Shown one piece after another: positions 1 to 64,000 of a stretch of DNA of 64,000 nucleotides; within the stretch, counting starts at the first letter, position 1; every line of letters starts with the position of its first letter. The position numbers and the translations under genes are program-made. Source of the DNA: a virus. Under the pieces are notes generated by a model, which was not told where the DNA came from, did no database searches, and saw nothing but the letters and a program-made list of their open reading frames with translations. The stretch covers positions 28,767-92,766 of IMG/VR virus record IMGVR_UViG_3300034101_003424. One strand, 5' to 3'.

Positions 1-1369
1 TTGCCTCAAATGTAATATCTTCTACTACATCTGATTCTATTTCTTCTTGTGTAATGTTTTCAAAACTTCCGGTAACTACTTCTTCCAATCTAACTTGTTC
101 TGCAAGTGCTGTATCAGAATATGAGTAAACTTCATTAAAAAATCCTTTTACTATGGTCATATCTTCAAATTCATTAATAGACTCTATACTATTATTTTTT
201 ACTTTATTCTTACTTCCTGTAGGTCTTCCTCTTCTTTTTGGTTTTGGAAATGCCTCCATGTACCTTGACCAGGAAAAATCACCTTGAAAGTTATTTGGAT
301 TTGTAGGAACTATTGAACCACTTACCAAGTGTTCAAAAGAGCTTGTAAATTCAGCAAAAGAACTAGTGATTTTTAACTTTTCATTAAAATCATCAATATA
401 CTTTGTATCTTCTTTTGTCAAATCATCCGAGTAAAATTCTGCTAAAGGGCTTCTCTCTTTCGGTTTTTCTGGAATAGGATTCTCTTCAATATTATCAGAA
501 TCTTTTTCATCTTCTTCTAGTATTACTTTTTGTGTGAAATGATAGGCGGTTAAAAGAGCAATAGCTAAGGGGTCCGCTAAAAATACAATAACCATTAGAA
601 ACCAAAATAGTACCTTGTCTAAACTTGTATTAGTAACTTCGGAAAGGTAAATTAGGGGACCAAGTTCTACAGCTACTTCATTACTTGATTTTATTTCTAT
701 AATCTTTGTTTCGTAACTAAATATGGAATCAGAAATGTTTGTGATGTCCACATATACTCCGTCTCTTCTGCTCTCCATTTTTCCAATGTCAGAGTTAAGA
801 CCTTCTACTTGTTGTAAATAATCCTTTCTTGTAGATGCATTTGATTTTGATGATGTTCTTCCCCTGCTATCTACATAAACATCTTTTGAATCACTCATCA
901 TTCCAGAAGATGTTGTGTTCCTTTGCAATCTTGTTTGAGCGATGTCAGAAATAATTTGCTTATATTCATTTTGCAGATCATTCTTTTTATCGATGAAGAA
1001 TTTCTTTTTCTCTTCAACTAATGCAACTTCCGATTTAGATGCCATGAGCTTATTCTTGTTCTCGGTATATGCTTGAGAAAGAATGCCATAGACTCCGGAA
1101 GATGTTACAAAAATGACAAGGAATAAGAAAATTAATCCCCCCACTTTATATCCTAATGTTAGTTTATGCCAGTACCTATGAAGAAATGATGCGATGACAA
1201 GTTTTGATATTTCTATTCCGGCGCCTAAAAGAATTATTGCCATGCCTGCTCCGGCGAAAACTTGGGCTAATCCTTTTACAGAGAAAAAACCTACAACGGA
1301 AGCTAGGAAAATAGCGCAGGTTAAAAGAAGATAAGATATTCTTTTTTGTGTTTTTAAGTCTTTGGTCAT
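1..1369 (-). CDS. Membrane protein with coiled coil, 3' end cut by window
   Basis: I do not recognise a family. 456 codons are visible from an ATG at 1369; the C-terminus lies outside the window. Two hydrophobic segments lie near residues 10-60 and one near 75-95. A long charged, probably coiled-coil stretch follows, then another membrane segment near 255-280 and a charged acidic tail containing a GRPTGSK-type basic patch. The protein is probably inner-membrane with soluble domains on both sides. It reads away from the plus-strand late genes and has its own host-type promoter. Confidence 0.8.
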   Translation of the reverse strand, partial: MTKDLKTQKRISYLLLTCAIFLASVVGFFSVKGLAQVFAGAGMAIILLGAGIEISKLVIASFLHRYWHKLTLGYKVGGLIFLFLVIFVTSSGVYGILSQAYTENKNKLMASKSEVALVEEKKKFFIDKKNDLQNEYKQIISDIAQTRLQRNTTSSGMMSDSKDVYVDSRGRTSSKSNASTRKDYLQQVEGLNSDIGKMESRRDGVYVDITNISDSIFSYETKIIEIKSSNEVAVELGPLIYLSEVTNTSLDKVLFWFLMVIVFLADPLAIALLTAYHFTQKVILEEDEKDSDNIEENPIPEKPKERSPLAEFYSDDLTKEDTKYIDDFNEKLKITSSFAEFTSSFEHLVSGSIVPTNPNNFQGDFSWSRYMEAFPKPKRRGRPTGSKNKVKNNSIESINEFEDMTIVKGFFNEVYSYSDTALAEQVRLEEVVTGSFENITQEEIESDVVEDITFEA

Positions 1370-1383
1370 GTTATTTTTTTTAC

Positions 1384-1418
1384 AAAGGTAGTCAATTTTT
1401 TTGAACAATCAACTTTTT
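1384..1418 (-). promoter_or_regulatory. Host-type promoter for the leftmost membrane protein gene
   Basis: On the minus strand a TTG is followed by 19 bases and TACCTTTG, fitting the Bacteroidota consensus TTG-N19-21-TAnnTTTG. It ends about 15 bases before the ATG at 1369. Confidence 0.6.
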
Positions 1419-1801
1419 TTGCATTTTTTTTAGTATCTACATGTTTTTACATGAATGCTATGTAATATAAAGAAAACAATTACATATATAATTATGTTAG
1501 ATTTGCATGTTATTGATGTTATCATTTTGTTTTAAAGATATAAAAGAGCATTAAACATGAATATACATTTAGACATGGTGCATGTTAACATAATTTTTTT
1601 GACAATGGTTGAATGTTTAGATGTAATCATGAAATTTTAACATTTTATTAACATGTAGATTTTTGGAGGGGATGCTAAAAGTAAAATCAAGCCCCCCAGT
1701 AAAATAAAAAAATTAAAAAAGACATGTAAAATCTATTTATAGTAAAACATGTAACAAACATTTATTGATAATTGATTATAAATTAAAACACATTACACAT
1801 T
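1419..1801. other. AT-rich intergenic region between divergent units
   Basis: About 380 bases without a convincing gene. The only signals I see are the divergent promoters at its edges and a short G/C patch (ggaggggatg and gccccccag, 1665-1700) that may pair as a weak hairpin. Confidence 0.5.
1734..1741 (+). promoter_or_regulatory. TATTTATA box (candidate late promoter)
   Basis: One of eight TATTTATA boxes that precede plus-strand units. This one is the most distant, about 60 bases before the ATG at 1802. Confidence 0.4.
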
Positions 1802-2161
1802 ATGACAACAATGATAAAAGCATTATCAGATTTTGAACACATGGGCCACATGGTATATCTAAAAAAGATATTCCCGGAAGCATTCTTTAAAATAAAATCA
1901 TTTACAGTACATTTTAAAGAGAAAGAAAATTTAATACCCGTAGGAGGAGACGATGGAGAGGTTAGAGCAGAAATAACATTATGTCCATCTATAAAATGTC
2001 AATTCTACATTTATGCGAATAAAGATGTTTTTGACAATAAGGGAAACGCCCTAGTACCGTACCTTATAGATTTGGATGTAGATGAGAACAATGATGTAGA
2101 AGATTTGTTAGATAAACTAAAACAAATGCTACAGGATGAATTTAAAGAAAAAATTGAATGA
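1802..2161 (+). CDS. Hypothetical protein, 119 aa
   Basis: Not recognised. A soluble mixed-charge protein with an acidic C-terminal third (DLDVDENNDVEDLL) ending in a charged helix. It overlaps the next gene by 26 bases, suggesting coupled expression. No signal peptide or membrane segment. Start chosen at the first ATG after the AT-rich leader. Confidence 0.75.
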   Translation: MTTMIKALSDFEHMGHMVYLKKIFPEAFFKIKSFTVHFKEKENLIPVGGDDGEVRAEITLCPSIKCQFYIYANKDVFDNKGNALVPYLIDLDVDENNDVEDLLDKLKQMLQDEFKEKIE

Positions 2162-2696
2162 CACATTATCTTTCATGTCGGAGCATGATAGAGTATTGTT
2201 TCTTTACAACAACATCTTACTAAAAAATCCCGACGAAAATTTTGATTTAAATAGGGAGACATTTAACATGCTATTTTCTGCTGATCCCGAGAATTCTGAC
2301 ATTTTTGACAACATGTCGGGAGATGCCACTGAAGCAGATGACTTTTTTACATTCTTAGACGACAATGAGGAGTCTTTTGATGCTTTCTCTTACTCTGATG
2401 AAGAACTAGATGGTTTTTTAGATGGGATGGATGATGAATTAGATTATATAGAGTCCGAAGATGATGTACAAGTAGAAGTTTTAGTACATGGAAACATCTT
2501 GGTTTTGTTTTCCAATTCCGAAGATGACATAAATTCATATATCTATAATTATTGCTTTTTAGAAGGGTATATTTTCACAAAGATAGCTGATTCTGAAGTA
2601 AAAAACATAAAGTCTTTTGATGTAGTAACCGGATACAAGCATAAAACAGTTTTAAAAGTACACGGAAAATTAGAAAATGATATATGTTACAATTAA
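2136..2696 (+). CDS. Very acidic hypothetical protein, 186 aa
   Basis: Not recognised. Residues about 35-110 are dominated by Asp and Glu (for example DDNEESFD and DEELDGFLDGMDDELDY), followed by a more hydrophobic beta-rich C-terminal half. Such acidity is compatible with a DNA mimic, a scaffold or a chaperone, but nothing in the sequence decides between them. It begins inside the previous gene. Confidence 0.75.
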   Translation: MNLKKKLNDTLSFMSEHDRVLFLYNNILLKNPDENFDLNRETFNMLFSADPENSDIFDNMSGDATEADDFFTFLDDNEESFDAFSYSDEELDGFLDGMDDELDYIESEDDVQVEVLVHGNILVLFSNSEDDINSYIYNYCFLEGYIFTKIADSEVKNIKSFDVVTGYKHKTVLKVHGKLENDICYN

Positions 2697-2768
2697 TTTA
2701 ACATAAAATGGCATATAATTTGAACATCTCAATATAGTTATTATTAGTTAACTCTTAAAATTAATAAA

Positions 2769-3149
2769 ATGGCAAATTTTGATGATTTAGGTTACGACGA
2801 AGTGGTAGACACTATCTGCGACGTAATTGACTTAGGAAAAAATGTAAAAAACGTATTTGCTGACGGATTCCAAGTAATTCCTGATCTTATCGCGTTGACT
2901 CCTGAATTCTTTAAAGTTCAAGAGATTATTTCTGACGCTCCCTTGGCAATCAACCAACTTAAAAATTTGAGTGTGGAAGAAGCTAAAAAGGCACACGCAG
3001 AAATTTCAAAACGTACAGGTGTAGCTCAAGACAAAGTAGTTGATACAGTTACTAAGGGCTTCGGCATTGTAGTAGAATTGTATGAAGTATTCGCTTGGAA
3101 TCAGGCGAAGTTCTATGCAATCAAGACAAAAATACAGGACTTAGCTTAA
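2769..3149 (+). CDS. Hypothetical protein, 126 aa, probably highly expressed
   Basis: Not recognised. A mainly helical soluble protein beginning MANFDDLGYDEVVD. Its codon use (more GAC, GGC, GCT) is richer in G+C than its neighbours. It stands alone between a 70-base leader and a strong terminator, so it is probably an independent, abundant product, perhaps structural. That role is inference. Confidence 0.8.
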   Translation: MANFDDLGYDEVVDTICDVIDLGKNVKNVFADGFQVIPDLIALTPEFFKVQEIISDAPLAINQLKNLSVEEAKKAHAEISKRTGVAQDKVVDTVTKGFGIVVELYEVFAWNQAKFYAIKTKIQDLA

Positions 3150-3167
3150 CCTAACGACTAACTTTAC

Positions 3168-3199
3168 GCCCCGCTAAAAAAATTTGGCGGGGCTTTTTA
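3168..3199 (+). terminator. Rho-independent terminator
   Basis: GCCCCGC and GCGGGGC arms around an AT-rich loop, followed by CTTTTTAA, 19 bases after the stop of the gene ending at 3149. Confidence 0.85.
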
Positions 3200-3216
3200 A
3201 TTAATACATTATGCAA

Positions 3217-3224
3217 TATTTATA
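3217..3224 (+). promoter_or_regulatory. TATTTATA box (candidate late promoter)
   Basis: Lies between the terminator and the fibre gene starting at 3238, 13 bases before its ATG. Confidence 0.5.
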
Positions 3225-3237
3225 CTAAAGGTTAATC

Positions 3238-4374
3238 ATGCTAATTTACAGGCCTACTATTATTTCTGGTTCGGGATATTACTCCGGGTCTTTTGATGGA
3301 GACGGGTCTAGGTTATATAATATTCCATCATCTTCCTACGCTATAACTGCCTCCTATGCTTTAAATGGAGGAACCGGAGGTGGTGAAAAAGGTGATAAAG
3401 GAGAAATGGGAGATTCTGTTTTTACCTCCTCTTTACAAGGAGTATTAGTAACAGTTAATCACAATTTAGATTTAGAATATCCTGTTTACAATATTTATGA
3501 TAATTTAGGAAAAGAAGTAATACCTAAGGAATTTACCATAATTAATCCAAATTCCGTACAAGTAAATTTCGGCATACCATTTACCGGCTCTATAAGTATT
3601 TCTGCCGGTCAACAAGGTTTTAAGGGACAAAAAGGAGGTAAAGGAGAAGTTGGTGTCAAGGGAAATAAAGGAGAATTAGGAGAAGCTGTTTATAGTTCTT
3701 CTATTCAAGGGAGTCTAATTTCCATATCCCATAATTTAGATATTCAATATCCTGTTTTTACTATCTATGATAATTTAGGAGATAATATAATCCCTAAATC
3801 TTTTTCTGTAATAAATGATAATACTGTTGAAGTTGATTTTGGTATTGGATTTACTGGTTCTATAAGTATTGCAAGCGGTATAAAAGGACAAAAAGGAGAA
3901 CCTTACAATGGATCTGTAATATATGAGAGCGGTAGTAAAATAGGTATAGGAATTCCAAATCCTACATTTCAATTACAATTATCTACAAATAGTGCAGGTA
4001 AACCAACTGGAGGATCTTGGTCGGATTCTTCGGATATAAGGTTAAAGACAGATATAAAAGACATAGATAATCCACTACATATATTAAAAAAAATAAGAGG
4101 AGTTACTTTTAGATGGAAAGATGGTTTACGAGATGATTTTAACTCCGGAGGTTTTATAGCAGATGAATTAGAGAATGTATTCCCCTCTTGGGTCACAATA
4201 CAAGAGTCTTCTGAGAAAGAAAAACTGTATATAGAAGACAATAAAGTAAAAACTATCTCGCTACCCTTTTATTTTGATGCTATTATAGTTGAATCAATAA
4301 AAAAACAGCAAGAAGAAATAGAAATGCTAAAAACTAGTATTTTAGAATTAGAACTACTTATTAAAAATAAATAA
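3238..4374 (+). CDS. Tail fibre with collagen-like segments and S74 chaperone
   Basis: 378 aa. The N-terminus has the SGSG-SGSFDGDGS pattern shared with neighbouring fibres. Two copies of a beta-domain (about 61-123 and 151-213, each with a HNLD...YP...IYDNLG signature) alternate with short G-x-K/G-E collagen-like repeats (about 49-58, 126-149 and 215-222). From residue 265 (SDIRLKTDI) to the end it matches the S74 intramolecular chaperone, which trimerises fibres and then cleaves itself off before the Ser-Asp. The C-terminus is a coiled coil. Probably a receptor-binding or side fibre. Confidence 0.85.
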   Translation: MLIYRPTIISGSGYYSGSFDGDGSRLYNIPSSSYAITASYALNGGTGGGEKGDKGEMGDSVFTSSLQGVLVTVNHNLDLEYPVYNIYDNLGKEVIPKEFTIINPNSVQVNFGIPFTGSISISAGQQGFKGQKGGKGEVGVKGNKGELGEAVYSSSIQGSLISISHNLDIQYPVFTIYDNLGDNIIPKSFSVINDNTVEVDFGIGFTGSISIASGIKGQKGEPYNGSVIYESGSKIGIGIPNPTFQLQLSTNSAGKPTGGSWSDSSDIRLKTDIKDIDNPLHILKKIRGVTFRWKDGLRDDFNSGGFIADELENVFPSWVTIQESSEKEKLYIEDNKVKTISLPFYFDAIIVESIKKQQEEIEMLKTSILELELLIKNK

Positions 4375-4379
4375 TTATA

Positions 4380-4733
4380 ATGAGAATCCTATTCCCTACA
4401 ATATTTTCTGGTTCTGGGTATTTTTCTGGTTCTTTTGATGGAAATGGGTCAAGACTTAAGGGTATATTGACATCTTCTATTGTTAATTTTAATCAAAACA
4501 TAAAGAAAATAACTTTCCCTTACGCGGGTAAAGCTCAAATAACAGGTTCATTAATTATAAAAGGATCTACTACAAGTTCAGCGGATTTTTTTCTAATACA
4601 ATCAGGATCTTTTAATTCCGTAAAAGTTAATAATAAAGGAGTATTACAATTAGGTTCTTATGCTACAAAACCATCTGCTAGTGAAGGAGGAATTATATAT
4701 AGCGATTATAGTTATTGGATTGGTTTAAATTAA
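4380..4733 (+). CDS. Short fibre-related protein, 117 aa
   Basis: The N-terminus (MRILFPTIFSGSGYFSGSFDGNGS) copies that of the preceding fibre, and the rest is a beta-rich S/G/T segment typical of phage fibre modules. There is no chaperone domain, so it may be a short fibre or a recombined N-terminal adaptor. It begins 5 bases after its neighbour. Confidence 0.7.
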   Translation: MRILFPTIFSGSGYFSGSFDGNGSRLKGILTSSIVNFNQNIKKITFPYAGKAQITGSLIIKGSTTSSADFFLIQSGSFNSVKVNNKGVLQLGSYATKPSASEGGIIYSDYSYWIGLN

Positions 4734-4748
4734 TCTTAATCAATAAGC

Positions 4749-4756
4749 TATTTATA
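4749..4756 (+). promoter_or_regulatory. TATTTATA box (candidate late promoter)
   Basis: 24 bases before the ATG at 4781. Confidence 0.5.
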
Positions 4757-4780
4757 TAAAAGAAACTTAAAAAAAATGAA

Positions 4781-5719
4781 ATGGCAACTTGGAAAAAAAT
4801 ACTAGTTAGTGGATCTAGCGCACATGTATCAGCTGTAACGGCATCAAATCTTACAGATACTAATATATTAATGTCCGGACCCGGTGGAAGGATAAAAAAT
4901 ACAGGATTTACTTATGGTTCCGGTAAACTTAACCTAGGAAATACTATCGTTTCCGGGTCTATTTTTTCTGGTTCTTTTGTTGGAAATGGTTCGGGATTAA
5001 CAGGACTTGTAACTTCTTTGAAAATAAGCGGATCTACAGGTAATGATGTATTAGATTTAAAGGTAGATAAACTATCTGTATTAGGAGGCACAACTCCTAT
5101 TACAACTACCGTAACAGATAATACCGTAACTATAAATATCGCTAATGCTGCTGCCGATGGAACAACAAAAGGTTTAGCTGCTTTTGATACAGATGATTTT
5201 GATGCTAGTAGCGGATTAATAACTCTTGGCAATTCTGCCAATGGTGCTGTACTACAAGTTTCAGGTACATTAAGCGAAATTGATATAACTAGAAGTAATG
5301 GTTTAGTTACCGTTGGTCTCCCTAATGATGTCGTTATAACTAATGATTTAACTGTAGGAGGAGACTTGGTTGTAAATGGAGATTTGACGTACCTTAATGT
5401 AGCTAACCTAGCTGTTGAGGATGCTTTTATACTACTTAAATCCGGATCATCAACCGTAGGAGATTCAGGTATTATTTTTGGAGGTAGTACAGGTATAGCC
5501 CAGAGTGGTTCTGCTTTAGTATGGGATGGTAGTTATAATACAAATGATGGTCGATTGTCTGTAGTAGGAAATCTAGGAGCTAATACAACTGGAACTGTTT
5601 CACCTTCTTATTATGTTGCTGGAGTTTATGAGGGTTCCGAAATTAATGCGGCAACAAATAAAGCAGACCATCCAGGAAATATAAGAATAGATAATTCAGA
5701 AATTTTTATATATGTTTAA
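4781..5719 (+). CDS. Tail structural protein, WKKILVSGS type, 312 aa
   Basis: Begins MATWKKILVSGSSA, a start shared with the collagen fibre at 6034 and, from memory, with structural proteins of aquatic T4-like phages. The body is beta-rich with repeated G-S-G and V-x-G-x-L motifs (GGDLVVNGDLTY), as in beta-helical fibre shafts. No chaperone domain. Probably a tail or baseplate fibre component. Confidence 0.75.
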   Translation: MATWKKILVSGSSAHVSAVTASNLTDTNILMSGPGGRIKNTGFTYGSGKLNLGNTIVSGSIFSGSFVGNGSGLTGLVTSLKISGSTGNDVLDLKVDKLSVLGGTTPITTTVTDNTVTINIANAAADGTTKGLAAFDTDDFDASSGLITLGNSANGAVLQVSGTLSEIDITRSNGLVTVGLPNDVVITNDLTVGGDLVVNGDLTYLNVANLAVEDAFILLKSGSSTVGDSGIIFGGSTGIAQSGSALVWDGSYNTNDGRLSVVGNLGANTTGTVSPSYYVAGVYEGSEINAATNKADHPGNIRIDNSEIFIYV

Positions 5720-5957
5720 AAAATTAATAATGGGTATTATTCAAAAAGTTTCAAACAGAACAAAAGAAATTAATTCTTCTTATGATTTATCTAAAAAAAT
5801 TAATTCTACAGTATCTTTAACGACAAGAGAAGTAGAGTTTATTTTAACTACATTAGGAGAATCTAGTATGCAAATAAAACAAATAGACTTTGTTTATAGT
5901 TTAATATTAAAATTACAAAGTTATTACGAAGAATTAAAAAATAATAATGTAAAATAA
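5712..5957 (+). CDS. Small hypothetical protein, 81 aa
   Basis: Not recognised. A Lys- and Ser-rich, mostly helical protein overlapping the preceding tail gene by 8 bases. It may be an assembly factor for that protein, by position only. Confidence 0.65.
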   Translation: MFKKLIMGIIQKVSNRTKEINSSYDLSKKINSTVSLTTREVEFILTTLGESSMQIKQIDFVYSLILKLQSYYEELKNNNVK

Positions 5958-6033
5958 TTATAAAATTTATTATTGGCCCTATGGGGAAGTGGGCTTCGAA
6001 TAGAAGTAACCAACCATAATAAAACATAAATAA

Positions 6034-7764
6034 ATGCCAAACTGGAAAAAAGTTTTAGTTAGTGGCTCAAACGCAGAGCTTAATAGATTAAATATATCTA
6101 CATCTTTAACAGCAAGTGGTTTATTATATCCTGCATCAGATGGAATTTCTGGACAAGTTTTAGGAACTGATGGTTTAGGTAATTTATCATTTAGTGATGT
6201 AACAATAGCCCAGGTGAGTACTGTGGCGGCATCTTTTGCATCTACGTCATCAATTACTGTACAGCATAATTTCAATTCTAAAAATGTAATAGTATCTGCT
6301 TATGATAATTCTGATTTTTACTTTGTTCCCGAAACTATAAATTTACTTGATAATAATAGAGTAAAATTAACATTCTCTAACCCATCTACAGGACATGTTG
6401 TAGTGGCTAAGGGAGGTCATATAGTTAGTGCAAGTATGCAGGGAAACCAAGGACTTGTAGGCCCACAAGGATTTCAAGGACTTAGAGGTTTTCAAGGTTT
6501 TCAAGGTATTCAAGGTATTCAAGGTATTCAAGGCCCTATAAGAGAAGTTAGCGAGGTATCCACAGTATCTGCATCTTTTTCCGCTACCTCTTCCATAACA
6601 GTAACACACAATTTTAATTCAAAAAGTGTCGTTGTTTCTGCTTATGATGCTTCTGATTTTTACTTCGTACCTAACCAAATTAAATTACTAGACAATAATA
6701 GAGTAAAACTATCTTTTACTAGCCCATCAACAGGATATGTAGTTGTAGCAAAAGGAGGACATATTGTTAGTGGTAGTTTATATATAGCCGGCCCACAAGG
6801 TCTACAAGGCACTACAGGAGCTCAAGGCTCACAAGGAAACCAAGGTATTCAAGGTATTCAAGGAACCAACGGAACAGTAGGCACACAGGGTTTTCAAGGC
6901 AATCAAGGCCCGCAGGGTAATCAAGGACCGCAAGGTAATCAAGGACCGCAAGGTAATCAGGGAATACAGGGCATACAAGGTACAGTAGGTACTCAAGGTT
7001 TCCAAGGCAATCAAGGACCACAGGGAAACCAAGGCCCAACAGGAATTCAAGGTACAGCAGGAACAAACGGAAACCAGGGTAATCAAGGCCCACAAGGTAA
7101 TCAGGGAATACAGGGCATACAAGGGACAGTAGGTACTCAAGGTTTCCAAGGCAATCAAGGACCACAGGGAAATCAAGGTATTCAAGGGACAGTAGGTACT
7201 CAAGGTTTCCAAGGCAATCAAGGACCACAGGGTAATCAAGGCCCAACAGGAACTCAAGGTAATCAAGGAACATTCGGTATTAATGGATCATCAGGCCCTC
7301 CCGGCCCTTCCGGACCTCCCGGATCTTCCGGACCTCCCGGCCCTCCCGGACCTCCCGGATCAAGTGCAGGAATATCATCATATACAAACCCTGCTGACAA
7401 CAGAGTTATAACATCTGTATCTTCAACAACTATAAATGCAGAATCTAATTTAACATTTGATGGTAGCGTATTAACAGTTACAGGAACTATAACAGAAACG
7501 TCATCAGAAAAAGTAAAAGAAAATATAGAAAAACTGATAAATTCTTTAGATGTTGTAAAAAAGTTGCGGGGTGTTCAATATAATAAGAAAGGAAACAATA
7601 TAAAGGAAATAGGTGTTATAGCAGAAGAGATAAACGAAATACTTCCTCAAGTTGTTTCTATGGATTTAAACGGAAATCCTGCATCAGTATCTTACGGAAG
7701 ATTAACAGCATTATTGATTGAAGCAATTAAGGAATTAGATAACAAAATAAATAAATTAAAATGA
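6034..7764 (+). CDS. Collagen-like tail fibre with S74 chaperone, 576 aa
   Basis: Order: [10 protein letters not shown]-terminus; beta-domain (about 60-131); short collagen-like stretch (137-167); second copy of the beta-domain (172-250); long collagen-like shaft (about 255-455) of G-x-Q triplets ([12 protein letters not shown]) ending in GPP triplets; S74-type chaperone from about residue 490; C-terminal coiled coil. The chaperone trimerises the shaft. GPP triplets with Pro in the third position are the kind of site that prolyl hydroxylases modify in other organisms; oxygenase genes follow at 8701-10528. Confidence 0.88.
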
Positions 7765-8003
7765 AAAAGTACTATCAAGTAGAGAATTATGGAAATGGGT
7801 TTATTACTCACCAAGAAAATGAAACGGCACATGTTGCAGGATATCCGGGCAATATTTGGGTGACCGAAAACACAACATGGGCTCAAAGAGTAAATGCTGT
7901 TGAAAAGACTAAAGCGGAGGCACAAGCCATTGTAGATGCTGCTGTTGCTGCTTCGTATGTCCCACCTAATAGCACAACACCTCCACCAATTGTATTACCT
8001 TAA
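7761..8003 (+). CDS. Small fibre-associated protein, 80 aa
   Basis: Overlaps the collagen fibre by 4 bases (ATGA). It begins [18 protein letters not shown], contains one amphipathic Ala-rich helix and ends in a Pro-rich tail. By position and size it could be a fibre assembly protein or cap, but no family is recognised. Confidence 0.7.
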
Positions 8004-8012
8004 AAATTAAAT

Positions 8013-8696
8013 ATGAGTAAAGAGTTGCAGATTACGGAAGATTTACGAGAGATTGTAAATGTTTTAAATGAAGAAGATGCTAATACTATTTTATCATTAA
8101 AAGATGAGTTAGTAGATAATTGGCACAAGAAACAGATTTTTAGAACAGAGACAGAAATGAGAGTATCTGTTTTAAATGACGCTAAACACCCTACAAATGC
8201 TTCTAAATATTGGCAATCAGTAAGAGAGATGTCAGCACATTTTGATGCATTGATGAATTTATCTTTTGATTTGAGAAAGAATACGGTAGAGAATTTAAGA
8301 TATAATAGACAGATGGAAGAATTATTATCAGACCCTAATGCTAATAGATTTGACATCATGGAACTTGAAATTGATATTGACAGAAATTTATATGATAGGT
8401 CATGTATGTTACAGGTAGCTAAGGACAGGGTTAGAGAATTAAGTTTATGGAGTACTATTAAGAAAGAATTAGATGATAATTCTTTTGATGCAGAAAATGT
8501 AAACACTCACCAAGCAGAGTCTTTACATAGGTATTTTGAGAATAGGGTTAAGTCTTTAAATGATTCTTCAGCTCCGGGAGAAATTATAAATGCCATGGGA
8601 CCTTACTTATCTTTTAATCGTTTAAAGACAGATGACGGTAAATTAAGAAACTTTTTGGGAGAGGTACCCGAAGATAAACAAAACAGATTACAATAG
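8013..8696 (+). CDS. Conserved phage hypothetical protein, 227 aa
   Basis: A highly charged helical protein. The segments LREIVNVLNEEDA and FRTETEMRVSVLNDAK resemble, from memory, a hypothetical protein encoded near the tail-fibre genes of T4-like cyanophages. A role in fibre assembly or attachment is inference from position. No membrane segments. Confidence 0.7.
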   Translation: MSKELQITEDLREIVNVLNEEDANTILSLKDELVDNWHKKQIFRTETEMRVSVLNDAKHPTNASKYWQSVREMSAHFDALMNLSFDLRKNTVENLRYNRQMEELLSDPNANRFDIMELEIDIDRNLYDRSCMLQVAKDRVRELSLWSTIKKELDDNSFDAENVNTHQAESLHRYFENRVKSLNDSSAPGEIINAMGPYLSFNRLKTDDGKLRNFLGEVPEDKQNRLQ

Positions 8697-8700
8697 TTTT

Positions 8701-9285
8701 ATGACTAATTTTATCTACACTAAAAAAAATGCGTTATCAGCCAATACTTGTTATAATCTAATAAAAACTTTTGAAGGCTCTGATTTAAAACAAGCAGGTG
8801 TTCTTTATGGTCCTAACGGTATAAGCTCAGATAGCGATAAAAAATCAACAGATATAACCTTTGACCCATCCTTCCTAAAAAAAGAGGGATGGGCAATGTT
8901 GTTAGACGAGGTAATCATATCAATTCAGAATGGTGTTTCAGATTATCTAAATAGGCATTCTACCGCAATGTGTAAAATGGATCCTATTGATTTATACACT
9001 TACTTCAATATACAGAAATATGAACCTAATGAAGGATTCTATGGATGGCATTGTGAAAGAGCAGGTGTTAAACACTCGGATAGATTATTGGTTTGGATGA
9101 TATATTTAAATACTGTAACGGACAGAGGAGAAACAGAGTTCTTCTACCAGCAGCACTTTGAAGAACCAGAGAGAGGCAAGTTGGTTATTTGGCCTTCTGA
9201 TTGGACTCATCTTCATCGAGGCGTTCCTTCACCAACACAAACAAAGTATATTTTAACGGGATGGTTCACTCATAAAAATGTATAA
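8701..9285 (+). CDS. 2OG-Fe(II) oxygenase, prolyl 4-hydroxylase-like
   Basis: 194 aa. Iron ligands are visible as H117-x-E119 (YGWHCE) and H172 (HLHRG), and K182 (TKYILTGW) sits where the 2-oxoglutarate-binding basic residue is expected. The enzyme should hydroxylate a protein or small molecule using O2 and 2-oxoglutarate. The ligand set is HxE, not the usual HxD. It lies between collagen-like fibres and two more oxygenases, so phage fibres are a plausible substrate; that is inference. Confidence 0.85.
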   Translation: MTNFIYTKKNALSANTCYNLIKTFEGSDLKQAGVLYGPNGISSDSDKKSTDITFDPSFLKKEGWAMLLDEVIISIQNGVSDYLNRHSTAMCKMDPIDLYTYFNIQKYEPNEGFYGWHCERAGVKHSDRLLVWMIYLNTVTDRGETEFFYQQHFEEPERGKLVIWPSDWTHLHRGVPSPTQTKYILTGWFTHKNV

Positions 9286-9288
9286 GTT

Positions 9289-9885
9289 ATGGAATTTTCA
9301 GTACACGAAGAAACATGGTTTTCAACACCGGTTTGGGAATCAGAAGTTAAAAATATAAACAATGAAGAAATTAAAGATTATTGTTTGTATTTAAAAGCCA
9401 ATACTAAAGGTGTAAATATTTCGAATAGAGGTGGATGGCATAGTAGTGAAATATTATTACCAATGCCTCAAGATTTAAGAAATTTATTTAGCAATCTTGA
9501 AATCTTTGTTAACCAGAATTGTTTTAAACATATTGGAGTTCCTAATTTAAAGTTTGGTAATTTTTGGGTAAATATAAATACACCTAACTCTTATAACCTT
9601 GCACACGACCATCAAAACAGTGTATTATCAGGAGTGTATTATGTTTCTGTACCTTACGATAATATGGGTGATTTAGTTTTACATAGAGGAGATACAGCAG
9701 AATATTTTCTAAAATCAGATGTAGAGAGAATTGGTACAAAAACAAACTCTTTTGTAGCAGTAAAAAAACCTATAGAATCTGTTTTTTATATATTTCCATC
9801 ATGGGTTAAGCATCATGTGGAATCGAATAATTCGCAGGGAGATAGAATATCAATAGCATTTAATTTCATCGCAGAGAATAAATAA
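9289..9885 (+). CDS. Putative 2OG-Fe(II) oxygenase, TIGR02466-like
   Basis: 198 aa. H106-x-H108 (LAHDHQNSVLSGVYY) and a distal His in FPSWVKHHVES, followed by R186 in GDRISIAFN, match the layout of the TIGR02466 family of putative oxygenases. The N-terminus (TWFSTPVWESEV) also fits. It starts 3 bases after the preceding oxygenase. The substrate is unknown. Confidence 0.82.
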   Translation: MEFSVHEETWFSTPVWESEVKNINNEEIKDYCLYLKANTKGVNISNRGGWHSSEILLPMPQDLRNLFSNLEIFVNQNCFKHIGVPNLKFGNFWVNINTPNSYNLAHDHQNSVLSGVYYVSVPYDNMGDLVLHRGDTAEYFLKSDVERIGTKTNSFVAVKKPIESVFYIFPSWVKHHVESNNSQGDRISIAFNFIAENK

Positions 9886-9889
9886 AGTT

Positions 9890-10528
9890 ATGAATGCACA
9901 AGTTTATCCCATATTTCCAACACCTCTATATGTTGCAAATTATGATAAAGATTTAAAAGATGTAATAGATTATTTTGACAGTTCAGAAATGCAAGATACT
10001 AAAGCAGGGTATGGAATGATATCTACTAATAGTTACATTTTAGATAATCCTATATGCAATGAATTAAATACATTTCTTATGTCATGTTTTGAAGATTTTG
10101 CAACAAACATTATGAGATATAGATTTAAAGAATTAGGATTTGCACAATCATGGTTAACGTATAAGAATCCCAACCAAATTCATAAAGCACATACTCATCC
10201 AAATACAATATTGGCGGGAGTATTCTACTATGACGCACATGAGGATGATGCTGCTATATGTTTTTCAAAAGATGTTAAATCATTTAATAGGTCATACTTT
10301 GAACCATCTTTACATGACGATTATCAAAATCATGTATTTTCACAAGAAGAGATTTACTACATGCCAAAGAAAAATGATTTCCTCATATTTCCATCATGGT
10401 TGACACATGGAGTACCTCCGAATAGAACAAACCGAGTGAGAAAAGCATTAGGAGTAAACGCATTAACGAAAGGAACATTAGGAGATAAAGAAACCATATC
10501 TGAAATAATTTTTGGAAGATACTCATGA
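9890..10528 (+). CDS. Second TIGR02466-like 2OG-Fe(II) oxygenase
   Basis: 212 aa. H101-x-H103 (KAHTHPNTILAGVFYY) and a distal His in FPSWLTHGV with a following Arg-rich segment. It is a diverged paralogue of the gene just upstream; both start with a PVW or TPLY strand. It overlaps the sulfotransferase by 4 bases, tying hydroxylation and sulfation genes into one unit. Confidence 0.82.
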   Translation: MNAQVYPIFPTPLYVANYDKDLKDVIDYFDSSEMQDTKAGYGMISTNSYILDNPICNELNTFLMSCFEDFATNIMRYRFKELGFAQSWLTYKNPNQIHKAHTHPNTILAGVFYYDAHEDDAAICFSKDVKSFNRSYFEPSLHDDYQNHVFSQEEIYYMPKKNDFLIFPSWLTHGVPPNRTNRVRKALGVNALTKGTLGDKETISEIIFGRYS

Positions 10529-11343
10529 AACAAAAGATATTTTTTAATTCCACATTACCTAGAAGTGGAAGTACATTATTACAAAATATAATGGGACAAA
10601 ATCCTGAATTCTTTGTAACACCGACATCAGGTCTAATTGATTTGATGCTAGGAGCAAGAATAGGATACAATCAAAACTATGAATCTAAGGCAGGTGATAC
10701 AGAAATGTGGAGAGAAGGATTCTATAAATTTTGCGGGGAAGGAATAAAAGCATATATAGCATCACAGACATCAAAACAATATTACTTAGATAAGAATAGA
10801 GTCTGGGCATTCTACTATAACCTATTATCAAACATGGTAGAAAAACCAAAAGTATTATACATGGTTAGAGATTTACCATCCATATTTGCATCCATGGAAA
10901 AGAAGTTTAGAATGAATCCTGACAAAGATGATGGTACTATGGATAATGTAAAGATGAAAGGAACTACAACACATAAGAGAGTTGAATTATGGGCTCAATC
11001 ACATCCTGTAGGTTATTCATTAGAAAAATTGTATCAGACTTTGTTGGATGGTACAGCTTCCAACTTTTTATTTATTAGATATGAAGATTTGTGTAGTAAT
11101 CCTGATAATGTAATGAAAAGCATCTATCAATATTTAGAGTTAGATGAATTTAAACATGATTTCCAACATATAAGTCAAGTCACCACCGAAAATGATGCAA
11201 TACATGGAATATATGGAGACCATGTGATAAGACCATATTTACAAATGTTGCCAAATGATTCAAAAGAGATATTAGGATTACATACCGTAGATTTGATTAA
11301 AGAGAATTATAAATGGTATTATGATTTCTTTGGGTATAAATAA
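10525..11343 (+). CDS. Sulfotransferase family protein, 272 aa
   Basis: The PAPS-binding loop LPRSGSTLLQ is at residues 11-20, and VRDLPSIFASM is the typical 3'-phosphate-binding strand and helix. The family moves sulfate from PAPS to hydroxyls of glycans or Tyr. It is coupled by an ATGA overlap to the oxygenase before it. Sulfation of a hydroxylated or glycosylated fibre, or of a host glycan, is a reasonable inference. Confidence 0.85.
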   Translation: MKQKIFFNSTLPRSGSTLLQNIMGQNPEFFVTPTSGLIDLMLGARIGYNQNYESKAGDTEMWREGFYKFCGEGIKAYIASQTSKQYYLDKNRVWAFYYNLLSNMVEKPKVLYMVRDLPSIFASMEKKFRMNPDKDDGTMDNVKMKGTTTHKRVELWAQSHPVGYSLEKLYQTLLDGTASNFLFIRYEDLCSNPDNVMKSIYQYLELDEFKHDFQHISQVTTENDAIHGIYGDHVIRPYLQMLPNDSKEILGLHTVDLIKENYKWYYDFFGYK

Positions 11344-11356
11344 AGTTGGGAGAGGA

Positions 11357-11364
11357 TATTTATA
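11357..11364 (+). promoter_or_regulatory. TATTTATA box (candidate late promoter)
   Basis: 10 bases before the ATG at 11375, at the head of three kelch-like paralogues. Confidence 0.5.
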
Positions 11365-11374
11365 ATAAAATAAT

Positions 11375-12325
11375 ATGGCAAAATTACAGAGTACAGAGAT
11401 AGTAGGTGTTGCAAATAGACCTGCAACAATATGTTCAAATACAATGTGCATTTGGTTTGACACAACTAATTTAAAAACGGTTATTTCGTATGTTCTTGGT
11501 ACATCTTGGTCAGCAGGTGGTGCAATGATAACTGCAAGACTAAGTTTAGCAGGTGCAGGGTCACAAAACGAAGGACTTGCATTTGCGGGTTATGGAGGAA
11601 CTAATTGCACAGAAGAATACAATGGTACATCTTGGTCAGTAGGTGGTACTTTGGCAATAGGAAGATACCCTTTGGGTAGTGCAGGTACACAGAATGCAGG
11701 ACTTGCTTTTGGTGGGAATCCATTTGGTATGTGTACAGAAGAATATAATGGCACAAGTTGGGCAGCAGGTGGTGCTTTAATAAGAAGTAGGCAATTATTA
11801 GCAGGAGCAGGAACGCAAAATGTAGGACTTGGATTCGGAGGTTACCCCGATACTGCTTCAGTGTGTACAGAAGAATACAATGGCACATCTTGGGCAGCAG
11901 GTGGTGCACTTATAACAGGTAGAAATTCATTAGCAGGGGCAGGAACACAAAATGAAGGACTTGCTATAGGAGGGTACGCAGTAGGTTTTATTAGAGTATC
12001 TTGTACAGAAGAATACAACGGCACATCTTGGTCAGCAGGAGGTGCTTTAATAACTGCAAGAAAATCATTAGCAGGAGCAGGAACACAAAATGTAGGACTT
12101 GCCTTTGGGGGAACTACAGCTTCCCTTGTATCATGCACAGAAGAATACAATGGCACATCTTGGTCAGCAGGAGTTCCGTTAATAACAGCAAGAGATAGAT
12201 TAGCAGGAGCAGGAACACAGAATGAAGGACTTGCTATGGGTGGAGTAAACGGCCCTTCGATAGTTTCATGTACAGAAGAATATAATAAACCATTAACATC
12301 AGTAGTAGTAGATTCAATACAATAA
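11375..12325 (+). CDS. Kelch-like repeat fibre tip protein, copy 1, 316 aa
   Basis: After the conserved N-terminus MAKLQSTEIVGVANRPATIC it consists of about six repeats of roughly 45-50 residues, each with a CTEEYNGTSWSAGG motif and an AGAGTQNEGLAFGG motif. The spacing and Gly pairs suggest a kelch-like beta-propeller. Repeats of this kind occur in aquatic phage adhesins as I recall. Probably exposed and receptor-binding. Two paralogues follow. Confidence 0.8.
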   Translation: MAKLQSTEIVGVANRPATICSNTMCIWFDTTNLKTVISYVLGTSWSAGGAMITARLSLAGAGSQNEGLAFAGYGGTNCTEEYNGTSWSVGGTLAIGRYPLGSAGTQNAGLAFGGNPFGMCTEEYNGTSWAAGGALIRSRQLLAGAGTQNVGLGFGGYPDTASVCTEEYNGTSWAAGGALITGRNSLAGAGTQNEGLAIGGYAVGFIRVSCTEEYNGTSWSAGGALITARKSLAGAGTQNVGLAFGGTTASLVSCTEEYNGTSWSAGVPLITARDRLAGAGTQNEGLAMGGVNGPSIVSCTEEYNKPLTSVVVDSIQ

Positions 12326-12326
12326 T

Positions 12327-13289
12327 ATGGCAAAATTACAAAGCACAGAGATAGTAGGTGTTGCAAATAGACCTGCAACAATATGTTCCAATAGTGTTTG
12401 TATTTGGTTTGATACGACTAATACTAAAATAGTTTATTCATATTGTGGGTATAGTGGTGCAGGTGTCTGGTCAGCAGGGGGTGCTTTGATAACGGCACGA
12501 AGATATTTAGCAGGTGCAGGGTCACAAAACGAAGGACTTGCAGCAGGAGGTTTTACAACTGTAGTGGTATCATGTACAGAAGAATACAATGGTACATCTT
12601 GGTCAGCAGGGGGTGCATTGATAGTAGCTAACTATGCACATGAAAGTGTTGGTACACAAAATATAGGTCTTGTAATTGGTGGTTATAACGGAAGTATTAA
12701 TTTAGCTTGTACCGAAGAATACAATGGCACATCTTGGTCAGTAGGGGGTGCGTTGATAACTGCAAGAAGGGCATCTGCAAGTGGAGGTGTACAAAATGAA
12801 GCCTTTGCCGCAGGAGGTCTTACAAGTGTTGGTGTATCTAATACAGAGGAATATAATGGGACATCTTGGTCAGCAGGAGGAGCATTGATAACAGCAAGAT
12901 ATGTTTTAGCAGGAGCAGGAACGCAAAATGTAGGATTAGCTATGGGAGGTTTTACAAATGTGAATGTATCTTGTACGGAGGAATATAATGGTACATCTTG
13001 GTCAGCGGGAGGTGCAGTAATAGTAGCAAGGTCAAATTTAGCAGGAGCAGGTACGCAGAATGAAGCATTAGTTATGGCAGGTGAAATACCCGCAGCATCA
13101 AGTTGTACAGAAGAATATAATGGTACAAGTTGGTCAGTAGGTGGTGTTTTAATAACGGTAAGGACACATATACCTGCAAGTGGAGGTTCTCAGGGAGCTG
13201 CATTTTTAGCAGGTGGATGGACAGGAGCTGTTACATCTTGCACCGAAGAATACAATAAACCATTAGCAATAATAGACTGTATTAAATAG
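12327..13289 (+). CDS. Kelch-like repeat fibre tip protein, copy 2, 320 aa
   Basis: Has the same N-terminus (MAKLQSTEIVGVANRPATIC) and the same repeat as copy 1, starting one base after its stop. Differences sit mostly in the loops between the EEYNGTSW and AGAGTQN motifs, where ligand contacts would be expected in a propeller. Confidence 0.8.
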   Translation: MAKLQSTEIVGVANRPATICSNSVCIWFDTTNTKIVYSYCGYSGAGVWSAGGALITARRYLAGAGSQNEGLAAGGFTTVVVSCTEEYNGTSWSAGGALIVANYAHESVGTQNIGLVIGGYNGSINLACTEEYNGTSWSVGGALITARRASASGGVQNEAFAAGGLTSVGVSNTEEYNGTSWSAGGALITARYVLAGAGTQNVGLAMGGFTNVNVSCTEEYNGTSWSAGGAVIVARSNLAGAGTQNEALVMAGEIPAASSCTEEYNGTSWSVGGVLITVRTHIPASGGSQGAAFLAGGWTGAVTSCTEEYNKPLAIIDCIK

Positions 13290-13299
13290 AATATACAAT

Positions 13300-14250
13300 A
13301 TGGCAAAATTACAGAGTAGTGAAGTTGTTGGAGTTGCAAATAGACCTGCAACAATATGTGTAAATACTGTTTGTTTATGGTTTGATACAACTACTCAAAA
13401 ACCAATGGCATCTTATTGTGCAAGGAGTGGTGCAGGAGCTTGGTCAGCAGGAGGTGCGCTGATAACAGCAAGATTTTATTTAGCAGGAGCAGGAACACAA
13501 AATGCAGGACTTGTGGTTGGAGGGTATACAAATGCAAGTGTAGCAAATACAGAAGAATATAATGGTACGTCTTGGTCAGCAGGTGGTGCAATTATAACAG
13601 GTAGATATGATTTAGCAGGAGCAGGAACACAAAATGAAGGACTTGCTATAGGAGGTTATACAAATGTATCTTTGTCTTGTACAGAAGAGTATAATGGAAC
13701 ATCGTGGACAACAGGAGGTGCTTTAATAACAGCAAGATGGGGATTAAGAGGTGCAGGTGAGCAGAATTCAGGACTTGTAACAGGCGGTTTTACGAATGTA
13801 ACTGTTTCATGTACCGAAGAATATAATGGCACATCTTGGTCAACAGGAGGTGTAATGATAGTAGGCAGACGCCCATCAATGTCAGCAGGATTTCAGAATG
13901 TAGGACTTGCAGCAGGAGGTTTTACGAATGTAAATGTTTCATGTACCGAAGAATATAATGGCACATCTTGGTCAACAGGAGGTGTAATGATAATTGCACG
14001 ATGTTATTCATCAGGAGCAGGAACACAAAATGAAGCCTTTGTTGCAGGAGGTTATACAAATGTATGTGTGTCTTGTACAGAAGAGTATAATGGAACATCG
14101 TGGACAACAGGAGGTGCTTTAATAACAGCAAGGCATACTTTAGCAGGAGCAGGTACACAAGGGGCAGGACTTGTAATGGGAGGTTATATAATTTCTTGCA
14201 CAGAAGAATACCTAAAATCATCATACACAATAGTAAATTGTATCTTATAA
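13300..14250 (+). CDS. Kelch-like repeat fibre tip protein, copy 3, 316 aa
   Basis: Third tandem paralogue (MAKLQSSEVVGVANRPATIC). Several repeats carry SWTTGG or SWSTGG in place of SWSAGG, and some repeats inside it are nearly identical in DNA, a sign of recent internal repeat exchange. Confidence 0.8.
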   Translation: MAKLQSSEVVGVANRPATICVNTVCLWFDTTTQKPMASYCARSGAGAWSAGGALITARFYLAGAGTQNAGLVVGGYTNASVANTEEYNGTSWSAGGAIITGRYDLAGAGTQNEGLAIGGYTNVSLSCTEEYNGTSWTTGGALITARWGLRGAGEQNSGLVTGGFTNVTVSCTEEYNGTSWSTGGVMIVGRRPSMSAGFQNVGLAAGGFTNVNVSCTEEYNGTSWSTGGVMIIARCYSSGAGTQNEAFVAGGYTNVCVSCTEEYNGTSWTTGGALITARHTLAGAGTQGAGLVMGGYIISCTEEYLKSSYTIVNCIL

Positions 14251-14278
14251 TTTACATATAACAAAAAATAGTTTTAAT

Positions 14279-15154
14279 ATGAATAAATACGTTATTTGGC
14301 ACATTCAAGGAGGTTTAGGAAAAAATGTGGCAGCAACAGGATTACCAAAGACAATAAAAGAAGTATATAGTGACAGACAACTTATAATGGTTGTGTCATA
14401 TCCCGAAGTTTTCCTAAACAATCCTTATGTTGATAGGGTATATCCGTTAGGTAATTGCCCCTACTTTTACGAGGATTTTATAGAGAATAAGGATACCCTT
14501 GTTTTTAGGCATGAACCTTACAATCAAACAGGACATATTTTAAAGCATAAGCATTTAATTAATAATTGGTGTGACTTACTTGGAATAGAATACAGCAATC
14601 AAACCCCTCAATTATACCCCAACTACTCAGAGAAGATAAATGCGAAGAAATGGTTTAGAGATAAGCCTGTCGTAGTATTACAAACATCAGGTGGAGAGTT
14701 AGAATCAAAAAATGTATATTCATGGTGTAGAGATATGCCACAAGATATAGCACAGTTAATTGTAGATAAATATAAAGATTCATTTCATATATTTCATGTA
14801 TCAAGGCAAGGAGGATATGTTTTAAATAATGTAGAAAGAATTGATACTAAATTATCTAACATGGAATTATTTAGCATGTTAACTGTATCATCTAAGAGAT
14901 TTTTAATTGATTCATCTTTGCAACATGCAGCGGTAGCCATTAATTTACCATCTGTTGTATTTTGGATTGGGACATCTCCGCAAGTTTTTGGTTACGATAT
15001 GCATACGAATATTGTGGCGAAGCAGATTAATAATAAGAATCATTTAATTGGCTCTTACCTATTTGACTTTCAGTTTGATTACAATGTGCATGAATGTCCG
15101 TACAGTACCTTAGAGGAAATGTTTGATATAAATGATGTAATAAATAAGATATAA
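14279..15154 (+). CDS. GT9-like glycosyltransferase, 291 aa
   Basis: The N-terminus HIQGGLGKNVAAT and the C-terminal segment DSSLQHAAVAINLPSVVFWIG resemble GT-B heptosyltransferase-like (GT9) proteins, where this second region binds the nucleotide sugar. It opens a five-gene block of glycosyltransferases and one oxygenase-like protein. Acceptor unknown: fibres, virion glycan or host envelope are all possible. Confidence 0.7.
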   Translation: MNKYVIWHIQGGLGKNVAATGLPKTIKEVYSDRQLIMVVSYPEVFLNNPYVDRVYPLGNCPYFYEDFIENKDTLVFRHEPYNQTGHILKHKHLINNWCDLLGIEYSNQTPQLYPNYSEKINAKKWFRDKPVVVLQTSGGELESKNVYSWCRDMPQDIAQLIVDKYKDSFHIFHVSRQGGYVLNNVERIDTKLSNMELFSMLTVSSKRFLIDSSLQHAAVAINLPSVVFWIGTSPQVFGYDMHTNIVAKQINNKNHLIGSYLFDFQFDYNVHECPYSTLEEMFDINDVINKI

Positions 15155-16072
15155 ATGAAATTTTGCATAGCTACATTGACTCATAGATATGAAGATAGAG
15201 ATGTTTATTTAAGAAAGACTATAGAAAGTTTTATAGATAATACAGAATTTGACGGCATGTTTGATTGGTACATTCATTGTAATGGTCAATATGATTTAAT
15301 GGATGTTGTCATTAAAGAGATGGCTAGTAAATATTGGGATAAGATTAACTTTTACTATTCCTCATCTCCTGATAACATGGGAGTAGGTGTTGGTATTAAT
15401 TATTTGAATTCATTGGTTAGAGATTATGAGTATGTTTTATTTTTAGAAGGAGATTGGATTTGTTTGCCCGGCGAAATTTCTGGTCATAATGATTGGTTAA
15501 GAGATTGCCTTAATTACTTAGACGAAAACAAAAACATCAGTCAAGTGTTACTAAGGAGATACATTAGTGATTTGGATGATAGGCAGTATGGATATGGGTA
15601 TTGGATACGAGAAGATAATATAAAAAGTGTGGGGAAGTTAAAAAATACATATCTCCATTTACATAAGAAAGAATATACCAACAATCCATACATAAGAAGA
15701 AACAATGACTTTTATGATAAGAACATATTACCATTAAATGAATTCTATGATGAAAATGGATTACCTAATGAAATTAAAGGTTTATCCATGTGGGGACAAG
15801 CTGAGATACAAGCAGAGTCAAAAGGATATGAAATAGAATCATGTTATCTAGCATTTGGGAACATGGTACATTGTGAAGCATGGCATTATTATAAAGAGTA
15901 TGATAAATTAATTGAGGAAGATATGACATGTAAAAAGTATTTAGATGTTGGTAAAGCAGGATGTAAATATGGATACTTCTTCCCCGCAAAAAAGTTCTGT
16001 GAAGTATGTGACCATTCTAAAAACTTCACGGATTTAGAAAGACACGAACAGGAATACGAAAGTAAATTATAA
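15155..16072 (+). CDS. GT-A fold glycosyltransferase-like protein, 305 aa
   Basis: MKFCIATLTHRYEDR at the start and a FLEGDW motif near residue 106, in place of the DxD metal motif, indicate a GT2-type fold. The C-terminal part has four Cys (about residues 248-291) that could bind a metal. It begins directly after the stop of the GT9-like gene. Confidence 0.65.
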   Translation: MKFCIATLTHRYEDRDVYLRKTIESFIDNTEFDGMFDWYIHCNGQYDLMDVVIKEMASKYWDKINFYYSSSPDNMGVGVGINYLNSLVRDYEYVLFLEGDWICLPGEISGHNDWLRDCLNYLDENKNISQVLLRRYISDLDDRQYGYGYWIREDNIKSVGKLKNTYLHLHKKEYTNNPYIRRNNDFYDKNILPLNEFYDENGLPNEIKGLSMWGQAEIQAESKGYEIESCYLAFGNMVHCEAWHYYKEYDKLIEEDMTCKKYLDVGKAGCKYGYFFPAKKFCEVCDHSKNFTDLERHEQEYESKL

Positions 16073-16076
16073 GGAT

Positions 16077-17006
16077 ATGACACATAAAAGTAATTTTGAG
16101 AATGTTTTTTGGCATATAGACAGTATGAGATTAATTAGCAACGACTTATATGAAGTAAGCGGTTGGATTTTTAGTACAGAAGGAAGTGTTAAAAAAGTAA
16201 TTATTGGAGACGTAGAATATGCGAATCTCCAAAATGGATTGTACCCTAGAAAAGATGTCAAAGAGGTATATCCTGATTTACCTAATGATCTGGTGGGTTG
16301 GACTTTCATGGTTAAACCCTCTAATGTAAATGCTCCTATAGATATTATTTTGGATAACGAAGTGCAGGTTTCAAATATCGGCACCTTAGATTCCTGGCAT
16401 GTCTTTAATTCCGGTTTTAATCCTCACGCTTCTAAAGATATTGTTGTTGTAGATAATTTTTACATGCAACCAGACTTAGTGAGAGACTATGCTATTCATA
16501 ATCTAAAATATTCCGAATCTGATTACCACAGAGGCAGAAGAAGTGATACCTCTTTTATACTAAATGGAACACTAGAAAGATTTGAGGAGATATTAGGGAG
16601 ACCTATCTATAATTGGAACCATCCGGAATATGCCAATGGGAGATTTCAATATTGTACTTCGACAGATCCTATTGTATATCATGTAGATTCTCAAAAGTAT
16701 GCCGCCATGGTTTACTTAACGCCGGATGCACCTTTACAGAGTGGAACCGCAACATACAAAAGCATTCACACAAAAAAGACAAAGTTTGATGAAGCTAGTG
16801 GTAAAGATTACGAGAAAGCATTTAAGGGAAGAAGTAGCGAATTAAATTTTTATGATAAGACATCTTTTGAACTAGTTGATAATATAGCTAACGTATATAA
16901 TAGATTAGTTTTGTTTGATGCTAAAAATATTCATGCTGCTGTAAACTACTTCGGTGACACTAAAGAAAATAGTAGATTTTTCCATTTATTCTTTTTTGAT
17001 ATATGA
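16077..17006 (+). CDS. DUF6445-like oxygenase-fold protein, 309 aa
   Basis: An N-terminal beta-domain (1-105) precedes a DUF6445-like region: VVDNFYMQPDLVRDYA (124-139), H202-x-D204 followed by AAMVYLTPDAPLQSGT, and RLVLFDAKNIHAAVN near 280 with the distal His. These fit a double-stranded beta-helix oxygenase with an HxD...H triad. It sits among glycosyltransferases and overlaps the next by 4 bases. Confidence 0.72.
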   Translation: MTHKSNFENVFWHIDSMRLISNDLYEVSGWIFSTEGSVKKVIIGDVEYANLQNGLYPRKDVKEVYPDLPNDLVGWTFMVKPSNVNAPIDIILDNEVQVSNIGTLDSWHVFNSGFNPHASKDIVVVDNFYMQPDLVRDYAIHNLKYSESDYHRGRRSDTSFILNGTLERFEEILGRPIYNWNHPEYANGRFQYCTSTDPIVYHVDSQKYAAMVYLTPDAPLQSGTATYKSIHTKKTKFDEASGKDYEKAFKGRSSELNFYDKTSFELVDNIANVYNRLVLFDAKNIHAAVNYFGDTKENSRFFHLFFFDI

Positions 17007-18856
17007 AGACTAGATTCCAGGTTATAACAAGATGTACAAGACCTCAAAATCTTTTACAGATATATGATAGTTTTAATTATACTTCAACTAGCAATCATTT
17101 TGTAAATTGGCATGTGTTATTTGACACCTCGTCTTTGATTGATATTGATTCTAAATTACTTCAGGAATTATATAAGAGAGATGCCATTTTACATTTTTTA
17201 GAAAGTGATGGTACCGATTATCTATATCCTCAAATAAGTGAACTTGTTAGTAATCTTGATGGAGGATGGGTTGTAATTATGGATGACGACAATATATGCT
17301 ATCCTAATTATTTTGATGTCCTTAGTGATGAAATAAAGAATAATAGCAAGTTGGCTTATGTTTACGAACAAGAAGTAAATGGTAGAGATTTCACCGGACT
17401 AGACATAAGGAAAGTCGGCCCGGAGCACATGAAGTTAAAACATATTGATTCAGCACAATATATCATACATACCTCTTTACATCAAAAATTAAAATATGAA
17501 CCCGGATATGATGCTGATGGTAAATTTATAGAAAAATTATATGACGAACATTCTGATAAATTTGGTTTCATAGAAAAACCACTGTGTTATTATAATGCTT
17601 TAGCGGTAGAATCAAAAGCTAGAGTTCCTAAAGTTTTATATTTGGGACCAGATAAACCAGAATTAAAAAGTGTAAAGTATGCAGATTATGAAGACGATTC
17701 TCTAAATGTAAAATATATTGAGAACGATCAAAACATAAGTAAAGATATAGCTGATTTTAATCCTGATTCTATCATAAGCATTTCAGATGATTATTATAAA
17801 GAATATAAGAACCTATGCAACCAGCCATCCTATGTTAGAAATAGATGGATTAACTTAAATCCTCACCACGATAAAGAAACAGGGATATCTTATAATGTAG
17901 GAGAGATAGCATATAATTGCGCGATGAATAGCATACTTAGGTCTGACTACGATGCGGTGGTTTCTTTCTTTACACCAATTTACAACACGAAAGAAAAACT
18001 TTGGACAACTTATGACTCAGTAAAGAATCAGACATTTCCGAACTGGGAATGGGTTATAGTTAATGACTCTTCTGACGGAGGTAAAACTTTAAAGATTGCC
18101 TTGGAAATAGCATCACAAGACCATCGAGTTAAGGTATATGACTTTAGAGAAAAATCAGGTGGTATTATAGGCGAATCTAAATACAGAGCAGCAACACTTA
18201 CTAAAGGCAGATGGTTAGCAGAGTTAGATCATGACGATTATCTTATGCCAGATTGCGCAAAGTACATAATAGAGGCAGCTAATAAGTTTCCAGATGCAGG
18301 ATTCATATATACCGATAGCGTAGAACTAGATGAATTTCACAACTCTATGACTTATCCGGATGGGTTTTGTTTTGGTTATGGTAAGTATCGAAAAGAGAAT
18401 CATTATAGGAATACTTGGGATGTTGTAGATTCTCCGAACATCAATCCAAAAACAATTAGACACATAGTAGGCGTACCAAACCATGTTAGAGTATGGAGAA
18501 GAGATGTTTATTTTTCGGTGGGAGGACACAATAGAAATCTATCCATCGCAGATGACTATGAATTAATCGTCAGAACATTTCTAAAGACTAAGTTTGTAAA
18601 AATACCAAAATTAGGATATCTTCAATACATCTATAATAATTCAAATGGAAGAAATACACATGACTTATCAAGAGCAGATATCCAGAGAAGAGTCAGATCA
18701 ATCATGTATTTTTATAATGATGCAATAAATGAAAGATTTAAAGAATTAGGAGTGATTGATTATGCATATAAAGAAAATGAAAACAATCCTTTAAATGTAG
18801 AAAGTAGATTTGGAGAAGATGAAAACTATGTAAATTATATATTCAATGACTTATAG
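17003..18856 (+). CDS. Two-domain glycosyltransferase, 617 aa
   Basis: Two GT-A domains in tandem. The first (about 1-210) has VVIMDDDNICYP with a DDD motif near residue 95. The second (about 310-560) is a clear GT2 domain with SFFTPIYNTKEKLWTTYDSV, VNDSSDGG and LDHDDYLMPD. Bifunctional polymerising or sequential transferases have this layout. It overlaps both neighbours. Confidence 0.8.
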   Translation: MKTRFQVITRCTRPQNLLQIYDSFNYTSTSNHFVNWHVLFDTSSLIDIDSKLLQELYKRDAILHFLESDGTDYLYPQISELVSNLDGGWVVIMDDDNICYPNYFDVLSDEIKNNSKLAYVYEQEVNGRDFTGLDIRKVGPEHMKLKHIDSAQYIIHTSLHQKLKYEPGYDADGKFIEKLYDEHSDKFGFIEKPLCYYNALAVESKARVPKVLYLGPDKPELKSVKYADYEDDSLNVKYIENDQNISKDIADFNPDSIISISDDYYKEYKNLCNQPSYVRNRWINLNPHHDKETGISYNVGEIAYNCAMNSILRSDYDAVVSFFTPIYNTKEKLWTTYDSVKNQTFPNWEWVIVNDSSDGGKTLKIALEIASQDHRVKVYDFREKSGGIIGESKYRAATLTKGRWLAELDHDDYLMPDCAKYIIEAANKFPDAGFIYTDSVELDEFHNSMTYPDGFCFGYGKYRKENHYRNTWDVVDSPNINPKTIRHIVGVPNHVRVWRRDVYFSVGGHNRNLSIADDYELIVRTFLKTKFVKIPKLGYLQYIYNNSNGRNTHDLSRADIQRRVRSIMYFYNDAINERFKELGVIDYAYKENENNPLNVESRFGEDENYVNYIFNDL

Positions 18857-19511
18857 TGTAATCATTCCTACATTATGGAGATGTAACTTAGAGGAATTTT
18901 ATAATACCCTGCGAATTTTCTGCGGGGAACCTCAAATAAAAGAAATCATATTAATAGACAATGACATAACATTTAAACAAACAATAAAACAAAACATATT
19001 AAACATAAGCTATAAAATAAAATACTATCCACAACAAGAAAATATATATGTAAACCCATCATGGAACTTAGGCGTATCAAAATCCAGCGGGGAACACTTA
19101 ATGATAGTAAATGATGACTTCCACATAACATCTAAAAAAACATTAAAAAACATATTAAAAACACATCAAGATAATAAAGACATATTAAATAGCATATATG
19201 GAATATCAACATCATGCTACATAGAAGAACCAACATCAAATAAAATATACTTAACAGACAATGAAGGAAGAGGAACCGGGTGGGGATGCTTCTTCATATT
19301 ACATAAAGATACATGGACAGACATCCCAAATGAATTAAAAATATGGTTCGGAGATGACTACATAACAAAACATGTATTAAGAAATGGAGGAAAAGTCTAT
19401 ACATTCAAAAATATACATGCATATCCATTCTCACAAACAATATCTCTACAAATATTTAATAGCATCCTAGATAATGACACTAAAATATACATGGAGAAAT
19501 ATGACATTTAA
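18846..19511 (+). CDS. GT2-family glycosyltransferase, 221 aa
   Basis: MTYSVIIPTLWRCN start, ILIDND and MIVNDDFHI (DD metal motif near residue 80) and GTGWGCFFILHK show a compact GT2 enzyme. It overlaps the two-domain enzyme by 11 bases and closes the block. Its use of ATA, AAA and ACA codons is extreme even for this genome. Confidence 0.78.
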   Translation: MTYSVIIPTLWRCNLEEFYNTLRIFCGEPQIKEIILIDNDITFKQTIKQNILNISYKIKYYPQQENIYVNPSWNLGVSKSSGEHLMIVNDDFHITSKKTLKNILKTHQDNKDILNSIYGISTSCYIEEPTSNKIYLTDNEGRGTGWGCFFILHKDTWTDIPNELKIWFGDDYITKHVLRNGGKVYTFKNIHAYPFSQTISLQIFNSILDNDTKIYMEKYDI

Positions 19512-19524
19512 CTTTGTTACTGCA

Positions 19525-19532
19525 TATTTATA
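19525..19532 (+). promoter_or_regulatory. TATTTATA box (candidate late promoter)
   Basis: 18 bases before the ATG at 19551, restarting transcription after the glycosyltransferase block. Confidence 0.5.
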
Positions 19533-19550
19533 AGTAATAACATGTAAGTA

Positions 19551-21971
19551 ATGAGAATAGACCAAATAGAATTATCAGGTTCGTTATTTGTCACAGCAAG
19601 TGCATCAATCATATTAGGACAGACTAAGATATCCTCTGACAACAACGGGTCAATATCTTTTACAAATGTCAGTAACCCAACGCAAAAAGTAATAGGTTCA
19701 TATTCGGGTTCATTCACAGGTAGTATAAAATTACCTACTATTCCACTTGGTACTTCCGAAACAAATATAGTATTGGTTAATGGTAGTGGAGGTCTAGTAT
19801 ATAGAAGCAACCTATCTTTAACGGGTGCTCAAGGTAGTCAAGGTGCAACAGGAGTACAAGGAACTAACGGCACTGTAGGTACACAAGGTTTTCAAGGCAA
19901 TCAAGGTTCTCAAGGTAACCAAGGTATTCAAGGAACAGTAGGAACACAAGGAACTAACGGCACTGTAGGTACACAAGGTTTCCAAGGCAATCAAGGAACA
20001 ACGGGTTTACAAGGCACTACAGGAGCTCAAGGCACTCAAGGATTTCAAGGTATTCAAGGAACAGTAGGTACACAAGGAAGTCAAGGAGCAAATATAGCAT
20101 CCACTGAATCAAGACCATCTCCCATAAACGCAGACCAAATGTGTTTATGGTTTGACACCACAAGTAAGATGCCAATGGTTTCTTATTGCATTAACACATC
20201 ATTAGTGGGTTCTTGGTCAGCGGGAGGGGCATTGATAACGGCAAGATTCGGTTTAGCAGGAGCAGGAACACAAAATGCGGGACTTGTAGCAGGAGGTTAT
20301 ATAAATGCAAACGTAGCCTGCACCGAAGAATATAATGGCACATCTTGGTCAGCAGGTGGTGTATTGATAACAGCAAGACGTTATTTAGCAGGTTTAGGGA
20401 CACAAAATGCAGGACTTGTAACAGGAGGCTATACAAATGAAGTAGTAGCCTGCACCGAAGAATATAATGGCACATCTTGGTCAGTAGGTGGTGCATTAAT
20501 AACACCAAGATATGGTTCAGCAGGAGCAGGAACACAGAATGCAGGTCTTGCAACAGGAGGTTATTTTTCAGGAGGAGGTGTGTCTTGTACAGAAGAATAC
20601 AATGGTTCATTATGGTCAGCAGGTGGTGCATTGATAACAGCAAGACAAATATTAGCAGGTGCAGGTTCACAAAATGCAGGTCTTGTTGCAGGAGGTTATT
20701 TTTCAGGAGGAGGTGTGTCTTGTACAGAAGAATATGATGGTACATCATGGTCAGCAGGAGGTACACTAATAACAGCAAGGTATGCTTTAGCAGGAGCGGG
20801 AACACAAAATGCTGGACTCGCATCAGGAGGATACCCAACTGTATCCTGCACCGAAGAATACAATGGCACATCTTGGTCAGCAGGAGGTGCATTGATAACA
20901 GCAAGAGGTTATTTTGCGGGAGCAGGTACGCAAAATGCAGGACTTGTAGCAGGAGGGATTGGAGGCACAGCATGTACAGAAGAATACAACGCACCAACCG
21001 AAATCGTTGACCGTAGTTTAGACTCATCTTACAATACAGCACAATATCCAAATAGACCTGAGATACTTGAAACAGGAATGTGTATGTGGTTTGATTCTGT
21101 GAATAGAAAACCTATGGTATCTTACTATGGGTTTGGAGGTATTGGTTCTTGGTCAGCAGGTGGTGCATTGATAACTGCAAGAGGTTATTTAGCAGGAGCA
21201 GGGACACAAAATGAAGTATTTATAGCAGGAGGTTATGCTGGAGCTAATGTATCATGCACAGAAGAATACAATGGCACATCTTGGTCAGCAGGAGGTGCAT
21301 TGTCTACTGCAAGACATGTTTTAATAGGAGCAGGAACACAAAATGTAGGACTTGTAGCAGGAGGAAATAATGGTGCAAATGTTTCATGCACAGAAGAATA
21401 CAATGGCACATCTTGGTCAGCAGGTGGTTCATTGATAACAGCAAGAGGATATTTAGCAGGTACAGGAACACAAAATGAAGCATTTGCAGCAGGGGGTTCT
21501 TCAAATACAATTGTCTCATGCACAGAAGAATATAATGGCACATCTTGGTCAGCAGGTGGTGCATTAATAACAGCAAGATATCGTTTCGCAGGAGCGGGAA
21601 CACAGAATGCAGGTCTTGCTATGGGAGGTGACACAGGTGCGGGGACTGCCCTTACTTGCACAGAAGAATACAATGGCATTGCATGGTCAGCAGAGAGTGC
21701 AATGACAGTTTCAAAATTTTATTTAGCAGCAGCAGGAACACAAAACGAAGGTATTGCTTTTGCATCATATACAAAGGAAACTTGTACTGAAGAGTACAAC
21801 GGTATATCTTGGTCAGCAGGTGGAGCAATGTCAAATTCAAGATACGGCCCACTTGCAGGAGCAGGTACACAAAATGCAGGACTTGCAGCAGGAGGTACAG
21901 GCGGTGGAGTTGCTCGTTCTTTCACAGAAGAATATAATAAACTACTTCAAATAGTTGATTGCTGCTTATAA
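19551..21971 (+). CDS. Collagen-like plus double kelch-like fibre, 806 aa
   Basis: Order: MRIDQIELSGSL adaptor with the SGSFTGSIKLPTIPLGTSETN segment shared with the fibre at 22062; collagen-like G-x-Q/G-T shaft (about 90-180); linker with MCLWFDTTSKMPM; a first set of kelch-like repeats; a second linker (MCMWFDSVNRKPM); a second set. The two linkers match the N-terminus of the three single-propeller proteins, so this gene looks like a shaft fused to two propellers. No S74 domain. Confidence 0.82.
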   Translation: MRIDQIELSGSLFVTASASIILGQTKISSDNNGSISFTNVSNPTQKVIGSYSGSFTGSIKLPTIPLGTSETNIVLVNGSGGLVYRSNLSLTGAQGSQGATGVQGTNGTVGTQGFQGNQGSQGNQGIQGTVGTQGTNGTVGTQGFQGNQGTTGLQGTTGAQGTQGFQGIQGTVGTQGSQGANIASTESRPSPINADQMCLWFDTTSKMPMVSYCINTSLVGSWSAGGALITARFGLAGAGTQNAGLVAGGYINANVACTEEYNGTSWSAGGVLITARRYLAGLGTQNAGLVTGGYTNEVVACTEEYNGTSWSVGGALITPRYGSAGAGTQNAGLATGGYFSGGGVSCTEEYNGSLWSAGGALITARQILAGAGSQNAGLVAGGYFSGGGVSCTEEYDGTSWSAGGTLITARYALAGAGTQNAGLASGGYPTVSCTEEYNGTSWSAGGALITARGYFAGAGTQNAGLVAGGIGGTACTEEYNAPTEIVDRSLDSSYNTAQYPNRPEILETGMCMWFDSVNRKPMVSYYGFGGIGSWSAGGALITARGYLAGAGTQNEVFIAGGYAGANVSCTEEYNGTSWSAGGALSTARHVLIGAGTQNVGLVAGGNNGANVSCTEEYNGTSWSAGGSLITARGYLAGTGTQNEAFAAGGSSNTIVSCTEEYNGTSWSAGGALITARYRFAGAGTQNAGLAMGGDTGAGTALTCTEEYNGIAWSAESAMTVSKFYLAAAGTQNEGIAFASYTKETCTEEYNGISWSAGGAMSNSRYGPLAGAGTQNAGLAAGGTGGGVARSFTEEYNKLLQIVDCCL

Positions 21972-22033
21972 AATTTTGCGGAGAAGAACCAACATAAAAA
22001 AACACATGTACAATATAAACAAAATAAAATGTC

Positions 22034-22041
22034 TATTTATA
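22034..22041 (+). promoter_or_regulatory. TATTTATA box (candidate late promoter)
   Basis: 20 bases before the ATG at 22062. Confidence 0.5.
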
Positions 22042-22061
22042 ATTAATAAACTCTACATTTA

Positions 22062-23513
22062 ATGAGAATAGATAAAATCCAATTATCAGGGTCTTTACTA
22101 ATATCTTCAAGTTTATCTCGAAGTCCTTTACGAATAAATGATAACTATTTATATATAAACCCACAAGGTAACATAGGAATAGGAACTACAAATCCTACCT
22201 CAAAATTAGTAGTAACAGGTAGCATAGCAGTACAAGGACAATTAAGAGCAACAACATTATCAGGCTCATTCACAGGAAGCATTAAATTACCTACTATACC
22301 ACTAGGAACATCGGAGACAAATATAGTATTGGTAGATGGTAGTGGTGGTTTAGTATATAGAAGTAACCTATCTTTAACAGGAGCTCAAGGAACACAGGGT
22401 ACACAAGGAACACAGGGTACACAAGGAACACAAGGAACACAAGGTTTCCAAGGCAATCAAGGACCACAGGGAAACCAAGGTATTCAAGGAACTAACGGAA
22501 CAGTAGGAACTCAAGGTTTACAAGGTAACCAAGGACCTCAAGGTAATCAAGGACCTACCGGAATACAAGGTACAAACGGAGCTCAAGGTTTCCAAGGCAA
22601 TCAAGGCCCACAGGGAAACCAAGGACCAACAGGTATTCAAGGCACAGTAGGTACCAATGGAAACCAAGGCAATCAAGGACCTCAAGGTAATCAAGGACCT
22701 ACCGGAATACAAGGTACAGCAGGAACAAACGGAAACCAAGGTAATCAAGGACCTACCGGAATACAAGGTACAGTTGGCACACAAGGTTTTCAAGGCAGAC
22801 AAGGACCACAGGGTAATCAAGGCCCAACAGGAGTACAAGGTACAATAGGCTCTGCTGGTCCATCAGGCCCTCCCGGTCCTCCTGGCCCTCCCGGACCATC
22901 AGGAGGTACAGGTCCGCAAGGAGCAGTAGGACCAAATGGTAGAATTTCACCGAGTGGTATTACACAGGGATCTTATGGATCTATTTCTATATCTGGAACT
23001 ACAAATACTTATGCCGGTATTAACTTTAGTGACCCTTACATAACATTAATGGTAAATGTAGGAGCAACTGGATTTTATGTTAATAATAATTCATGGAGAG
23101 CATATTGGGATGCAAATGCTACCTTACAAAATTATGGCGACGTAATTGCTTATGCTTCTGACAAAAGATTAAAAAATAATATAAAAAATATTCCAAATGC
23201 TTTAAGTAAAGTATTAAGTATAAATGGTGTAAATTATAATTGGGATTTAGTTGAATGTAATAAATGGGGTTTTAATCCAAATGAATCAGATGTTGGGGTT
23301 ATAGCTCAAGAAGTACAAGAAGTATTACCCGAAGCAGTAAAATATGCTCCATTTGATAGAGACCCAATAAAAGGAACAGATAGTATATCGGGTAAAGATT
23401 ATTTAACAGTACAATACGATAAACTAATCCCCTTATTAATAGAAGCGATAAAAGAACAACAACAACAGATTAATGAGTTAAGTAGTGAAATAAAAATACT
23501 AAAAGAAAAATAA
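22062..23513 (+). CDS. Collagen-like tail fibre with S74 chaperone, 483 aa
   Basis: Same adaptor as the preceding gene (MRIDKIQLSGSL and SGSFTGSIKLPTIPLGTSETN), then a long G-x-Q collagen-like shaft (about 108-290) ending in GPP triplets, a small beta head, and an S74 chaperone from residue 366 (SDKRLKNNI) with a Gln-rich C-terminal coiled coil. It could exchange its shaft or head with the neighbour by homologous recombination. Confidence 0.87.
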   Translation: MRIDKIQLSGSLLISSSLSRSPLRINDNYLYINPQGNIGIGTTNPTSKLVVTGSIAVQGQLRATTLSGSFTGSIKLPTIPLGTSETNIVLVDGSGGLVYRSNLSLTGAQGTQGTQGTQGTQGTQGTQGFQGNQGPQGNQGIQGTNGTVGTQGLQGNQGPQGNQGPTGIQGTNGAQGFQGNQGPQGNQGPTGIQGTVGTNGNQGNQGPQGNQGPTGIQGTAGTNGNQGNQGPTGIQGTVGTQGFQGRQGPQGNQGPTGVQGTIGSAGPSGPPGPPGPPGPSGGTGPQGAVGPNGRISPSGITQGSYGSISISGTTNTYAGINFSDPYITLMVNVGATGFYVNNNSWRAYWDANATLQNYGDVIAYASDKRLKNNIKNIPNALSKVLSINGVNYNWDLVECNKWGFNPNESDVGVIAQEVQEVLPEAVKYAPFDRDPIKGTDSISGKDYLTVQYDKLIPLLIEAIKEQQQQINELSSEIKILKEK

Positions 23514-23514
23514 C

Positions 23515-24492
23515 ATGCCTTTACCAAGTAGCGGACAAATATCATTTTCACAATTAGCAGCTGAATTAGGAAACGCATGTTCAAATGTAAGTCTTAGAAG
23601 TTATTCCGCTTGTGCAAATTTAACATCTCCTGATGGTATTACTGAGTTGTATGGTAAATCTTGTATACCTACTTATGGAGCAGGTACTTGGTCGAGTGGG
23701 GGGGCAATGATAACGGCACGATTTTCTTTAGCAGGAGCAGGAACACAAAATGCAGGACTTGCAGTAGGAGGTACTACAGGTACTGATGTATCCTCTACCG
23801 AAGAATACAATGGCACATCTTGGTCAGCAGGAGGGGGATTGATAGTGGCAAGAAGATTTGTAGCAGGAGCAGGAACACAAAATGAAGGACTTGCGTTTGG
23901 GGGTTTTTCAAATGCAAATTTATCTTGTACAGAGGAGTATAACGGTACATCTTGGTCAACAGGTGGTGCATTAGCTACAGCACGATATGGCCTACTTGCA
24001 GGAGCAGGAACGCAAAATGCAGGACTTGTGGCGGGAGGAGGTGGCTGTCTAAGTAATACAGAAGAATACAATGGCACATCTTGGTCAGCAGGAGGGGGAT
24101 TGATAGTGGGGAGAGGTTGTTTAGCAGGAGCAGGAACACAAAATGCAGGACTTGCGTTTGGGGGTTTTTCAAATGAAAATTTATCTTGTACAGAGGAGTA
24201 TAACGGTACATCTTGGTCAACAGGTGGGGCATTGATAAATGCAAGAAGAGTATTAGCAGGAGCAGGTACTCAAAATGAAGGTCTTGCAACAGGTGGTTTT
24301 CCAAGAACCTCTTCTACAGAAGAATACAATGGCACATCATGGTCATCAGGAGGGGCATTAATTACGGCAAGAAATAATTTAGCGGGAGCAGGAACGCAAA
24401 ATGCAGGACTTGCGTTTGGGGGTTTTAGTGGTGTCTATTCATCTTGCACCGAAGAATATACAAAATCAGTAATAAGTATATGTTTAGGATAA
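23515..24492 (+). CDS. Kelch-like repeat tail protein, 325 aa
   Basis: The N-terminal LPSSGQISFSQLAAELG module ending in DGITELYGKSC is a common phage tail adaptor as I recall. About six kelch-like repeats with EEYNGTSWSAGG follow. It begins one base after the S74 fibre stop. Confidence 0.8.
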   Translation: MPLPSSGQISFSQLAAELGNACSNVSLRSYSACANLTSPDGITELYGKSCIPTYGAGTWSSGGAMITARFSLAGAGTQNAGLAVGGTTGTDVSSTEEYNGTSWSAGGGLIVARRFVAGAGTQNEGLAFGGFSNANLSCTEEYNGTSWSTGGALATARYGLLAGAGTQNAGLVAGGGGCLSNTEEYNGTSWSAGGGLIVGRGCLAGAGTQNAGLAFGGFSNENLSCTEEYNGTSWSTGGALINARRVLAGAGTQNEGLATGGFPRTSSTEEYNGTSWSSGGALITARNNLAGAGTQNAGLAFGGFSGVYSSCTEEYTKSVISICLG

Positions 24493-24513
24493 AAAATAAT
24501 AAAACAAAACAAA

Positions 24514-25047
24514 ATGCCTTCAAAAACAGAAAAACAACAAAAATTCTTTCAGATAGTAAAAGCCTATAAAGATAAGAAAATGTCAGCAGCGGAAGTAGGA
24601 AAAAATGTAGAAGATGCAGCTAAAGACATGTCAGATAAAGAAGTGGACAAATATTCAAAATTGACAAAGGAAGATATTGATGAACTAAGAGAATTATTAA
24701 ACATGAAAAAAGAAAATGTAATGCCTAATGTAAAACCTAATGATGCAGAAAATGCAGAAGAAGGTAAGATGGCAAAAAATCAAGCTAAAGACATTATGAA
24801 ATATGCTTTAGAGATTCACAAGATGATAAATGAAAGAGATGATTTACCAGAATGGGTTGAATCTAAAATAACAAAAGCTCACGATTACATGACAACCCTA
24901 TGTCAATACATGTCAAATGAATTAGAAAAGGATTCTAATGCATTTAAAAAGACAGATGAGGCATATTACAGTAGAAAGCCTAAGAGTGGAAAAGTTGGAG
25001 GCATTGGTAGATTAGTAGGAGCTGCCATGTCGATAGGAAAGAAATAA
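24514..25047 (+). CDS. DUF3008-like N-terminus protein, 177 aa
   Basis: Starts MPSKTEKQQKFFQIVKAYKDKK, the pattern of DUF3008 proteins (small, Lys-rich, phage and bacterial). A second helical part has DLPEWVESKITKAHDYMTT and the tail is basic and Gly-rich. In other phages such proteins sit near head or neck genes; its exact role here is unknown. Confidence 0.7.
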   Translation: MPSKTEKQQKFFQIVKAYKDKKMSAAEVGKNVEDAAKDMSDKEVDKYSKLTKEDIDELRELLNMKKENVMPNVKPNDAENAEEGKMAKNQAKDIMKYALEIHKMINERDDLPEWVESKITKAHDYMTTLCQYMSNELEKDSNAFKKTDEAYYSRKPKSGKVGGIGRLVGAAMSIGKK

Positions 25048-25088
25048 GATGTTTTATATATTTTTTTGGATTTAAACAATGTGATAAA

Positions 25089-25973
25089 ATGCAAGACATG
25101 GATTTAATAAAAAGAATTCAAGAGTTTTTTGGATTTAATAAAACTGGGCAATATGATCCGTTAACAGAAGCTGCGGTAAAGAATGTTCAAAGAAGTAATG
25201 AAGTTTATCCCGACGGAAAATTAGATGATTATACAGTCAATCTTATTTTTGAAGGAGAGCTTACAACTGATTTTTTAAGTAGAGTAGAGGTGTCTGGAGA
25301 TTTAGTTATTGACCGGAGACACATGCCGGATAAAGAATACATAAAAACAGAAACAAAAAAAGAGTATATATTCTTACATCACACAGCAGGTTGGGATAAT
25401 CCGTATAATGTTATTCATGGATGGGCTACTGATACTCGAGGCAGAGTAGGAACCCAATATGTTATCGGAGGTCAGAATGTTACAAATGTTTCCCATAAGT
25501 ACGATGGAGTAATTGTAGAGGCCTTCCCAAAAGAATACTACGCATATCATTTAGGAATCGGAGCTACTTACATGCACTCTAGGTCTGTAGGCATAGAACT
25601 TTGCAACTTCGGATATTTAACAAAGGAAGGTACTAAATTCTACACCTACACAAAAAGAGAAGTTCACCCTAGCCAAGTAGTAACGCTAAAAAAAGACTTT
25701 AGAGGATTTAGACATTTTCATAGGTATTCTGACAATCAAATATCTGCATTGAAAAAATTGCTTATAAAAATATCTAATGATCACTCTATCGACTTAAAAG
25801 GAGGACTATACACTTATTTTAATTCACAAGACCCATTCGTAGCTTTAGACTATAAAGATGATGTGAAAAAAGGTCTTGTAAAAGGTGTATTCTCTCATAC
25901 AAACGTTATCATGTCCGGTAAATGGGATATTTTCCCGCAGGATGAAATGATTGATATGATAAGAAGCATTTAA
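25089..25973 (+). CDS. Endolysin: peptidoglycan-binding plus amidase domain, 294 aa
   Basis: Residues 1-55 form a peptidoglycan-binding type 1 domain (QEFFGFNKTGQYDPLTEAAV). Residues about 90-285 form an N-acetylmuramoyl-L-alanine amidase (amidase_2/PGRP fold): LHHTAGW (first Zn His), YAYHLGIG, SVGIELCN and a second ligand set in SHTN...GKWDIFPQ. It should cut the lactyl-peptide bond at lysis. No signal peptide, so it needs a holin, which I did not identify. Confidence 0.9.
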   Translation: MQDMDLIKRIQEFFGFNKTGQYDPLTEAAVKNVQRSNEVYPDGKLDDYTVNLIFEGELTTDFLSRVEVSGDLVIDRRHMPDKEYIKTETKKEYIFLHHTAGWDNPYNVIHGWATDTRGRVGTQYVIGGQNVTNVSHKYDGVIVEAFPKEYYAYHLGIGATYMHSRSVGIELCNFGYLTKEGTKFYTYTKREVHPSQVVTLKKDFRGFRHFHRYSDNQISALKKLLIKISNDHSIDLKGGLYTYFNSQDPFVALDYKDDVKKGLVKGVFSHTNVIMSGKWDIFPQDEMIDMIRSI

Positions 25974-26548
25974 TTAACTGGGTCATACGTTTCTGATTTT
26001 TTTGGATTTCTTATTTTTTTACTTGGTGGTAGGTAGAAATTATCTTCTTTACCATCTACTTCTTTTGATAGGTCATAAATATTTCCCATGACTTCAAAAG
26101 GGCATATCAAGTGAGTTAAATCTTCATTCGAGAAATTATGTCCTATGATTTTTTGTATCTCCTTAAGTTTATCTTTTGTTATGTTACTAATAATGTTTAA
26201 TCTTTTGAGTTCTTGATATCTGTATAATGGATAGTCCCCGCAGAAAAATTGCAGAGTAACCGGATTCCATCTTACCCTCTCGAGCTTCATATATAGCTTG
26301 TAATCAACTCCAAGGTATCTACTAAGTATGTTATCATTTTCATAGATTCGATTCCCCAGGGAGTCTCTAAACCCCGTCCACGCATCACAGGACTCAAGAG
26401 AAAATCCTCGAGGAGTTCCAGCATAGACATATCCTAAATCCTTATTATCGGTATCAAATATGTTTTCAAATACTTCAATGATTTCACCTTTCTTTAATTC
26501 CGCAAAACTTTTTTCCGCTCTAAATCTCAGTCTAAAAATAGTCTCCAT
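25970..26548 (-). CDS. YopX-domain protein, 192 aa
   Basis: TGFRDSLGNRIYENDNIL and a C-terminal FEVMGNIYD match the YopX family, small phage proteins of unknown function. Start set at the ATG at 26548 (METIFRLRFRAEK) because the upstream codons lie in the promoter region. It overlaps the endolysin stop by 4 bases in convergent orientation. Confidence 0.82.
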   Translation of the reverse strand: METIFRLRFRAEKSFAELKKGEIIEVFENIFDTDNKDLGYVYAGTPRGFSLESCDAWTGFRDSLGNRIYENDNILSRYLGVDYKLYMKLERVRWNPVTLQFFCGDYPLYRYQELKRLNIISNITKDKLKEIQKIIGHNFSNEDLTHLICPFEVMGNIYDLSKEVDGKEDNFYLPPSKKIRNPKKSETYDPVN

Positions 26549-26660
26549 AGTATGTTCATGTTTTAAAATAAATAATAAGTGCGAATATAGTAAAAACAAT
26601 TGACTTACGCAACTATTTTATCATTTTTACGTTAAATAATTGTTTATAGACTTGTATATC

Positions 26661-27338
26661 ATGATTATATCTCATAAATATAAATGTATCTTCATAAGAA
26701 TCCCCAAGACTGGTTCAACTAGCGTAGAGACCTATTTGAAGGAAGTTGACCCGGATTGTATTTCATCAGATGACAAACCTCCGTATGGACACGAAACATG
26801 TTCACAGTTGATAGAAAAACATGGTCATACAATATGGAACTCTTATTATAAATTTACCTTCATACGCGAACCTTATCAATGGTACAAATCATATTACTCA
26901 GATCTCTTAAATTATTCTTGGGATGAAGGTAGTGAATTAGCTAAAAAAAGTTTAGATTTATTTTTGACAGATTATAACACCTTACCGGAACCTGTCAATG
27001 GAACATTACATGAGAAGCACATCATGATAATCCAATTACTAAATGATTTTTGGTTCTATCCTTCTATATACGATAAAATAATGGATAATCATGTGACTCA
27101 AATATCATGGATAGATAAGCCCATTAATTTCATAGGACGTACAGAATTTTTAGATGATGATTTCAAAGATGTATGCAACAAATTAAATATTCCGTTTACA
27201 GAACTAAAGAGATTAAATACATCAGATTCTCATAAATTAAATCATAGTGAAGGATCAAAAAGATTAATTAAATGTTTAGCAGAGAAGGACTTAGAATTAT
27301 ATTACAACATAAAACCGATAACAAATAATCGTTATTAA
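26661..27338 (+). CDS. Sulfotransferase family 2-like protein, 225 aa
   Basis: Begins MIISHKYKCIFIRIPKTGSTSVE: PKTGSTS at residues 15-21 is the PAPS phosphate loop and FIREPYQWYKSYY is the second PAPS motif. Second sulfotransferase of the window, separated from the first. ATG at 26661 chosen over an upstream TTG. Divergent from the YopX gene. Confidence 0.8.
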   Translation: MIISHKYKCIFIRIPKTGSTSVETYLKEVDPDCISSDDKPPYGHETCSQLIEKHGHTIWNSYYKFTFIREPYQWYKSYYSDLLNYSWDEGSELAKKSLDLFLTDYNTLPEPVNGTLHEKHIMIIQLLNDFWFYPSIYDKIMDNHVTQISWIDKPINFIGRTEFLDDDFKDVCNKLNIPFTELKRLNTSDSHKLNHSEGSKRLIKCLAEKDLELYYNIKPITNNRY

Positions 27339-27380
27339 TGTGTAATTATATAAAAAAGTAAATTTATAGCAAAATAACAC

Positions 27381-27388
27381 TATTTATA
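27381..27388 (+). promoter_or_regulatory. TATTTATA box (candidate late promoter)
   Basis: 16 bases before the ATG at 27405; a related AATTTATAG lies 20 bases further upstream. Confidence 0.5.
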
Positions 27389-27404
27389 ATAAAACGCTTT
27401 AATT

Positions 27405-27713
27405 ATGGGCAGACCTAGAAAAACAGAAATAGATTCGAAAAAAGAAATAAAGACGAATCAAGAAGTTAAAAAGCAAAAGAAAGCACCCCCTGTAAATAAG
27501 ACAAGAGAGGATGCATCGGGTTTTAGAACTACATTCCCTCCGGAGCATGTGTATAAAATCAAGGTAACTACTTCTAAGGGAGAACAAGTAATAGTTACCG
27601 AAAATGTGTCACAGATAGTAGAGGCAATTAAAAAAGCAAAACAAGCAGAGAAATCTATATTACATAAATTAAAAGATGCTACACTAAGTTTTTTCAGAGG
27701 ATTTAAAAAATAG
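27405..27713 (+). CDS. Basic hypothetical protein with AT-hook-like start, 102 aa
   Basis: MGRPRKTE at the N-terminus resembles a single AT-hook (GRP core). The first 35 residues are strongly basic and the rest is a small alpha-beta domain (KIKVTTSKGEQVIVTENV) ending in a basic helix. DNA binding is plausible but unproven. Confidence 0.7.
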   Translation: MGRPRKTEIDSKKEIKTNQEVKKQKKAPPVNKTREDASGFRTTFPPEHVYKIKVTTSKGEQVIVTENVSQIVEAIKKAKQAEKSILHKLKDATLSFFRGFKK

Positions 27714-27719
27714 TTTTAC

Positions 27720-28244
27720 ATGAGTGGTATTATCATTACCGATTATTTGAGAAGATATTTACGAAAAGATTTAGATAACTTTCATAAATACTTGCAGATT
27801 ATAGCAGAGGAAGGAGCGAATTATAGTGACCGGTTAATTCGCCGCAGGGATAAATTACATCTAAATGCTATTAAAGGATTGTTTGCATTTGTCGTAGATT
27901 CTAAAACATTTAATGACATCTCTTCCGCAGATAGAATATATTTTCTAATTGATGCCATGTATTATTATTTCCCATTCGGAAGACATGAGAAGATGAAAAA
28001 AGATGAAGCATTCATTTATGATGTTTTTATCAAGGAATGTAGGAAAGAAGATGTATTGAGGAGACCGGAGTATGAAAAATGGTTAGTTAAAAAAAAGGGC
28101 GGGGATTATTGGAAATGGATGCATCAGATACTAGGAGCAGAGTGGGAAGAATCTAAAAATGAATCAATGAAAATGAAAAAAGCATATAAAGAAAGAGTAA
28201 AGAATAAAGATTTAAGAAACCAATCCATAAACCCAGAAACATGA
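27720..28244 (+). CDS. Hypothetical protein, 174 aa
   Basis: Not recognised. Helical, basic, rich in Tyr and Lys, with an RLIRRRDK patch and a highly charged C-terminus. It overlaps the next gene by 4 bases and is probably cotranscribed from the box at 27381. Confidence 0.72.
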   Translation: MSGIIITDYLRRYLRKDLDNFHKYLQIIAEEGANYSDRLIRRRDKLHLNAIKGLFAFVVDSKTFNDISSADRIYFLIDAMYYYFPFGRHEKMKKDEAFIYDVFIKECRKEDVLRRPEYEKWLVKKKGGDYWKWMHQILGAEWEESKNESMKMKKAYKERVKNKDLRNQSINPET

Positions 28245-28558
28245 ATTATAATGATGAAGACTTTCTAAGAAGAATAGTAGGCGTAGGAACCTTAGGATAC
28301 TCATTAGAAAAAATAATGAATGTATTAGATATTCCTACATCTGATATGAAATCATTTACAGATGAATTTTACAATAAGAACAGTGAAGTATATAGAGCAT
28401 ACAAGAAAGGAATAGACAAAGCAGATTACGTCATAGATATGAAACTATTTGAAGAAGCTAAAAGTGGAAACATAAGAGCTTTAAAAAAATATGAAGAAAG
28501 AAAAGATAAAGAGATATATAGACAACGGAGAGCCCAAACATTAAAAGATGAAGAATAA
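28241..28558 (+). CDS. Small protein with terminase-small-subunit-like tail, 105 aa
   Basis: The segment FEEAKSGNIRALKKYEER near residue 68 resembles a phrase common in phage small terminase subunits, and the N-terminal half could be a helix-turn-helix (GYSLEKIMNVLDIPTSDMKSF). No large terminase gene follows, so the match may only reflect a shared DNA-binding fold. Confidence 0.6.
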   Translation: MNYNDEDFLRRIVGVGTLGYSLEKIMNVLDIPTSDMKSFTDEFYNKNSEVYRAYKKGIDKADYVIDMKLFEEAKSGNIRALKKYEERKDKEIYRQRRAQTLKDEE

Positions 28559-29162
28559 TATTACATACATAGACATAAATAAATTATCAGAGAATCCAAG
28601 AAACAGTAAGATACATCCGGATGAACAGATAGCAAAGTTAATGAAGAGCATCACAGAGTTCGGATTTAACATTCCTATCCTCATTGATAAGAAAAACATG
28701 ATTATTGCTGGACATGCTCGATTCCTGGCAGCAAAAGCATTACATATAGATTCTATTCCTGCAATCCGTATTGAGAATTTAACTGATGATCAAATAAGAG
28801 CTTATTCCATAGCAGATAATAAGCTAACTGAATTAGGAGAATGGGACTATACAAAGTTAAGCGATGAATTAGAGTATCTCAATTCTGTTGACATAGATGC
28901 AATGGCCATGGGATTTGATTATGAAGATTTTGAAATGCTAAATGAATCTTTCCAAAATGATGATGACATCTTATCTGCCACTAAATCAGAACCATCTTCT
29001 CCATCAAAAAATAAAAAAAGCATTGTCTTCTCTTACAATATAGAAGATTATACAAACATGATGAAGAAATTCAAGACAGTAATGAATGAGAACGACATAA
29101 AAGCTAATGCAGAAGTTATAAGATTATTGATTGAACACTATAATGAAAGACATGATGGGTAA
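28548..29162 (+). CDS. ParB-like nuclease domain protein 1, 204 aa
   Basis: DINKLSENPRNSKIHPDEQI, IIAGHARFLAAKAL and DDQIRAYSIADNKLTE show a ParB/Srx-type N-terminal domain (about 1-95). The C-terminal half is a separate domain with a Ser-rich linker (about 140-155). Phage proteins of this class often accompany DNA methyltransferases or partition-like functions. It overlaps both neighbours. Confidence 0.85.
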   Translation: MKNNITYIDINKLSENPRNSKIHPDEQIAKLMKSITEFGFNIPILIDKKNMIIAGHARFLAAKALHIDSIPAIRIENLTDDQIRAYSIADNKLTELGEWDYTKLSDELEYLNSVDIDAMAMGFDYEDFEMLNESFQNDDDILSATKSEPSSPSKNKKSIVFSYNIEDYTNMMKKFKTVMNENDIKANAEVIRLLIEHYNERHDG

Positions 29163-29730
29163 ATTAAATATAGAAATTGTTGACATTGATGATATAAAAG
29201 AATCTAATTATAACTCGAGAATACATAGCGAAGCTCAAGTAGAGAAGATTGCGAGTAGCATAGCAGAATTTGGCTTTGTTAACCCCATTATAATAGACGA
29301 CGAAAATGAGATTATAGCAGGCCATGGTAGATTTATGGCGGCCAAGCATTTAAATCTTAATGAGGTACCTACTATAAAACTTACCCACCTTACAGACGAT
29401 AAAAAGAGAGCATTCATCATAGCAGACAATAAGATAGCTCTTTCCGGAGAATGGGATTACGACATGCTGAAAGAAGAGTTCGATATTATACTAAAGAGCG
29501 AAATGGATATTGACTTACTAGGTTTTAACAGAAAGTTTATAGATTCCATGTTTAAAGAGAAAGATGCTGACGTTAAGGTCGTACATAAATTAAAGACGCT
29601 AAAAATAAACTTTGACGCAGATGATTATGACACTACGCTAGATTCAATGAGAGATATTATGGATAAAGAAGGATGCGTAGACCATGAAGAAGTACTGGTT
29701 AGGTTATTAGATTTTTACCTAAGAAGTTAA
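29155..29730 (+). CDS. ParB-like nuclease domain protein 2, 191 aa
   Basis: A tandem paralogue: DIKESNYNSRIHSEAQVEKI, IIAGHGRFMAAKHL and KKRAFIIADNKIALSGEWDYD. Starts are possible at 29131, 29152 and 29155; the last gives an 8-base overlap and places the domain start as in copy 1. The C-terminal parts of the two copies are also similar, so the whole gene was duplicated. Confidence 0.83.
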   Translation: MGKLNIEIVDIDDIKESNYNSRIHSEAQVEKIASSIAEFGFVNPIIIDDENEIIAGHGRFMAAKHLNLNEVPTIKLTHLTDDKKRAFIIADNKIALSGEWDYDMLKEEFDIILKSEMDIDLLGFNRKFIDSMFKEKDADVKVVHKLKTLKINFDADDYDTTLDSMRDIMDKEGCVDHEEVLVRLLDFYLRS

Positions 29731-29749
29731 TTTTTACAACAAAGTACAA

Positions 29750-29757
29750 TATTTATA
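29750..29757 (+). promoter_or_regulatory. TATTTATA box (candidate late promoter)
   Basis: 9 bases before the ATG at 29767. Confidence 0.5.
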
Positions 29758-29766
29758 TAAAAAGCT

Positions 29767-30132
29767 ATGATAAACGAATATATTGGATTTTTACTGCACT
29801 CAAGCACTCAAACAAGAGTATATCATTTACAAACTTCTTCTTACGCCAAACATAAAGCACTCAATAAGTACTACGACAAAATATTAGATTTAGTAGATAC
29901 ATTAGCAGAAGCTTATCAAGGTAAATATGGTATAATCAAAGATATTAAAGTACCTGGAAGTGTTGATAATATAAAAACAGATGAGGACATTGTAAAATAC
30001 TTCGGCACTTTATCCAACTACGTAGATAACAAAGTAAAAGATTTACCTGAGGATACATATCTTAGAAACATTTGCGACGAAATTGCTACTCTAATATATC
30101 AAACGACTTACTTACTTAAGAATCTTGATTAA
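29767..30132 (+). CDS. DUF5856-like protein, 121 aa
   Basis: FLLHSSTQTRVYHLQTSSYAKHKALNKYYD and the following YQGKYGII match, from memory, the DUF5856 phage family, a helical ferritin-like small protein of unknown function. Last plus-strand gene before the minus-strand region; its end overlaps a convergent gene by 17 bases. Confidence 0.78.
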   Translation: MINEYIGFLLHSSTQTRVYHLQTSSYAKHKALNKYYDKILDLVDTLAEAYQGKYGIIKDIKVPGSVDNIKTDEDIVKYFGTLSNYVDNKVKDLPEDTYLRNICDEIATLIYQTTYLLKNLD

Positions 30133-30367
30133 ACAGGGATAGATAGTAGTGGCTTCCATTACCCTCACCTGTTTTACCATTTTCGTAAGCATTTTCAATC
30201 ATTTCCTTTTCTTCTGGGAGTTGTTTGTATATAATAGATACTAATTCTAACATTACATCTAATCTACCTAAATGGAAAGAAGGATCATTCGAGACCTCTG
30301 ACAAAGCACTGTACTGATTTTTCTTTGTTTCTGCCCAATATAAAATATTCTCTAAAGGTGTTTTCAT
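30116..30367 (-). CDS. Small conserved phage protein, 83 aa
   Basis: A helical acidic protein (LELVSIIYKQLPEEKEMIENAYENGK). The LPEEK...AYENGK phrase recurs in small proteins of Bacteroidota phages as I recall. Function unknown. Confidence 0.72.
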   Translation of the reverse strand: MKTPLENILYWAETKKNQYSALSEVSNDPSFHLGRLDVMLELVSIIYKQLPEEKEMIENAYENGKTGEGNGSHYYLSLFNQDS

Positions 30368-30382
30368 AAAGATTAAATTGAA

Positions 30383-30405
30383 AAGGCCCGCTAAAAGCAG
30401 GCCTT
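30383..30405 (-). terminator. Rho-independent terminator
   Basis: On the minus strand AAGGCCTGC-TTTTA-GCGGGCCTT is followed by TTC, just after the stop at 30410. One arm position is a G-U wobble. Confidence 0.75.
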
Positions 30406-30409
30406 AGTG

Positions 30410-30853
30410 TTATTTAAAAATATTGTTATTTGGGTCATTTATTCTTTCCGGGAAAAAAGAAAATCCACTCATATCAAAAGGAGCTGCTGTAATAAAGGCA
30501 TCACAAAAACCTGCTTTTTTTAGTTTATCTAAATCTATGGCAGCTTTATTGTAAGAGTTATACATACGAGCATAATAGTAATAGTTCTGAATCCCTAACT
30601 TTATTTTAATTATTTCGGGACCCGATTTTACAGACCTATCGTATAATCCTACTCTAATCATATAAATAGGAACTTCATAAGTATCCATTTCTATACTACA
30701 AGGAGCAGGAGCTCTTTTTTTGTACTCGATGGTCACACATACAATACTGTCGATTGATTTTCTAACAGGATTATTAAAACTGAAATACTGAGAAAAACCT
30801 TTTACAGTAGAAAACAATAACATAAAAACAAATAATCTCTTCATTTTAATCAT
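30410..30853 (-). CDS. Secreted hypothetical protein, 147 aa
   Basis: MKRLFVFMLLFSTVKGFSQ is a Sec signal peptide of the Bacteroidota kind, with cleavage after the FS-Q region. The mature part is a beta-rich globular domain. ATGs at 30853 and 30844 are both possible. A phage-coded exported protein may alter the host envelope or block superinfection; that is inference. Confidence 0.75.
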   Translation of the reverse strand: MIKMKRLFVFMLLFSTVKGFSQYFSFNNPVRKSIDSIVCVTIEYKKRAPAPCSIEMDTYEVPIYMIRVGLYDRSVKSGPEIIKIKLGIQNYYYYARMYNSYNKAAIDLDKLKKAGFCDAFITAAPFDMSGFSFFPERINDPNNNIFK

Positions 30854-31139
30854 TTTTTAACATATACAAATAAGCATTATCAAAATAAGGAACCTCCTTT
30901 TTTATACACACATAGGAACCAGAGGCATATAAATTGACTACATCTTCTTTTGATTCCCAATTCTCATGCCCCCACCTTTTTGCCAATCCGGTTAATTCTT
31001 CAAGACCTCCCCATTTAACTGTTTTAGGATAACCTTTCACGTCCTCTGCTTCAAATATAAACGTTTCTTCCGCCAAGTAAGAAGTAGAAGCAATAATAAA
31101 TTTAGGTAAATCCCTTTTTAAATCTGGTGATTGTAACAT
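30846..31139 (-). CDS. Hypothetical protein, 97 aa
   Basis: Not recognised. A small soluble protein overlapping both neighbours by 8 to 22 bases in a minus-strand operon from ThyX downwards. Confidence 0.7.
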   Translation of the reverse strand: MLQSPDLKRDLPKFIIASTSYLAEETFIFEAEDVKGYPKTVKWGGLEELTGLAKRWGHENWESKEDVVNLYASGSYVCIKKEVPYFDNAYLYMLKND

Positions 31140-31621
31140 AATAAATTTAAGTTTGTGAATTTATAACATTCTTTTACTTTTAGAGAAGTATCCATAAATA
31201 GACGAAGGTACTTTGAATCAAAAAATAACAAATCATCTACATCATCCGGATCCTCCGAATCTAAATACTTAAAATCAAAAATAACTTGTTCCATTTCTCC
31301 TTGTTCATCCAAATGTACTTCACTGTCATACCAACCCGTAGGAGGATATAAAAAATATACATTTTCTATTTTATCTGAAACAAGTCCAATTTTTGAAATT
31401 CCTTTGTTGTCAAATTCATTTTCCTGAATTATCTTAGCATCTTTTCCTGGATATACTAAAGATTCTATTCTTAGCTCTCCATTTATTTTATGCATGATTT
31501 CATCAAAAATTATGGTCTTGTCATAATTCTCTTTTCCGTACAAATTTTTTCTGAAAATAGAAGCATACTCTTCACTTCCAATAACTCCCTCAATATAAAA
31601 AACACCTTTAGATCTCTTCAT
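31118..31621 (-). CDS. Hypothetical protein, 167 aa
   Basis: Not recognised. Acidic alpha-beta protein with a DSEDPDDVDDLLFFDS stretch in the C-terminal third. It overlaps the end of thyX by 14 bases. Confidence 0.72.
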   Translation of the reverse strand: MKRSKGVFYIEGVIGSEEYASIFRKNLYGKENYDKTIIFDEIMHKINGELRIESLVYPGKDAKIIQENEFDNKGISKIGLVSDKIENVYFLYPPTGWYDSEVHLDEQGEMEQVIFDFKYLDSEDPDDVDDLLFFDSKYLRLFMDTSLKVKECYKFTNLNLLCYNHQI

Positions 31622-32471
31622 AACTTTCGTCTAATTCCATTTTAGTAATAAATAATGTTTTCAAATTCTTCTGCAAAGATAAGGAGTTTTTATCATAAAT
31701 CCAACCTTTAGGAGAGAAATCTTTTTTTAATTTGCGTAAACTAGTGAATGAAGCTAAAATATCTCCTTTAATGTCTGTTACGATAAACACTTGTTCCTTT
31801 CTTTCTAGTAGCTCTAAAGATTTCTTAAAAGGATTACCCGGCATGTTTTTTACTTGCTCTAACATATCTGCAACTAAGTCTCTAGTTTCTTTCTGTACAT
31901 CATTTTTGATTCTTAATTTAACTAAGTGCATGAAAGCTAAAAAACTCATAGTCCAAATAAAAGTTGTTTCTAAGGATAATGGAAGTACTGATCTAGCCTG
32001 TTCTTTACTTGTTCCTAATTCAAGTAACTTTTGATAAGCTGTTTTAGCATTCTCTATTATTTCATCTTGAGTAATATTTGCTATTACATTATATAATTTA
32101 CTTAAATCTTCGCCACTACCTTGTTTTGAATCTTTTGACTGAGACCTAAATGTTTGAATAGCATAGTAAGAATCCGAGAAATCTACATACCTTCCGGATA
32201 TTGAATTTACAGACATATTCTCCATGGGTAAATTCACCTCAACGCCAATTTCGTGCTTTCTAAGCTGCCTTTCTACATATATTGGGCATGACAACCTAAA
32301 TTGTAATTGCGCATGTCTGAAGGGAGATACGTGCCCTTCTTCCCATAAGAATTCTAATAGATTTTCATTTTGACTATCCGGATAATTTGATGCCTCTTTG
32401 TCATAAGAAACTCTAGCGACATTTGCAATTTTAATATCGCTTCCCATAAAATCAATTAACTCTGCTTTCAT
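31608..32471 (-). CDS. thyX: FAD-dependent thymidylate synthase ThyX
   Basis: ThyX makes dTMP from dUMP using methylene-THF and FADH2. ARVSYDKEA near the start, SPFRHAQLQFRLSCPIYVERQLRKH and VNSISGRY form the family core; the last is the S-x-N-x-x-S-G-R-Y signature in modified form. Start at the ATG at 32471. After residue 225 there is an extra tail of about 60 residues (VFIVTDIKGDILASF onward) that ThyX does not normally have. Confidence 0.9.
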   Translation of the reverse strand: MKAELIDFMGSDIKIANVARVSYDKEASNYPDSQNENLLEFLWEEGHVSPFRHAQLQFRLSCPIYVERQLRKHEIGVEVNLPMENMSVNSISGRYVDFSDSYYAIQTFRSQSKDSKQGSGEDLSKLYNVIANITQDEIIENAKTAYQKLLELGTSKEQARSVLPLSLETTFIWTMSFLAFMHLVKLRIKNDVQKETRDLVADMLEQVKNMPGNPFKKSLELLERKEQVFIVTDIKGDILASFTSLRKLKKDFSPKGWIYDKNSLSLQKNLKTLFITKMELDESYEEI

Positions 32472-32538
32472 TGTTTGAAACTTTTTAGTAAACTTAATTT
32501 TGAACAATAAACCAGTCAAGTTTATTGTGCAAATATAA

Positions 32539-33192
32539 CTATATTATTTTATATTTTAGCATTAATTTAAATAATTCTTCACTTCCATCTCCATCCGAAG
32601 GATAATGAACTCCGGACAATTCTCTGACATCTTTTATCTTCTTATATAAATCTAAAAAATAATCTTTTGAAGATGGTTTTAGTTTCATTAATTGATAAAT
32701 CATTACTAGGAAATCCATAGTGTGTCCCGAAGGATAGGCAGCCGAATTTGCGTCCGTTCTAGTTACAGGATGTAATTTAGTTCTATATTCTCCAGCTAAT
32801 TCATTAGGTCTTGGTCTGTTAAAATAATCTTTAAGATAATATACTATTGGATAAGCCTCATCAGACCAGGAATTAACTCTTTTTCTATCCACACCTTTAA
32901 TCCCTAATTTTTCCGCTGTTTTAACAAAGAAATCTAAATGATGATGTTCCATATAAAAGCACATACTTTTTTCTTTGTCCGTAATATTATCCGAAATTTT
33001 TTTAAGATGCTCAAGTTCTTTTTTCGTAGTATCTGAAGAATTTTTTGGAGGAGGGAACTTTTTTATAAATTCATCTATCATACCTGAATCTTTTGCTTTT
33101 TCAAGAGTTCCGTATTTATCTTTTTCAATTTTTCTTACATACTCTTCTGGTTGATTTCCAAATTTAACAGAGTCTAACTTTTTATAATCCAT
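32539..33192 (-). CDS. PAP2-superfamily phosphatase, 217 aa
   Basis: The three phosphatase motifs are present: KDYFNRPRP, YPSGHTMDF and RELSGVHYPSDGD, with the catalytic His pair. Members hydrolyse lipid phosphates or act as acid phosphatases. There is no clear membrane segment or signal peptide, so it is probably soluble. Start at the ATG at 33192, downstream of the terminator hairpin. Confidence 0.85.
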   Translation of the reverse strand: MDYKKLDSVKFGNQPEEYVRKIEKDKYGTLEKAKDSGMIDEFIKKFPPPKNSSDTTKKELEHLKKISDNITDKEKSMCFYMEHHHLDFFVKTAEKLGIKGVDRKRVNSWSDEAYPIVYYLKDYFNRPRPNELAGEYRTKLHPVTRTDANSAAYPSGHTMDFLVMIYQLMKLKPSSKDYFLDLYKKIKDVRELSGVHYPSDGDGSEELFKLMLKYKII

Positions 33193-33212
33193 AATATCTT
33201 TTAAATAAATAT

Positions 33213-33234
33213 GAGACCTTTGCAAAAAGGCCTC
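33213..33234 (-). terminator. Rho-independent terminator
   Basis: GAGGCCTTT-TTGC-AAAGGTCTC on the minus strand followed by an AT-rich run, 14 bases after the stop at 33248; one wobble pair in the stem. Confidence 0.7.
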
Positions 33235-33247
33235 ATACTTGTTTATT

Positions 33248-33484
33248 TTATTCTTCTTTATCAGAATGCTCGGAGCTCTCTATTCTTATAGGATTATCTA
33301 AGATAATTCTTAACATGACATAGAATCCAAAAGATTGAAGAAAGGTTATATCTTTCAATTCAAAATATTCTGCAATTGAAAAATTCCAACATACCATAAC
33401 CATAAAAGATCCAATAGAAGTTGTTAATAAGAAAAAAAACAAAACCAATAAATTTACAAAAACTTTTTTCATACTTTGTGACAT
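33248..33484 (-). CDS. Small membrane protein, 78 aa
   Basis: One N-terminal hydrophobic segment (VFVNLLVLFFFLLTTSIGSF) and possibly a second, then an acidic tail (ESSEHSDKEE). Starts at 33484 or 33472 are equally possible. Function unknown. Confidence 0.7.
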   Translation of the reverse strand: MSQSMKKVFVNLLVLFFFLLTTSIGSFMVMVCWNFSIAEYFELKDITFLQSFGFYVMLRIILDNPIRIESSEHSDKEE

Positions 33485-33496
33485 AATTGTGATTGA

Positions 33497-34636
33497 TTAA
33501 TGTGAATCCCCGACATTATTTTTTTCGCTGTATATTAAGTAATCTGGGTTTATTACTTTAGCTACTTTTGATCTATTTCCATCGACAGCTTTTATAACAA
33601 TACCTTCGTGAGGAACTTTAGTGTTGTTTATAAAATTATTGAATACAAATTTATTTTTTACCTCTTCTGAATAAAGTCCTTTGTACAACACTTCAACGTA
33701 TGGCAATTTTAAATAATCATTAACTACAAATTCAGCTGAGGTTAAATTAAAATACTTTTTGTTTAATTCAACATCAAAAATACAAAGCTGTATATCATCT
33801 AATCCGTACTCATAATTTTTTTGAATACCTTTACCGTATATTTCTCCATAGATTATGAATCCACTACCTATAGAAGTATCGTTACCTTTAATACTTATGT
33901 TCTTTTTAACAAGATTCCAAAGCTTGTTTTTAATGTCATATTTTTTTTCAATATCATACCAAACATTAGTATCATAAAAACCCTGAGTGTCTGATCCTTT
34001 TTCTACGTTATGAGAACCTACTACAAATTCATACTCGCCCCAACCTAAATTAAAACCAAAGAACTTTTTAATTTTATCCCATAGAGATAATTTAGTTTTC
34101 TTAACAATTCCATACCTTGCATTTGTTCCATGTATTTTCCTTGTTATTTCTACGTAATCATATTCATCAAAAATATTAGGAACATTTTTAAAATTAGGAA
34201 ATTTGTAGTAAATATAAAAATTGGGATTTTCATGGTACCTTCTTTTTTTTCCACTAGCCAGGGTAATAAGTCTAGCTGGGGGTTCATACTTATATATTTT
34301 AAGTACGTCCATTAAATCCTCCCCATATTCCCTTTTATTCTTAGGAATTAAATCAATTGGCATTAATAGGCATTCGCTATAAACGCCTCTTAATTTAATT
34401 GTCCTAACTCTTTCTTTACTCCGGAGATAATTCGTTACCCCTAATTTTTCTGAAATTTCTAAAGGTATTACAGCATCTGTTGTAGCACAGACAACTAAAT
34501 CTCCAATTGAGTGAGAACCTTTCTTTACAATACAAAACCATCCATTTACAACAGCTAGTTCTATATTATCAGCATCCGGAATATCTAGAATATTATTTAT
34601 TGCGGACACAAAACAAACACTATTTTCATTTTTCAT
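33497..34636 (-). CDS. RNA ligase, DRB0094/Rnl5-like, 379 aa
   Basis: An N-terminal OB-like domain (DADNIELAVVNGWFCIV, about 1-110) is followed by a nucleotidyltransferase domain. Motif I is K167 in KIHGTN, motif III IIYGEIYG, motif IV HEGIVIK and motif V K-V-INPDYL. The enzyme should adenylate itself and seal RNA 5'-phosphate to 3'-OH ends. A kinase and a phosphoesterase gene and the tRNA-like RNAs lie within 6 kb on the same strand, pointing to an RNA repair or processing set. Confidence 0.87.
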   Translation of the reverse strand: MKNENSVCFVSAINNILDIPDADNIELAVVNGWFCIVKKGSHSIGDLVVCATTDAVIPLEISEKLGVTNYLRSKERVRTIKLRGVYSECLLMPIDLIPKNKREYGEDLMDVLKIYKYEPPARLITLASGKKRRYHENPNFYIYYKFPNFKNVPNIFDEYDYVEITRKIHGTNARYGIVKKTKLSLWDKIKKFFGFNLGWGEYEFVVGSHNVEKGSDTQGFYDTNVWYDIEKKYDIKNKLWNLVKKNISIKGNDTSIGSGFIIYGEIYGKGIQKNYEYGLDDIQLCIFDVELNKKYFNLTSAEFVVNDYLKLPYVEVLYKGLYSEEVKNKFVFNNFINNTKVPHEGIVIKAVDGNRSKVAKVINPDYLIYSEKNNVGDSH

Positions 34637-34665
34637 AAACTATTATTTAATGACACAAAGATAAC

Positions 34666-34968
34666 TTAATTTTTTGTAATTTCCAAATTAATTAGAGATT
34701 TTTTTAATTCTCTTTCTTTTTTTCTCTTGTTCCTAGCGTACTCTACATATATTTCTCTTTTTTCCGCATAGTATTCTTTTTGCTTCTCAATTAGTTTTTC
34801 TTTATTTTCTATATAATACAACTGCCTTCTTTTTTTCTCTCTTTGTCTAGCGTATTCGGACATAGAATGGTAATCGGCTAACCTTTTTTTTCTATGTTCC
34901 TCCTTCTTTTCTTCCGATAAGTTAGCAAATCTATTTTTAAGATATTCTTTTTTGTCTTTTGTAACCAT
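34666..34968 (-). CDS. Basic coiled-coil protein, 100 aa
   Basis: Nearly half Lys, Arg and Glu, with KEYYAEKREIYVEYARNKRKK-type repeats of a kind often seen next to HNH or zinc-ribbon endonucleases. No nuclease motif is present here. It may bind nucleic acid. Confidence 0.7.
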   Translation of the reverse strand: MVTKDKKEYLKNRFANLSEEKKEEHRKKRLADYHSMSEYARQREKKRRQLYYIENKEKLIEKQKEYYAEKREIYVEYARNKRKKERELKKSLINLEITKN

Positions 34969-34969
34969 A

Positions 34970-35527
34970 TTAATAAGCCTCTAAGTGAGGATCAATTAAG
35001 TTTTCTAATTTTGTTAATTCGTCAGCAACTTCTTTATTAAAGGAGCCATAAACTCTTATTGTACCGTATTTTACTTTTATGTCTCTTATAAACAATCCAC
35101 CTGTGATATGCGTAAAAGCAGATGCTAAGTGTAAATCTCTACATCTAACTATTGAGTTATCGTTAGCAAATAAATGTAGAAGATTCAGTACAAATGTAGG
35201 GCACCACCAAGGTTTAGCTTTCTTCGCAACAAATACAATAAAATCTTCTAGGTAATCATATAAATCAGTATCCTCATTAAAGATATTCCAGGAAATACCG
35301 AGGTAGTGATATTTATCTTCTCGCTTATTTGAAAAACATCTTAGAACATCTTTGAAAGAGACGGGAGGAAATTTATACCGTTGGCCCTTGCTTGACATTG
35401 GACCATACTTCTTTTCTAAACTGTACAATCCTATTCTATAAGATATGTATGATTTGATATAGTAATACAGTATTATCGCGGGGATATAACCAATTACAAC
35501 AATGAATAAAATAATTAAAATGTACAT
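34970..35527 (-). CDS. Membrane-anchored hypothetical protein, 185 aa
   Basis: One N-terminal membrane segment (ILIILFIVVIGYIPAIILYYY) followed by a cytoplasmic domain with KPWWCPTFVLNLLHL. Not recognised. Confidence 0.72.
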   Translation of the reverse strand: MYILIILFIVVIGYIPAIILYYYIKSYISYRIGLYSLEKKYGPMSSKGQRYKFPPVSFKDVLRCFSNKREDKYHYLGISWNIFNEDTDLYDYLEDFIVFVAKKAKPWWCPTFVLNLLHLFANDNSIVRCRDLHLASAFTHITGGLFIRDIKVKYGTIRVYGSFNKEVADELTKLENLIDPHLEAY

Positions 35528-35542
35528 AATAATAAATTTAAG

Positions 35543-35785
35543 TTAATCAAGATCATTGCACCAGATAGGAGTCTGTTCTCCTACATAAGCACCACTAACA
35601 TTATAATAAAAATGTTCTAAAGCATCTTCATCTGACATGTCTTCCATGAGAATATCAAGACACTTAGACATGGAATAGATGAGTCTCAAAGAATTTTCAT
35701 CAAATCCAATTATAGCATCATCAAATCCATCAGCTTTCAAAAATGTCTCATCCGGGTAATTTTCTAATATAGATTCTAATTTCAT
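35543..35785 (-). CDS. Acidic hypothetical protein, 80 aa
   Basis: Not recognised. Rich in Asp and Glu; probably a small soluble binding protein. Its leader holds a GCGGGG hexamer at 35797. Confidence 0.68.
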   Translation of the reverse strand: MKLESILENYPDETFLKADGFDDAIIGFDENSLRLIYSMSKCLDILMEDMSDEDALEHFYYNVSGAYVGEQTPIWCNDLD

Positions 35786-35786
35786 G

Positions 35787-36104
35787 TTATTTATTTTGCG
35801 GGGTTAATTTATCTAACAATTCTAATAAAACATCTCCATGACATGCCTGTGGCTTACACCAACATCCTAAAATCTTACCACCTTTTAATTCATGTAAATC
35901 ATTCAGTAAATGTTTTCCATCTCCATTTGTAATCCATTCTCTGTAAGCATTAACAGCAGCTTCTCTATCTTCCACTACGTGTTTAGCAAGTGTTGTACCA
36001 TCTGGCCAATGAGTAAAAGGATTTCCCCATTTACTAGGCCTTCCAATATATACATTATACTTCTCCTTCTTACAATGGACTACTCTTGATTTCACTATCA
36101 TCAT
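35787..36104 (-). CDS. DUF4326-like protein, 105 aa
   Basis: NVYIGRPSKWGNPF and ILGCWCKPQACHGDVL are the two DUF4326 signatures, including Cys and His residues that could bind a metal. Function unknown. An ATG at 36104 or 36101 is preferred over an upstream start deep inside the neighbour. Confidence 0.83.
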   Translation of the reverse strand: MMIVKSRVVHCKKEKYNVYIGRPSKWGNPFTHWPDGTTLAKHVVEDREAAVNAYREWITNGDGKHLLNDLHELKGGKILGCWCKPQACHGDVLLELLDKLTPQNK

Positions 36105-36459
36105 TATTATTTTCAAGTCTACAATGCTCATTTACATAATCGTACAATGTATCAATATTAAAACATATAGGAGCCTTGTCAGAATCCCATGCAGCAGGTT
36201 CTCTATCCGGATACATGAAATCTCCATCTTCCTTAGCATCATAGGTTCTAACAAATTCAAAAAGATACCATGTTATCCAATCTAATCCTTCATCTTTATA
36301 ATGGGACAGTATGCTTTGACTGAATATTGAATTAATCAAATCATCTAAAGGAAAACGCTTGTTCTCCAAAAAATTAAATCCAATATCATGTAAATTGTAC
36401 ATGTGAGTACAAACATCATAATAAGACTTCAAGAGCATTTTAAAACTTTCTTTTTTCAT
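36070..36459 (-). CDS. Hypothetical protein, 129 aa
   Basis: Not recognised. A helical acidic protein with DEGLDWITWYLFEFV and PDREPAAWD. It overlaps the DUF4326 gene by about 35 bases. Confidence 0.7.
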   Translation of the reverse strand: MKKESFKMLLKSYYDVCTHMYNLHDIGFNFLENKRFPLDDLINSIFSQSILSHYKDEGLDWITWYLFEFVRTYDAKEDGDFMYPDREPAAWDSDKAPICFNIDTLYDYVNEHCRLENNNDDSEIKSSPL

Positions 36460-36517
36460 ATTTCATTTTTATAACCTAAAGATAAGACAATTTTAGGAAG
36501 CAACTAGATTTTATTTG

Positions 36518-37249
36518 TTAATCATCTGTTAATTGTCCTACGCTGACTTCACCATCTTCAATAATTAGATATTCCCGGCTCATTCCTAGGGTATCAATAT
36601 AGTAGTACCGGCCTCCTGTAGTTTGTCCCTTAATATCAATTTTCTTTTGCTGCGTGTGTCCTACAACCTGGATGTACTCTTTCCGAAAGGTATCATAGTT
36701 GGATTCCTGCAATGACTTAGGCCGGATCCATATAGGGGAGGATTCAACGCTATCTCCATAAGGATCCCACCCGGCAAATTTAAAAGCGCGGGGAGAACCA
36801 ATAAATAAATCATTAACAATAACATCAATATCATCCTTCATATTTACCTTCATCTTATTACCCCAGTACTCTAACCATTTAGAACTAACTCCCGCATGAC
36901 TAAATAAATAATTATCCATCTTATAACACATAGATAACTCATTTATATGTTCCATCAATAACGACTGAATAGTATGATGATGTCCTCTCTGATGTCCTGA
37001 ATACGTCTCATTAGCAAAAGGCATGTAATGAAAGTCATGATTACCAATTAACATAATAACATCTGCTTTTGAATTGTTCTTAAAATCAATCAAACGTTTA
37101 AAATTATGTAATTGAACTATAATTCTTATACTTTCATGTGTATCAAAGTAATCTCCTACAAATATGAATCTATCTGCATCATTTTCTTTTTCAACAATTT
37201 GTTCCCATGATATCCTACCATGAATGTCTCCAATAATTACACTTTTCAT
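36518..37249 (-). CDS. Calcineurin-like metallophosphoesterase, 243 aa
   Basis: Metal-binding motifs GDIHGR (7-12), GDYFD (32-36), GNHDFHY (about 67) and later His motifs (FSHAGVS and VGHTQ) are complete. Enzymes of this family remove phosphates from proteins, nucleotides or RNA ends, including 2',3'-cyclic phosphates. Its place between the RNA ligase and the P-loop kinase makes RNA end healing attractive, but the substrate is not shown by sequence. Confidence 0.88.
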   Translation of the reverse strand: MKSVIIGDIHGRISWEQIVEKENDADRFIFVGDYFDTHESIRIIVQLHNFKRLIDFKNNSKADVIMLIGNHDFHYMPFANETYSGHQRGHHHTIQSLLMEHINELSMCYKMDNYLFSHAGVSSKWLEYWGNKMKVNMKDDIDVIVNDLFIGSPRAFKFAGWDPYGDSVESSPIWIRPKSLQESNYDTFRKEYIQVVGHTQQKKIDIKGQTTGGRYYYIDTLGMSREYLIIEDGEVSVGQLTDD

Positions 37250-37250
37250 A

Positions 37251-37424
37251 TTATCTTTTTAAAACAAACCAATCATCGGTAAAAAATTTAACGATAGGCT
37301 TTGCTAGGTTACTAAAACATTTTTCATACATTTCATGTCTTGATTGCTTGATATCCATTTTAATCTCATACAATCTACTAGGATCCTCTACATCTTTAAA
37401 AGAACCTCTCATCTTTTCAAACAT
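37251..37424 (-). CDS. Small hypothetical protein, 57 aa
   Basis: Begins MFEKMRGSFKDVEDPSRLYE and ends one base before the phosphoesterase ATG. Coding use and spacing look real, and it is probably cotranscribed with that enzyme. Confidence 0.65.
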   Translation of the reverse strand: MFEKMRGSFKDVEDPSRLYEIKMDIKQSRHEMYEKCFSNLAKPIVKFFTDDWFVLKR

Positions 37425-37580
37425 TTTTTACATTTATAAGTTAAAATTTGCTCTTTATTCTCCTACCCCTTTATATCAGAGCATGCCTGCTTATCTTACC
37501 TTCGACATACATACGATTAGGCTAATACGAGTTTCTCAAGGGTACAGGCTATCGAAAATATATATCCACTTTTTATTTTT
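37425..37580. other. Short intergenic region with palindrome
   Basis: No gene seen. Contains a palindrome-like CGATTAGGCTAATACG near 37512 and a GCATGC near 37483; could be an operator or a small structured RNA. Confidence 0.3.
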
Positions 37581-37796
37581 TTAGTATATCTTCTTTCCAC
37601 ATACTAAAGGAGTACCATCTGAGTTTAGAATCGGGATTGTACCATGTCTCATTTGCTTATAGATAAAACCATTTTCGCAAATTATACTGTAGTCCCAATG
37701 CATGCCAACATCATAAGGTTCTTTCTGGGATTCGCAATACATCCCTAAGAACATGAGTCCAAATATCAATAGTACAAAAAATAATAGGCTCTTCAT
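37581..37796 (-). CDS. Small exported or membrane-anchored protein, 71 aa
   Basis: MKSLLFFVLLIFGLMFLGMYCESQ is a signal sequence with a Cys near its end, compatible with a lipoprotein but without a standard lipobox. The remaining part is polar with two Cys. Confidence 0.68.
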   Translation of the reverse strand: MKSLLFFVLLIFGLMFLGMYCESQKEPYDVGMHWDYSIICENGFIYKQMRHGTIPILNSDGTPLVCGKKIY

Positions 37797-37806
37797 AATT
37801 TTGTTT

Positions 37807-38208
37807 TTATAATGCTAATTCAAATCTTTCTAACATCTTTTCTATGGTTTCCTGCGGACAATCATGAACATTTTTACTACCATGTCTATTTTCCACAACA
37901 ATAGAGAATACTTGATAGCCATGAGTTTTAGCTAAGTCAAAATAAGGTTTCATTTCCCATTCTTGCGTAAATGTATTAGATACCACAATCCTGTCTACAT
38001 TAACTTGCTCTCCATCTGAACTCATCCAAGCTGACGTTTGAGACTGGCAATAATTGTGTGCTAATTTGAGTTTAGAACTATCAAATTTATATTCACCATC
38101 TTGCATAAAATACTGATCCGCTTCAATGTGAACACCGCCCAATAATTTTGCTAGAGTGGACTTACCGGACCCTGGAAGGCCTCTTAGTAATAAAAGTGTT
38201 TTACTCAT
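37807..38208 (-). CDS. P-loop kinase, polynucleotide-kinase-like, 133 aa
   Basis: Walker A is G10-LPGSGKST with K16. HIEADQYF supplies the acidic pair typical of 5' polynucleotide kinase domains. IVVSNTFTQEWEMKPYFDLA matches the lid region of the AAA_33 family. It should phosphorylate a 5'-OH of nucleic acid or a small substrate. No phosphatase domain is fused; a separate metallophosphoesterase lies upstream. Confidence 0.8.
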   Translation of the reverse strand: MSKTLLLLRGLPGSGKSTLAKLLGGVHIEADQYFMQDGEYKFDSSKLKLAHNYCQSQTSAWMSSDGEQVNVDRIVVSNTFTQEWEMKPYFDLAKTHGYQVFSIVVENRHGSKNVHDCPQETIEKMLERFELAL

Positions 38209-38209
38209 G

Positions 38210-38416
38210 TTAATTGTATTTAAAAGGGTTTTTCAAATCAACTTCCCTCCAAAACCCTACTACACCAAAACAAACAATCCCACTAATAAAAACAATAACA
38301 AGAAGTAAATAAGATAAAGGATTATATGGGTTTAATCTATGTCTTTCGTATCCATACTCACCTACTACTTTCTCCGTTACCCATAAAGATAATAATAATT
38401 TTCTGAGGTTTTTCAT
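38210..38416 (-). CDS. Small membrane protein, 68 aa
   Basis: Start at the ATG at 38416 (MKNLRKLLLSLWVTEK), because further upstream codons run into a tRNA-like RNA. One membrane segment (YLLLVIVFISGIVCFGVVGFW) near the C-terminus. Confidence 0.68.
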   Translation of the reverse strand: MKNLRKLLLSLWVTEKVVGEYGYERHRLNPYNPLSYLLLVIVFISGIVCFGVVGFWREVDLKNPFKYN

Positions 38417-38470
38417 TTTTAAATTTTTTAGTAAATAACATCTTCTTGACATCAAGAAGCTAATAAAAGT

Positions 38471-38562
38471 AGTCAGGACAGGATTCGAACCTGTATGAGA
38501 GATAACCATTCCTTTATTCCCTCTATCTGTTAATTAGCGTCTACCAATTCCGCCACCTGACT
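38471..38562 (-). tRNA. tRNA-like RNA 1, Leu-like body, anticodon unclear
   Basis: 92 nt. Acceptor AGTCAGG/CCTGACT, D-arm GGCGGAATTGGTAGACGC and T-arm ACAGG-TTCGAAT-CCTGT are all canonical. The part between D-arm and T-arm is 42 nt, about 10 longer than in a class II tRNA, and a standard 7-nt anticodon loop does not form. One folding gives a 5-bp stem (AATTA/TGGTT) with a 22-nt loop. It may be an intron-bearing or degenerate tRNA. Confidence 0.6.
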
Positions 38563-38636
38563 GTCTTTAGATTTTTAAAACCCACCTTTTACAAGGCAAG
38601 GAAACTCCATCTTATGTTTTTTGCGTGGCTAGGAAA

Positions 38637-38721
38637 GGATTCGAACCAATACGAATGAAGCGTAACCTATTTATCATTCTACCTTTATAACGATAGCGTC
38701 TACCAATTTCGCCACCTAGCT
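38637..38721 (-). tRNA. tRNA-like RNA 2, anticodon unclear
   Basis: Acceptor GCTAGG/CCTAGC and D-arm GCGAAATTGGTAGACGC are good. The T-loop TTCGAAT is present but its stem is weak. The anticodon arm can form ATCGTT/AATGAT around a 10-nt loop containing TAA and AAG. The weak T-stem suggests decay or an atypical RNA. Confidence 0.55.
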
Positions 38722-38728
38722 ATGTTTT

Positions 38729-39115
38729 TTAAGATATTAATTTATGTATCGTTAATGTGTCTCTGCTTTCTTCTTTGCTAATTCCTATTAAATAGCTCTT
38801 AACATTGTTAACAATTGGTTTGTTATAAAATGTTTCAATGTAACGTAATGTTACTTTCTTTTTTTCGGATTGTTTTTGCGTTAAATCGATTTTAGCATTT
38901 TTGACATCACTAATTGCTAATAGTATTTGATTTTTATAACCTGAATTACCATCAATTAAATTTATAACTCGATTTGTTATAATACCATCAACAACTATTC
39001 TGATTTGATGTGATTTTTTACCTTTATGATATGTGATTTTATAATCGTCATAACCAATATGGTTGAAGCCGGTTTCAGTAGCTTCATATTTTGCAATTTT
39101 AAAAATATTTTCCAT
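38729..39115 (-). CDS. Hypothetical protein, 128 aa
   Basis: Not recognised. Start set at the ATG at 39115 (MENIFKIAKYEATETG), just downstream of a host-type promoter. A basic alpha-beta protein with KKGKSHQIRIVVDG-type strands. It lies between two tRNA-like RNAs. Confidence 0.7.
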   Translation of the reverse strand: MENIFKIAKYEATETGFNHIGYDDYKITYHKGKKSHQIRIVVDGIITNRVINLIDGNSGYKNQILLAISDVKNAKIDLTQKQSEKKKVTLRYIETFYNKPIVNNVKSYLIGISKEESRDTLTIHKLIS

Positions 39116-39138
39116 ACTTTTGTTGTTTTTGTTGTTAA

Positions 39139-39172
39139 CTATATTACAAATATAGAACAAAGTTTTTAGAAT
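39139..39172 (-). promoter_or_regulatory. Host-type promoter
   Basis: TTTG, 20 bases, TATATTTG on the minus strand upstream of the gene starting at 39115. Confidence 0.6.
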
Positions 39173-39193
39173 TCCAAATACATTTTTTGTTAG

Positions 39194-39354
39194 TAGCAAG
39201 GACAGGATTCGAACCTGTAAATCTTTTCTCGGATTGAAATCATCGCAATGAATTAATGCGTCTACCAAGTTTAAACATTGACCCCGTAGTGGATTCTAAC
39301 CACATTATTTTCACTACTGGAACGGGGTTGTTTAAACATTCCGCCACCTTGCTA
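39194..39354 (-). tRNA. tRNA-like RNA 3 with insertion in the D-loop
   Basis: 161 nt. Acceptor TAGCAAGG/CCTTGCTA (8 bp) and T-arm ACAGG-TTCGAAT-CCTGT are intact. The D-arm reads GGCGGAAT, then a 70-base insert, then TTGGTAGACGC; removing the insert restores the D-arm of RNA 1. The 39-nt region after the D-arm can form a loop ATTGCGA with U33 and a TGC triplet, but the stem is imperfect. Confidence 0.6.
39269..39340 (-). repeat. D-loop insert bounded by GTTTAAACATT repeats
   Basis: Direct 11-bp copies of GTTTAAACATT at 39269-39279 and 39330-39340 (plus strand). Between them is a structured core: ACCCCGT pairs with ACGGGGT, and GTGG-TTAGAAT-CCAC resembles a T-arm. An alternative 11-bp stem uses GTAGTG/CACTAC. 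Confidence 0.6.
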
Positions 39355-39358
39355 AAAT

Positions 39359-39501
39359 GAGTGTTTTTGTAATATCCCTAGAACACACAAACTATGCTGA
39401 CCTACGATTCAGAGAGCGTCCACGCCAATATTCGACTTGTAATCGAACACTTGTAATCTCTATCTTCGATCCATACCCAGGCCTAGGCAGAGGGCTTTTT
39501 G
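39359..39501. other. Structured non-coding spacer between tRNA-like RNAs
   Basis: No gene is credible. On the plus strand TTCGA-CTTGTAA-TCGAA has the exact anticodon loop of tRNA-Thr(UGU), and a GACCTACGATTCAGAGAGCG stretch looks like an acceptor plus D-arm, but no matching 3' half is seen. ACTTGTAATC occurs twice. It may be a decayed tRNA on the opposite strand. Confidence 0.35.
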
Positions 39502-39657
39502 TAGTCAGGACAGGATTCGAACCTGCAATACTGCCGCACTTCTGCGCTGATACCTTTTTTATTTAACGTAAGGGTTGGCAAACCTCATTACAGTTTTTTA
39601 GTGTCTCCCATCAGGAATCGGCTTGATCAGTGCCGCCCTTGTTCCACCACCTGACTA
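39502..39657 (-). tRNA. tRNA-like RNA 4 with long insertions
   Basis: 156 nt. Acceptor TAGTCAGG/CCTGACTA and T-arm GCAGG-TTCGAAT-CCTGT are intact. The D-arm is split: GTGGAAC, about 30 inserted bases with a CGGC/GCCG hairpin, then TGGGAGACAC. A variable-arm-like hairpin CGCA-GAAG-TGCG precedes the T-arm. The anticodon region is also enlarged, and no standard anticodon is identified. Confidence 0.55.
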
Positions 39658-39664
39658 ATTACAA

Positions 39665-39696
39665 TGCAAATATAAGTATCTTTCTTAAAAAACCAA
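39665..39696 (-). promoter_or_regulatory. Host-type promoter of the tRNA-like RNA 4-3 unit
   Basis: TTG, 19 bases, TATATTTGC on the minus strand. The predicted transcription start falls within a few bases of the 5' end of tRNA-like RNA 4. Confidence 0.6.
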
Positions 39697-39713
39697 CACT
39701 TATTTTGTTAATA

Positions 39714-40328
39714 CTATGTTAATTTATTTCTTAGCACTTGAATAACATCCCACGCATCCAATAAAGCATTATGAGAAACATTTCCATCAATATTAGCTCT
39801 CTTCTTACATACATCCAAAGAAGGCAGAGTATCATCATTATTCACATCAAAATATAAAATTGCGGGGTCTAATATCCTTTTACGAATATCAATAAATCCT
39901 AACCATCCAGGAACATTATTTAAGAATAACATGTCAAATGCAGCAAAATTCTTTCCAGCTACATTTATCTTATATCTCTGAAATCTAGAATCAGCTTTAA
40001 TTCCATTAGAATCTAGAAAAGATATAAAAGATGAAGTTAATGTAAAAGTTTCAACAAAGATAGGATTATAATTACCTACTTCATTATTTAACGCATCATT
40101 TCTGTCATTTTCTATATAATCTGAAATATCCTTAATAACATCCATATTCATCAATAATGCTTTAGGAGATCCTTTAATGTTTCTATGAATAACAGTAGCA
40201 TAGAACTTAGGACAATCTTCAAATGATAAAGATTTACTTGTATCTTCAATGATTGCTCCAAATGATAGGATTTGATTTTTCTTAGGATTCAAACCACTTG
40301 TTTCAATATCAATACTAACATACAACAT
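39714..40328 (-). CDS. DEDDh 3'-5' exonuclease, 204 aa
   Basis: SIDIETSGLNPKKNQILSFGA (D and E of motif I), NFAAFDMLFLNN (motif II Asp) and HNALLDAWD (motif III His and Asp) show the DnaQ/RNase T fold. It degrades or trims DNA or RNA 3' ends. Its gene ends just upstream of the promoter for tRNA-like RNA 4, so a 3'-trimming role is possible. Start at the ATG at 40328. Confidence 0.85.
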   Translation of the reverse strand: MLYVSIDIETSGLNPKKNQILSFGAIIEDTSKSLSFEDCPKFYATVIHRNIKGSPKALLMNMDVIKDISDYIENDRNDALNNEVGNYNPIFVETFTLTSSFISFLDSNGIKADSRFQRYKINVAGKNFAAFDMLFLNNVPGWLGFIDIRKRILDPAILYFDVNNDDTLPSLDVCKKRANIDGNVSHNALLDAWDVIQVLRNKLT

Positions 40329-40338
40329 GATATAAGAT

Positions 40339-40599
40339 TTAAAGTGTACAAATGTGAGGGGCAATACTCGTGGGGGCTAACAATACATTATTATATTTAC
40401 ATGCTTGCCCAAATCCATTACCTCTAAAATCAATAAAAACATATCTCTCATTAAATGAAGTGATGGTACCATATTCATAAGGAACATTAATATTATTCCA
40501 TACTTCTTTATACATGACTTTTCTTCCAACGAGACTATCATCCATAGAATCCGGAAATACTCTTTTAGGCGTTAGCCCCTGATAATCAAAACTGTTCAT
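40339..40599 (-). CDS. Hypothetical protein, 86 aa
   Basis: Not recognised. Small beta-rich protein (GTITSFNERYVFIDFRG, like an SH3-type barrel). It overlaps the upstream membrane protein by 4 bases. Confidence 0.7.
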   Translation of the reverse strand: MNSFDYQGLTPKRVFPDSMDDSLVGRKVMYKEVWNNINVPYEYGTITSFNERYVFIDFRGNGFGQACKYNNVLLAPTSIAPHICTL

Positions 40600-40790
40600 A
40601 ATCTTTCTTTTGCTTTTCTTATAAGTACTAGTAATAAAACTGCGAATACTAAGATTACTGCACTAAGCCACATGGGAGATAGTACCCACCACCAAGACCA
40701 ATCTATAAAATTAGTAAGTTTTAGGGCAATGAAAAGGATAGTTAGTAACCCCATAAAACTAACACCCGAACTAGATGATTCTTTAGACAT
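40596..40790 (-). CDS. Small membrane protein, 64 aa
   Basis: Two membrane segments (FMGLLTILFIALKLTNFI and AVILVFAVLLLVLI) with a basic end. A TATATTTG promoter box lies at about 40818. Could be a holin-like protein by size, but it is distant from the endolysin. Confidence 0.68.
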   Translation of the reverse strand: MSKESSSSGVSFMGLLTILFIALKLTNFIDWSWWWVLSPMWLSAVILVFAVLLLVLIRKAKERL

Positions 40791-40839
40791 GATTGATATT
40801 TTAAGAGTGAAATAATTATGCGCAAATATACGAATAAAA

Positions 40840-40936
40840 ATGATAAAAACAAATTACTCTACAACTTTTTTAAATAATTCCACCTTTATCAATCGTAGAG
40901 AAGAATATTAAATCATTGTCCGGAGATAGTATACAT
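40840..40936 (-). pseudogene. Possible gene remnant
   Basis: One frame reads LDGKCILSPDNDLIFFSTID and then stops; it looks protein-like but has no start codon. May be a decayed C-terminus. Confidence 0.25.
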
Positions 40937-41083
40937 TTACCATCTAATATAGATTGTTACAAGACCTAGAGCAATCGCAAATACCATTTTTTTATTGGGA
41001 TGGTATTCTGTTTGCTGACAACTAATTCCCAAATCAAACCACCAACTCCCTCCTATATTATTCCAAACAATTTCTACTTTCAT
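40937..41083 (-). CDS. Small conserved phage protein, 48 aa
   Basis: MKVEIVWNNIGGSWWFDLG at the start and VFAIALGLVTIYIRW at the end, a compact protein I recall from other phages without known function. The downstream gene order and the ATG at 41083 support it. Confidence 0.7.
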   Translation of the reverse strand: MKVEIVWNNIGGSWWFDLGISCQQTEYHPNKKMVFAIALGLVTIYIRW

Positions 41084-41084
41084 T

Positions 41085-41357
41085 TTATTTAATATTTTCA
41101 AATGGATAAGCACTTAAAATAGTTTCTATATCAATACCACCATTAGTACCTTCTTGTAATGATTCATAATATTCTTTATCCATGTCTACATTTTCAGAGG
41201 CTTCTTTCAAAGCTGCTTCAACATGAAGTTTAGCAAATTCCTTAGCAAATTCACAGATAACTCCTTTATAGAAATAAAATATATCATCATCATCAATAAA
41301 ATCTCTTAATCCATCAATATTATTAGTCAATAAGTCTTCTGCTGTTGGTATATTCAT
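41085..41357 (-). CDS. Acidic hypothetical protein, 90 aa
   Basis: Start at the ATG at 41357 (MNIPTAEDLLTNN); upstream codons run into a tRNA-like RNA. Helical and acidic. Ends one base before the following small gene. Confidence 0.7.
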   Translation of the reverse strand: MNIPTAEDLLTNNIDGLRDFIDDDDIFYFYKGVICEFAKEFAKLHVEAALKEASENVDMDKEYYESLQEGTNGGIDIETILSAYPFENIK

Positions 41358-41381
41358 TTTATTTATTTTAATGGTGAAAAA

Positions 41382-41463
41382 ATAGTCAGGGCCGGACTCG
41401 AACCGGATAAGCAACCATTTTACTGGACTTGGAAACCATTCCTCATTATGCCCACCTGACTAT
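41382..41463 (-). tRNA. tRNA-like RNA 5, anticodon unclear
   Basis: 82 nt. Acceptor ATAGTCAGG/CCTGACTAT (9 bp) and T-arm CCGG-TTCGAGT-CCGG. Unlike the others its D-arm is not Leu-like. A TTTCCAA stretch matches the tRNA-Gly(UCC) anticodon loop but its stem does not close. It contains two AATGGTT copies. Confidence 0.5.
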
Positions 41464-41476
41464 TTTTTACTGAGTT

Positions 41477-41866
41477 TTAATCAGCTACGTTCTTTTTTGC
41501 ATTTGCTAAGGGATCAAATCTTGTCTGGATACCTACAAAGTATTTACCCGCAGGAACTACGGTGTGCCTATGATCTTTCTTTAATGTTATCATAGCTTTA
41601 TCTAATGTAACTCCCAAACCTTTTAGCTCCGACTGTAAAGAGTGATTTAATATGCACTCTTCATGAGCATCGATAACAAGTCCTCCATCTTCAAATTCGT
41701 AAATGTCGTAGTTACCAAATAAAGCATGAAAACTACCAGACCTTTCAGATGCAGCTATAAATCTTTTCTCTATCTTTTTAATACCCTTAGGTAAATCCGA
41801 CAGTGTGAAGAATTGAACATCGCCTTGATGAAAGCCTTCGTTCTTAAATTTTAATTTGCTTTTCAT
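41477..41866 (-). CDS. Hypothetical protein, 129 aa
   Basis: Not recognised. A beta-rich soluble protein (GDVQFFTLSDLPKGIKK, KKDHRHTVVPAGKYFVG). Confidence 0.72.
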   Translation of the reverse strand: MKSKLKFKNEGFHQGDVQFFTLSDLPKGIKKIEKRFIAASERSGSFHALFGNYDIYEFEDGGLVIDAHEECILNHSLQSELKGLGVTLDKAMITLKKDHRHTVVPAGKYFVGIQTRFDPLANAKKNVAD

Positions 41867-41885
41867 AATAATAATAGTTTTAAAT

Positions 41886-42842
41886 TTAGTTTGCAGATTG
41901 CCAAGTATAATCTATGTCACCTGGTACATTATCAGGTCTATGCCATTTAGCACATTTTACAGCATCTTTAAATGTAGGACAAGTGTCAATTAAATATACT
42001 GATTTTGTGCTAGGACAAGTAAACTCAATCCATGCGTAAGGTTGATCCAACTCACCTTTGCTATTTTGTAAGAATGAGTATGTTTTATTTGTTTTATACA
42101 ATCTTATTATTTCCTCATACCCGTTCTTATGTACCACGGTTTGCTCATCTACAATAGATGCATCTAACATTTCCAGGACACCCTCATTTCCGTAATTTTC
42201 TTTAATTATGGTAATGATAGCAGCTTTAATATCTTCGTTATCTTGATTATGAAAAGCAATCTTAGCATTAATTAACGAGCTGCATTCTTCGAATAACTCT
42301 TTTTCCAAGAATCTACCATTAACATAGTGCTGCCCATATCCATCAGCAAATTCAATGGCAAATCCTGTAGTACAATGTAAGTCATTATTTTCGTTCCTAG
42401 ATATTTTTTTAGGATACTTAGACACGAGGCAAACTTTGTCCATTTGTATTTGAAGATAGGAGTTTTCAACACATTCTAGGACTAAGTTAAAATCATCTTT
42501 GTATTCATCAAGAATATCAAAATTATCCATAAAGAAACTGTAGAAAGATAGCCATGAAATATCATCAACATTGATATAGGATGAGAACGGCTCATATACT
42601 AGGTTATCTTTATTCCCCATCAATTCATTCACTTTAACTTGACATTGCATAGGACTGTCTAGCAAAAGTACTTCCGGCTCTTCCAATCCGCAAAACTTGT
42701 ATAGCCTTTTCATTGAAATCTCGGTTCTGTCTTTATCATGGTTATTATAAAACTCATAATTAAAAACTTTACTCAACCACTTTTCTCTGTGGGAATCCAA
42801 CTTTGCCTCTTGCTCTGGGGTCAAACTTTCTATTTTCTTCAT
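41886..42842 (-). CDS. DUF6745-like protein, 318 aa
   Basis: LDSPMQ (61-66), SWLSFYSFF (97-105), LVSKYPKKI (139-147) and AIEFADGYGQHYVNGRFL (162-179) fit the DUF6745 framework as I remember it. In cellular relatives I recall a run of QVRDQVWDQV-type repeats between the first two blocks; here that spot holds only about 30 plain residues, while 21 small genes coding for such repeats lie just upstream. Function unknown. It has its own promoter. Confidence 0.7.
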   Translation of the reverse strand: MKKIESLTPEQEAKLDSHREKWLSKVFNYEFYNNHDKDRTEISMKRLYKFCGLEEPEVLLLDSPMQCQVKVNELMGNKDNLVYEPFSSYINVDDISWLSFYSFFMDNFDILDEYKDDFNLVLECVENSYLQIQMDKVCLVSKYPKKISRNENNDLHCTTGFAIEFADGYGQHYVNGRFLEKELFEECSSLINAKIAFHNQDNEDIKAAIITIIKENYGNEGVLEMLDASIVDEQTVVHKNGYEEIIRLYKTNKTYSFLQNSKGELDQPYAWIEFTCPSTKSVYLIDTCPTFKDAVKCAKWHRPDNVPGDIDYTWQSAN

Positions 42843-42879
42843 TATACAACAATTTTAAAAGGTAATAAACTAATTATGA

Positions 42880-42895
42880 TGCAAATATAATAACA
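42880..42895 (-). promoter_or_regulatory. Host-type promoter -7 box
   Basis: TATATTTGC on the minus strand, 40 bases before the ATG at 42842, separating this gene from the array upstream. Confidence 0.5.
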
Positions 42896-42944
42896 TTCTT
42901 GGACTTTTCCTAATTTTATATGTCAAGTACATGTTAATATCTTG

Positions 42945-43202
42945 TTAATGTTTAGTATTTTGCGGGGAATACATATTTAATAATCTAAAATTGATTTTTT
43001 TTACTTGACCCATTACTGGACGCCATACTTTAAATCTTATTTGATCCGTTATTTGTCTACTCACTAGATTTTCAACTTTTTTTATTACTTGACTTGATAT
43101 TTCATCTTTTTCATGATTCTCTTTTTCATAATCCCACAGTCCATATACAGTATGATTCCATATCTTGTCCTGTACTAAATTACTTATATTCTCCATAATC
43201 AC
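42945..43202 (-). CDS. Array protein 21 (last, 85 aa)
   Basis: Last and longest member. Middle has ISSQVIKKVENLVSRQITDQIRF. The C-terminus is replaced by a unique tail (NMYSPQNTKH) carrying a GCGGGG hexamer in its DNA. Overlaps unit 20 by 4 bases. Confidence 0.72.
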   Translation of the reverse strand: MIMENISNLVQDKIWNHTVYGLWDYEKENHEKDEISSQVIKKVENLVSRQITDQIRFKVWRPVMGQVKKINFRLLNMYSPQNTKH

Positions 43203-43405
43203 ATGTTTAAATTTACTTTATTATCCAATGCAATCCATGCTTGAACTCTTACTCCATTAAATATTTGCCCTCCCAATAAATCTTCAACATTATTACCTAC
43301 TTTATCAGTTATTTTCTGCTCTACTTGATTAGATAGATGATTCCATAACATAACCCTCATCTTATAATTTACATGATTTGATACTTTACTTCTTATATTC
43401 TTCAT
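43199..43405 (-). CDS. Array protein 20, 68 aa
   Basis: Begins MKNIRSKVSNHVNYKM and carries NQVEQKITDKVGNNVEDL. The end is KVNLNM, not the usual KQNxKL. 4-base overlaps on both sides. Confidence 0.75.
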   Translation of the reverse strand: MKNIRSKVSNHVNYKMRVMLWNHLSNQVEQKITDKVGNNVEDLLGGQIFNGVRVQAWIALDNKVNLNM

Positions 43406-43632
43406 AACCTAATATTTTGTTTTACTTGTTTCATTATATTTAGTTTTACTTGACTAGGAGAAACTACAGTATCCTCTACTTTAATTCTGGCTTCGCCCTT
43501 TATCATACTCTCTTTGTTAGCATATAATTGATGCCACATCTGAAAAGATATATCACTACGTACTTGCCTATATTTTTTTCCCTTTGATTTACCTCGCAAC
43601 ATATTTGATAACATACTCACTATATTTTTCAT
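43402..43632 (-). CDS. Array protein 19, 76 aa
   Basis: MKNIVSMLSNMLRGKSKGKK start, strongly basic first third, ends IMKQVKQNIRL. 4-base overlaps on both sides. Confidence 0.75.
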   Translation of the reverse strand: MKNIVSMLSNMLRGKSKGKKYRQVRSDISFQMWHQLYANKESMIKGEARIKVEDTVVSPSQVKLNIMKQVKQNIRL

Positions 43633-43799
43633 AATCTAATATTTTGTTTCATGATTATTGTCTGCATACGTAATCGCTGATCAAGAGGGATATATACTTG
43701 TTTATTTGTTCCGAAATTCGTATGTAAGGATATACGCTTAGTCCATACCAAATAATTAGTAGATATACATTCCCTCATTTTATCTTTAATATTTTTCAT
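43629..43799 (-). CDS. Array protein 18, 56 aa
   Basis: MKNIKDKMRECIS start and IIMKQNIRL end, but the middle (TNYLVWTKRISLHTNFG) has largely lost the tetrad repeat. Both flanking overlaps are 4 bases. Confidence 0.7.
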   Translation of the reverse strand: MKNIKDKMRECISTNYLVWTKRISLHTNFGTNKQVYIPLDQRLRMQTIIMKQNIRL

Positions 43800-43981
43800 A
43801 ACCTAATATTTTGTTTTACTCTATTTTCTGTTTGGGTAAATATTGGATCATTCACTTTATTATCTGCTATAATCCAAACTTTATTACTCACATGCCAATT
43901 AAATCCTTTTCTAAATTTTAACATTGTCTGGACTAATTTATCATTCATCTGGCCCGCCATAACATTTTTAAGATTATTCAT
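43796..43981 (-). CDS. Array protein 17, 61 aa
   Basis: MNNLKNVMAGQMNDK start, HVSNKVWIIADNKV in the middle, ENRVKQNIRL end. It overlaps unit 16 by 8 bases because unit 16 ends in a shifted frame. Confidence 0.73.
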   Translation of the reverse strand: MNNLKNVMAGQMNDKLVQTMLKFRKGFNWHVSNKVWIIADNKVNDPIFTQTENRVKQNIRL

Positions 43982-44174
43982 GATTATTTTTTTTTAAACG
44001 AATAAGTATTTGCTTGTTTACTTGAGAACCTGCTTGATTCCATAATTTTCTCATTCTCACTGTGCCACTCACATTTTCTTCAACTTTGTCCCGGACGCGA
44101 ACTCTTATTAGTCCCCATAAGCCATCAACTTTATCACTTATGCGTTTCCATACTTCATTTTCAACATTCTTCAT
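43974..44174 (-). CDS. Array protein 16, 66 aa
   Basis: MKNVENEVWKRISDKVDGLW start. Start set at 44174, where ATG overlaps the previous stop. The tail LKKNNHE comes from a run of eight or more A that appears to have shifted the frame relative to KQNxKL. Confidence 0.73.
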   Translation of the reverse strand: MKNVENEVWKRISDKVDGLWGLIRVRVRDKVEENVSGTVRMRKLWNQAGSQVNKQILIRLKKNNHE

Positions 44175-44389
44175 ATTTCTAAAATTTGTCTTATGCGTTC
44201 CCATTCTTGATCTAGTACTTTAGCTTCTAATTCATCTCCTACTCCATTTCCAATTCGATCCCATATTTGCTTATCTCCCTTGTTCCATATTTTTTTTCTT
44301 AATTTAGTTACTACTTGTTCACTTAGTTGATTAATCAAAAGCGTCCTTACTTGATACATCTTTTCGTTGATTTGATTTTTAGTTTTCAT
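44171..44389 (-). CDS. Array protein 15, 72 aa
   Basis: MKTKNQINEKMYQV start, SEQVVTKLRKKIWNKGDKQI middle, and end RIRQILEI. Starts 4 bases after unit 14, which stops early. Confidence 0.73.
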   Translation of the reverse strand: MKTKNQINEKMYQVRTLLINQLSEQVVTKLRKKIWNKGDKQIWDRIGNGVGDELEAKVLDQEWERIRQILEI

Positions 44390-44393
44390 AACT

Positions 44394-44585
44394 TCATGTT
44401 TTGTTTACTTGTTCATACAACCTATCCCGAACTTGTCTATATGCCCAACTACTTGTTCTGGAATTTGTTTTAGTCCTCACATCACTCCTCACTTTTCTGA
44501 AAACTAGATTTACCAATACAGCACCTGATGGATTCGATAGCCTATCTCTTATTCCACTCGCTATACTATTATTCACATTGTTCAT
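44394..44585 (-). CDS. Array protein 14, 63 aa, frameshifted tail
   Basis: MNNVNNSIASGIRDRLSN start at 44585, overlapping the previous stop. The end EQVNKT arises from a one-base loss in the A-rich tail; restoring it would give the usual KQNMKL and the ATGA overlap. Confidence 0.72.
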   Translation of the reverse strand: MNNVNNSIASGIRDRLSNPSGAVLVNLVFRKVRSDVRTKTNSRTSSWAYRQVRDRLYEQVNKT

Positions 44586-44758
44586 AATTTGATATTTTGT
44601 TTTACCGGCTGCCATACTATATAACGTGCTCTATTTTTTACTTGATTCCGGACTTCATTATGAACTTGCCTAGATGTTAATAGCCATAATTCATTAAGCA
44701 GTTGAGTACCTCCCTGCTGCCATATTTTAGCTTTAATTTTATCCTTTACATTCTTCAT
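44582..44758 (-). CDS. Array protein 13, 58 aa
   Basis: MKNVKDKIKAKIWQQGG start, HNEVRNQVKNRARYIVWQ middle, PVKQNIKL end. Both overlaps are 4 bases. Confidence 0.72.
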   Translation of the reverse strand: MKNVKDKIKAKIWQQGGTQLLNELWLLTSRQVHNEVRNQVKNRARYIVWQPVKQNIKL

Positions 44759-44931
44759 AACTTTATATTTCGTATTACTTGACTAACTAATCCCTCCTTA
44801 ATTTCAATATGCATAAAAACACTTATTTGATTCCACACTTTAAATCTTACTGGGCTACTAACTTTATTACTCATTGGAGACATTAATTGATTTCTTATTT
44901 GTTCACTTACTTCATTTTCAACATTCTTCAT
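44755..44931 (-). CDS. Array protein 12, 58 aa
   Basis: MKNVENEVSEQIRNQLM start, FKVWNQISVFMHIEIKEG middle, VIRNIKL end. Start set at 44931 to give the standard 4-base overlap. Confidence 0.74.
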   Translation of the reverse strand: MKNVENEVSEQIRNQLMSPMSNKVSSPVRFKVWNQISVFMHIEIKEGLVSQVIRNIKL

Positions 44932-45137
44932 AACTTTATTTTTTGTGCTACATGATACCATACCTGTCTCCTTACTTGATCCGCCAATTTATTAGTAGTT
45001 AATTCAACCATTTGATTAGTTACTTTACCGGATACTTTCATTTCTATTTTATGCTCTACCATATTTCGGGTGTGCACTCTTAAATTCATCCATAATTTAT
45101 CACATGAAGATGCTGTTTGTTTCTGTACCTTTTTCAT
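44928..45137 (-). CDS. Array protein 11, 69 aa
   Basis: MKKVQKQTASSCDKLWMN start, KVTNQMVELTTNKLADQV middle, HVAQKIKL end. It has a single Cys. Confidence 0.73.
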   Translation of the reverse strand: MKKVQKQTASSCDKLWMNLRVHTRNMVEHKIEMKVSGKVTNQMVELTTNKLADQVRRQVWYHVAQKIKL

Positions 45138-45322
45138 AACTTCTTATTTTGTTTTAATTGAGCCCATACTTGCAAACATACCTGATCTCTGGGTTTCACC
45201 CACACTTGACTGTCTATTCTAGCTTCTACCTGGTCATTTACTTGACTCTTTGTTAAAATCCGTAGTAGATTTCTTAATCCAATATTCATTTTATAAGTTA
45301 TAGTATCATTTACAGTCTTCAT
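45134..45322 (-). CDS. Array protein 10, 62 aa
   Basis: MKTVNDTITYKMNIGLRN start, SQVNDQVEARIDSQVWVK middle, QLKQNKKL end. 4-base overlaps. Confidence 0.74.
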   Translation of the reverse strand: MKTVNDTITYKMNIGLRNLLRILTKSQVNDQVEARIDSQVWVKPRDQVCLQVWAQLKQNKKL

Positions 45323-45513
45323 AACTTCATGTTTTCTTTTACGTGAAAAGCTATTTGATTTGTTATTTCAGTTGTTGCTTGATATCTTAATTGAATTAGA
45401 TCCTTGATTAAATACCATACCTGAGTATTAATTTTATTACCTAGTTTTATTCTTAATTCACTTCTCAATTCACCACTTATTTTTTGGTATACTTGTTTCT
45501 TTACATTTATCAT
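45319..45513 (-). CDS. Array protein 9, 64 aa
   Basis: MINVKKQVYQKISGELRSEL start, NKINTQVWYLIKDLIQL middle, HVKENMKL end. 4-base overlaps. Confidence 0.74.
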   Translation of the reverse strand: MINVKKQVYQKISGELRSELRIKLGNKINTQVWYLIKDLIQLRYQATTEITNQIAFHVKENMKL

Positions 45514-45710
45514 AACTTCTTATTTTGTTTTACTTGAATACATAGTTGATCTTTCATTTGATCACTTATCTGTTCAATTACCGGATTTCTTACTACATTC
45601 CATACTCGATCTATTACGGAACTACTTGATAAATCCCATACTTTATTTCTTCCCGGATTAAGTACTTTACCTCTTACTTGATCCCATACCTTTCTTCTTT
45701 CACTTCTCAT
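45510..45710 (-). CDS. Array protein 8, 66 aa
   Basis: MRSERRKVWDQVRGKVLN start at 45710, NKVWDLSSSSVIDRVWNVV middle, CIQVKQNKKL end. Confidence 0.73.
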   Translation of the reverse strand: MRSERRKVWDQVRGKVLNPGRNKVWDLSSSSVIDRVWNVVRNPVIEQISDQMKDQLCIQVKQNKKL

Positions 45711-45904
45711 ACTTTTCTTATTGGCCATGATGCGTCTATGTTTTCCTGCACATCAATATATAATGAATCAAATATCTGTCCTCTTATTCTACTCCCTATT
45801 TTATCTTCTACCAAGTCCCTTACTTGATTACCTATAGTACTCCATACTGGACTTTTTACTATAATTCTTATTTCACTACTTACTTCATTTCGCACATTCT
45901 TCAT
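45707..45904 (-). CDS. Array protein 7, 65 aa
   Basis: MKNVRNEVSSEIRIIVKSP start, GNQVRDLVEDKIGSRIRGQ middle. The usual VQENI is followed by an extra DASWPIRKV before the stop, about 20 bases longer than other units. Confidence 0.73.
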   Translation of the reverse strand: MKNVRNEVSSEIRIIVKSPVWSTIGNQVRDLVEDKIGSRIRGQIFDSLYIDVQENIDASWPIRKV

Positions 45905-46065
45905 AACTTTATGTTTTCTTTTACTTGCTCCCACAATTGATTACTTACTTTATTACGTACTTGATTACGTACTTGATGATTTACTTCATGTCGTACGTTA
46001 TCCTCTACTCCATACCATACTTTATCACATACTTTATCACTTATTTTTTCACTTACATCCTTCAT
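45901..46065 (-). CDS. Array protein 6, 54 aa
   Basis: The clearest repeat: EVNHQVRNQVRNKVSNQLW is five perfect tetrads. MKDVSEKISDKVCDKVW start, VKENIKL end. Shares long DNA identity with unit 5 at both ends. Confidence 0.78.
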   Translation of the reverse strand: MKDVSEKISDKVCDKVWYGVEDNVRHEVNHQVRNQVRNKVSNQLWEQVKENIKL

Positions 46066-46226
46066 AACTTTATGTTTTCTTTTACTTGCTCCCATAATAG
46101 AATACGTACTTTATTTTTTACTTGACTCTGTACTTCCTTCGATACTTGGTTCCATACATCTTTCCATACTTTACTACTTATTTTACCACCTATTTTATCA
46201 CTTATTTTTTCACTTACATCCTTCAT
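46062..46226 (-). CDS. Array protein 5, 54 aa
   Basis: MKDVSEKISDKIGGKISSKV start, WNQVSKEVQSQVKNKVR middle, WEQVKENIKL end. Same length and ends as unit 6. Confidence 0.74.
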   Translation of the reverse strand: MKDVSEKISDKIGGKISSKVWKDVWNQVSKEVQSQVKNKVRILLWEQVKENIKL

Positions 46227-46387
46227 AACTTTACATTTTGTTTTACTTGAGCCGATTGTTGATTACATACTTGAATCCATACTTGATCGCTTATTTTCTT
46301 CCATACTTGATTCCACACTACATCATCTACTTGATGCAATACTTTACTTCCTATCTGCTGTCTTACTTTATTTCTCATATCCCTCAT
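46223..46387 (-). CDS. Array protein 4, 54 aa
   Basis: MRDMRNKVRQQIGSKVLHQV start, WNQVWKKISDQVWIQVCNQQ middle, VKQNVKL end. Starts 17 bases after unit 3 stops, as unit 3 is frameshifted. Confidence 0.73.
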   Translation of the reverse strand: MRDMRNKVRQQIGSKVLHQVDDVVWNQVWKKISDQVWIQVCNQQSAQVKQNVKL

Positions 46388-46403
46388 AACTTCACATTTT
46401 GTT

Positions 46404-46646
46404 TTATCTGTCCCTAAATTTGATTTGATAATTGGTCATGTTTATCCTCTCCAATTTGAATACATGCCTTACCTCATTACTTACTCTACCCTTTACTCTA
46501 TTACTTACTTGATTTCGTATTTGATTGCTTACTTGATCGCGTACTTGCTTACTTACTCGAGTCCATAATTTACTACTTGCTTTACTCCATGTTTGATTCA
46601 TAATATCTCTTACATGCTCTCTGACTTTGTTATCCACATTATTCAT
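46404..46646 (-). CDS. Array protein 3, 80 aa, frameshifted tail
   Basis: MNNVDNKVREHVRDIMNQT start and VSKQVRDQVSNQIRNQVSNR middle. Near the 3' end the frame is shifted, giving YQIKFRDR; the DNA after the stop still encodes the KQNVKL-type end in another frame. Confidence 0.73.
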   Translation of the reverse strand: MNNVDNKVREHVRDIMNQTWSKASSKLWTRVSKQVRDQVSNQIRNQVSNRVKGRVSNEVRHVFKLERINMTNYQIKFRDR

Positions 46647-46825
46647 AACTTCATATTTTGCTGTACCTGTTTAATTACTTGAAGTCCCAATTGATTCCAT
46701 GCTCGATTCCATACTTGAATACATACTTCATTACTTACTTCATCTTTATTTTTTATCTTCCCTCCTATTCCATTCCTTAGTCGCCTGGTTATTTTATCAT
46801 GTACTTCCTTATTTACATTCTTCAT
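46643..46825 (-). CDS. Array protein 2, 60 aa
   Basis: MKNVNKEVHDKITRRLRNG start, SNEVCIQVWNRAWNQLG middle, KQVQQNMKL end. 4-base overlaps. Confidence 0.74.
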   Translation of the reverse strand: MKNVNKEVHDKITRRLRNGIGGKIKNKDEVSNEVCIQVWNRAWNQLGLQVIKQVQQNMKL

Positions 46826-47010
46826 AACTTTACATTTTGCTGTACCTGTTTAATTACTTGAATCCATAATTGATCACTTGTCTGCTCAATTATTGGATCT
46901 CTTACTTTAATCCACACTTTATCTCCGACTAGATTCCCTATTTTACCGTCTGCTTGACTCACCATTTTACTTGCTATCCTCTCTCTTACTGTATTTTCTA
47001 CATTCTCCAT
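46822..47010 (-). CDS. Array protein 1 (first), 62 aa
   Basis: MENVENTVRERIASKMVSQA start, DKVWIKVRDPIIEQTSDQL middle, QVQQNVKL end. Just upstream, 47011-47035 still codes for a stray copy of the array tail (VKQNVKL) read through into this ATG, so an earlier unit was probably deleted. Confidence 0.74.
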   Translation of the reverse strand: MENVENTVRERIASKMVSQADGKIGNLVGDKVWIKVRDPIIEQTSDQLWIQVIKQVQQNVKL

Positions 47011-47086
47011 AACTTTACATTTTGTTTTACCTGGTTTTCTGAATATTTCGCGGGGACACTACATAATACATAATCCCAGTAATACA

Positions 47087-47233
47087 TCATTTAATCATAA
47101 TACAAACATACAACATTAAAATAACATATCCAAACATAATAACAATAACAATAAAAATAAAAACATTTACTCCATCATTTATACCATCATAAAATAAAAC
47201 ATCATTCATCATACATCTAACATCAATATACAT
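47087..47233 (-). CDS. Possible small membrane protein, 48 aa
   Basis: MYIDVRCMMNDVLFYDGIND then a membrane segment VFIFIVIVIMFGYVILML. INDGVN echoes HDGVNEGIH of the next ORF upstream. Very AT-rich; may be chance. Confidence 0.35.
   Translation of the reverse strand: MYIDVRCMMNDVLFYDGINDGVNVFIFIVIVIMFGYVILMLYVCIMIK
47103..47134 (-). promoter_or_regulatory. Candidate promoter of the array
   Basis: TTTG, 20 bases, TATGTTTG on the minus strand, about 90 bases before the first array ATG. Fits the host consensus but lies inside a possible small ORF. Confidence 0.4.
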
Positions 47234-47251
47234 TCCATCCTACTTTATTCC

Positions 47252-47398
47252 CTAATGTATTCCCTCATTTACTCCATCATGTACGGTATCATGTATGGCA
47301 TCATGTCCGGTATCATGTACGGTAACATCTATTCCATAAAGACATCCATATATCATAACATCATCTATAAAATCATCTATAAAGCATATCAGTAACAT
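47252..47398 (-). CDS. Possible tetrad-repeat small protein, 48 aa
   Basis: Contains TVHDTGHDAIHDTVHDGVNE, a four-residue repeat encoded by a 12-bp DNA repeat. Its period matches that of the array proteins, but the residues differ (H-D in place of N-Q). Confidence 0.4.
   Translation of the reverse strand: MLLICFIDDFIDDVMIYGCLYGIDVTVHDTGHDAIHDTVHDGVNEGIH
47276..47323. repeat. Four 12-bp tandem repeats
   Basis: ATCATGTACGGT and three near copies in a row. In one minus frame they encode M-I-P-Y tetrads, in another V-H-D-T tetrads. Confidence 0.75.
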
Positions 47399-47588
47399 AA
47401 AGAATATAAAATGTAATCCTAATCAACATGACTGTAACATGGAAAGATATGTGATAAATGAAAGAAAATGATATAAATAGAAAGGTCAAATCAATCACGT
47501 GTAGGAGTAGTACTGGAAATGACGTGCAAGTATCGGGAAAGGAGCAGCAAAAAATACGTTCTATGTAGTAAGTTAAATTGTAGTGCAT
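47373..47588 (-). CDS. Possible small membrane protein, 71 aa
   Basis: Very hydrophobic in its C-terminal two thirds (VIDLTFLFISFSFIYHISF). No promoter seen and overlaps another possible ORF, so the call is weak. Confidence 0.35.
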   Translation of the reverse strand: MHYNLTYYIERIFCCSFPDTCTSFPVLLLHVIDLTFLFISFSFIYHISFHVTVMLIRITFYILYVTDMLYR

Positions 47589-47766
47589 CTGGGTTAATAT
47601 GTGGATAAGTGGGGGGTTGTCAGGCGAATTTTTTCATCGAATGCCTTTATTTCGCACACAGTTGGCTTCTAATGAACTTTGGGCGGAACCCTTCGTCTAG
47701 TTCCACCCACCATGAGAAGATGCAGCAGAATGAACGCTACATGCCTAAAAATGGATTCTATGATGT
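47589..47766. other. G+C-richer island without clear gene
   Basis: About 180 bases with clearly higher G+C than the flanks. A plus-strand frame ends HHEKMQQNERYMPKNGFYDV (stop at 47768), protein-like but without a good start. GGGCGGAAC pairs with GTTCCACCC as a hairpin at 47680-47710. Confidence 0.35.
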
Positions 47767-47982
47767 CTAATTGGAAAGCATGTTGAACACATATTTAAAT
47801 CCATAATATAAGAGGGTTGGAGTGATTATTAGGATGAAAGATATGATGTATACCTGTTTGTCCGTTAGTTTAGATACCCAATGTTCGTTATTTTCTTCCA
47901 TTTTGTTTGATTTTTCCATCATTTGTGCATTTTTTAGACATTTTGTTGTGCATTTTTGATGATTAGTGATAAAAAATAGCAT
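47767..47982 (-). CDS. Small membrane protein, 71 aa
   Basis: Polar N-terminus and one membrane segment (VYIISFILIITPTLLYYGF). A start at one of the internal Met codons (MMEKSNKMEENN) is likelier than the first. Confidence 0.6.
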   Translation of the reverse strand: MLFFITNHQKCTTKCLKNAQMMEKSNKMEENNEHWVSKLTDKQVYIISFILIITPTLLYYGFKYVFNMLSN

Positions 47983-48142
47983 TGATTGTCAACATTTTAT
48001 GATTTTTTTGATCTTTTTGTGACTAGAGAGATAGAATAAAATGCATCTTTCTCATCTAATTGACATGTTTAAAATTGAAATACCATTGACAATCAATCAT
48101 TTACATTTTTTGTTGATCTTTTTGTGGCCGGGGAGATAGAAA
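47982..48142. repeat. Duplicated upstream region (two copies)
   Basis: The phrase TTGATCTTTTTGTG followed by GAGATAGAA occurs at about 48008-48036 and 48112-48140, each beside an ATTGACAATCAAT or its inverse. Probably a duplicated regulatory site. Confidence 0.55.
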
Positions 48143-48150
48143 CATAAAGA

Positions 48151-48178
48151 AAGGGGACTGGCTTTCGCCAGTCCCCTT
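48151..48178 (-). terminator. Rho-independent terminator
   Basis: Perfect 12-bp stem AAGGGGACTGGC with a 4-base loop; on the minus strand it is followed by TTCTTTATGTTT. Sits 14 bases after the stop at 48193. Confidence 0.85.
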
Positions 48179-48192
48179 CTCACATGCAACCA

Positions 48193-48378
48193 TTAACCAA
48201 GTATGTCTATGATACATGCGAGGGATAGAGCCATTCCGGAGAAGATTAACAATGCTCCTGGTACTTTCTTTTCCCAAACAGATGTTACTGTTCCTTTGTC
48301 GGCTAAGACTACTAAACCCATAATCATAAAGATAATGGCTACAATTGATAACGCAACTAAAACGGTTGTTGATAACAT
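48193..48378 (-). CDS. Small membrane protein, 61 aa
   Basis: Two membrane segments (VLVALSIVAIIFMIMGLVVLA and GALLIFSGMALSLACIIDIL) joined by a basic loop with WEKK. Holin-like size but no other support. Confidence 0.68.
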   Translation of the reverse strand: MLSTTVLVALSIVAIIFMIMGLVVLADKGTVTSVWEKKVPGALLIFSGMALSLACIIDILG

Positions 48379-48422
48379 TTTAAAAAGATTTAATGGTTAT
48401 GTTAAAATTAATTCATGTAATA

Positions 48423-48836
48423 TTAAAATGGTAAGTCGTCGTCGGATAGTACTGAGCTTGGCGCCGTAGTATTAACCGGTACTGTTATGGGATCATACTG
48501 GAATACATCGTCGAACTTATTCTCTTTAGGTGCAGGCTTTGGTTTTGCTGCGTAAGTTGATTGTCCTTTAGCTTCGTCCTTCTTGTAAGTGTCTATGCTA
48601 ATGGCGTGGGTCCGGAACTTATCCTCTTCTTTTACTTCCTTTAGTGGCCATGCGATAAGCGGTAGATATTTCTTCCCAGTCTTCTCGGACACATAGATGA
48701 ATTGAGCGACATCCGGATCCTTCATACACATCTCGAATAGGTCGGTAATGCATATACTCATACCAAAGCCTGTAGAATCTTTTGTTTGGATTAGTCTGCC
48801 GTTACCTACAAACTTTTTACTCTTCTGTTGTTCCAT
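48423..48836 (-). CDS. Phage protein with SSB-like acidic tail, 137 aa
   Basis: The last residues SVLSDDDLPF copy the acidic tip that bacterial single-strand-binding proteins use to recruit repair and replication partners. The N-terminal half (FVGNGRLIQTKDSTGFGMS) may be a small OB-like fold. A Pro/Lys-rich linker joins the two. Possibly an ssDNA-binding protein or a mimic of the SSB tail. Confidence 0.68.
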   Translation of the reverse strand: MEQQKSKKFVGNGRLIQTKDSTGFGMSICITDLFEMCMKDPDVAQFIYVSEKTGKKYLPLIAWPLKEVKEEDKFRTHAISIDTYKKDEAKGQSTYAAKPKPAPKENKFDDVFQYDPITVPVNTTAPSSVLSDDDLPF

Positions 48837-48845
48837 GTTAATTTA

Positions 48846-49154
48846 TTAATGGGTTGCACCCTGTTTGTTAATGTTTATAAATTCTGTGATCTGTTTGGCC
48901 ATGTTCAATGTAATCCATGGAAATAACTTACCGTTCTCTTCCATGCTTACTATGTTTATGTTACCGGTCGGATTGTGGACCATTGCCATGTACTCCATGT
49001 ATTGTTTATGAACCGGATTAAAGTCACCGGTTAAAACATACAATTCAACTCCGTCGGTTTGTAGTCGTTTACCGCAGTACCTAACTCCGTTCAACCTAAT
49101 GGAGAGTGCGTCGTTGAACCGTTCTTTAAATGTCTCCAAAGTCATCGTAAGCAT
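48846..49154 (-). CDS. Hypothetical protein, 102 aa
   Basis: Not recognised. An alpha-beta protein with VELYVLTGDFNPVHKQYM. Starts at 49154 or 49145 are possible. It overlaps the next gene upstream by about 20-30 bases. Confidence 0.7.
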   Translation of the reverse strand: MLTMTLETFKERFNDALSIRLNGVRYCGKRLQTDGVELYVLTGDFNPVHKQYMEYMAMVHNPTGNINIVSMEENGKLFPWITLNMAKQITEFININKQGATH

Positions 49155-49470
49155 CTTTTATGAATTGTTTACTTAGTACGTACATGTAGTGAGACTTAAA
49201 CGTTTCTTTTGCTACGCCGTATATTTCCTCCTGGCTTTTCCTTGCCTTTATATCTTTCTCTAGCTTCTGTACTTCCGGAGAGTAGGTATATGTCTTCTTC
49301 GTTACTTTCGTTACCGATATAAAGGAAGTAGATAACGTTTCTAAATTCTCTTCAGCCAGAGCCTCCTGTACTTCCTTCTTAAGTGCGTTCTCTTTTTCCT
49401 CTAACTCTTTCCGCTGTTGTATGAGTACTGCCGTTCTATTTAACAGCCGTTCTATTTTGGCATTTTCCAT
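49126..49470 (-). CDS. Coiled-coil phage protein, 114 aa
   Basis: A long coiled coil (ERLLNRTAVLIQQRKELEEK onward), then VTKKTYTYSPEVQKLEKDIK, which resembles Gp157-like or DUF-type siphovirus proteins. Start at 49470 is supported by the promoter at 49491. Confidence 0.72.
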   Translation of the reverse strand: MENAKIERLLNRTAVLIQQRKELEEKENALKKEVQEALAEENLETLSTSFISVTKVTKKTYTYSPEVQKLEKDIKARKSQEEIYGVAKETFKSHYMYVLSKQFIKDAYDDFGDI

Positions 49471-49490
49471 GTTGATCATTTTAATATGCT

Positions 49491-49499
49491 GCAAAGATA
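49491..49499 (-). promoter_or_regulatory. Host-type promoter -7 box TATCTTTGC
   Basis: Minus-strand TATCTTTGC 12-21 bases before possible starts. The stretch up to 49620 holds no gene; it has a GCGGGG at 49590 and GGCCCGGCGAAC-type G+C patches. Confidence 0.55.
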
Positions 49500-49620
49500 A
49501 TACATTCTTTTGATATATGCAAGCCCCGGCGAATATTTTTTTGCATATTTTTTTTGGGCTCTAATCCAAATGCGTTCCTTAATTTTCCGCGGGGCCATTT
49601 TTTCAGGCCCGGCGAACAAT

Positions 49621-50031
49621 TTATGCCGGTAGGGTTAATATACCTTTACATGATTTATAATATTTTCCCCTTTCAGAATCTATTTTTATCTCATAATTTA
49701 TCTGATCTATGAATTCTTTCATTTTTGGAACTTTTACATTTTCAGATACTTTTACCATGTAATCTAAAAATACTTTTGTATCTTCTTCCGTTTTCAATAA
49801 GAATGCTTGCATGTTCTTTTCATCATCTTCAAACAAGGGAAAGAAGAATACATTTGTATCATCTTCCGGATCCTCTATGAGTAGATAAGCAGTACATAAA
49901 TAATTGGAATCTGGAAATGTTTTAATAGATGTAATGACGTTATTGAATATTTCCATCTTATTATCTATGGACTCCCCTAATGATAATGAGTCTAATGATA
50001 TGAGATCCGTTGTATTTAATTTTTTAGACAT
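49621..50031 (-). CDS. Hypothetical protein, 136 aa
   Basis: Not recognised. Acidic alpha-beta protein (SNYLCTAYLLIEDPEDDTN) with a TDLISLDSLSLGES start. Confidence 0.72.
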   Translation of the reverse strand: MSKKLNTTDLISLDSLSLGESIDNKMEIFNNVITSIKTFPDSNYLCTAYLLIEDPEDDTNVFFFPLFEDDEKNMQAFLLKTEEDTKVFLDYMVKVSENVKVPKMKEFIDQINYEIKIDSERGKYYKSCKGILTLPA

Positions 50032-50045
50032 GTGTTGAAATGTTT

Positions 50046-50393
50046 TTAATTGGTTAATAAAAAGAACTTCACCGCCGAAAGTAAATCCGGGTAGGTCTTG
50101 TAGGTACCACCGTCAAATGTGTACCGTCTCTTCTTCGAGTTGTAGATTACTTCCCGTTCTTCCCCCCGGAACGACACGACCCTGTTGTTCCTTTGCGGTG
50201 CCACGAACATTAGCATGGTGTTGATGCCGTCTATTACATCTGTACTCCGGTCAACTATAACGTACTCGAACTCATCTTGATCAGGCAACAGGTTTTCAAA
50301 CAGAACAGTATTGTTTATCACGCAACTAATTTGTCTTTGACCATAAGATGAAAACACTCCTAAGAGTAAAAAGGTTGAAAGAATTAATCTCAT
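50046..50393 (-). CDS. Secreted hypothetical protein, 115 aa
   Basis: MRLILSTFLLLGVFSSYGQ is a Sec signal peptide of the Bacteroidota type, cleaved near YGQ. The mature domain is small and beta-rich (EREVIYNSKKRRYTFDGGTY). Codon use is G+C-richer than the neighbours (ACC, GTC, CGG), a sign of separate origin. Confidence 0.75.
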   Translation of the reverse strand: MRLILSTFLLLGVFSSYGQRQISCVINNTVLFENLLPDQDEFEYVIVDRSTDVIDGINTMLMFVAPQRNNRVVSFRGEEREVIYNSKKRRYTFDGGTYKTYPDLLSAVKFFLLTN

Positions 50394-50413
50394 ATAATTG
50401 ATTTGTTTGTTTT

Positions 50414-50572
50414 AAAAAGGAAGGTAGGTTAACCGGGGAGGTTAGGGCCCACCTTCTAAAATGCACCACTTAAACTTTGTTCTTTGTTCATAGCTTAATA
50501 AAAAGGAAGAAGGGATAATCGAGGAGACCAGAGCCCATCTTCTATATATACCACTTAAACTTTGCTCTTTAC
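50414..50572 (-). repeat. Two tandem hairpin elements, 73 bp each
   Basis: Copies at 50414-50487 and 50500-50572. Minus-strand order: CAAAGTTTAAGTGGT, spacer, a GAAGGTGGG...CCTACCTTC hairpin (GAAGATGGG...CCCTTCTTC in the other) and CTTTTT. They look like two small RNAs or terminators in a row after the epimerase gene. Confidence 0.6.
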
Positions 50573-51585
50573 ACACCGGTCTGTTCCATTATCTTCCGGT
50601 GCGTTATATTGTCTATAGAATCATACCATTGTAAAAACCGTTTGATCCCTTCTCTATATTTCACTTTAGGTTCGTAGCCTAGACTTTTCAGCGGGGCTAC
50701 ATCAGATGCAGTAAAGTATACATCTCCATCCTGCATCCGTTCTAAATTCCGCAGGGCTCCAATACCAATCTCCTCCTCCAGGACATCAATGAAATCTAAT
50801 ATCTTAATGCTCTCATTGCTACCAACATTATATAACATGTACTTGACATCCGTTTCATTTTTAATCACAATATTAATCCCATCAATAATATCATCAATGT
50901 AAGTAAATTCTCTAAACATCTCTCCATGATTATAAATGTTAATGGGAATGTTATTATGAATGTTATATGTAAATTTATAAACCATCATATCCGGTCTACC
51001 CCATGGACCATACACTGTAAAGAATCTAAGCCCTGTAGTACGCATGTTGAACAAATGACTATATACATGTGCCGTCAATTCATTCATCTTCTTAGTCGCT
51101 GCATAAAAGGATACCGGCCCATCCGTTCTATCATCTGTACTAAATGCCATATCCATGTTATCCCCCATTCCATATACACTTGAACTAGATGCATACACTA
51201 AATGCTTTACATCATATTTCTTACATGCTTCTATAATGTTTAAGAATCCCTGAACGTTTGATCGGGCAAATAGATCCGGATCTTTGACGCTGGCTCTAAC
51301 TCCTGCCTGGCCCGCGAGATTTACAACTAGGTCAAACTTATGCAGAGAGAAAATGATATCTACCTTCTTCTTATCTGCTATGTCTAAGTTGTAGTAGCCA
51401 ATGTCTAAGTTGTAGTAGCCAATGCCTTTAGATATCGGCAGGGTATTAAATCTCATGCTATTTAATAACTGGGTGTCGCTTCCATCAAAGAAGTCCACAC
51501 CTATCACTTTGTGGCATTGGGTTAACATAGAGTGTGCTAGATGACTGCCAATGAATCCTGCGACCCCTGTTATTAGTACTTTCAT
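50569..51585 (-). CDS. NAD-dependent nucleotide-sugar epimerase, 338 aa
   Basis: ITGVAGFIGSHLAHS (NAD-binding Rossmann motif), ASSSSVYGMG and Y-AATKK (catalytic Tyr and Lys), and LRFFTVYGPWGRPDM place it in the UDP-glucuronate or UDP-glucose 4-epimerase group. It may supply a sugar for the glycosyltransferases at 14.3-19.5 kb. A 21-bp tandem duplication gives GYYNLDIGYYNLDI near residue 60. Start at the ATG at 51585. Confidence 0.88.
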   Translation of the reverse strand: MKVLITGVAGFIGSHLAHSMLTQCHKVIGVDFFDGSDTQLLNSMRFNTLPISKGIGYYNLDIGYYNLDIADKKKVDIIFSLHKFDLVVNLAGQAGVRASVKDPDLFARSNVQGFLNIIEACKKYDVKHLVYASSSSVYGMGDNMDMAFSTDDRTDGPVSFYAATKKMNELTAHVYSHLFNMRTTGLRFFTVYGPWGRPDMMVYKFTYNIHNNIPINIYNHGEMFREFTYIDDIIDGINIVIKNETDVKYMLYNVGSNESIKILDFIDVLEEEIGIGALRNLERMQDGDVYFTASDVAPLKSLGYEPKVKYREGIKRFLQWYDSIDNITHRKIMEQTGV

Positions 51586-51586
51586 G

Positions 51587-51769
51587 TTAGTTATTATCTT
51601 TAAGAAACTTATACAATTCAAAGAACAGCAGGGAAGCCTCCTCCCGGGTTAGTACCATCTTTCCTTTCTGGTTAATGTAAGAGTGCACTACAAGAACCTT
51701 CTCATCAATGCCGGATCCTTCATGCACAGATACAACGGCCTGTTCGGTAAATTTTGTTTCGTAACTCAT
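51587..51769 (-). CDS. Hypothetical protein, 60 aa
   Basis: Not recognised. Small soluble protein ending one base before the epimerase ATG, so probably in one operon. Confidence 0.65.
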   Translation of the reverse strand: MSYETKFTEQAVVSVHEGSGIDEKVLVVHSYINQKGKMVLTREEASLLFFELYKFLKDNN

Positions 51770-51784
51770 GTTATTTTTTTGTGG

Positions 51785-52057
51785 TCAGGACAGGAATGGT
51801 TTATACACTATGTCTCCCTTGTCTTCTATAGAGAGCATTACATACACATCATCCTCACACCATGAAGCCCAACCATCGAACCAATCGTCCTTTGTGTAGT
51901 TAGTCCACTTAGCAGATCTATCTCTATTTATTTCATTTAAGACATCTTCTATACCCCATGTCAATTCTTCATTACTGTAACCATCCAAGACAACGAATAC
52001 AAAATCATTGACATTTCTGCCTGGTAAGAAGTCATCTACATACTTGAATATTGCCAT
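51785..52057 (-). CDS. Hypothetical protein, 90 aa
   Basis: Not recognised. Acidic, Trp-rich (DDWFDGWASWCEDD). Confidence 0.68.
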   Translation of the reverse strand: MAIFKYVDDFLPGRNVNDFVFVVLDGYSNEELTWGIEDVLNEINRDRSAKWTNYTKDDWFDGWASWCEDDVYVMLSIEDKGDIVYKPFLS

Positions 52058-52091
52058 TTCTTTTTTAGTTTTTTGCGGTGTTTAACAATTA

Positions 52092-52715
52092 TTATTTTTT
52101 ACAAGAAGTTAGAATTTCATGGCACAACTCTTCTGGAATTCTACTTCTTTCATAAGAACCTTTCCTTCCTTGAGTTCCCGTCTTTGAACCTCTAGGAGCA
52201 GGAGTATGGTGACAGTTCTTATTACCATTTTTACATATTGGTCTAGGAACCCAATCTTCGGAGTTAGTCCATATATCTGTAGGCTTCGCTCTGTCGTCTC
52301 CGTACTGGCAATACCATACTGTATGTCTTTTAAATCCTTGCATCCATGGCATCTTTCTTAACATGCCTCTTGGATTCTCTATGAAGAAAACCATGTTAGG
52401 ATTAATCTCTAACCATTCTTTTATCAATGATATGAAATGTTGGTTAGTGATGTCACACTCACCTGCATACTTACTCTTCGGATCTACGCCATTTCTGTGA
52501 GTAGATATAGCAGCGATAGTATAGGTTGTACAATCCGGGGATGCCCAAATAATATCCGGAACAAACGGAACATCTTCTTTCTTTAGTTTTGAAATGTCTA
52601 TCTGCAAATCAATGCCATCAAAGTTTTCCCAATCAACAGAGAATACGTTCATGTCTAACTGAGCAGCAGCTTTGCCAATAGACTTACTGCCTGCGAATAA
52701 TTCTAATACGTTCAT
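52092..52715 (-). CDS. Cytosine C5 methyltransferase-like protein, 207 aa
   Basis: LELFAGSKSIG (SAM motif I), ASPDCTTYT (motif IV with catalytic Cys) and FIENPRG (motif VI, ENP form) show a compact Dcm-like enzyme without a long target-recognition domain. Probably modifies phage DNA or competes with host restriction. Start at the ATG at 52715; the upstream codons are promoter sequence. Confidence 0.83.
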   Translation of the reverse strand: MNVLELFAGSKSIGKAAAQLDMNVFSVDWENFDGIDLQIDISKLKKEDVPFVPDIIWASPDCTTYTIAAISTHRNGVDPKSKYAGECDITNQHFISLIKEWLEINPNMVFFIENPRGMLRKMPWMQGFKRHTVWYCQYGDDRAKPTDIWTNSEDWVPRPICKNGNKNCHHTPAPRGSKTGTQGRKGSYERSRIPEELCHEILTSCKK

Positions 52716-52744
52716 TTTTTTTAGTTTAGTGGTAAAGAATATAG

Positions 52745-52787
52745 TGCAAAGATAAGGGGAATATTTAACATACCCAAACATTCCCCT
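52745..52787 (-). promoter_or_regulatory. Composite hairpin-promoter E1
   Basis: Arms GGGGAAT and ATTCCCC span the spacer between the -33 TTTG and the -7 TATCTTTGC. The RNA leader has ACCACTAAAC before the ATG. Confidence 0.65.
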
Positions 52788-52793
52788 AATTAT

Positions 52794-53189
52794 TTATTTA
52801 AAAAAATTAACCCATTCAAATATAGCGGTACACATTCCTATTGTATCCTTAGGTCTTGATATATACCACTCAAGTTTGTCATCATGTAACCAAGCATGGT
52901 AATACTCTAGTGATTTATCCGAAGACTTTCTGTGAATCATTTCCAAGTGATGCTCAAATCGGAAAAACTTTTTAGCAATCAATCCTTCTGTTTTGCTAAT
53001 GACTTCTACTAAGTACCCGTTGAAATGGTCTCTTGTTCCTCGGTCTTCCAAAGTTATTCTAACTACCTTATCATAGAAACTATTTTGAGCATAGATATTG
53101 AAGACTCCCTCTATATCGAACCATTCTATTCTACTGAATTCTGAACCCTTGAAAAATTCCTCATTAAATTTTTTGAAATACGTTTTCAT
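52794..53189 (-). CDS. Hypothetical protein, 131 aa
   Basis: Not recognised. Aromatic-rich alpha-beta protein (SRIEWFDIEGVFNIY). Confidence 0.72.
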   Translation of the reverse strand: MKTYFKKFNEEFFKGSEFSRIEWFDIEGVFNIYAQNSFYDKVVRITLEDRGTRDHFNGYLVEVISKTEGLIAKKFFRFEHHLEMIHRKSSDKSLEYYHAWLHDDKLEWYISRPKDTIGMCTAIFEWVNFFK

Positions 53190-53220
53190 TTTTTTGTTTT
53201 AAAGTGGTGAATAATATAGT

Positions 53221-53260
53221 GCAAAGATAGGGGTACCGGATTGAATATGCAATACCCCTA
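53221..53260 (-). promoter_or_regulatory. Composite hairpin-promoter E2
   Basis: TAGGGGTA/TACCCCTA arms around the spacer; -7 TATCTTTGC; leader with ACCACTTTAAAAC. Confidence 0.62.
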
Positions 53261-53274
53261 TCGTTAATGTTTTG

Positions 53275-53475
53275 TTAATTGTGATAAACGTTCGTTCCCC
53301 TCCTGGCTTCCTTGCTAATACTGTAAGAGCCGAAGTAATGCATCTTAGCCTTAGAGAGCAATCGTATGGCCTCTTTCTTGTTGTAAGCAGTAACACAAGC
53401 GGCACCGCAATAAAAGCCATTAGAATCAATCCTTGTGCCATTTAAGGTAGCTATCCATTCCTTACTATTTCTCAT
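53275..53475 (-). CDS. Hypothetical protein, 66 aa
   Basis: MRNSKEWIATLNGTRIDSNG with Cys residues in GFYCGAACVTA. Chosen over a longer reading frame that runs through the promoter element. Confidence 0.65.
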   Translation of the reverse strand: MRNSKEWIATLNGTRIDSNGFYCGAACVTAYNKKEAIRLLSKAKMHYFGSYSISKEARRGTNVYHN

Positions 53476-53482
53476 ATTACTT

Positions 53483-53749
53483 TTAGTTGTTTAAATGATT
53501 ATTCCAAATTAGCATGTCCTCTCTCAAGACATTATCTTCACTCGTATCGAACTCCTGGAATCCAAAATCATAATTCAACTTATGATTATCACATATCTCT
53601 AAAGTGGAATTAATTTTATCTAACTCCCACATTTCAAAATACGTATCACATTCGATTTCGTCAGGAGCAGATGTATCGTCACACCTTAAAAAGTATCCTA
53701 ACTTTAAGTTTAACTCGGACTCTTTTTTTATTATGAATTCTTTTAACAT
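53483..53749 (-). CDS. Hypothetical protein, 88 aa
   Basis: Not recognised. Acidic; closely packed with the genes on both sides (2-7 bases). Confidence 0.68.
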   Translation of the reverse strand: MLKEFIIKKESELNLKLGYFLRCDDTSAPDEIECDTYFEMWELDKINSTLEICDNHKLNYDFGFQEFDTSEDNVLREDMLIWNNHLNN

Positions 53750-53750
53750 G

Positions 53751-54044
53751 TTACTTTTTATAGTTGTTTAAAAATTCGGTGTACACATGGTCATACAATA
53801 CTTCATCGCAATCATCTAAAATATCCATGTCAACATTCTCTACAATCTTTAAAGTCAAAGCATCTAAGTCATCTATGATTGACTCAAATGAACCCATCAT
53901 GTGAGTAAATTCTAGTACAGATCTAGCATCACGTGTTCCAAGTTTTTCCGATGTCTCATCATCCTGGTTCATGATTTCATTACAGATGTTTGATACATGA
54001 TAGAAAACAATCTTGAATAAATAAGAACTTCTGTCAATGTTCAT
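53751..54044 (-). CDS. Hypothetical protein, 97 aa
   Basis: Not recognised. Acidic helical protein (MDILDDCDEVLYDHVY). Its leader has ACCATTAAAC, a variant of the common motif. Confidence 0.68.
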   Translation of the reverse strand: MNIDRSSYLFKIVFYHVSNICNEIMNQDDETSEKLGTRDARSVLEFTHMMGSFESIIDDLDALTLKIVENVDMDILDDCDEVLYDHVYTEFLNNYKK

Positions 54045-54070
54045 TTTTTTTTAGTTTAATGGTGAAGAAT

Positions 54071-54313
54071 TTAAAACAATATTATTCGAGCATCGCGTTC
54101 GGTTACATGGCCTACTTCTATTCCGATTTCAAGACCTCTCTCTAATGCATCTATAAGGTCTTGATAAGATTCACAGACATCGGTCTCGCTATCGTCATCA
54201 TATAGCGCATAGATAGAACCATCGAATAGACCCGACTGGTAAACTTCTTTAGCTTTGTCAGTAATCAATAGCCATACAAAGCCTTCAACAACTTTAATTT
54301 TTTGGTCGTACAT
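54071..54313 (-). CDS. Hypothetical protein, 80 aa
   Basis: Start at the ATG at 54313 (MYDQKIKVVEGFVWLLI) below a composite promoter. An alpha-beta protein with DDDSETDV. It may be an ArdA/anti-restriction-like small protein by size only; not recognised. Confidence 0.7.
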   Translation of the reverse strand: MYDQKIKVVEGFVWLLITDKAKEVYQSGLFDGSIYALYDDDSETDVCESYQDLIDALERGLEIGIEVGHVTERDARIILF

Positions 54314-54344
54314 TTTTTTTAAGTTTAGTGGTAAAGAATATAGT

Positions 54345-54383
54345 GCAAAGATAAGGGGGATATTTGAGAAAACCAAATCCCCC
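54345..54383 (-). promoter_or_regulatory. Composite hairpin-promoter E3
   Basis: Arms GGGGGATATTTG and CCAAATCCCCC; -33 TTTG, N20, TATCTTTGC; leader ACCACTAAAC. Confidence 0.65.
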
Positions 54384-54398
54384 TGTGTTAATGATTCC

Positions 54399-54638
54399 TT
54401 AATTTTCTACTTCATAGAAGATTGTCTCATCTGGAAAGTACCACTCAATTGCATCAGTAATTGCTAACGAGATTTGTTCCATGGTTGCTGCATTGGTAAG
54501 AGCCGTATTTAAAATCTTTTGAGCATCTTCATCGCTAGCCTTCATGTAGTTAGCTTGAACATCCTGGATATGCCATAGGTTGTCAACAAAGTAACCATGG
54601 TCTCTTAATACCTTTTTTGCATTTTCTACTGCGTCCAT
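54399..54638 (-). CDS. Conserved small phage protein, 79 aa
   Basis: DAVENAKKVLRDHGYFVDNL and NTALTNAATMEQI recur, from memory, in many phages of varied hosts. Function unknown. Acidic helical. Confidence 0.75.
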   Translation of the reverse strand: MDAVENAKKVLRDHGYFVDNLWHIQDVQANYMKASDEDAQKILNTALTNAATMEQISLAITDAIEWYFPDETIFYEVEN

Positions 54639-54670
54639 TTTTTTTTTAGTTTAGTGGTAAAGAATATAGT

Positions 54671-54708
54671 GCAAAGATAAGGGTACCGGATCTAATATGC
54701 AATACCCC
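54671..54708 (-). promoter_or_regulatory. Composite hairpin-promoter E4
   Basis: GGGTA/TACCC arms; -7 TATCTTTGC; leader ACCACTAAAC. Confidence 0.6.
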
Positions 54709-54732
54709 TATCGTTAATGTTTTGTTAATTTT

Positions 54733-54921
54733 TTACTCTTCGTGGATTGCCCTATAGATAGCTCTGCCGTCAAGAATTCGAGTCTTTGGTTTGAGGCCAT
54801 CATAGATTTCCCAGGCTTTAGCGAGAGAATTTGCGGTGCCAACTATTTGCTCACCCTTAAAGATGATATACTTCTCATCCTTCATTGGATCAGGTCTTTT
54901 TACTTCAGTTGCTTTGTTCAT
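54733..54921 (-). CDS. Hypothetical protein, 62 aa
   Basis: Not recognised. Small basic alpha-beta protein (YIIFKGEQIVGTANSLAKAW). Confidence 0.66.
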   Translation of the reverse strand: MNKATEVKRPDPMKDEKYIIFKGEQIVGTANSLAKAWEIYDGLKPKTRILDGRAIYRAIHEE

Positions 54922-54953
54922 TTTTTAGTTTTAAAGCGGTGATTAATTATAGT

Positions 54954-54995
54954 GCAAAGATAAGGGTATTGGATATACTATGCAATACCCTTATC
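54954..54995 (-). promoter_or_regulatory. Composite hairpin-promoter E5
   Basis: The longest perfect arms, GATAAGGGTATTG and CAATACCCTTATC (13 bp); the right end of the stem overlaps the -7 box. Leader ACCGCTTTAAAAC. Confidence 0.7.
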
Positions 54996-55007
54996 GTTAA
55001 TGTTATG

Positions 55008-55496
55008 TTAAAATGGTAAGTTAGTATTTAGAATGTTAAGACCCTCTTCTCTCTTCTGCTTGCATAAGTTTCTTAAGTATTTAGAACCTTGCTCAGTCTT
55101 TAACAAATCTTCTATTTTGGTACGCTTGCCGTTTACAATTACTTCAAACACCTTGTAGAAATTTTCTGTGCCAACACATACTCCTTTACTAAAATCCTTT
55201 TCTATCTTTTTCCAATTTTGTTTTTTTAACCAAGACTCAAATAGTTCGTCCACTACATTTTCTAAACTAGGACTACCTATATAATTTTCATTGTCAGGCA
55301 GAGTTTTACAATAATCCTCCATTTTGTCGTACAACTTTCCATGACCCGAACAATAACAGTCGGTATTTCCTCCATGTCCATCATTCCTACAGTACCCTAC
55401 TTTCTTTCCATCAAAGAAAATATCCGCTTCAAAGCAATTAGTCTCTTGTGAATTCCACTCAGAGAATTTAATACTCTTTAATTGAATCCTATCCAT
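55008..55496 (-). CDS. Hypothetical protein, 162 aa
   Basis: Not recognised. IFFDGKKVGYCRNDGHGGNT with several Cys and His residues in the first third (CRN, DCYCSGH) might bind zinc. Basic C-terminus. Confidence 0.72.
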   Translation of the reverse strand: MDRIQLKSIKFSEWNSQETNCFEADIFFDGKKVGYCRNDGHGGNTDCYCSGHGKLYDKMEDYCKTLPDNENYIGSPSLENVVDELFESWLKKQNWKKIEKDFSKGVCVGTENFYKVFEVIVNGKRTKIEDLLKTEQGSKYLRNLCKQKREEGLNILNTNLPF

Positions 55497-55527
55497 TTTT
55501 TTTTAGTTTATTGGTGAATAATATAAT

Positions 55528-55569
55528 GCAAAGATAAGGGTATCGGATATACTATGCAATACCCTTATC
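55528..55569 (-). promoter_or_regulatory. Composite hairpin-promoter E6
   Basis: GATAAGGGTAT/ATACCCTTATC arms; TTG, N20, TATCTTTGC; leader ACCAATAAAC. Confidence 0.67.
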
Positions 55570-55587
55570 GTTAATGTTATGTTAAAA

Positions 55588-56298
55588 TTACAAAGACCAT
55601 TGACTTGCCATAGCTTTAGCCATGCCTATGAATGTCTTACTTCTCATAGTTCTTCTTTCTTCCGATGACTTAGCATTTGAAAGAGCATCAGCATACCACT
55701 TAGGATGACTTTTACCGCTTTTGAAATACACTCTCTCACCCTCGCTTACTATATCTGTAGGCTCTAATTTAGGTAGATTTTTTAGCCACAAACAAGTTGT
55801 CTTTCTTGCCTCGTCGCCAAACATAAACGGTTGCACAATTTGGTCAGGTTTTCTGTAAGCAGATGATATGACACCAACAGGGTTTTCAATTGCAATCTTA
55901 TCAATAGGCGCATTAGCTATCCTTATGAAAAACTCAATAGCCTTTTCTCTATCTGCTGCTCTATCCGGATGTTTAGGATGTGGTCTTCTAGATTCAACCG
56001 GTAAGTCCTTATCTTCCGGATGGTAGTACCATTGCGCACCACTCACGGCCAAATAAGTACAAGGCGGATGTGCAATCATCATATCCCAATCTGCATTTAT
56101 ATTAACCGTTTCTCCATTTTGAAGAACACCGCCTTGATTCTTGATAATCTCAAAAACGTCATTGTTAAAATGCCATTCGGGATGTCCCCCACTACAAGGA
56201 AGAAGGTCGCAGCTAAATGCATTGTGTCCTAATAATCTCAATTCTCTAGTTAAAGCTTGGCTCTCTTCACAAGCTACTAACACATTTAATTTTTTCAT
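55588..56298 (-). CDS. Phage DNA cytosine methyltransferase-like protein, 236 aa
   Basis: VACEESQALTREL at the start, HPPCTYLAVSGAQW (PPC motif) and AIENPVGVISS (ENP) identify the widespread phage methylase-like family related to C5-cytosine methyltransferases. No clear target-recognition domain. Second such enzyme of the window. Confidence 0.83.
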   Translation of the reverse strand: MKKLNVLVACEESQALTRELRLLGHNAFSCDLLPCSGGHPEWHFNNDVFEIIKNQGGVLQNGETVNINADWDMMIAHPPCTYLAVSGAQWYYHPEDKDLPVESRRPHPKHPDRAADREKAIEFFIRIANAPIDKIAIENPVGVISSAYRKPDQIVQPFMFGDEARKTTCLWLKNLPKLEPTDIVSEGERVYFKSGKSHPKWYADALSNAKSSEERRTMRSKTFIGMAKAMASQWSL

Positions 56299-56327
56299 TT
56301 TTTAGTTTATGTGGTAAATAATATAGT

Positions 56328-56370
56328 GCAAAGATAAGGGGGATATTTGAGAAAGTCAATACCCCCCTAT
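56328..56370 (-). promoter_or_regulatory. Composite hairpin-promoter E7
   Basis: GGGGGATATTTGA and TCAATACCCCCC arms with a small mismatch; -7 TATCTTTGC; leader ACCACATAAAC. Confidence 0.6.
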
Positions 56371-56382
56371 GTTAATGATTCC

Positions 56383-56952
56383 TTAATTTTCCGCGGGGTT
56401 ATTCTCTCTATATATCCTAATCATTTCTTCCATATCTTCCTCAGTAACGTAGGGATAATCCTCCTTAATCTGCTCCTCACTTTCAATAAATCCATCTTCA
56501 ACATTCGTAATAAAATCATAGAAGAAATTCTCAGGGACTTCTTTATACTGGTATTCATTATAAGTCATATCCTCCCTACTTACTTCATCACCATTTACAT
56601 CAATCTCCACAATACCTGCAAAGTCACACCCCCCTTCCGAATATTCAATCCGTCCTTCCACTCCGTACTTCTTACATACTTTCTTAACAAATTCCGTACA
56701 TGGACTCCAAGCCGTTTCACAATTAAGGTAATCACATTCTTTCATGCTATGTCTAATGTCATCGTCCATCAGTACACTCCATTTAGTGCCGAACTCATCA
56801 CACCAATCATTGTAATCATATTCTTCTTTATAATCAGTCAATGCAGTAAATATACAATGACCGTCCTCAATACTGGCAACATCTTTTCTCAATGTTTCCA
56901 TAGCTTTTTCCGTACCTTCAAATGAGATACAATTAGAACACCAATTTGGCAT
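56383..56952 (-). CDS. DUF1281/Api92-like ferredoxin-fold protein, 189 aa
   Basis: Starts MPNWCSNCISFEGTEKA, the MPNWC-N signature of the Api92/YubB-like family. Continues WCDEFGTKWSV and SPCTEFVKKV. The domain has a ferredoxin-like fold and unknown function. The acidic C-terminal part (about 130-189) is extra. Confidence 0.82.
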   Translation of the reverse strand: MPNWCSNCISFEGTEKAMETLRKDVASIEDGHCIFTALTDYKEEYDYNDWCDEFGTKWSVLMDDDIRHSMKECDYLNCETAWSPCTEFVKKVCKKYGVEGRIEYSEGGCDFAGIVEIDVNGDEVSREDMTYNEYQYKEVPENFFYDFITNVEDGFIESEEQIKEDYPYVTEEDMEEMIRIYRENNPAEN

Positions 56953-57283
56953 AGTAGTTAAAATTTAATGTGGTTAATAATATGTCGCAAAGATAATAAC
57001 ATTCCATCTAATATCCTAATCCTAAAATGTTAAAGTCATGTTAAAATGAAATGTAGTAAAATGTAACTCATACCATATCTCATCTATTCCCCATCATCTA
57101 ATTGACATTGCAAAGATACATCCCATTTCTCTATTATCCTAATTTCAAATGTTAAAAAGATCTTAAAGAAATGTTAAAGTCATGTTAACGGATCCCCCTC
57201 ACATTACTGGCCATGCTAGAAAAGGGAAGCGGGAAAATTTACTCAGGCAAGGCTTTGCCTTGCCTGAGTAAAATTCACTAGCA
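56953..57283. other. Intergenic region with promoters and GTTAA repeats
   Basis: Minus-strand TATCTTTGC boxes at about 56990 and 57109, several GTTAAA repeats (57150-57190), and the R1 hairpin. No gene seen. Confidence 0.5.
57238..57272. repeat. Hairpin repeat R1
   Basis: Perfect 16-bp arms TTTACTCAGGCAAGGC and its complement around TTT, followed by ATTCACT. One of four dispersed copies (with R2, R3, R4). Confidence 0.75.
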
Positions 57284-57316
57284 ACAAAAAAACTCCCGAC
57301 ATCTACTGCCGGGAGC
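57284..57316 (-). terminator. Terminator of tRNA-like RNA 6
   Basis: CTCCCGGC...GTCGGGAG hairpin followed by TTTTTTTG on the minus strand. Directly before it lies GTTTAAGTGGT (57320-57330), as in the elements at 50.5 kb. Confidence 0.75.
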
Positions 57317-57346
57317 TAAACCACTTAAACATCTATTAACCTTTGG

Positions 57347-57454
57347 AAGTCAGGGTAGGAATCGAACCTACATGATAAGTAGTATAGTTGATTAAGCGAA
57401 AACGTACTTACTTATCTATTCACTTCTAGCGTCTACCATTTCGCCACCTGACTT
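57347..57454 (-). tRNA. tRNA-like RNA 6, expanded anticodon region
   Basis: 108 nt. Acceptor AAGTCAGG/CCTGACTT, D-arm GCGAAATGGTAGACGC and T-arm GTAGG-TTCGATT-CCTAC are perfect. Between D- and T-arms are 57 nt, containing an 8-bp stem GATAAGTA/TACTTATC or alternatively AAGTG/CGCTT with a 22-nt loop. No standard anticodon. Confidence 0.6.
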
Positions 57455-57463
57455 ATCATTTAC

Positions 57464-57679
57464 TTATTGATTATCTCCTTTTTTGTACGAGTGAAATATA
57501 TTACTAGATGGGTCATAATTAGTCTCGTTCTTATAAAAGAAAGCTGAGTTAATTATAGCGCTAATAAGTTCCTCTTCGGTCAAGTACACAAGTTCTGATG
57601 AATCAAACTCGTCTGAAAGTAATTCTTCTAAAGCCATTACTAGATCTTTTCTAGAAAGATTTTTTAGTTCTACTAACAT
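57464..57679 (-). CDS. Acidic hypothetical protein, 71 aa
   Basis: LSRKDLVMALEELLSDEFDS: a small acidic helical protein. Not recognised. Leader with ACCACTTTAAAA. Confidence 0.66.
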   Translation of the reverse strand: MLVELKNLSRKDLVMALEELLSDEFDSSELVYLTEEELISAIINSAFFYKNETNYDPSSNIFHSYKKGDNQ

Positions 57680-57710
57680 TTTTTTATTTTAAAGTGGTGA
57701 TTAATTTTTT

Positions 57711-57749
57711 ACAAAGATGAGGGGTATTGGATATACTATGCAATACCCC
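57711..57749 (-). promoter_or_regulatory. Composite hairpin-promoter E8
   Basis: GGGGTATTG/CAATACCCC arms; the -7 box is CATCTTTG, a weaker form. Confidence 0.55.
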
Positions 57750-57757
57750 TATCATTA

Positions 57758-57979
57758 CTATTTACACTTCTTACTTTTAGGTAAACGATTCACAGTTGCT
57801 AATCTCGCGTTAATCTTTTCAATAATTTCCTCATAGCTTTCTTTGACCTCAAATCCTCCGTTGTTATTCCATCCTACAACGTATGCTCCTTTTGCTGTAG
57901 ATACGACTCGTTGCAAAAGACTTACATTACCAATAAATTTATCACCGTTACTTGAACTAGTTAACTCAATAAAAAACAT
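57758..57979 (-). CDS. Hypothetical protein, 73 aa
   Basis: Not recognised. MFFIELTSSSNGDKFIGNVS start; basic tail. Confidence 0.66.
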   Translation of the reverse strand: MFFIELTSSSNGDKFIGNVSLLQRVVSTAKGAYVVGWNNNGGFEVKESYEEIIEKINARLATVNRLPKSKKCK

Positions 57980-58012
57980 AATTTTAAAATTTAAAGTGGT
58001 TATTAATATGAT

Positions 58013-58054
58013 GCAAAGATAAGGGTATCGGATATAATATGCAATACCCTTATC
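58013..58054 (-). promoter_or_regulatory. Composite hairpin-promoter E9
   Basis: GATAAGGGTAT/ATACCCTTATC arms; -7 TATCTTTGC; leader ACCACTTTAAA. Confidence 0.67.
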
Positions 58055-58066
58055 GTTAATGTTTTG

Positions 58067-58627
58067 TTAAGAATAATAGAGTAGTGTTCTCTCTTGACTT
58101 CTTCGTTCTGTGATGTCCTTTATATCCCTTTCTAAAATATGAAGCTTGATTACATCTTGCCCTAATTCAATGACTTGAGAAACAGATTCTAAAGGATATG
58201 TAATAAAAGACCCATGTTCCAACCAACCTTTACCTATCTGAATAGACCCTGTAAAATTGCAAGATAACCTTCTTCCACAACTTTCAAAAGGAGCGGCAAA
58301 AGATATTTTTATATACCCTCTACCATGACCAAATTTTATAAATTCACTAATCCCGTTAGAATATAAAGTGATTTCATAATTTCCTCCACGAGCTAACCAA
58401 GAATACAGATTGTTGTAACCGTTAACTTCAAAATAGGGTAAATCTAATGCATCCAAAACATTGCATAGTTCACCATAATAACTAAGCACAAGTTGTTTGA
58501 ATCTTTTAACAACTTCTTGATTGTGAGAATCTATATCTCTTACATTCTGATTTGACTCTTGAATCAGAGTTGACAAATTAAATCCAGACAAATCAATATT
58601 GCCTTTGGTAGCTTTTAGTTCAAACAT
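58067..58627 (-). CDS. Hypothetical protein, 186 aa
   Basis: Not recognised. Alpha-beta protein with GRGYIKISFAAPFESCGRRL and a long C-terminal helix (VIELGQDVIKLHILERDIKD). Confidence 0.72.
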   Translation of the reverse strand: MFELKATKGNIDLSGFNLSTLIQESNQNVRDIDSHNQEVVKRFKQLVLSYYGELCNVLDALDLPYFEVNGYNNLYSWLARGGNYEITLYSNGISEFIKFGHGRGYIKISFAAPFESCGRRLSCNFTGSIQIGKGWLEHGSFITYPLESVSQVIELGQDVIKLHILERDIKDITERRSQERTLLYYS

Positions 58628-58658
58628 GATAAATTAATTTAGTGGTTTAAAATATGTT

Positions 58659-58700
58659 GCAAAGATAAGGGCATCGGATATAATATGCAACACCCTTATC
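58659..58700 (-). promoter_or_regulatory. Composite hairpin-promoter E10
   Basis: GATAAGGG/CCCTTATC arms; -7 TATCTTTGC; leader ACCACTAAAT. Confidence 0.62.
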
Positions 58701-58731
58701 GTTAATGTTTTGTTAATTTTCCGCGGGGATC

Positions 58732-59142
58732 TTAAACTTTATATCCTCCCATTCTTGCAGCATCCGGAATCAAATCAATACACAATTTATAATCAACCGA
58801 AACAATGTAAGAAACATCTCTATCATCTATATCTTCTCCCAGGAAAGTCCAATTAGGAGCAACCTTAGGATTATACTTAATTTTAAAATCAGACTCTTTA
58901 ACAAAATCAGAATGTCTAATCTCTAAATCATTACATAAAATCCATGCACATACAACCTTAGTACTTTCTCCATTGAAGATCTTAGTAGCCATTTTCTTAT
59001 TATTCCTTAACGTGCATTCTCTCATGATTAATTGAACATCACATGGATTGTAATATGTGACAACTCCATCACTACCAATGACTCTCCATTTCATATAATT
59101 TTCTCCACGTTGTAAAGAGAATCTAACTTTAATCCTTTTCAT
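58732..59142 (-). CDS. Hypothetical protein, 136 aa
   Basis: Not recognised. Start at the ATG at 59142 (MKRIKVRFSLQRGENYMKWR); beta-rich with a PNWTFLGEDIDDRDV segment. Confidence 0.72.
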   Translation of the reverse strand: MKRIKVRFSLQRGENYMKWRVIGSDGVVTYYNPCDVQLIMRECTLRNNKKMATKIFNGESTKVVCAWILCNDLEIRHSDFVKESDFKIKYNPKVAPNWTFLGEDIDDRDVSYIVSVDYKLCIDLIPDAARMGGYKV

Positions 59143-59173
59143 GTTTTTCAATTTAAGTGGTTATTAATATGAT

Positions 59174-59213
59174 GCAAAGATAGGGGGGATTTTTGAGAAA
59201 GTCAATCCCCCCA
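59174..59213 (-). promoter_or_regulatory. Composite hairpin-promoter E11
   Basis: GGGGGGATT/AATCCCCCC arms; -7 TATCTTTGC; leader ACCACTTAAAT. Confidence 0.65.
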
Positions 59214-59228
59214 TGTGTTAATGTTATG

Positions 59229-59936
59229 TTAATGGATTACATTGTAAATATTCTTAGCTTTCTTTCCACCTTCGCACAACCCACATTTAGCGCAGCTTAC
59301 TTGCTTCTCCTTTGCTATGGTTGGCGCTGATGGACAAAGTATAGCACCTTCAACCTCACTGGCATTGTAAGACCTAAAACCAAGGCCTTCGGCTAATTTT
59401 ACATCAAAGATATTGTGCGTACTTGCCATTAGGTATTTTGCATATTGCTTATTCTCTGGTTTGTGCCATTGGTGAGTATAGCCCGAAACCTTGCCAACCA
59501 AAGGCCTTATTTGTTCTAGCAATTCAAAAGGTAATAAGGTAGGCTCCCCATACGTTCCCATGCGAGCAAAGGATATCTTAACCTTTTTTGTGACGTTCGT
59601 AATTTGTTCCATTACGCCTTCCGTTCCTTCCGGAATTAATCCGTTATCCAAACGCTTTTTTAAGGCTTTTAATTTTGCTATTAATCCCCAAGCTAAAGAT
59701 CCGTTCGCATGGGTATAGCAACCGCCTGACTTTCCACCGTTTGCATTATAAGAGAACTTACAATCAAAGCATACCTTAGAGTCATTTTTTAGGGTAGCCT
59801 CATTAACCTGGTCAATAGAAAAATGATAGGTTTGTAGGATAATTTCGCCTTTTTGAGCGAGCTTAGGAGTGGCGCTAGGCTTGATATCTATGCAATGGAT
59901 AACGTCACCTAATCTAAAATTAATTTGCTTAAGCAT
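59229..59936 (-). CDS. Cys-rich phage protein, 235 aa
   Basis: Start at the ATG at 59936. VCFDCKFSYNANGGKSGGCYTH and a C-terminal ILCPSA...SCAKCGLCEGGKK supply CxxC and CxxCxxC clusters that could bind zinc or an iron-sulfur centre. I recall similar proteins in Bacteroidota phages, without a known function. Confidence 0.75.
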   Translation of the reverse strand: MLKQINFRLGDVIHCIDIKPSATPKLAQKGEIILQTYHFSIDQVNEATLKNDSKVCFDCKFSYNANGGKSGGCYTHANGSLAWGLIAKLKALKKRLDNGLIPEGTEGVMEQITNVTKKVKISFARMGTYGEPTLLPFELLEQIRPLVGKVSGYTHQWHKPENKQYAKYLMASTHNIFDVKLAEGLGFRSYNASEVEGAILCPSAPTIAKEKQVSCAKCGLCEGGKKAKNIYNVIH

Positions 59937-60000
59937 AACTTGTGTATTTAAGTGGTAAAGAATATGTCGCAAAGATAAAGAGTATTTTTCTATTTTCCAA

Positions 60001-60240
60001 ATTTAAGACAAACTTTTTTTAAATTAATTTTTGCCTCTCTAATTACCCTCTCTCTTTATAACACTGCAAAGATAAGCATAAAAACAATACCTAGTAGTTA
60101 ATAGAGTGTTAATGTTTTCTCTATTATAGTTAAGGAAAAGTTAAGATCCGCGCCTGCAAAAATTACTCAGGCAGGGCTTTGCCCTGCCCTGAGCGAAATT
60201 CACTGACATGAAAGATCCCTCCCGGAGTTAACCAGGAGGG
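60001..60240. repeat. Repeat block R2 with hairpin
   Basis: About 220 bp nearly identical to 61795-62010: a TATCTTTGC promoter box (minus, about 60068), GTTAA repeats, then CTCAGGCAGGGC-TTT-GCCCTGCCCTGAG (60166-60193) and a CCCTCC...GGAGGG hairpin followed by TTTTTAT. Confidence 0.75.
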
Positions 60241-60247
60241 TTTTTAT

Positions 60248-60724
60248 TTACGAGTGCATATTAACTAAGACAACAAAGGTAAGTTCGCCATCACAACCTA
60301 AGTCAGTAATGCCAGGCTCATCAATATACCCATCATAAAATGTATCTGACCATATATCAATTTTAGTAGGGTCTGAAAGAGATGATATTTCAGCTTGCTC
60401 TTTGCAATATTTGGAAGCAAGCGTCCAATCAAAAGACTTAACTAATACAGTACTTCCTAAATTAGACACCTTGAGGAATGCTTGCTTATAGTAATCATTT
60501 ACCTCTGTTAAGAAATCAAATCTATTTGGGTCATTGAGTAATTCATCCTTAGTTATCCATTTCTCATCAAAAGATTCAGAGAATGATTTGTCTTCTTTGC
60601 AATGAGAACCCATGATAGTAAACCAATTATTCTCTGTACCCCAATCAAATAGATAGTCTTCAACAATGCCAATAGCGTCGGAATGAGAATCAGCTTTTGT
60701 TCTAATTAAATGCAGATTGTGCAT
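60248..60724 (-). CDS. Hypothetical protein, 158 aa
   Basis: MHNLHLIRTKADSHSDAIGI start and a long acidic alpha-beta body (SDTFYDGYIDEPGITDLG). I recall related proteins in other phages. Leader with ACCACTTAAAA. Confidence 0.72.
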   Translation of the reverse strand: MHNLHLIRTKADSHSDAIGIVEDYLFDWGTENNWFTIMGSHCKEDKSFSESFDEKWITKDELLNDPNRFDFLTEVNDYYKQAFLKVSNLGSTVLVKSFDWTLASKYCKEQAEISSLSDPTKIDIWSDTFYDGYIDEPGITDLGCDGELTFVVLVNMHS

Positions 60725-60753
60725 AATTTTAAAATTTTAAGTGGTGATTAATA

Positions 60754-60918
60754 TTACTTACTTTTTAATTCCAAATACCTATCCTCCGGAACAAAGTAAG
60801 CAGAAGAGCCTATATTAGCTAAATGTTCCATGTCGTTCATTAATATACATTCATCAAACCATTCCACATCCATTAACATTTGACTTTCAGGCCAACAAAC
60901 TAAAACATATTTTTCCAT
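60754..60918 (-). CDS. Small hypothetical protein, 54 aa
   Basis: Start at the ATG at 60918 (MEKYVLVCWPESQMLMDVEW), below composite element E12; upstream codons belong to the promoter. Confidence 0.68.
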   Translation of the reverse strand: MEKYVLVCWPESQMLMDVEWFDECILMNDMEHLANIGSSAYFVPEDRYLELKSK

Positions 60919-60953
60919 TGTTAAAATATTTAAAGTGGTTAATAATCTTATGC

Positions 60954-60993
60954 AAAAATAGGGGGAACATTTTACATTTCCAAACATTCCCCC
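60954..60993 (-). promoter_or_regulatory. Composite hairpin-promoter E12
   Basis: GGGGGAA/TTCCCCC arms; -7 TATTTTTGC; leader ACCACTTTAAA. Confidence 0.6.
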
Positions 60994-61006
60994 ACATTTT
61001 TTTAAA

Positions 61007-61732
61007 TTAATTTGCAAACTCCATAGAAAGATTGGCTAACCTCTCATTGATAATTGCAGTCTTGTTAGGGTCTTTCAAGGCAGAATACTTTCTCCTACCT
61101 GCAAACCCATTAATCAATTTTTCTTGAAGACGATTCTGAATAGCCCAAAGCGTATTATCATCATCTGCGAACCTTTCTGACGCAAGTAATACCTTAGCCT
61201 CATTTTCTGTAAAGGCTCTCTTAAAACGCAAAGCAGCAGCCTTCATGGCAAATTCAATAGCCTTTTCTTCGGTCAAGTTTACAGACATTTGCTGCAATAC
61301 GTATTCCTCAAGTTTAGGTAACAAATCAAAAAAGTTGGCTACGATTTCACCCGATATAACTTTCTCTGAAATATCCATAGCTTTCTTTCCGAAATGCCTT
61401 ACTTTGAAAATCTTAGATTCAAATCTTGAGTCAGAGACCGTTAGTCCGTTTGAGCATACTAATCTGAATATTCCCATTGAACATTCAAACCCAACCGTTC
61501 CGTCAAACGAATTGCGGATAACAACTTCGGGATATAAAGTTTCACCTTTCAAGATTAATTCCTTATTGTACCTCATTCTAATAAGGTGCGCGGAACTTTT
61601 AGCGCCTTTCTTTTTAGTCTGAAAGCCTGAAAGATGAAAGCCATTAGACTGAAGGTCATTAATCAATTTTTGTGAGCTGATAGCTACATACTTCGCGCTT
61701 AGATTTGCGCTTTTTACTTCTGAAAGAATCAT
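61007..61732 (-). CDS. DUF932 family protein, 241 aa
   Basis: RNSFDGTVGFECSMGIFRLVCSNGLTVSD is the core DUF932 signature found in phage and plasmid proteins of unknown function; KAAALRFKRAFTENE follows. Start at the ATG at 61732. Its leader has the ACCACTTTAAA motif. Confidence 0.83.
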   Translation of the reverse strand: MILSEVKSANLSAKYVAISSQKLINDLQSNGFHLSGFQTKKKGAKSSAHLIRMRYNKELILKGETLYPEVVIRNSFDGTVGFECSMGIFRLVCSNGLTVSDSRFESKIFKVRHFGKKAMDISEKVISGEIVANFFDLLPKLEEYVLQQMSVNLTEEKAIEFAMKAAALRFKRAFTENEAKVLLASERFADDDNTLWAIQNRLQEKLINGFAGRRKYSALKDPNKTAIINERLANLSMEFAN

Positions 61733-61789
61733 AGTTTTTAAAAATTTAAAGTGGTTAAGAATCTGATGCAAAGATAAAGAGTAATTTTC

Positions 61790-62052
61790 TATTTTCCAAA
61801 TTTAAGGCAAACTTTTTTTAAATTAATTTTCTGCCTTTCTAATTACCCTCTCTCTTTATAACACTGCAAAGATAAGCATAAAAACAATACATAGTAGTTA
61901 AAGGAGTGTTAATGTTTTCCCTATTATAGTTAAGGAAATGTTAAGATTCGGATCCACGAAATTTACTCAGGCAGGGCTTTGCCCTGCCCTGAGCGAAATT
62001 CACTGGCATGACAAATCCCCGACGGACACTAAATCCGACGGGGCAAAAAACA
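61790..62052. repeat. Repeat block R3 with hairpins
   Basis: Near copy of R2: promoter box at about 61866, GTTAA repeats, hairpin CTCAGGCAGGGC...GCCCTGCCCTGAG (61966-61993) and a second hairpin CCCCGACGG...CCGACGGGG (62018-62044). Confidence 0.75.
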
Positions 62053-62064
62053 AGTCATGTATTC

Positions 62065-62292
62065 TTATCTGAGCTTTGCTTTGAAGTACTTAAAAACTTC
62101 GGGGATATGTTTCTTATAGTATGGTTGATTATCCTTAAGCCACTCTTTTAGTTCTTTGTCGTCCTTAAAAGGTGCTGTCCAGGAATGACCGTTAAATGAG
62201 ATACAATTAGAAACAATTCTATTAAACGTGGGTTCTAGTTCATTGATAAAATCTTGAACAGTCCAACCTTCCCAAATATGCTTATTATTCAT
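62065..62292 (-). CDS. Conserved small phage protein, 75 aa
   Basis: HIWEGWTVQDFINELEPTFN and DNQPYYKKHIPEVFKYF recur, as I recall, in phages of many hosts. Function unknown. Start at the ATG at 62292. Confidence 0.78.
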   Translation of the reverse strand: MNNKHIWEGWTVQDFINELEPTFNRIVSNCISFNGHSWTAPFKDDKELKEWLKDNQPYYKKHIPEVFKYFKAKLR

Positions 62293-62330
62293 TTTACTTT
62301 TTTTAAGTTTTTCGCGGGGATTAATATGTT

Positions 62331-62372
62331 TCAAAGATAGGGAGAACATTTTACATTTCCAAACATTCTCCC
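62331..62372 (-). promoter_or_regulatory. Composite hairpin-promoter E13
   Basis: GGGAGAA/TTCTCCC arms, a compensated variant of E12; -7 TATCTTTGA. Its leader has CCCCGC where others have ACCACT. Confidence 0.63.
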
Positions 62373-62387
62373 ATCTTTTTTTAAATT

Positions 62388-62813
62388 CTATCCATATACA
62401 ATTTCATTAAGAAATACAGTCTGCAAAACAACATCCCCAGTAACTGCATCATCATTTTCATTTATCATATCTAACAGATGATCTAAAGGAACATTCTTAA
62501 CTCTCTCGTGAACGTCAGCGAGGTTTATGGAATTGAAGAAGTTAATATCTTCTAACTCGCTGCCATCTTCTTCAATTGTCAGGAAATTCCCGTCCCTGAG
62601 AATCTGCATCAATATGTCTTCGTAGCATATAGCTTGAAACTCTGAGGAATCACTAGTCAAGTTAGCCTTGGCATTTTTGTAGTGTTCATGAGCGTATCCT
62701 ACGGACAGGCCGTATCCTGAACACATATAATCCAATGAATTACATAAAGCATTGAAAAAAATCTCTTCGCTCAATTCATTTGTAAGCGAAATTTTTAAAC
62801 CTTCTTTGTTCAT
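62388..62813 (-). CDS. Conserved phage protein, 141 aa
   Basis: An acidic helical protein (ALCNSLDYMCSGYGLSVGYA). Similar small acidic proteins occur in phages as I recall. Leader with ACCACTTAAAT. Confidence 0.72.
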   Translation of the reverse strand: MNKEGLKISLTNELSEEIFFNALCNSLDYMCSGYGLSVGYAHEHYKNAKANLTSDSSEFQAICYEDILMQILRDGNFLTIEEDGSELEDINFFNSINLADVHERVKNVPLDHLLDMINENDDAVTGDVVLQTVFLNEIVYG

Positions 62814-62855
62814 TTTTTAAGTATTTAAGTGGTGATTAAGATATTGAAATTCTAC

Positions 62856-63083
62856 TTATCTGTTTTCCATAATTTGACTAATCATAATATCCATTGCTTC
62901 CTTATGCGTGAGAATGTTTCCAAACTCTAACATACTTTCTTCATCATAATATACTCCATTTCTATCATTCCATTTCAGCCAACTAATTAGGCTTTCCCTT
63001 GTCCATTTGCTTAACTCCTCTCTTAATTGCAACTCATTCATAGAATCATCTAAAATTCCATAAAAATTATGTCTTGTTTCCAT
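62856..63083 (-). CDS. Hypothetical protein, 75 aa
   Basis: Start at the ATG at 63083 (METRHNFYGILDDSMNELQL). Helical with WTRESLISWLKWNDRNGVYY. Not recognised. Confidence 0.7.
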   Translation of the reverse strand: METRHNFYGILDDSMNELQLREELSKWTRESLISWLKWNDRNGVYYDEESMLEFGNILTHKEAMDIMISQIMENR

Positions 63084-63113
63084 AGATACTTTATTTAAGT
63101 GGTGATTAATATA

Positions 63114-63156
63114 AGGCAAAGATAAGGGGAATATTTAACATATCCAAACATTCCCC
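63114..63156 (-). promoter_or_regulatory. Composite hairpin-promoter E14
   Basis: GGGGAAT/ATTCCCC arms; -33 TTTG, N20, TATCTTTGC; leader ACCACTTAAAT. Confidence 0.66.
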
Positions 63157-63165
63157 TCACATTTT

Positions 63166-63660
63166 TTACGCTAATTGAAAAATTTCTTTTGCTTTTAAAG
63201 ACTGAATACAATCAAGCTCAATCATTCTCAATTCAAAGGTATTAGATTCCGTTTCCGGTTCTATTTCCTGCATTCTCTTAACTAAGGCTAATCGGTTCCG
63301 TTCTGTCGTTGCGTCCGGAAATCCCCATTTAACCTGCTTTCCTGGAATTAAGAACACGCGTAGAAATCTCTTAAGGTTCTTTGGATTGTCGAATAAATGC
63401 CCTTTGCTATCCAACGCTCTAGCCCAACCCGGATTAATAGCCACGCCTTCGCCTTCTCTATTCTCTAATCTTGTTTTGTAGGTGCTACCCAACTGACAAG
63501 TACGGAAAGTAATACAACGCACTTCTTCGCGTGTAATACCATTGGCAGCCAACCAACCATAGGTTAATTTTTTTGCTACCTTATCTGCTGATGACTCATA
63601 CTGGATAGCGGCAAACGTGTTTTTAGGCGATAAGCCCTCGATGAAATTTAGAATACTCAT
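63166..63660 (-). CDS. Hypothetical protein, 164 aa
   Basis: Not recognised. A basic alpha-beta protein (REEVRCITFRTCQLGSTYK). Leader carries ACTACTTAATC, a diverged motif. Confidence 0.72.
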   Translation of the reverse strand: MSILNFIEGLSPKNTFAAIQYESSADKVAKKLTYGWLAANGITREEVRCITFRTCQLGSTYKTRLENREGEGVAINPGWARALDSKGHLFDNPKNLKRFLRVFLIPGKQVKWGFPDATTERNRLALVKRMQEIEPETESNTFELRMIELDCIQSLKAKEIFQLA

Positions 63661-63689
63661 AAGACTTGTTGATTAAGTAGTTTAAAATT

Positions 63690-63880
63690 ATGATACAAAG
63701 ATAAGCATAAAAACAACACATAGTAGTTAAGGTAGTGTTAATGTTTTCCCTATTTTAGTTAAAGAAATGTTAAGATCCGGATCCGCAAAATTTACTCAGG
63801 CAGGGCTTTGCCCTGCCTTAGCGAAATTCACTGGCATGAAAGATCCCCGACGGACACTAAATCCGACGGGGCTAAAAAAC
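63690..63880. repeat. Repeat block R4 with hairpins
   Basis: Fourth copy: promoter box at about 63694, GTTAA repeats, CTCAGGCAGGGC...GCCCTGCCTTAG (63795-63821) and the same CCCCGACGG hairpin as R3. Confidence 0.72.
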
Positions 63881-63894
63881 AAGTTATTATATTT

Positions 63895-64000
63895 TTAGTA
63901 GTTTATGCCTCCTTCGCATCTACCGTTATTAAAAATTTGGTCGTCGCTTGGGTCTTCGTCGTAAATTGTTAGTATGTAATTTACAAAGTTTTCTAAGTCC
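63895..64000 (-). CDS. Hypothetical protein, 5' end cut by window
   Basis: The last 34 codons are visible, ending NNGRCEGGINY before TAA. Acidic with DEDPSDDQ. Too short to classify. Confidence 0.65.
   Translation of the reverse strand, partial: DLENFVNYILTIYDEDPSDDQIFNNGRCEGGINY

Follow-up and report, generated by a model that had tools for sequence, protein, structure and literature searches.

A conserved structured RNA module in the D-loop of a phage tRNA-Leu-like gene that belongs to a large family without a conserved anticodon arm

Results

Locus 3, a tRNA-Leu-like gene of a virus, carries in its D-loop an insert that forms a structured RNA module of its own, conserved among relatives, and sequence comparison makes it likely that this module is plugged into a non-decoding phage RNA built on a tRNA-Leu chassis. 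Locus 3 lies in a window of 64,000 nucleotides, the whole stretch of DNA analyzed here, which corresponds to bases 28767-92766 of a virus record of 92,766 bases in total. The gene is one of a large family of tRNA-Leu-like RNAs in phages, which seems not to have been described and has no conserved anticodon arm.

Locus 3 carries a folded insert in its D-loop

Locus 3 (39194-39353, with all its parts on the minus strand) has the acceptor stem AGCAAGG/CCTTGCT with A73 at 39194 and reads, in sense order, AGCAAGG, TGGCGGAAT, a 69-nt insert, TTGGTAGACGC, a 39-nt middle, ACAGGTTCGAATCCTGT, CCTTGCT and A. The insert is flanked by GGTGGCGGAAT on its 5' side and TTGGTAGACGC on its 3' side; the D-arm consists of the 5' half TGGCGGAAT (39338-39346) and the 3' half TTGGTAGACGC (39258-39268), and the T-arm is ACAGG-TTCGAAT-CCTGT (39202-39218). 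A first-pass annotation of this DNA had proposed a structured insertion in the D-loop of a tRNA. The insertion is real, and its exact removal restores the usual D-arm; an assembly artefact is excluded because an identical copy of the locus exists in an independent assembly (L012). The gene around it is not an ordinary tRNA: no canonical anticodon arm is present in locus 3 outside the insert, its place being taken by a variable middle (39219-39257) that has an unrelated sequence in the orthologue in L013. ARAGORN reported no tRNA anywhere in the window.

The module extends from one GTTTAAAC to the other (69 nt, 39269-39337) and is supported by its fold z-score, by covariation and by a score of 91.8 bits with model R1. 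Its outer stem pairs GTTTAAAC at 39330-39337 with GTTTAAAC at 39269-39276 and shows two-sided changes in 4 of 6 pairs among the copies described below. The inner stem pairs ACCCCGT (39322-39328) with ACGGGGT (39281-39287), with 98% of cells paired and replacements of A-T by T-A and of C-G by T-A in relatives; both 3' strands were assigned by covariation. A T-arm-like hairpin, GTGG-TTAGAAT-CCAC (39289-39303), has 100% of cells paired, and the single-stranded core is conserved as GTTCYAG..GTRAAAAYAATG. The insert folds with -20.8 kcal/mol against a mean of -11.0 kcal/mol for shuffled sequences (z = -3.6).

The 7-bp stem and the hairpin had both been recognized from the letters, and the accompanying description of a tiny tRNA within a tRNA is fair because the hairpin loop in L165 and L193 is TTCGAAT, a normal textbook T-loop; the covariation backs it as well. 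The 11-bp direct repeat AATGTTTAAAC is also exact (39269-39279 and 39330-39340), and these are its only exact copies in the 64 kb, as holds for GTTTAAAC. The palindromic repeats are indeed present at the edges of the insert, as had been claimed; base pairing between the two lengthens the stem.

Covariation supports the module and relieves its ends of any fixed sequence

Pattern scans of IMG/VR phage contigs provided further copies of the module, from which 14 distinct sequences were aligned. In the three-helix structure 95.7% of cells are paired, and 6 pairs show two-sided changes, in 16 cells compared to 3.7 in shuffles; none of 500 shuffles reached the observed covariation score. As a control, sliding the partners by 1-3 columns reduced pairing to only 32-50%.

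The outer stem is GTTTAAAC/GTTTAAAC in the window, GTTTAAAC/GTTTGAAC in L019, GTTAAC/GTTAAC in L125 and others, ATTAAC/GTTAAT in L172 and AATACGAA/TTCGTATT in L171. Bounding by GTTTAAAC is thus refuted as a defining feature, as other copies close the same stem with different sequences; because the stem differs among copies, the palindrome and the direct repeat are by-products of one choice of stem sequence. The boundary is conserved in complementarity and not beyond. A role of GTTTAAAC as a recombination or splice signal was considered and dropped, since the stem sequence changes with compensation.

The module also stands alone, between two ordinary phage tRNA genes and not in a D-loop in L171 and L180/L183, and in an intergenic position in L181. 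When about 1.7 Mb of gathered loci was searched with a covariance model, no extra copies came up save a weak match in L034 (19 bits, E=0.07), and the module had no match in Rfam. In INPHARED, neither scaffold nor insert was convincingly matched and a search with the whole tRNA-like region was also without match, so that no cultured host-phage pair is known.

The chassis is near-constant and the anticodon arm is missing

Relatives were gathered through relatives of the phage RNA ligase and by a T-arm pattern scan (at least 120 contigs), giving at least 176 elements in records that are fragments. Among the 176 elements listed, U8 is present in 176, A14 in 169 and A73 in 159; the acceptor stem, D-arm and T-arm, like A73, hardly vary and agree with the tRNA consensus, the near-constancy of the acceptor being partly selected because the pattern behind the 120 contigs contained an AGTCAGG-type acceptor. 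The smaller ligase-based sample, free of that selection, shows the same chassis with several acceptors.

A canonical anticodon arm (5-bp stem, 7-nt loop, U33) was found in 13 of the 133 elements listed, against 7.6 in shuffled middles, and U33 with a 7-nt loop is at chance level; among other Leu-type tRNAs of the same loci 19 of 26 have such an arm. The tRNA-like genes occur in several copies per genome. Many relatives also encode full ordinary tRNA sets, so that the tRNA-likes are extras, and some of these phages encode ordinary tmRNAs separately. Rfam 15 and the open papers, where the literature was searched, contained nothing like this family.

Several observations accompany this survey. 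A second conserved tRNA-Leu-like subtype, which has the core GGGTTGACCACAAAGCCGGC and in which a stable hairpin follows the D-arm, occurs at L028:12226-12381 and L034:12227-12374 and also in L057, L087, L101 and L140. L034 alone has a hammerhead-like stretch, TGATGAGTACGAAA, which its sister genes do not have. The tRNA-likes of the family were also seen in short contigs (L167-L170) from genome bins of Neisseriaceae, Peregrinibacteria, Helicobacteraceae and Chitinophagaceae; these are probably phage contigs in wrong bins.

The middles are hypervariable, base-paired and exchanged between relatives

The middles, about 25-150 nt long and mostly dissimilar to one another, stand in place of the anticodon and variable arms, and sequence comparison indicates that they are hypervariable but base-paired modules. 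A position-specific pairing test was preferred to a pseudoknot energy screen, which by itself gave a weak average signal (mean z -0.45). In 34 of the 109 non-redundant middles listed (8.5 expected), the strand that ends exactly 2 nt before the T-stem is matched upstream by a perfect complement, a rule that holds for only about a third of middles and is in part expected of any tRNA-Leu variable arm; with 6-mers the same test gave 16 against 2.4 expected. Many of these partners produce H-type pseudoknots. When the middles of L013 (the locus-3 orthologue), L017 and L023 were aligned, 27 of 27 pairs were kept, 10 of them doubly compensated, and a whole pseudoknot stem is swapped from GTTGAA/TTCAAC in L014 to GAGCAA/TTGCTC in L095. 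Extra T-loop hairpins occur in 10 of the 121 middles listed (0.16 expected).

Most flanking DNA of the window is 94-97% identical to L013, but at loci 1 and 3 the middle of one is unrelated to that of the other. The middle of L013 locus 3 is found again in L017 and L023, there beneath a different D-loop hairpin, and L019 has the window's locus-2 middle beneath that hairpin. As middles recur under different D-loop hairpins in relatives, the two kinds of module are exchanged independently. D-loop inserts are present in about a dozen elements of the sample listed, and those examined have complementary ends; unrelated hairpins occupy the same slot in sister genes, and distant phages have modules in common. 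Such inserts are not restricted to the tRNA-likes, since a tRNA-Gly (UCC) at L028:4093-4185 that looks like an ordinary decoding tRNA carries a small hairpin in its D-loop.

Other tRNA-like genes and neighboring proteins in the window

At least six tRNA-like genes of the locus-3 kind are found in the window, the following all on the minus strand. Locus 1 (38470-38562; acceptor AGTCAGG), whose middle is replaced in L013, is accepted by the Rfam tRNA model in the window scan (38.5 bits), and the tRNA-Leu-like gene at about 57348-57453 (acceptor AGTCAGG), whose middle also occurs at L040 2998, in the whole-record search (36.2 bits). Locus 2 (38626-38721), a tRNA-Leu-like gene with some imperfect stems, reaches 26.8 bits, below the cut-off of 29, and its middle is also found at L019 1340 and in L135. 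Locus 5 (39503-39656), also tRNA-Leu-like, has a different D-loop hairpin (CAAGGGCGGCACTGATCAAGCCGATTCCTGA), and directly upstream of it lies a Bacteroidota-type promoter, TATATTTG (TAnnTTTG type, identified by eye). A further gene (41384-41461; acceptor AGTCAGG) represents a conserved 78-nt subtype. At the gathering threshold and at E<=10, tRNA matches were the only Rfam matches of interest. As side observations, the 78-nt subtype (also in L013, L019, L023 and L035) is near-constant in sequence in distant phages, with a hairpin compensated from GGAA/TTCC to GGGA/TCCC; the minus-strand intergenic region between loci 5 and 3 (39357-39490) has stem-loops, is kept in L013 and was not parsed as tRNA-like; and a 128-aa protein between loci 3 and 2 (38729-39115) has no Pfam match.

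The array is followed directly, on its own strand, by genes for an AAA_33 P-loop kinase-like protein, a probable end-healing kinase (37807-38208), a calcineurin-like phosphoesterase, a probable end-healing partner (36518-37249), and an RNA ligase (phrog_968; 33497-34636, E=2.4e-56). This cassette plausibly forms an RNA end-healing and sealing set. We identified no shared partner protein of the tRNA-likes. TROVE/Ro60-type proteins are encoded in 4 of 72 related records (L125, L178, L179 and L110), three of which carry the D-loop module, and TROVE is absent from the window's own record and from most carriers; TROVE/Ro60 was tested as an obligate partner and dropped.

The hosts of these phages are probably Bacteroidota in many cases. 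The Bacteroidota-type promoter motif lies upstream of only 22 of the 171 elements listed, yet is enriched (6.8 expected). Judged by one large protein, in which identity is about 31% over a third of the length, Flavobacterium phage immuto is among the nearest cultured phages; the score of a Microcystis phage is slightly higher.

Discussion

Beyond the module itself, we tentatively propose a class of non-coding viral RNA that had not been described before, in which a tRNA-Leu chassis with two plug-in sites would provide phages, probably infecting Bacteroidota in many cases, with a modular set of RNA decoys or inhibitors to counter host defenses. The plug-in sites would be the D-loop and the former anticodon/variable region, each bearing structured modules that are exchanged fast. 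The RNA would be transcribed, trimmed like a tRNA by RNase P and RNase Z and given CCA, the elbow and acceptor presumably stabilizing it. A Leu chassis is sensible because long extra arms are tolerated in class II tRNAs and because LeuRS ignores the anticodon, for which reason the RNA may even be leucylated. The variable modules would be the working parts. Judging from the evolutionary pattern, they are probably decoys or effectors in phage-host conflict, since rapid exchange under preserved pairing fits decoys, antitoxin-like aptamers or other RNA effectors, and the nearby cassette would fit a phage exposed to RNA-cleaving defenses.

The first-pass annotation had read the insert as an intron. 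As an intron it would be removed by a nuclease, with the phage kinase, phosphatase and RNA ligase resealing a working tRNA-Leu. The D-arm restored on exact removal, a closing stem that juxtaposes the insert ends and the end-healing enzymes and ligase nearby all suit this reading, which we nevertheless regard as unlikely. It is weakened because the module stands alone outside any tRNA-like gene in several phages; moreover, the same slot is used by unrelated hairpins, splice-site sequence is not conserved, and no bulge-helix-bulge, group I/II core or Rfam match was found (E<=10 over the gene). Excision would yield no decoding tRNA because the anticodon arm is also missing. Decay of tRNA pseudogenes with random insertions would account for lost anticodon arms, for T-arm-like remnants inside some middles and for the imperfect stems of locus 2. 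However, the middles change in ways that preserve pairing around acceptor, D- and T-arms that remain intact, distant phages share modules and genomes have many copies, which makes decay very improbable.

Equally hard to sustain is that these are unusual decoding tRNAs showing an anticodon in an altered arm. They retain tRNA-Leu identity features including A73, and intron-tolerant ARAGORN gives an anticodon for 125 of 167; against this, the anticodons are scattered and mostly require introns of 4-123 nt, U33 with a 7-nt loop is no more frequent than by chance, and many of the phages carry ordinary tRNA sets. The calls with long introns were judged to be forced. Partnership with Ro60/TROVE in the manner of YrlA-type Y RNAs, or a tie to RNA-repair enzymes, would fit the tRNA mimicry, the T-loop modules and the co-occurrence of TROVE and module in three of the four TROVE-encoding records; we consider it very doubtful, as the window's record and most carriers have no TROVE and the tRNA-likes keep the acceptor stem, which YrlA RNAs are not known to have. 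The reading we prefer remains that of a structured module on a non-decoding tRNA-Leu chassis.

To our knowledge, non-decoding tRNA mimics have so far been known as single cases. In the present analysis, one pattern scan led to at least 120 phage contigs that share a conserved chassis and carry many unrelated payloads, which are reassorted between close relatives. Should the RNAs be expressed, they would form an RNA-scaffold system that evolved naturally and could supply new structured RNAs and perhaps anti-defense RNAs. Phage tRNA predictions that look odd or "intron-containing" may also, in some cases, not be tRNAs.

Compared with known systems, the tRNA-likes share with bacterial and phage tRNA-Leu (class II, RF00005) the 7-bp acceptor, U8, the D-arm GGTGGCGGAATTGGTAGACGC, A14, the T-arm GGTTCGAATCC, A73 and a helix strand 2 nt before the T-stem, and differ in having no canonical anticodon arm, a middle of 25-150 nt and structured D-loop modules. 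Bacterial YrlA RNAs, compared by description, are likewise non-decoding tRNA mimics without an anticodon stem; unlike them, the tRNA-likes keep the acceptor, have no Ro-binding stem that we recognized and, in the window's record, no TROVE gene beside them. With tmRNA they have in common a tRNA-like domain, a replaced anticodon region and pseudoknots, whereas they are Leu-type and not Ala-type, have no tag reading frame and are far shorter, and neither Rfam models nor ARAGORN assigned the window genes to tmRNA. Introns of tRNA genes (group I in bacterial tRNA-Leu; archaeal bulge-helix-bulge) are also extra sequence within a tRNA gene, while the present module sits in the D-loop, is too small for group I/II and also occurs alone. 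Finally, the T4 Pnkp/Rnl1 tRNA repair system similarly has a kinase, a phosphatase and an RNA ligase encoded near tRNA-type genes, but the RNAs beside the window's cassette are probably non-decoding tRNA-likes.
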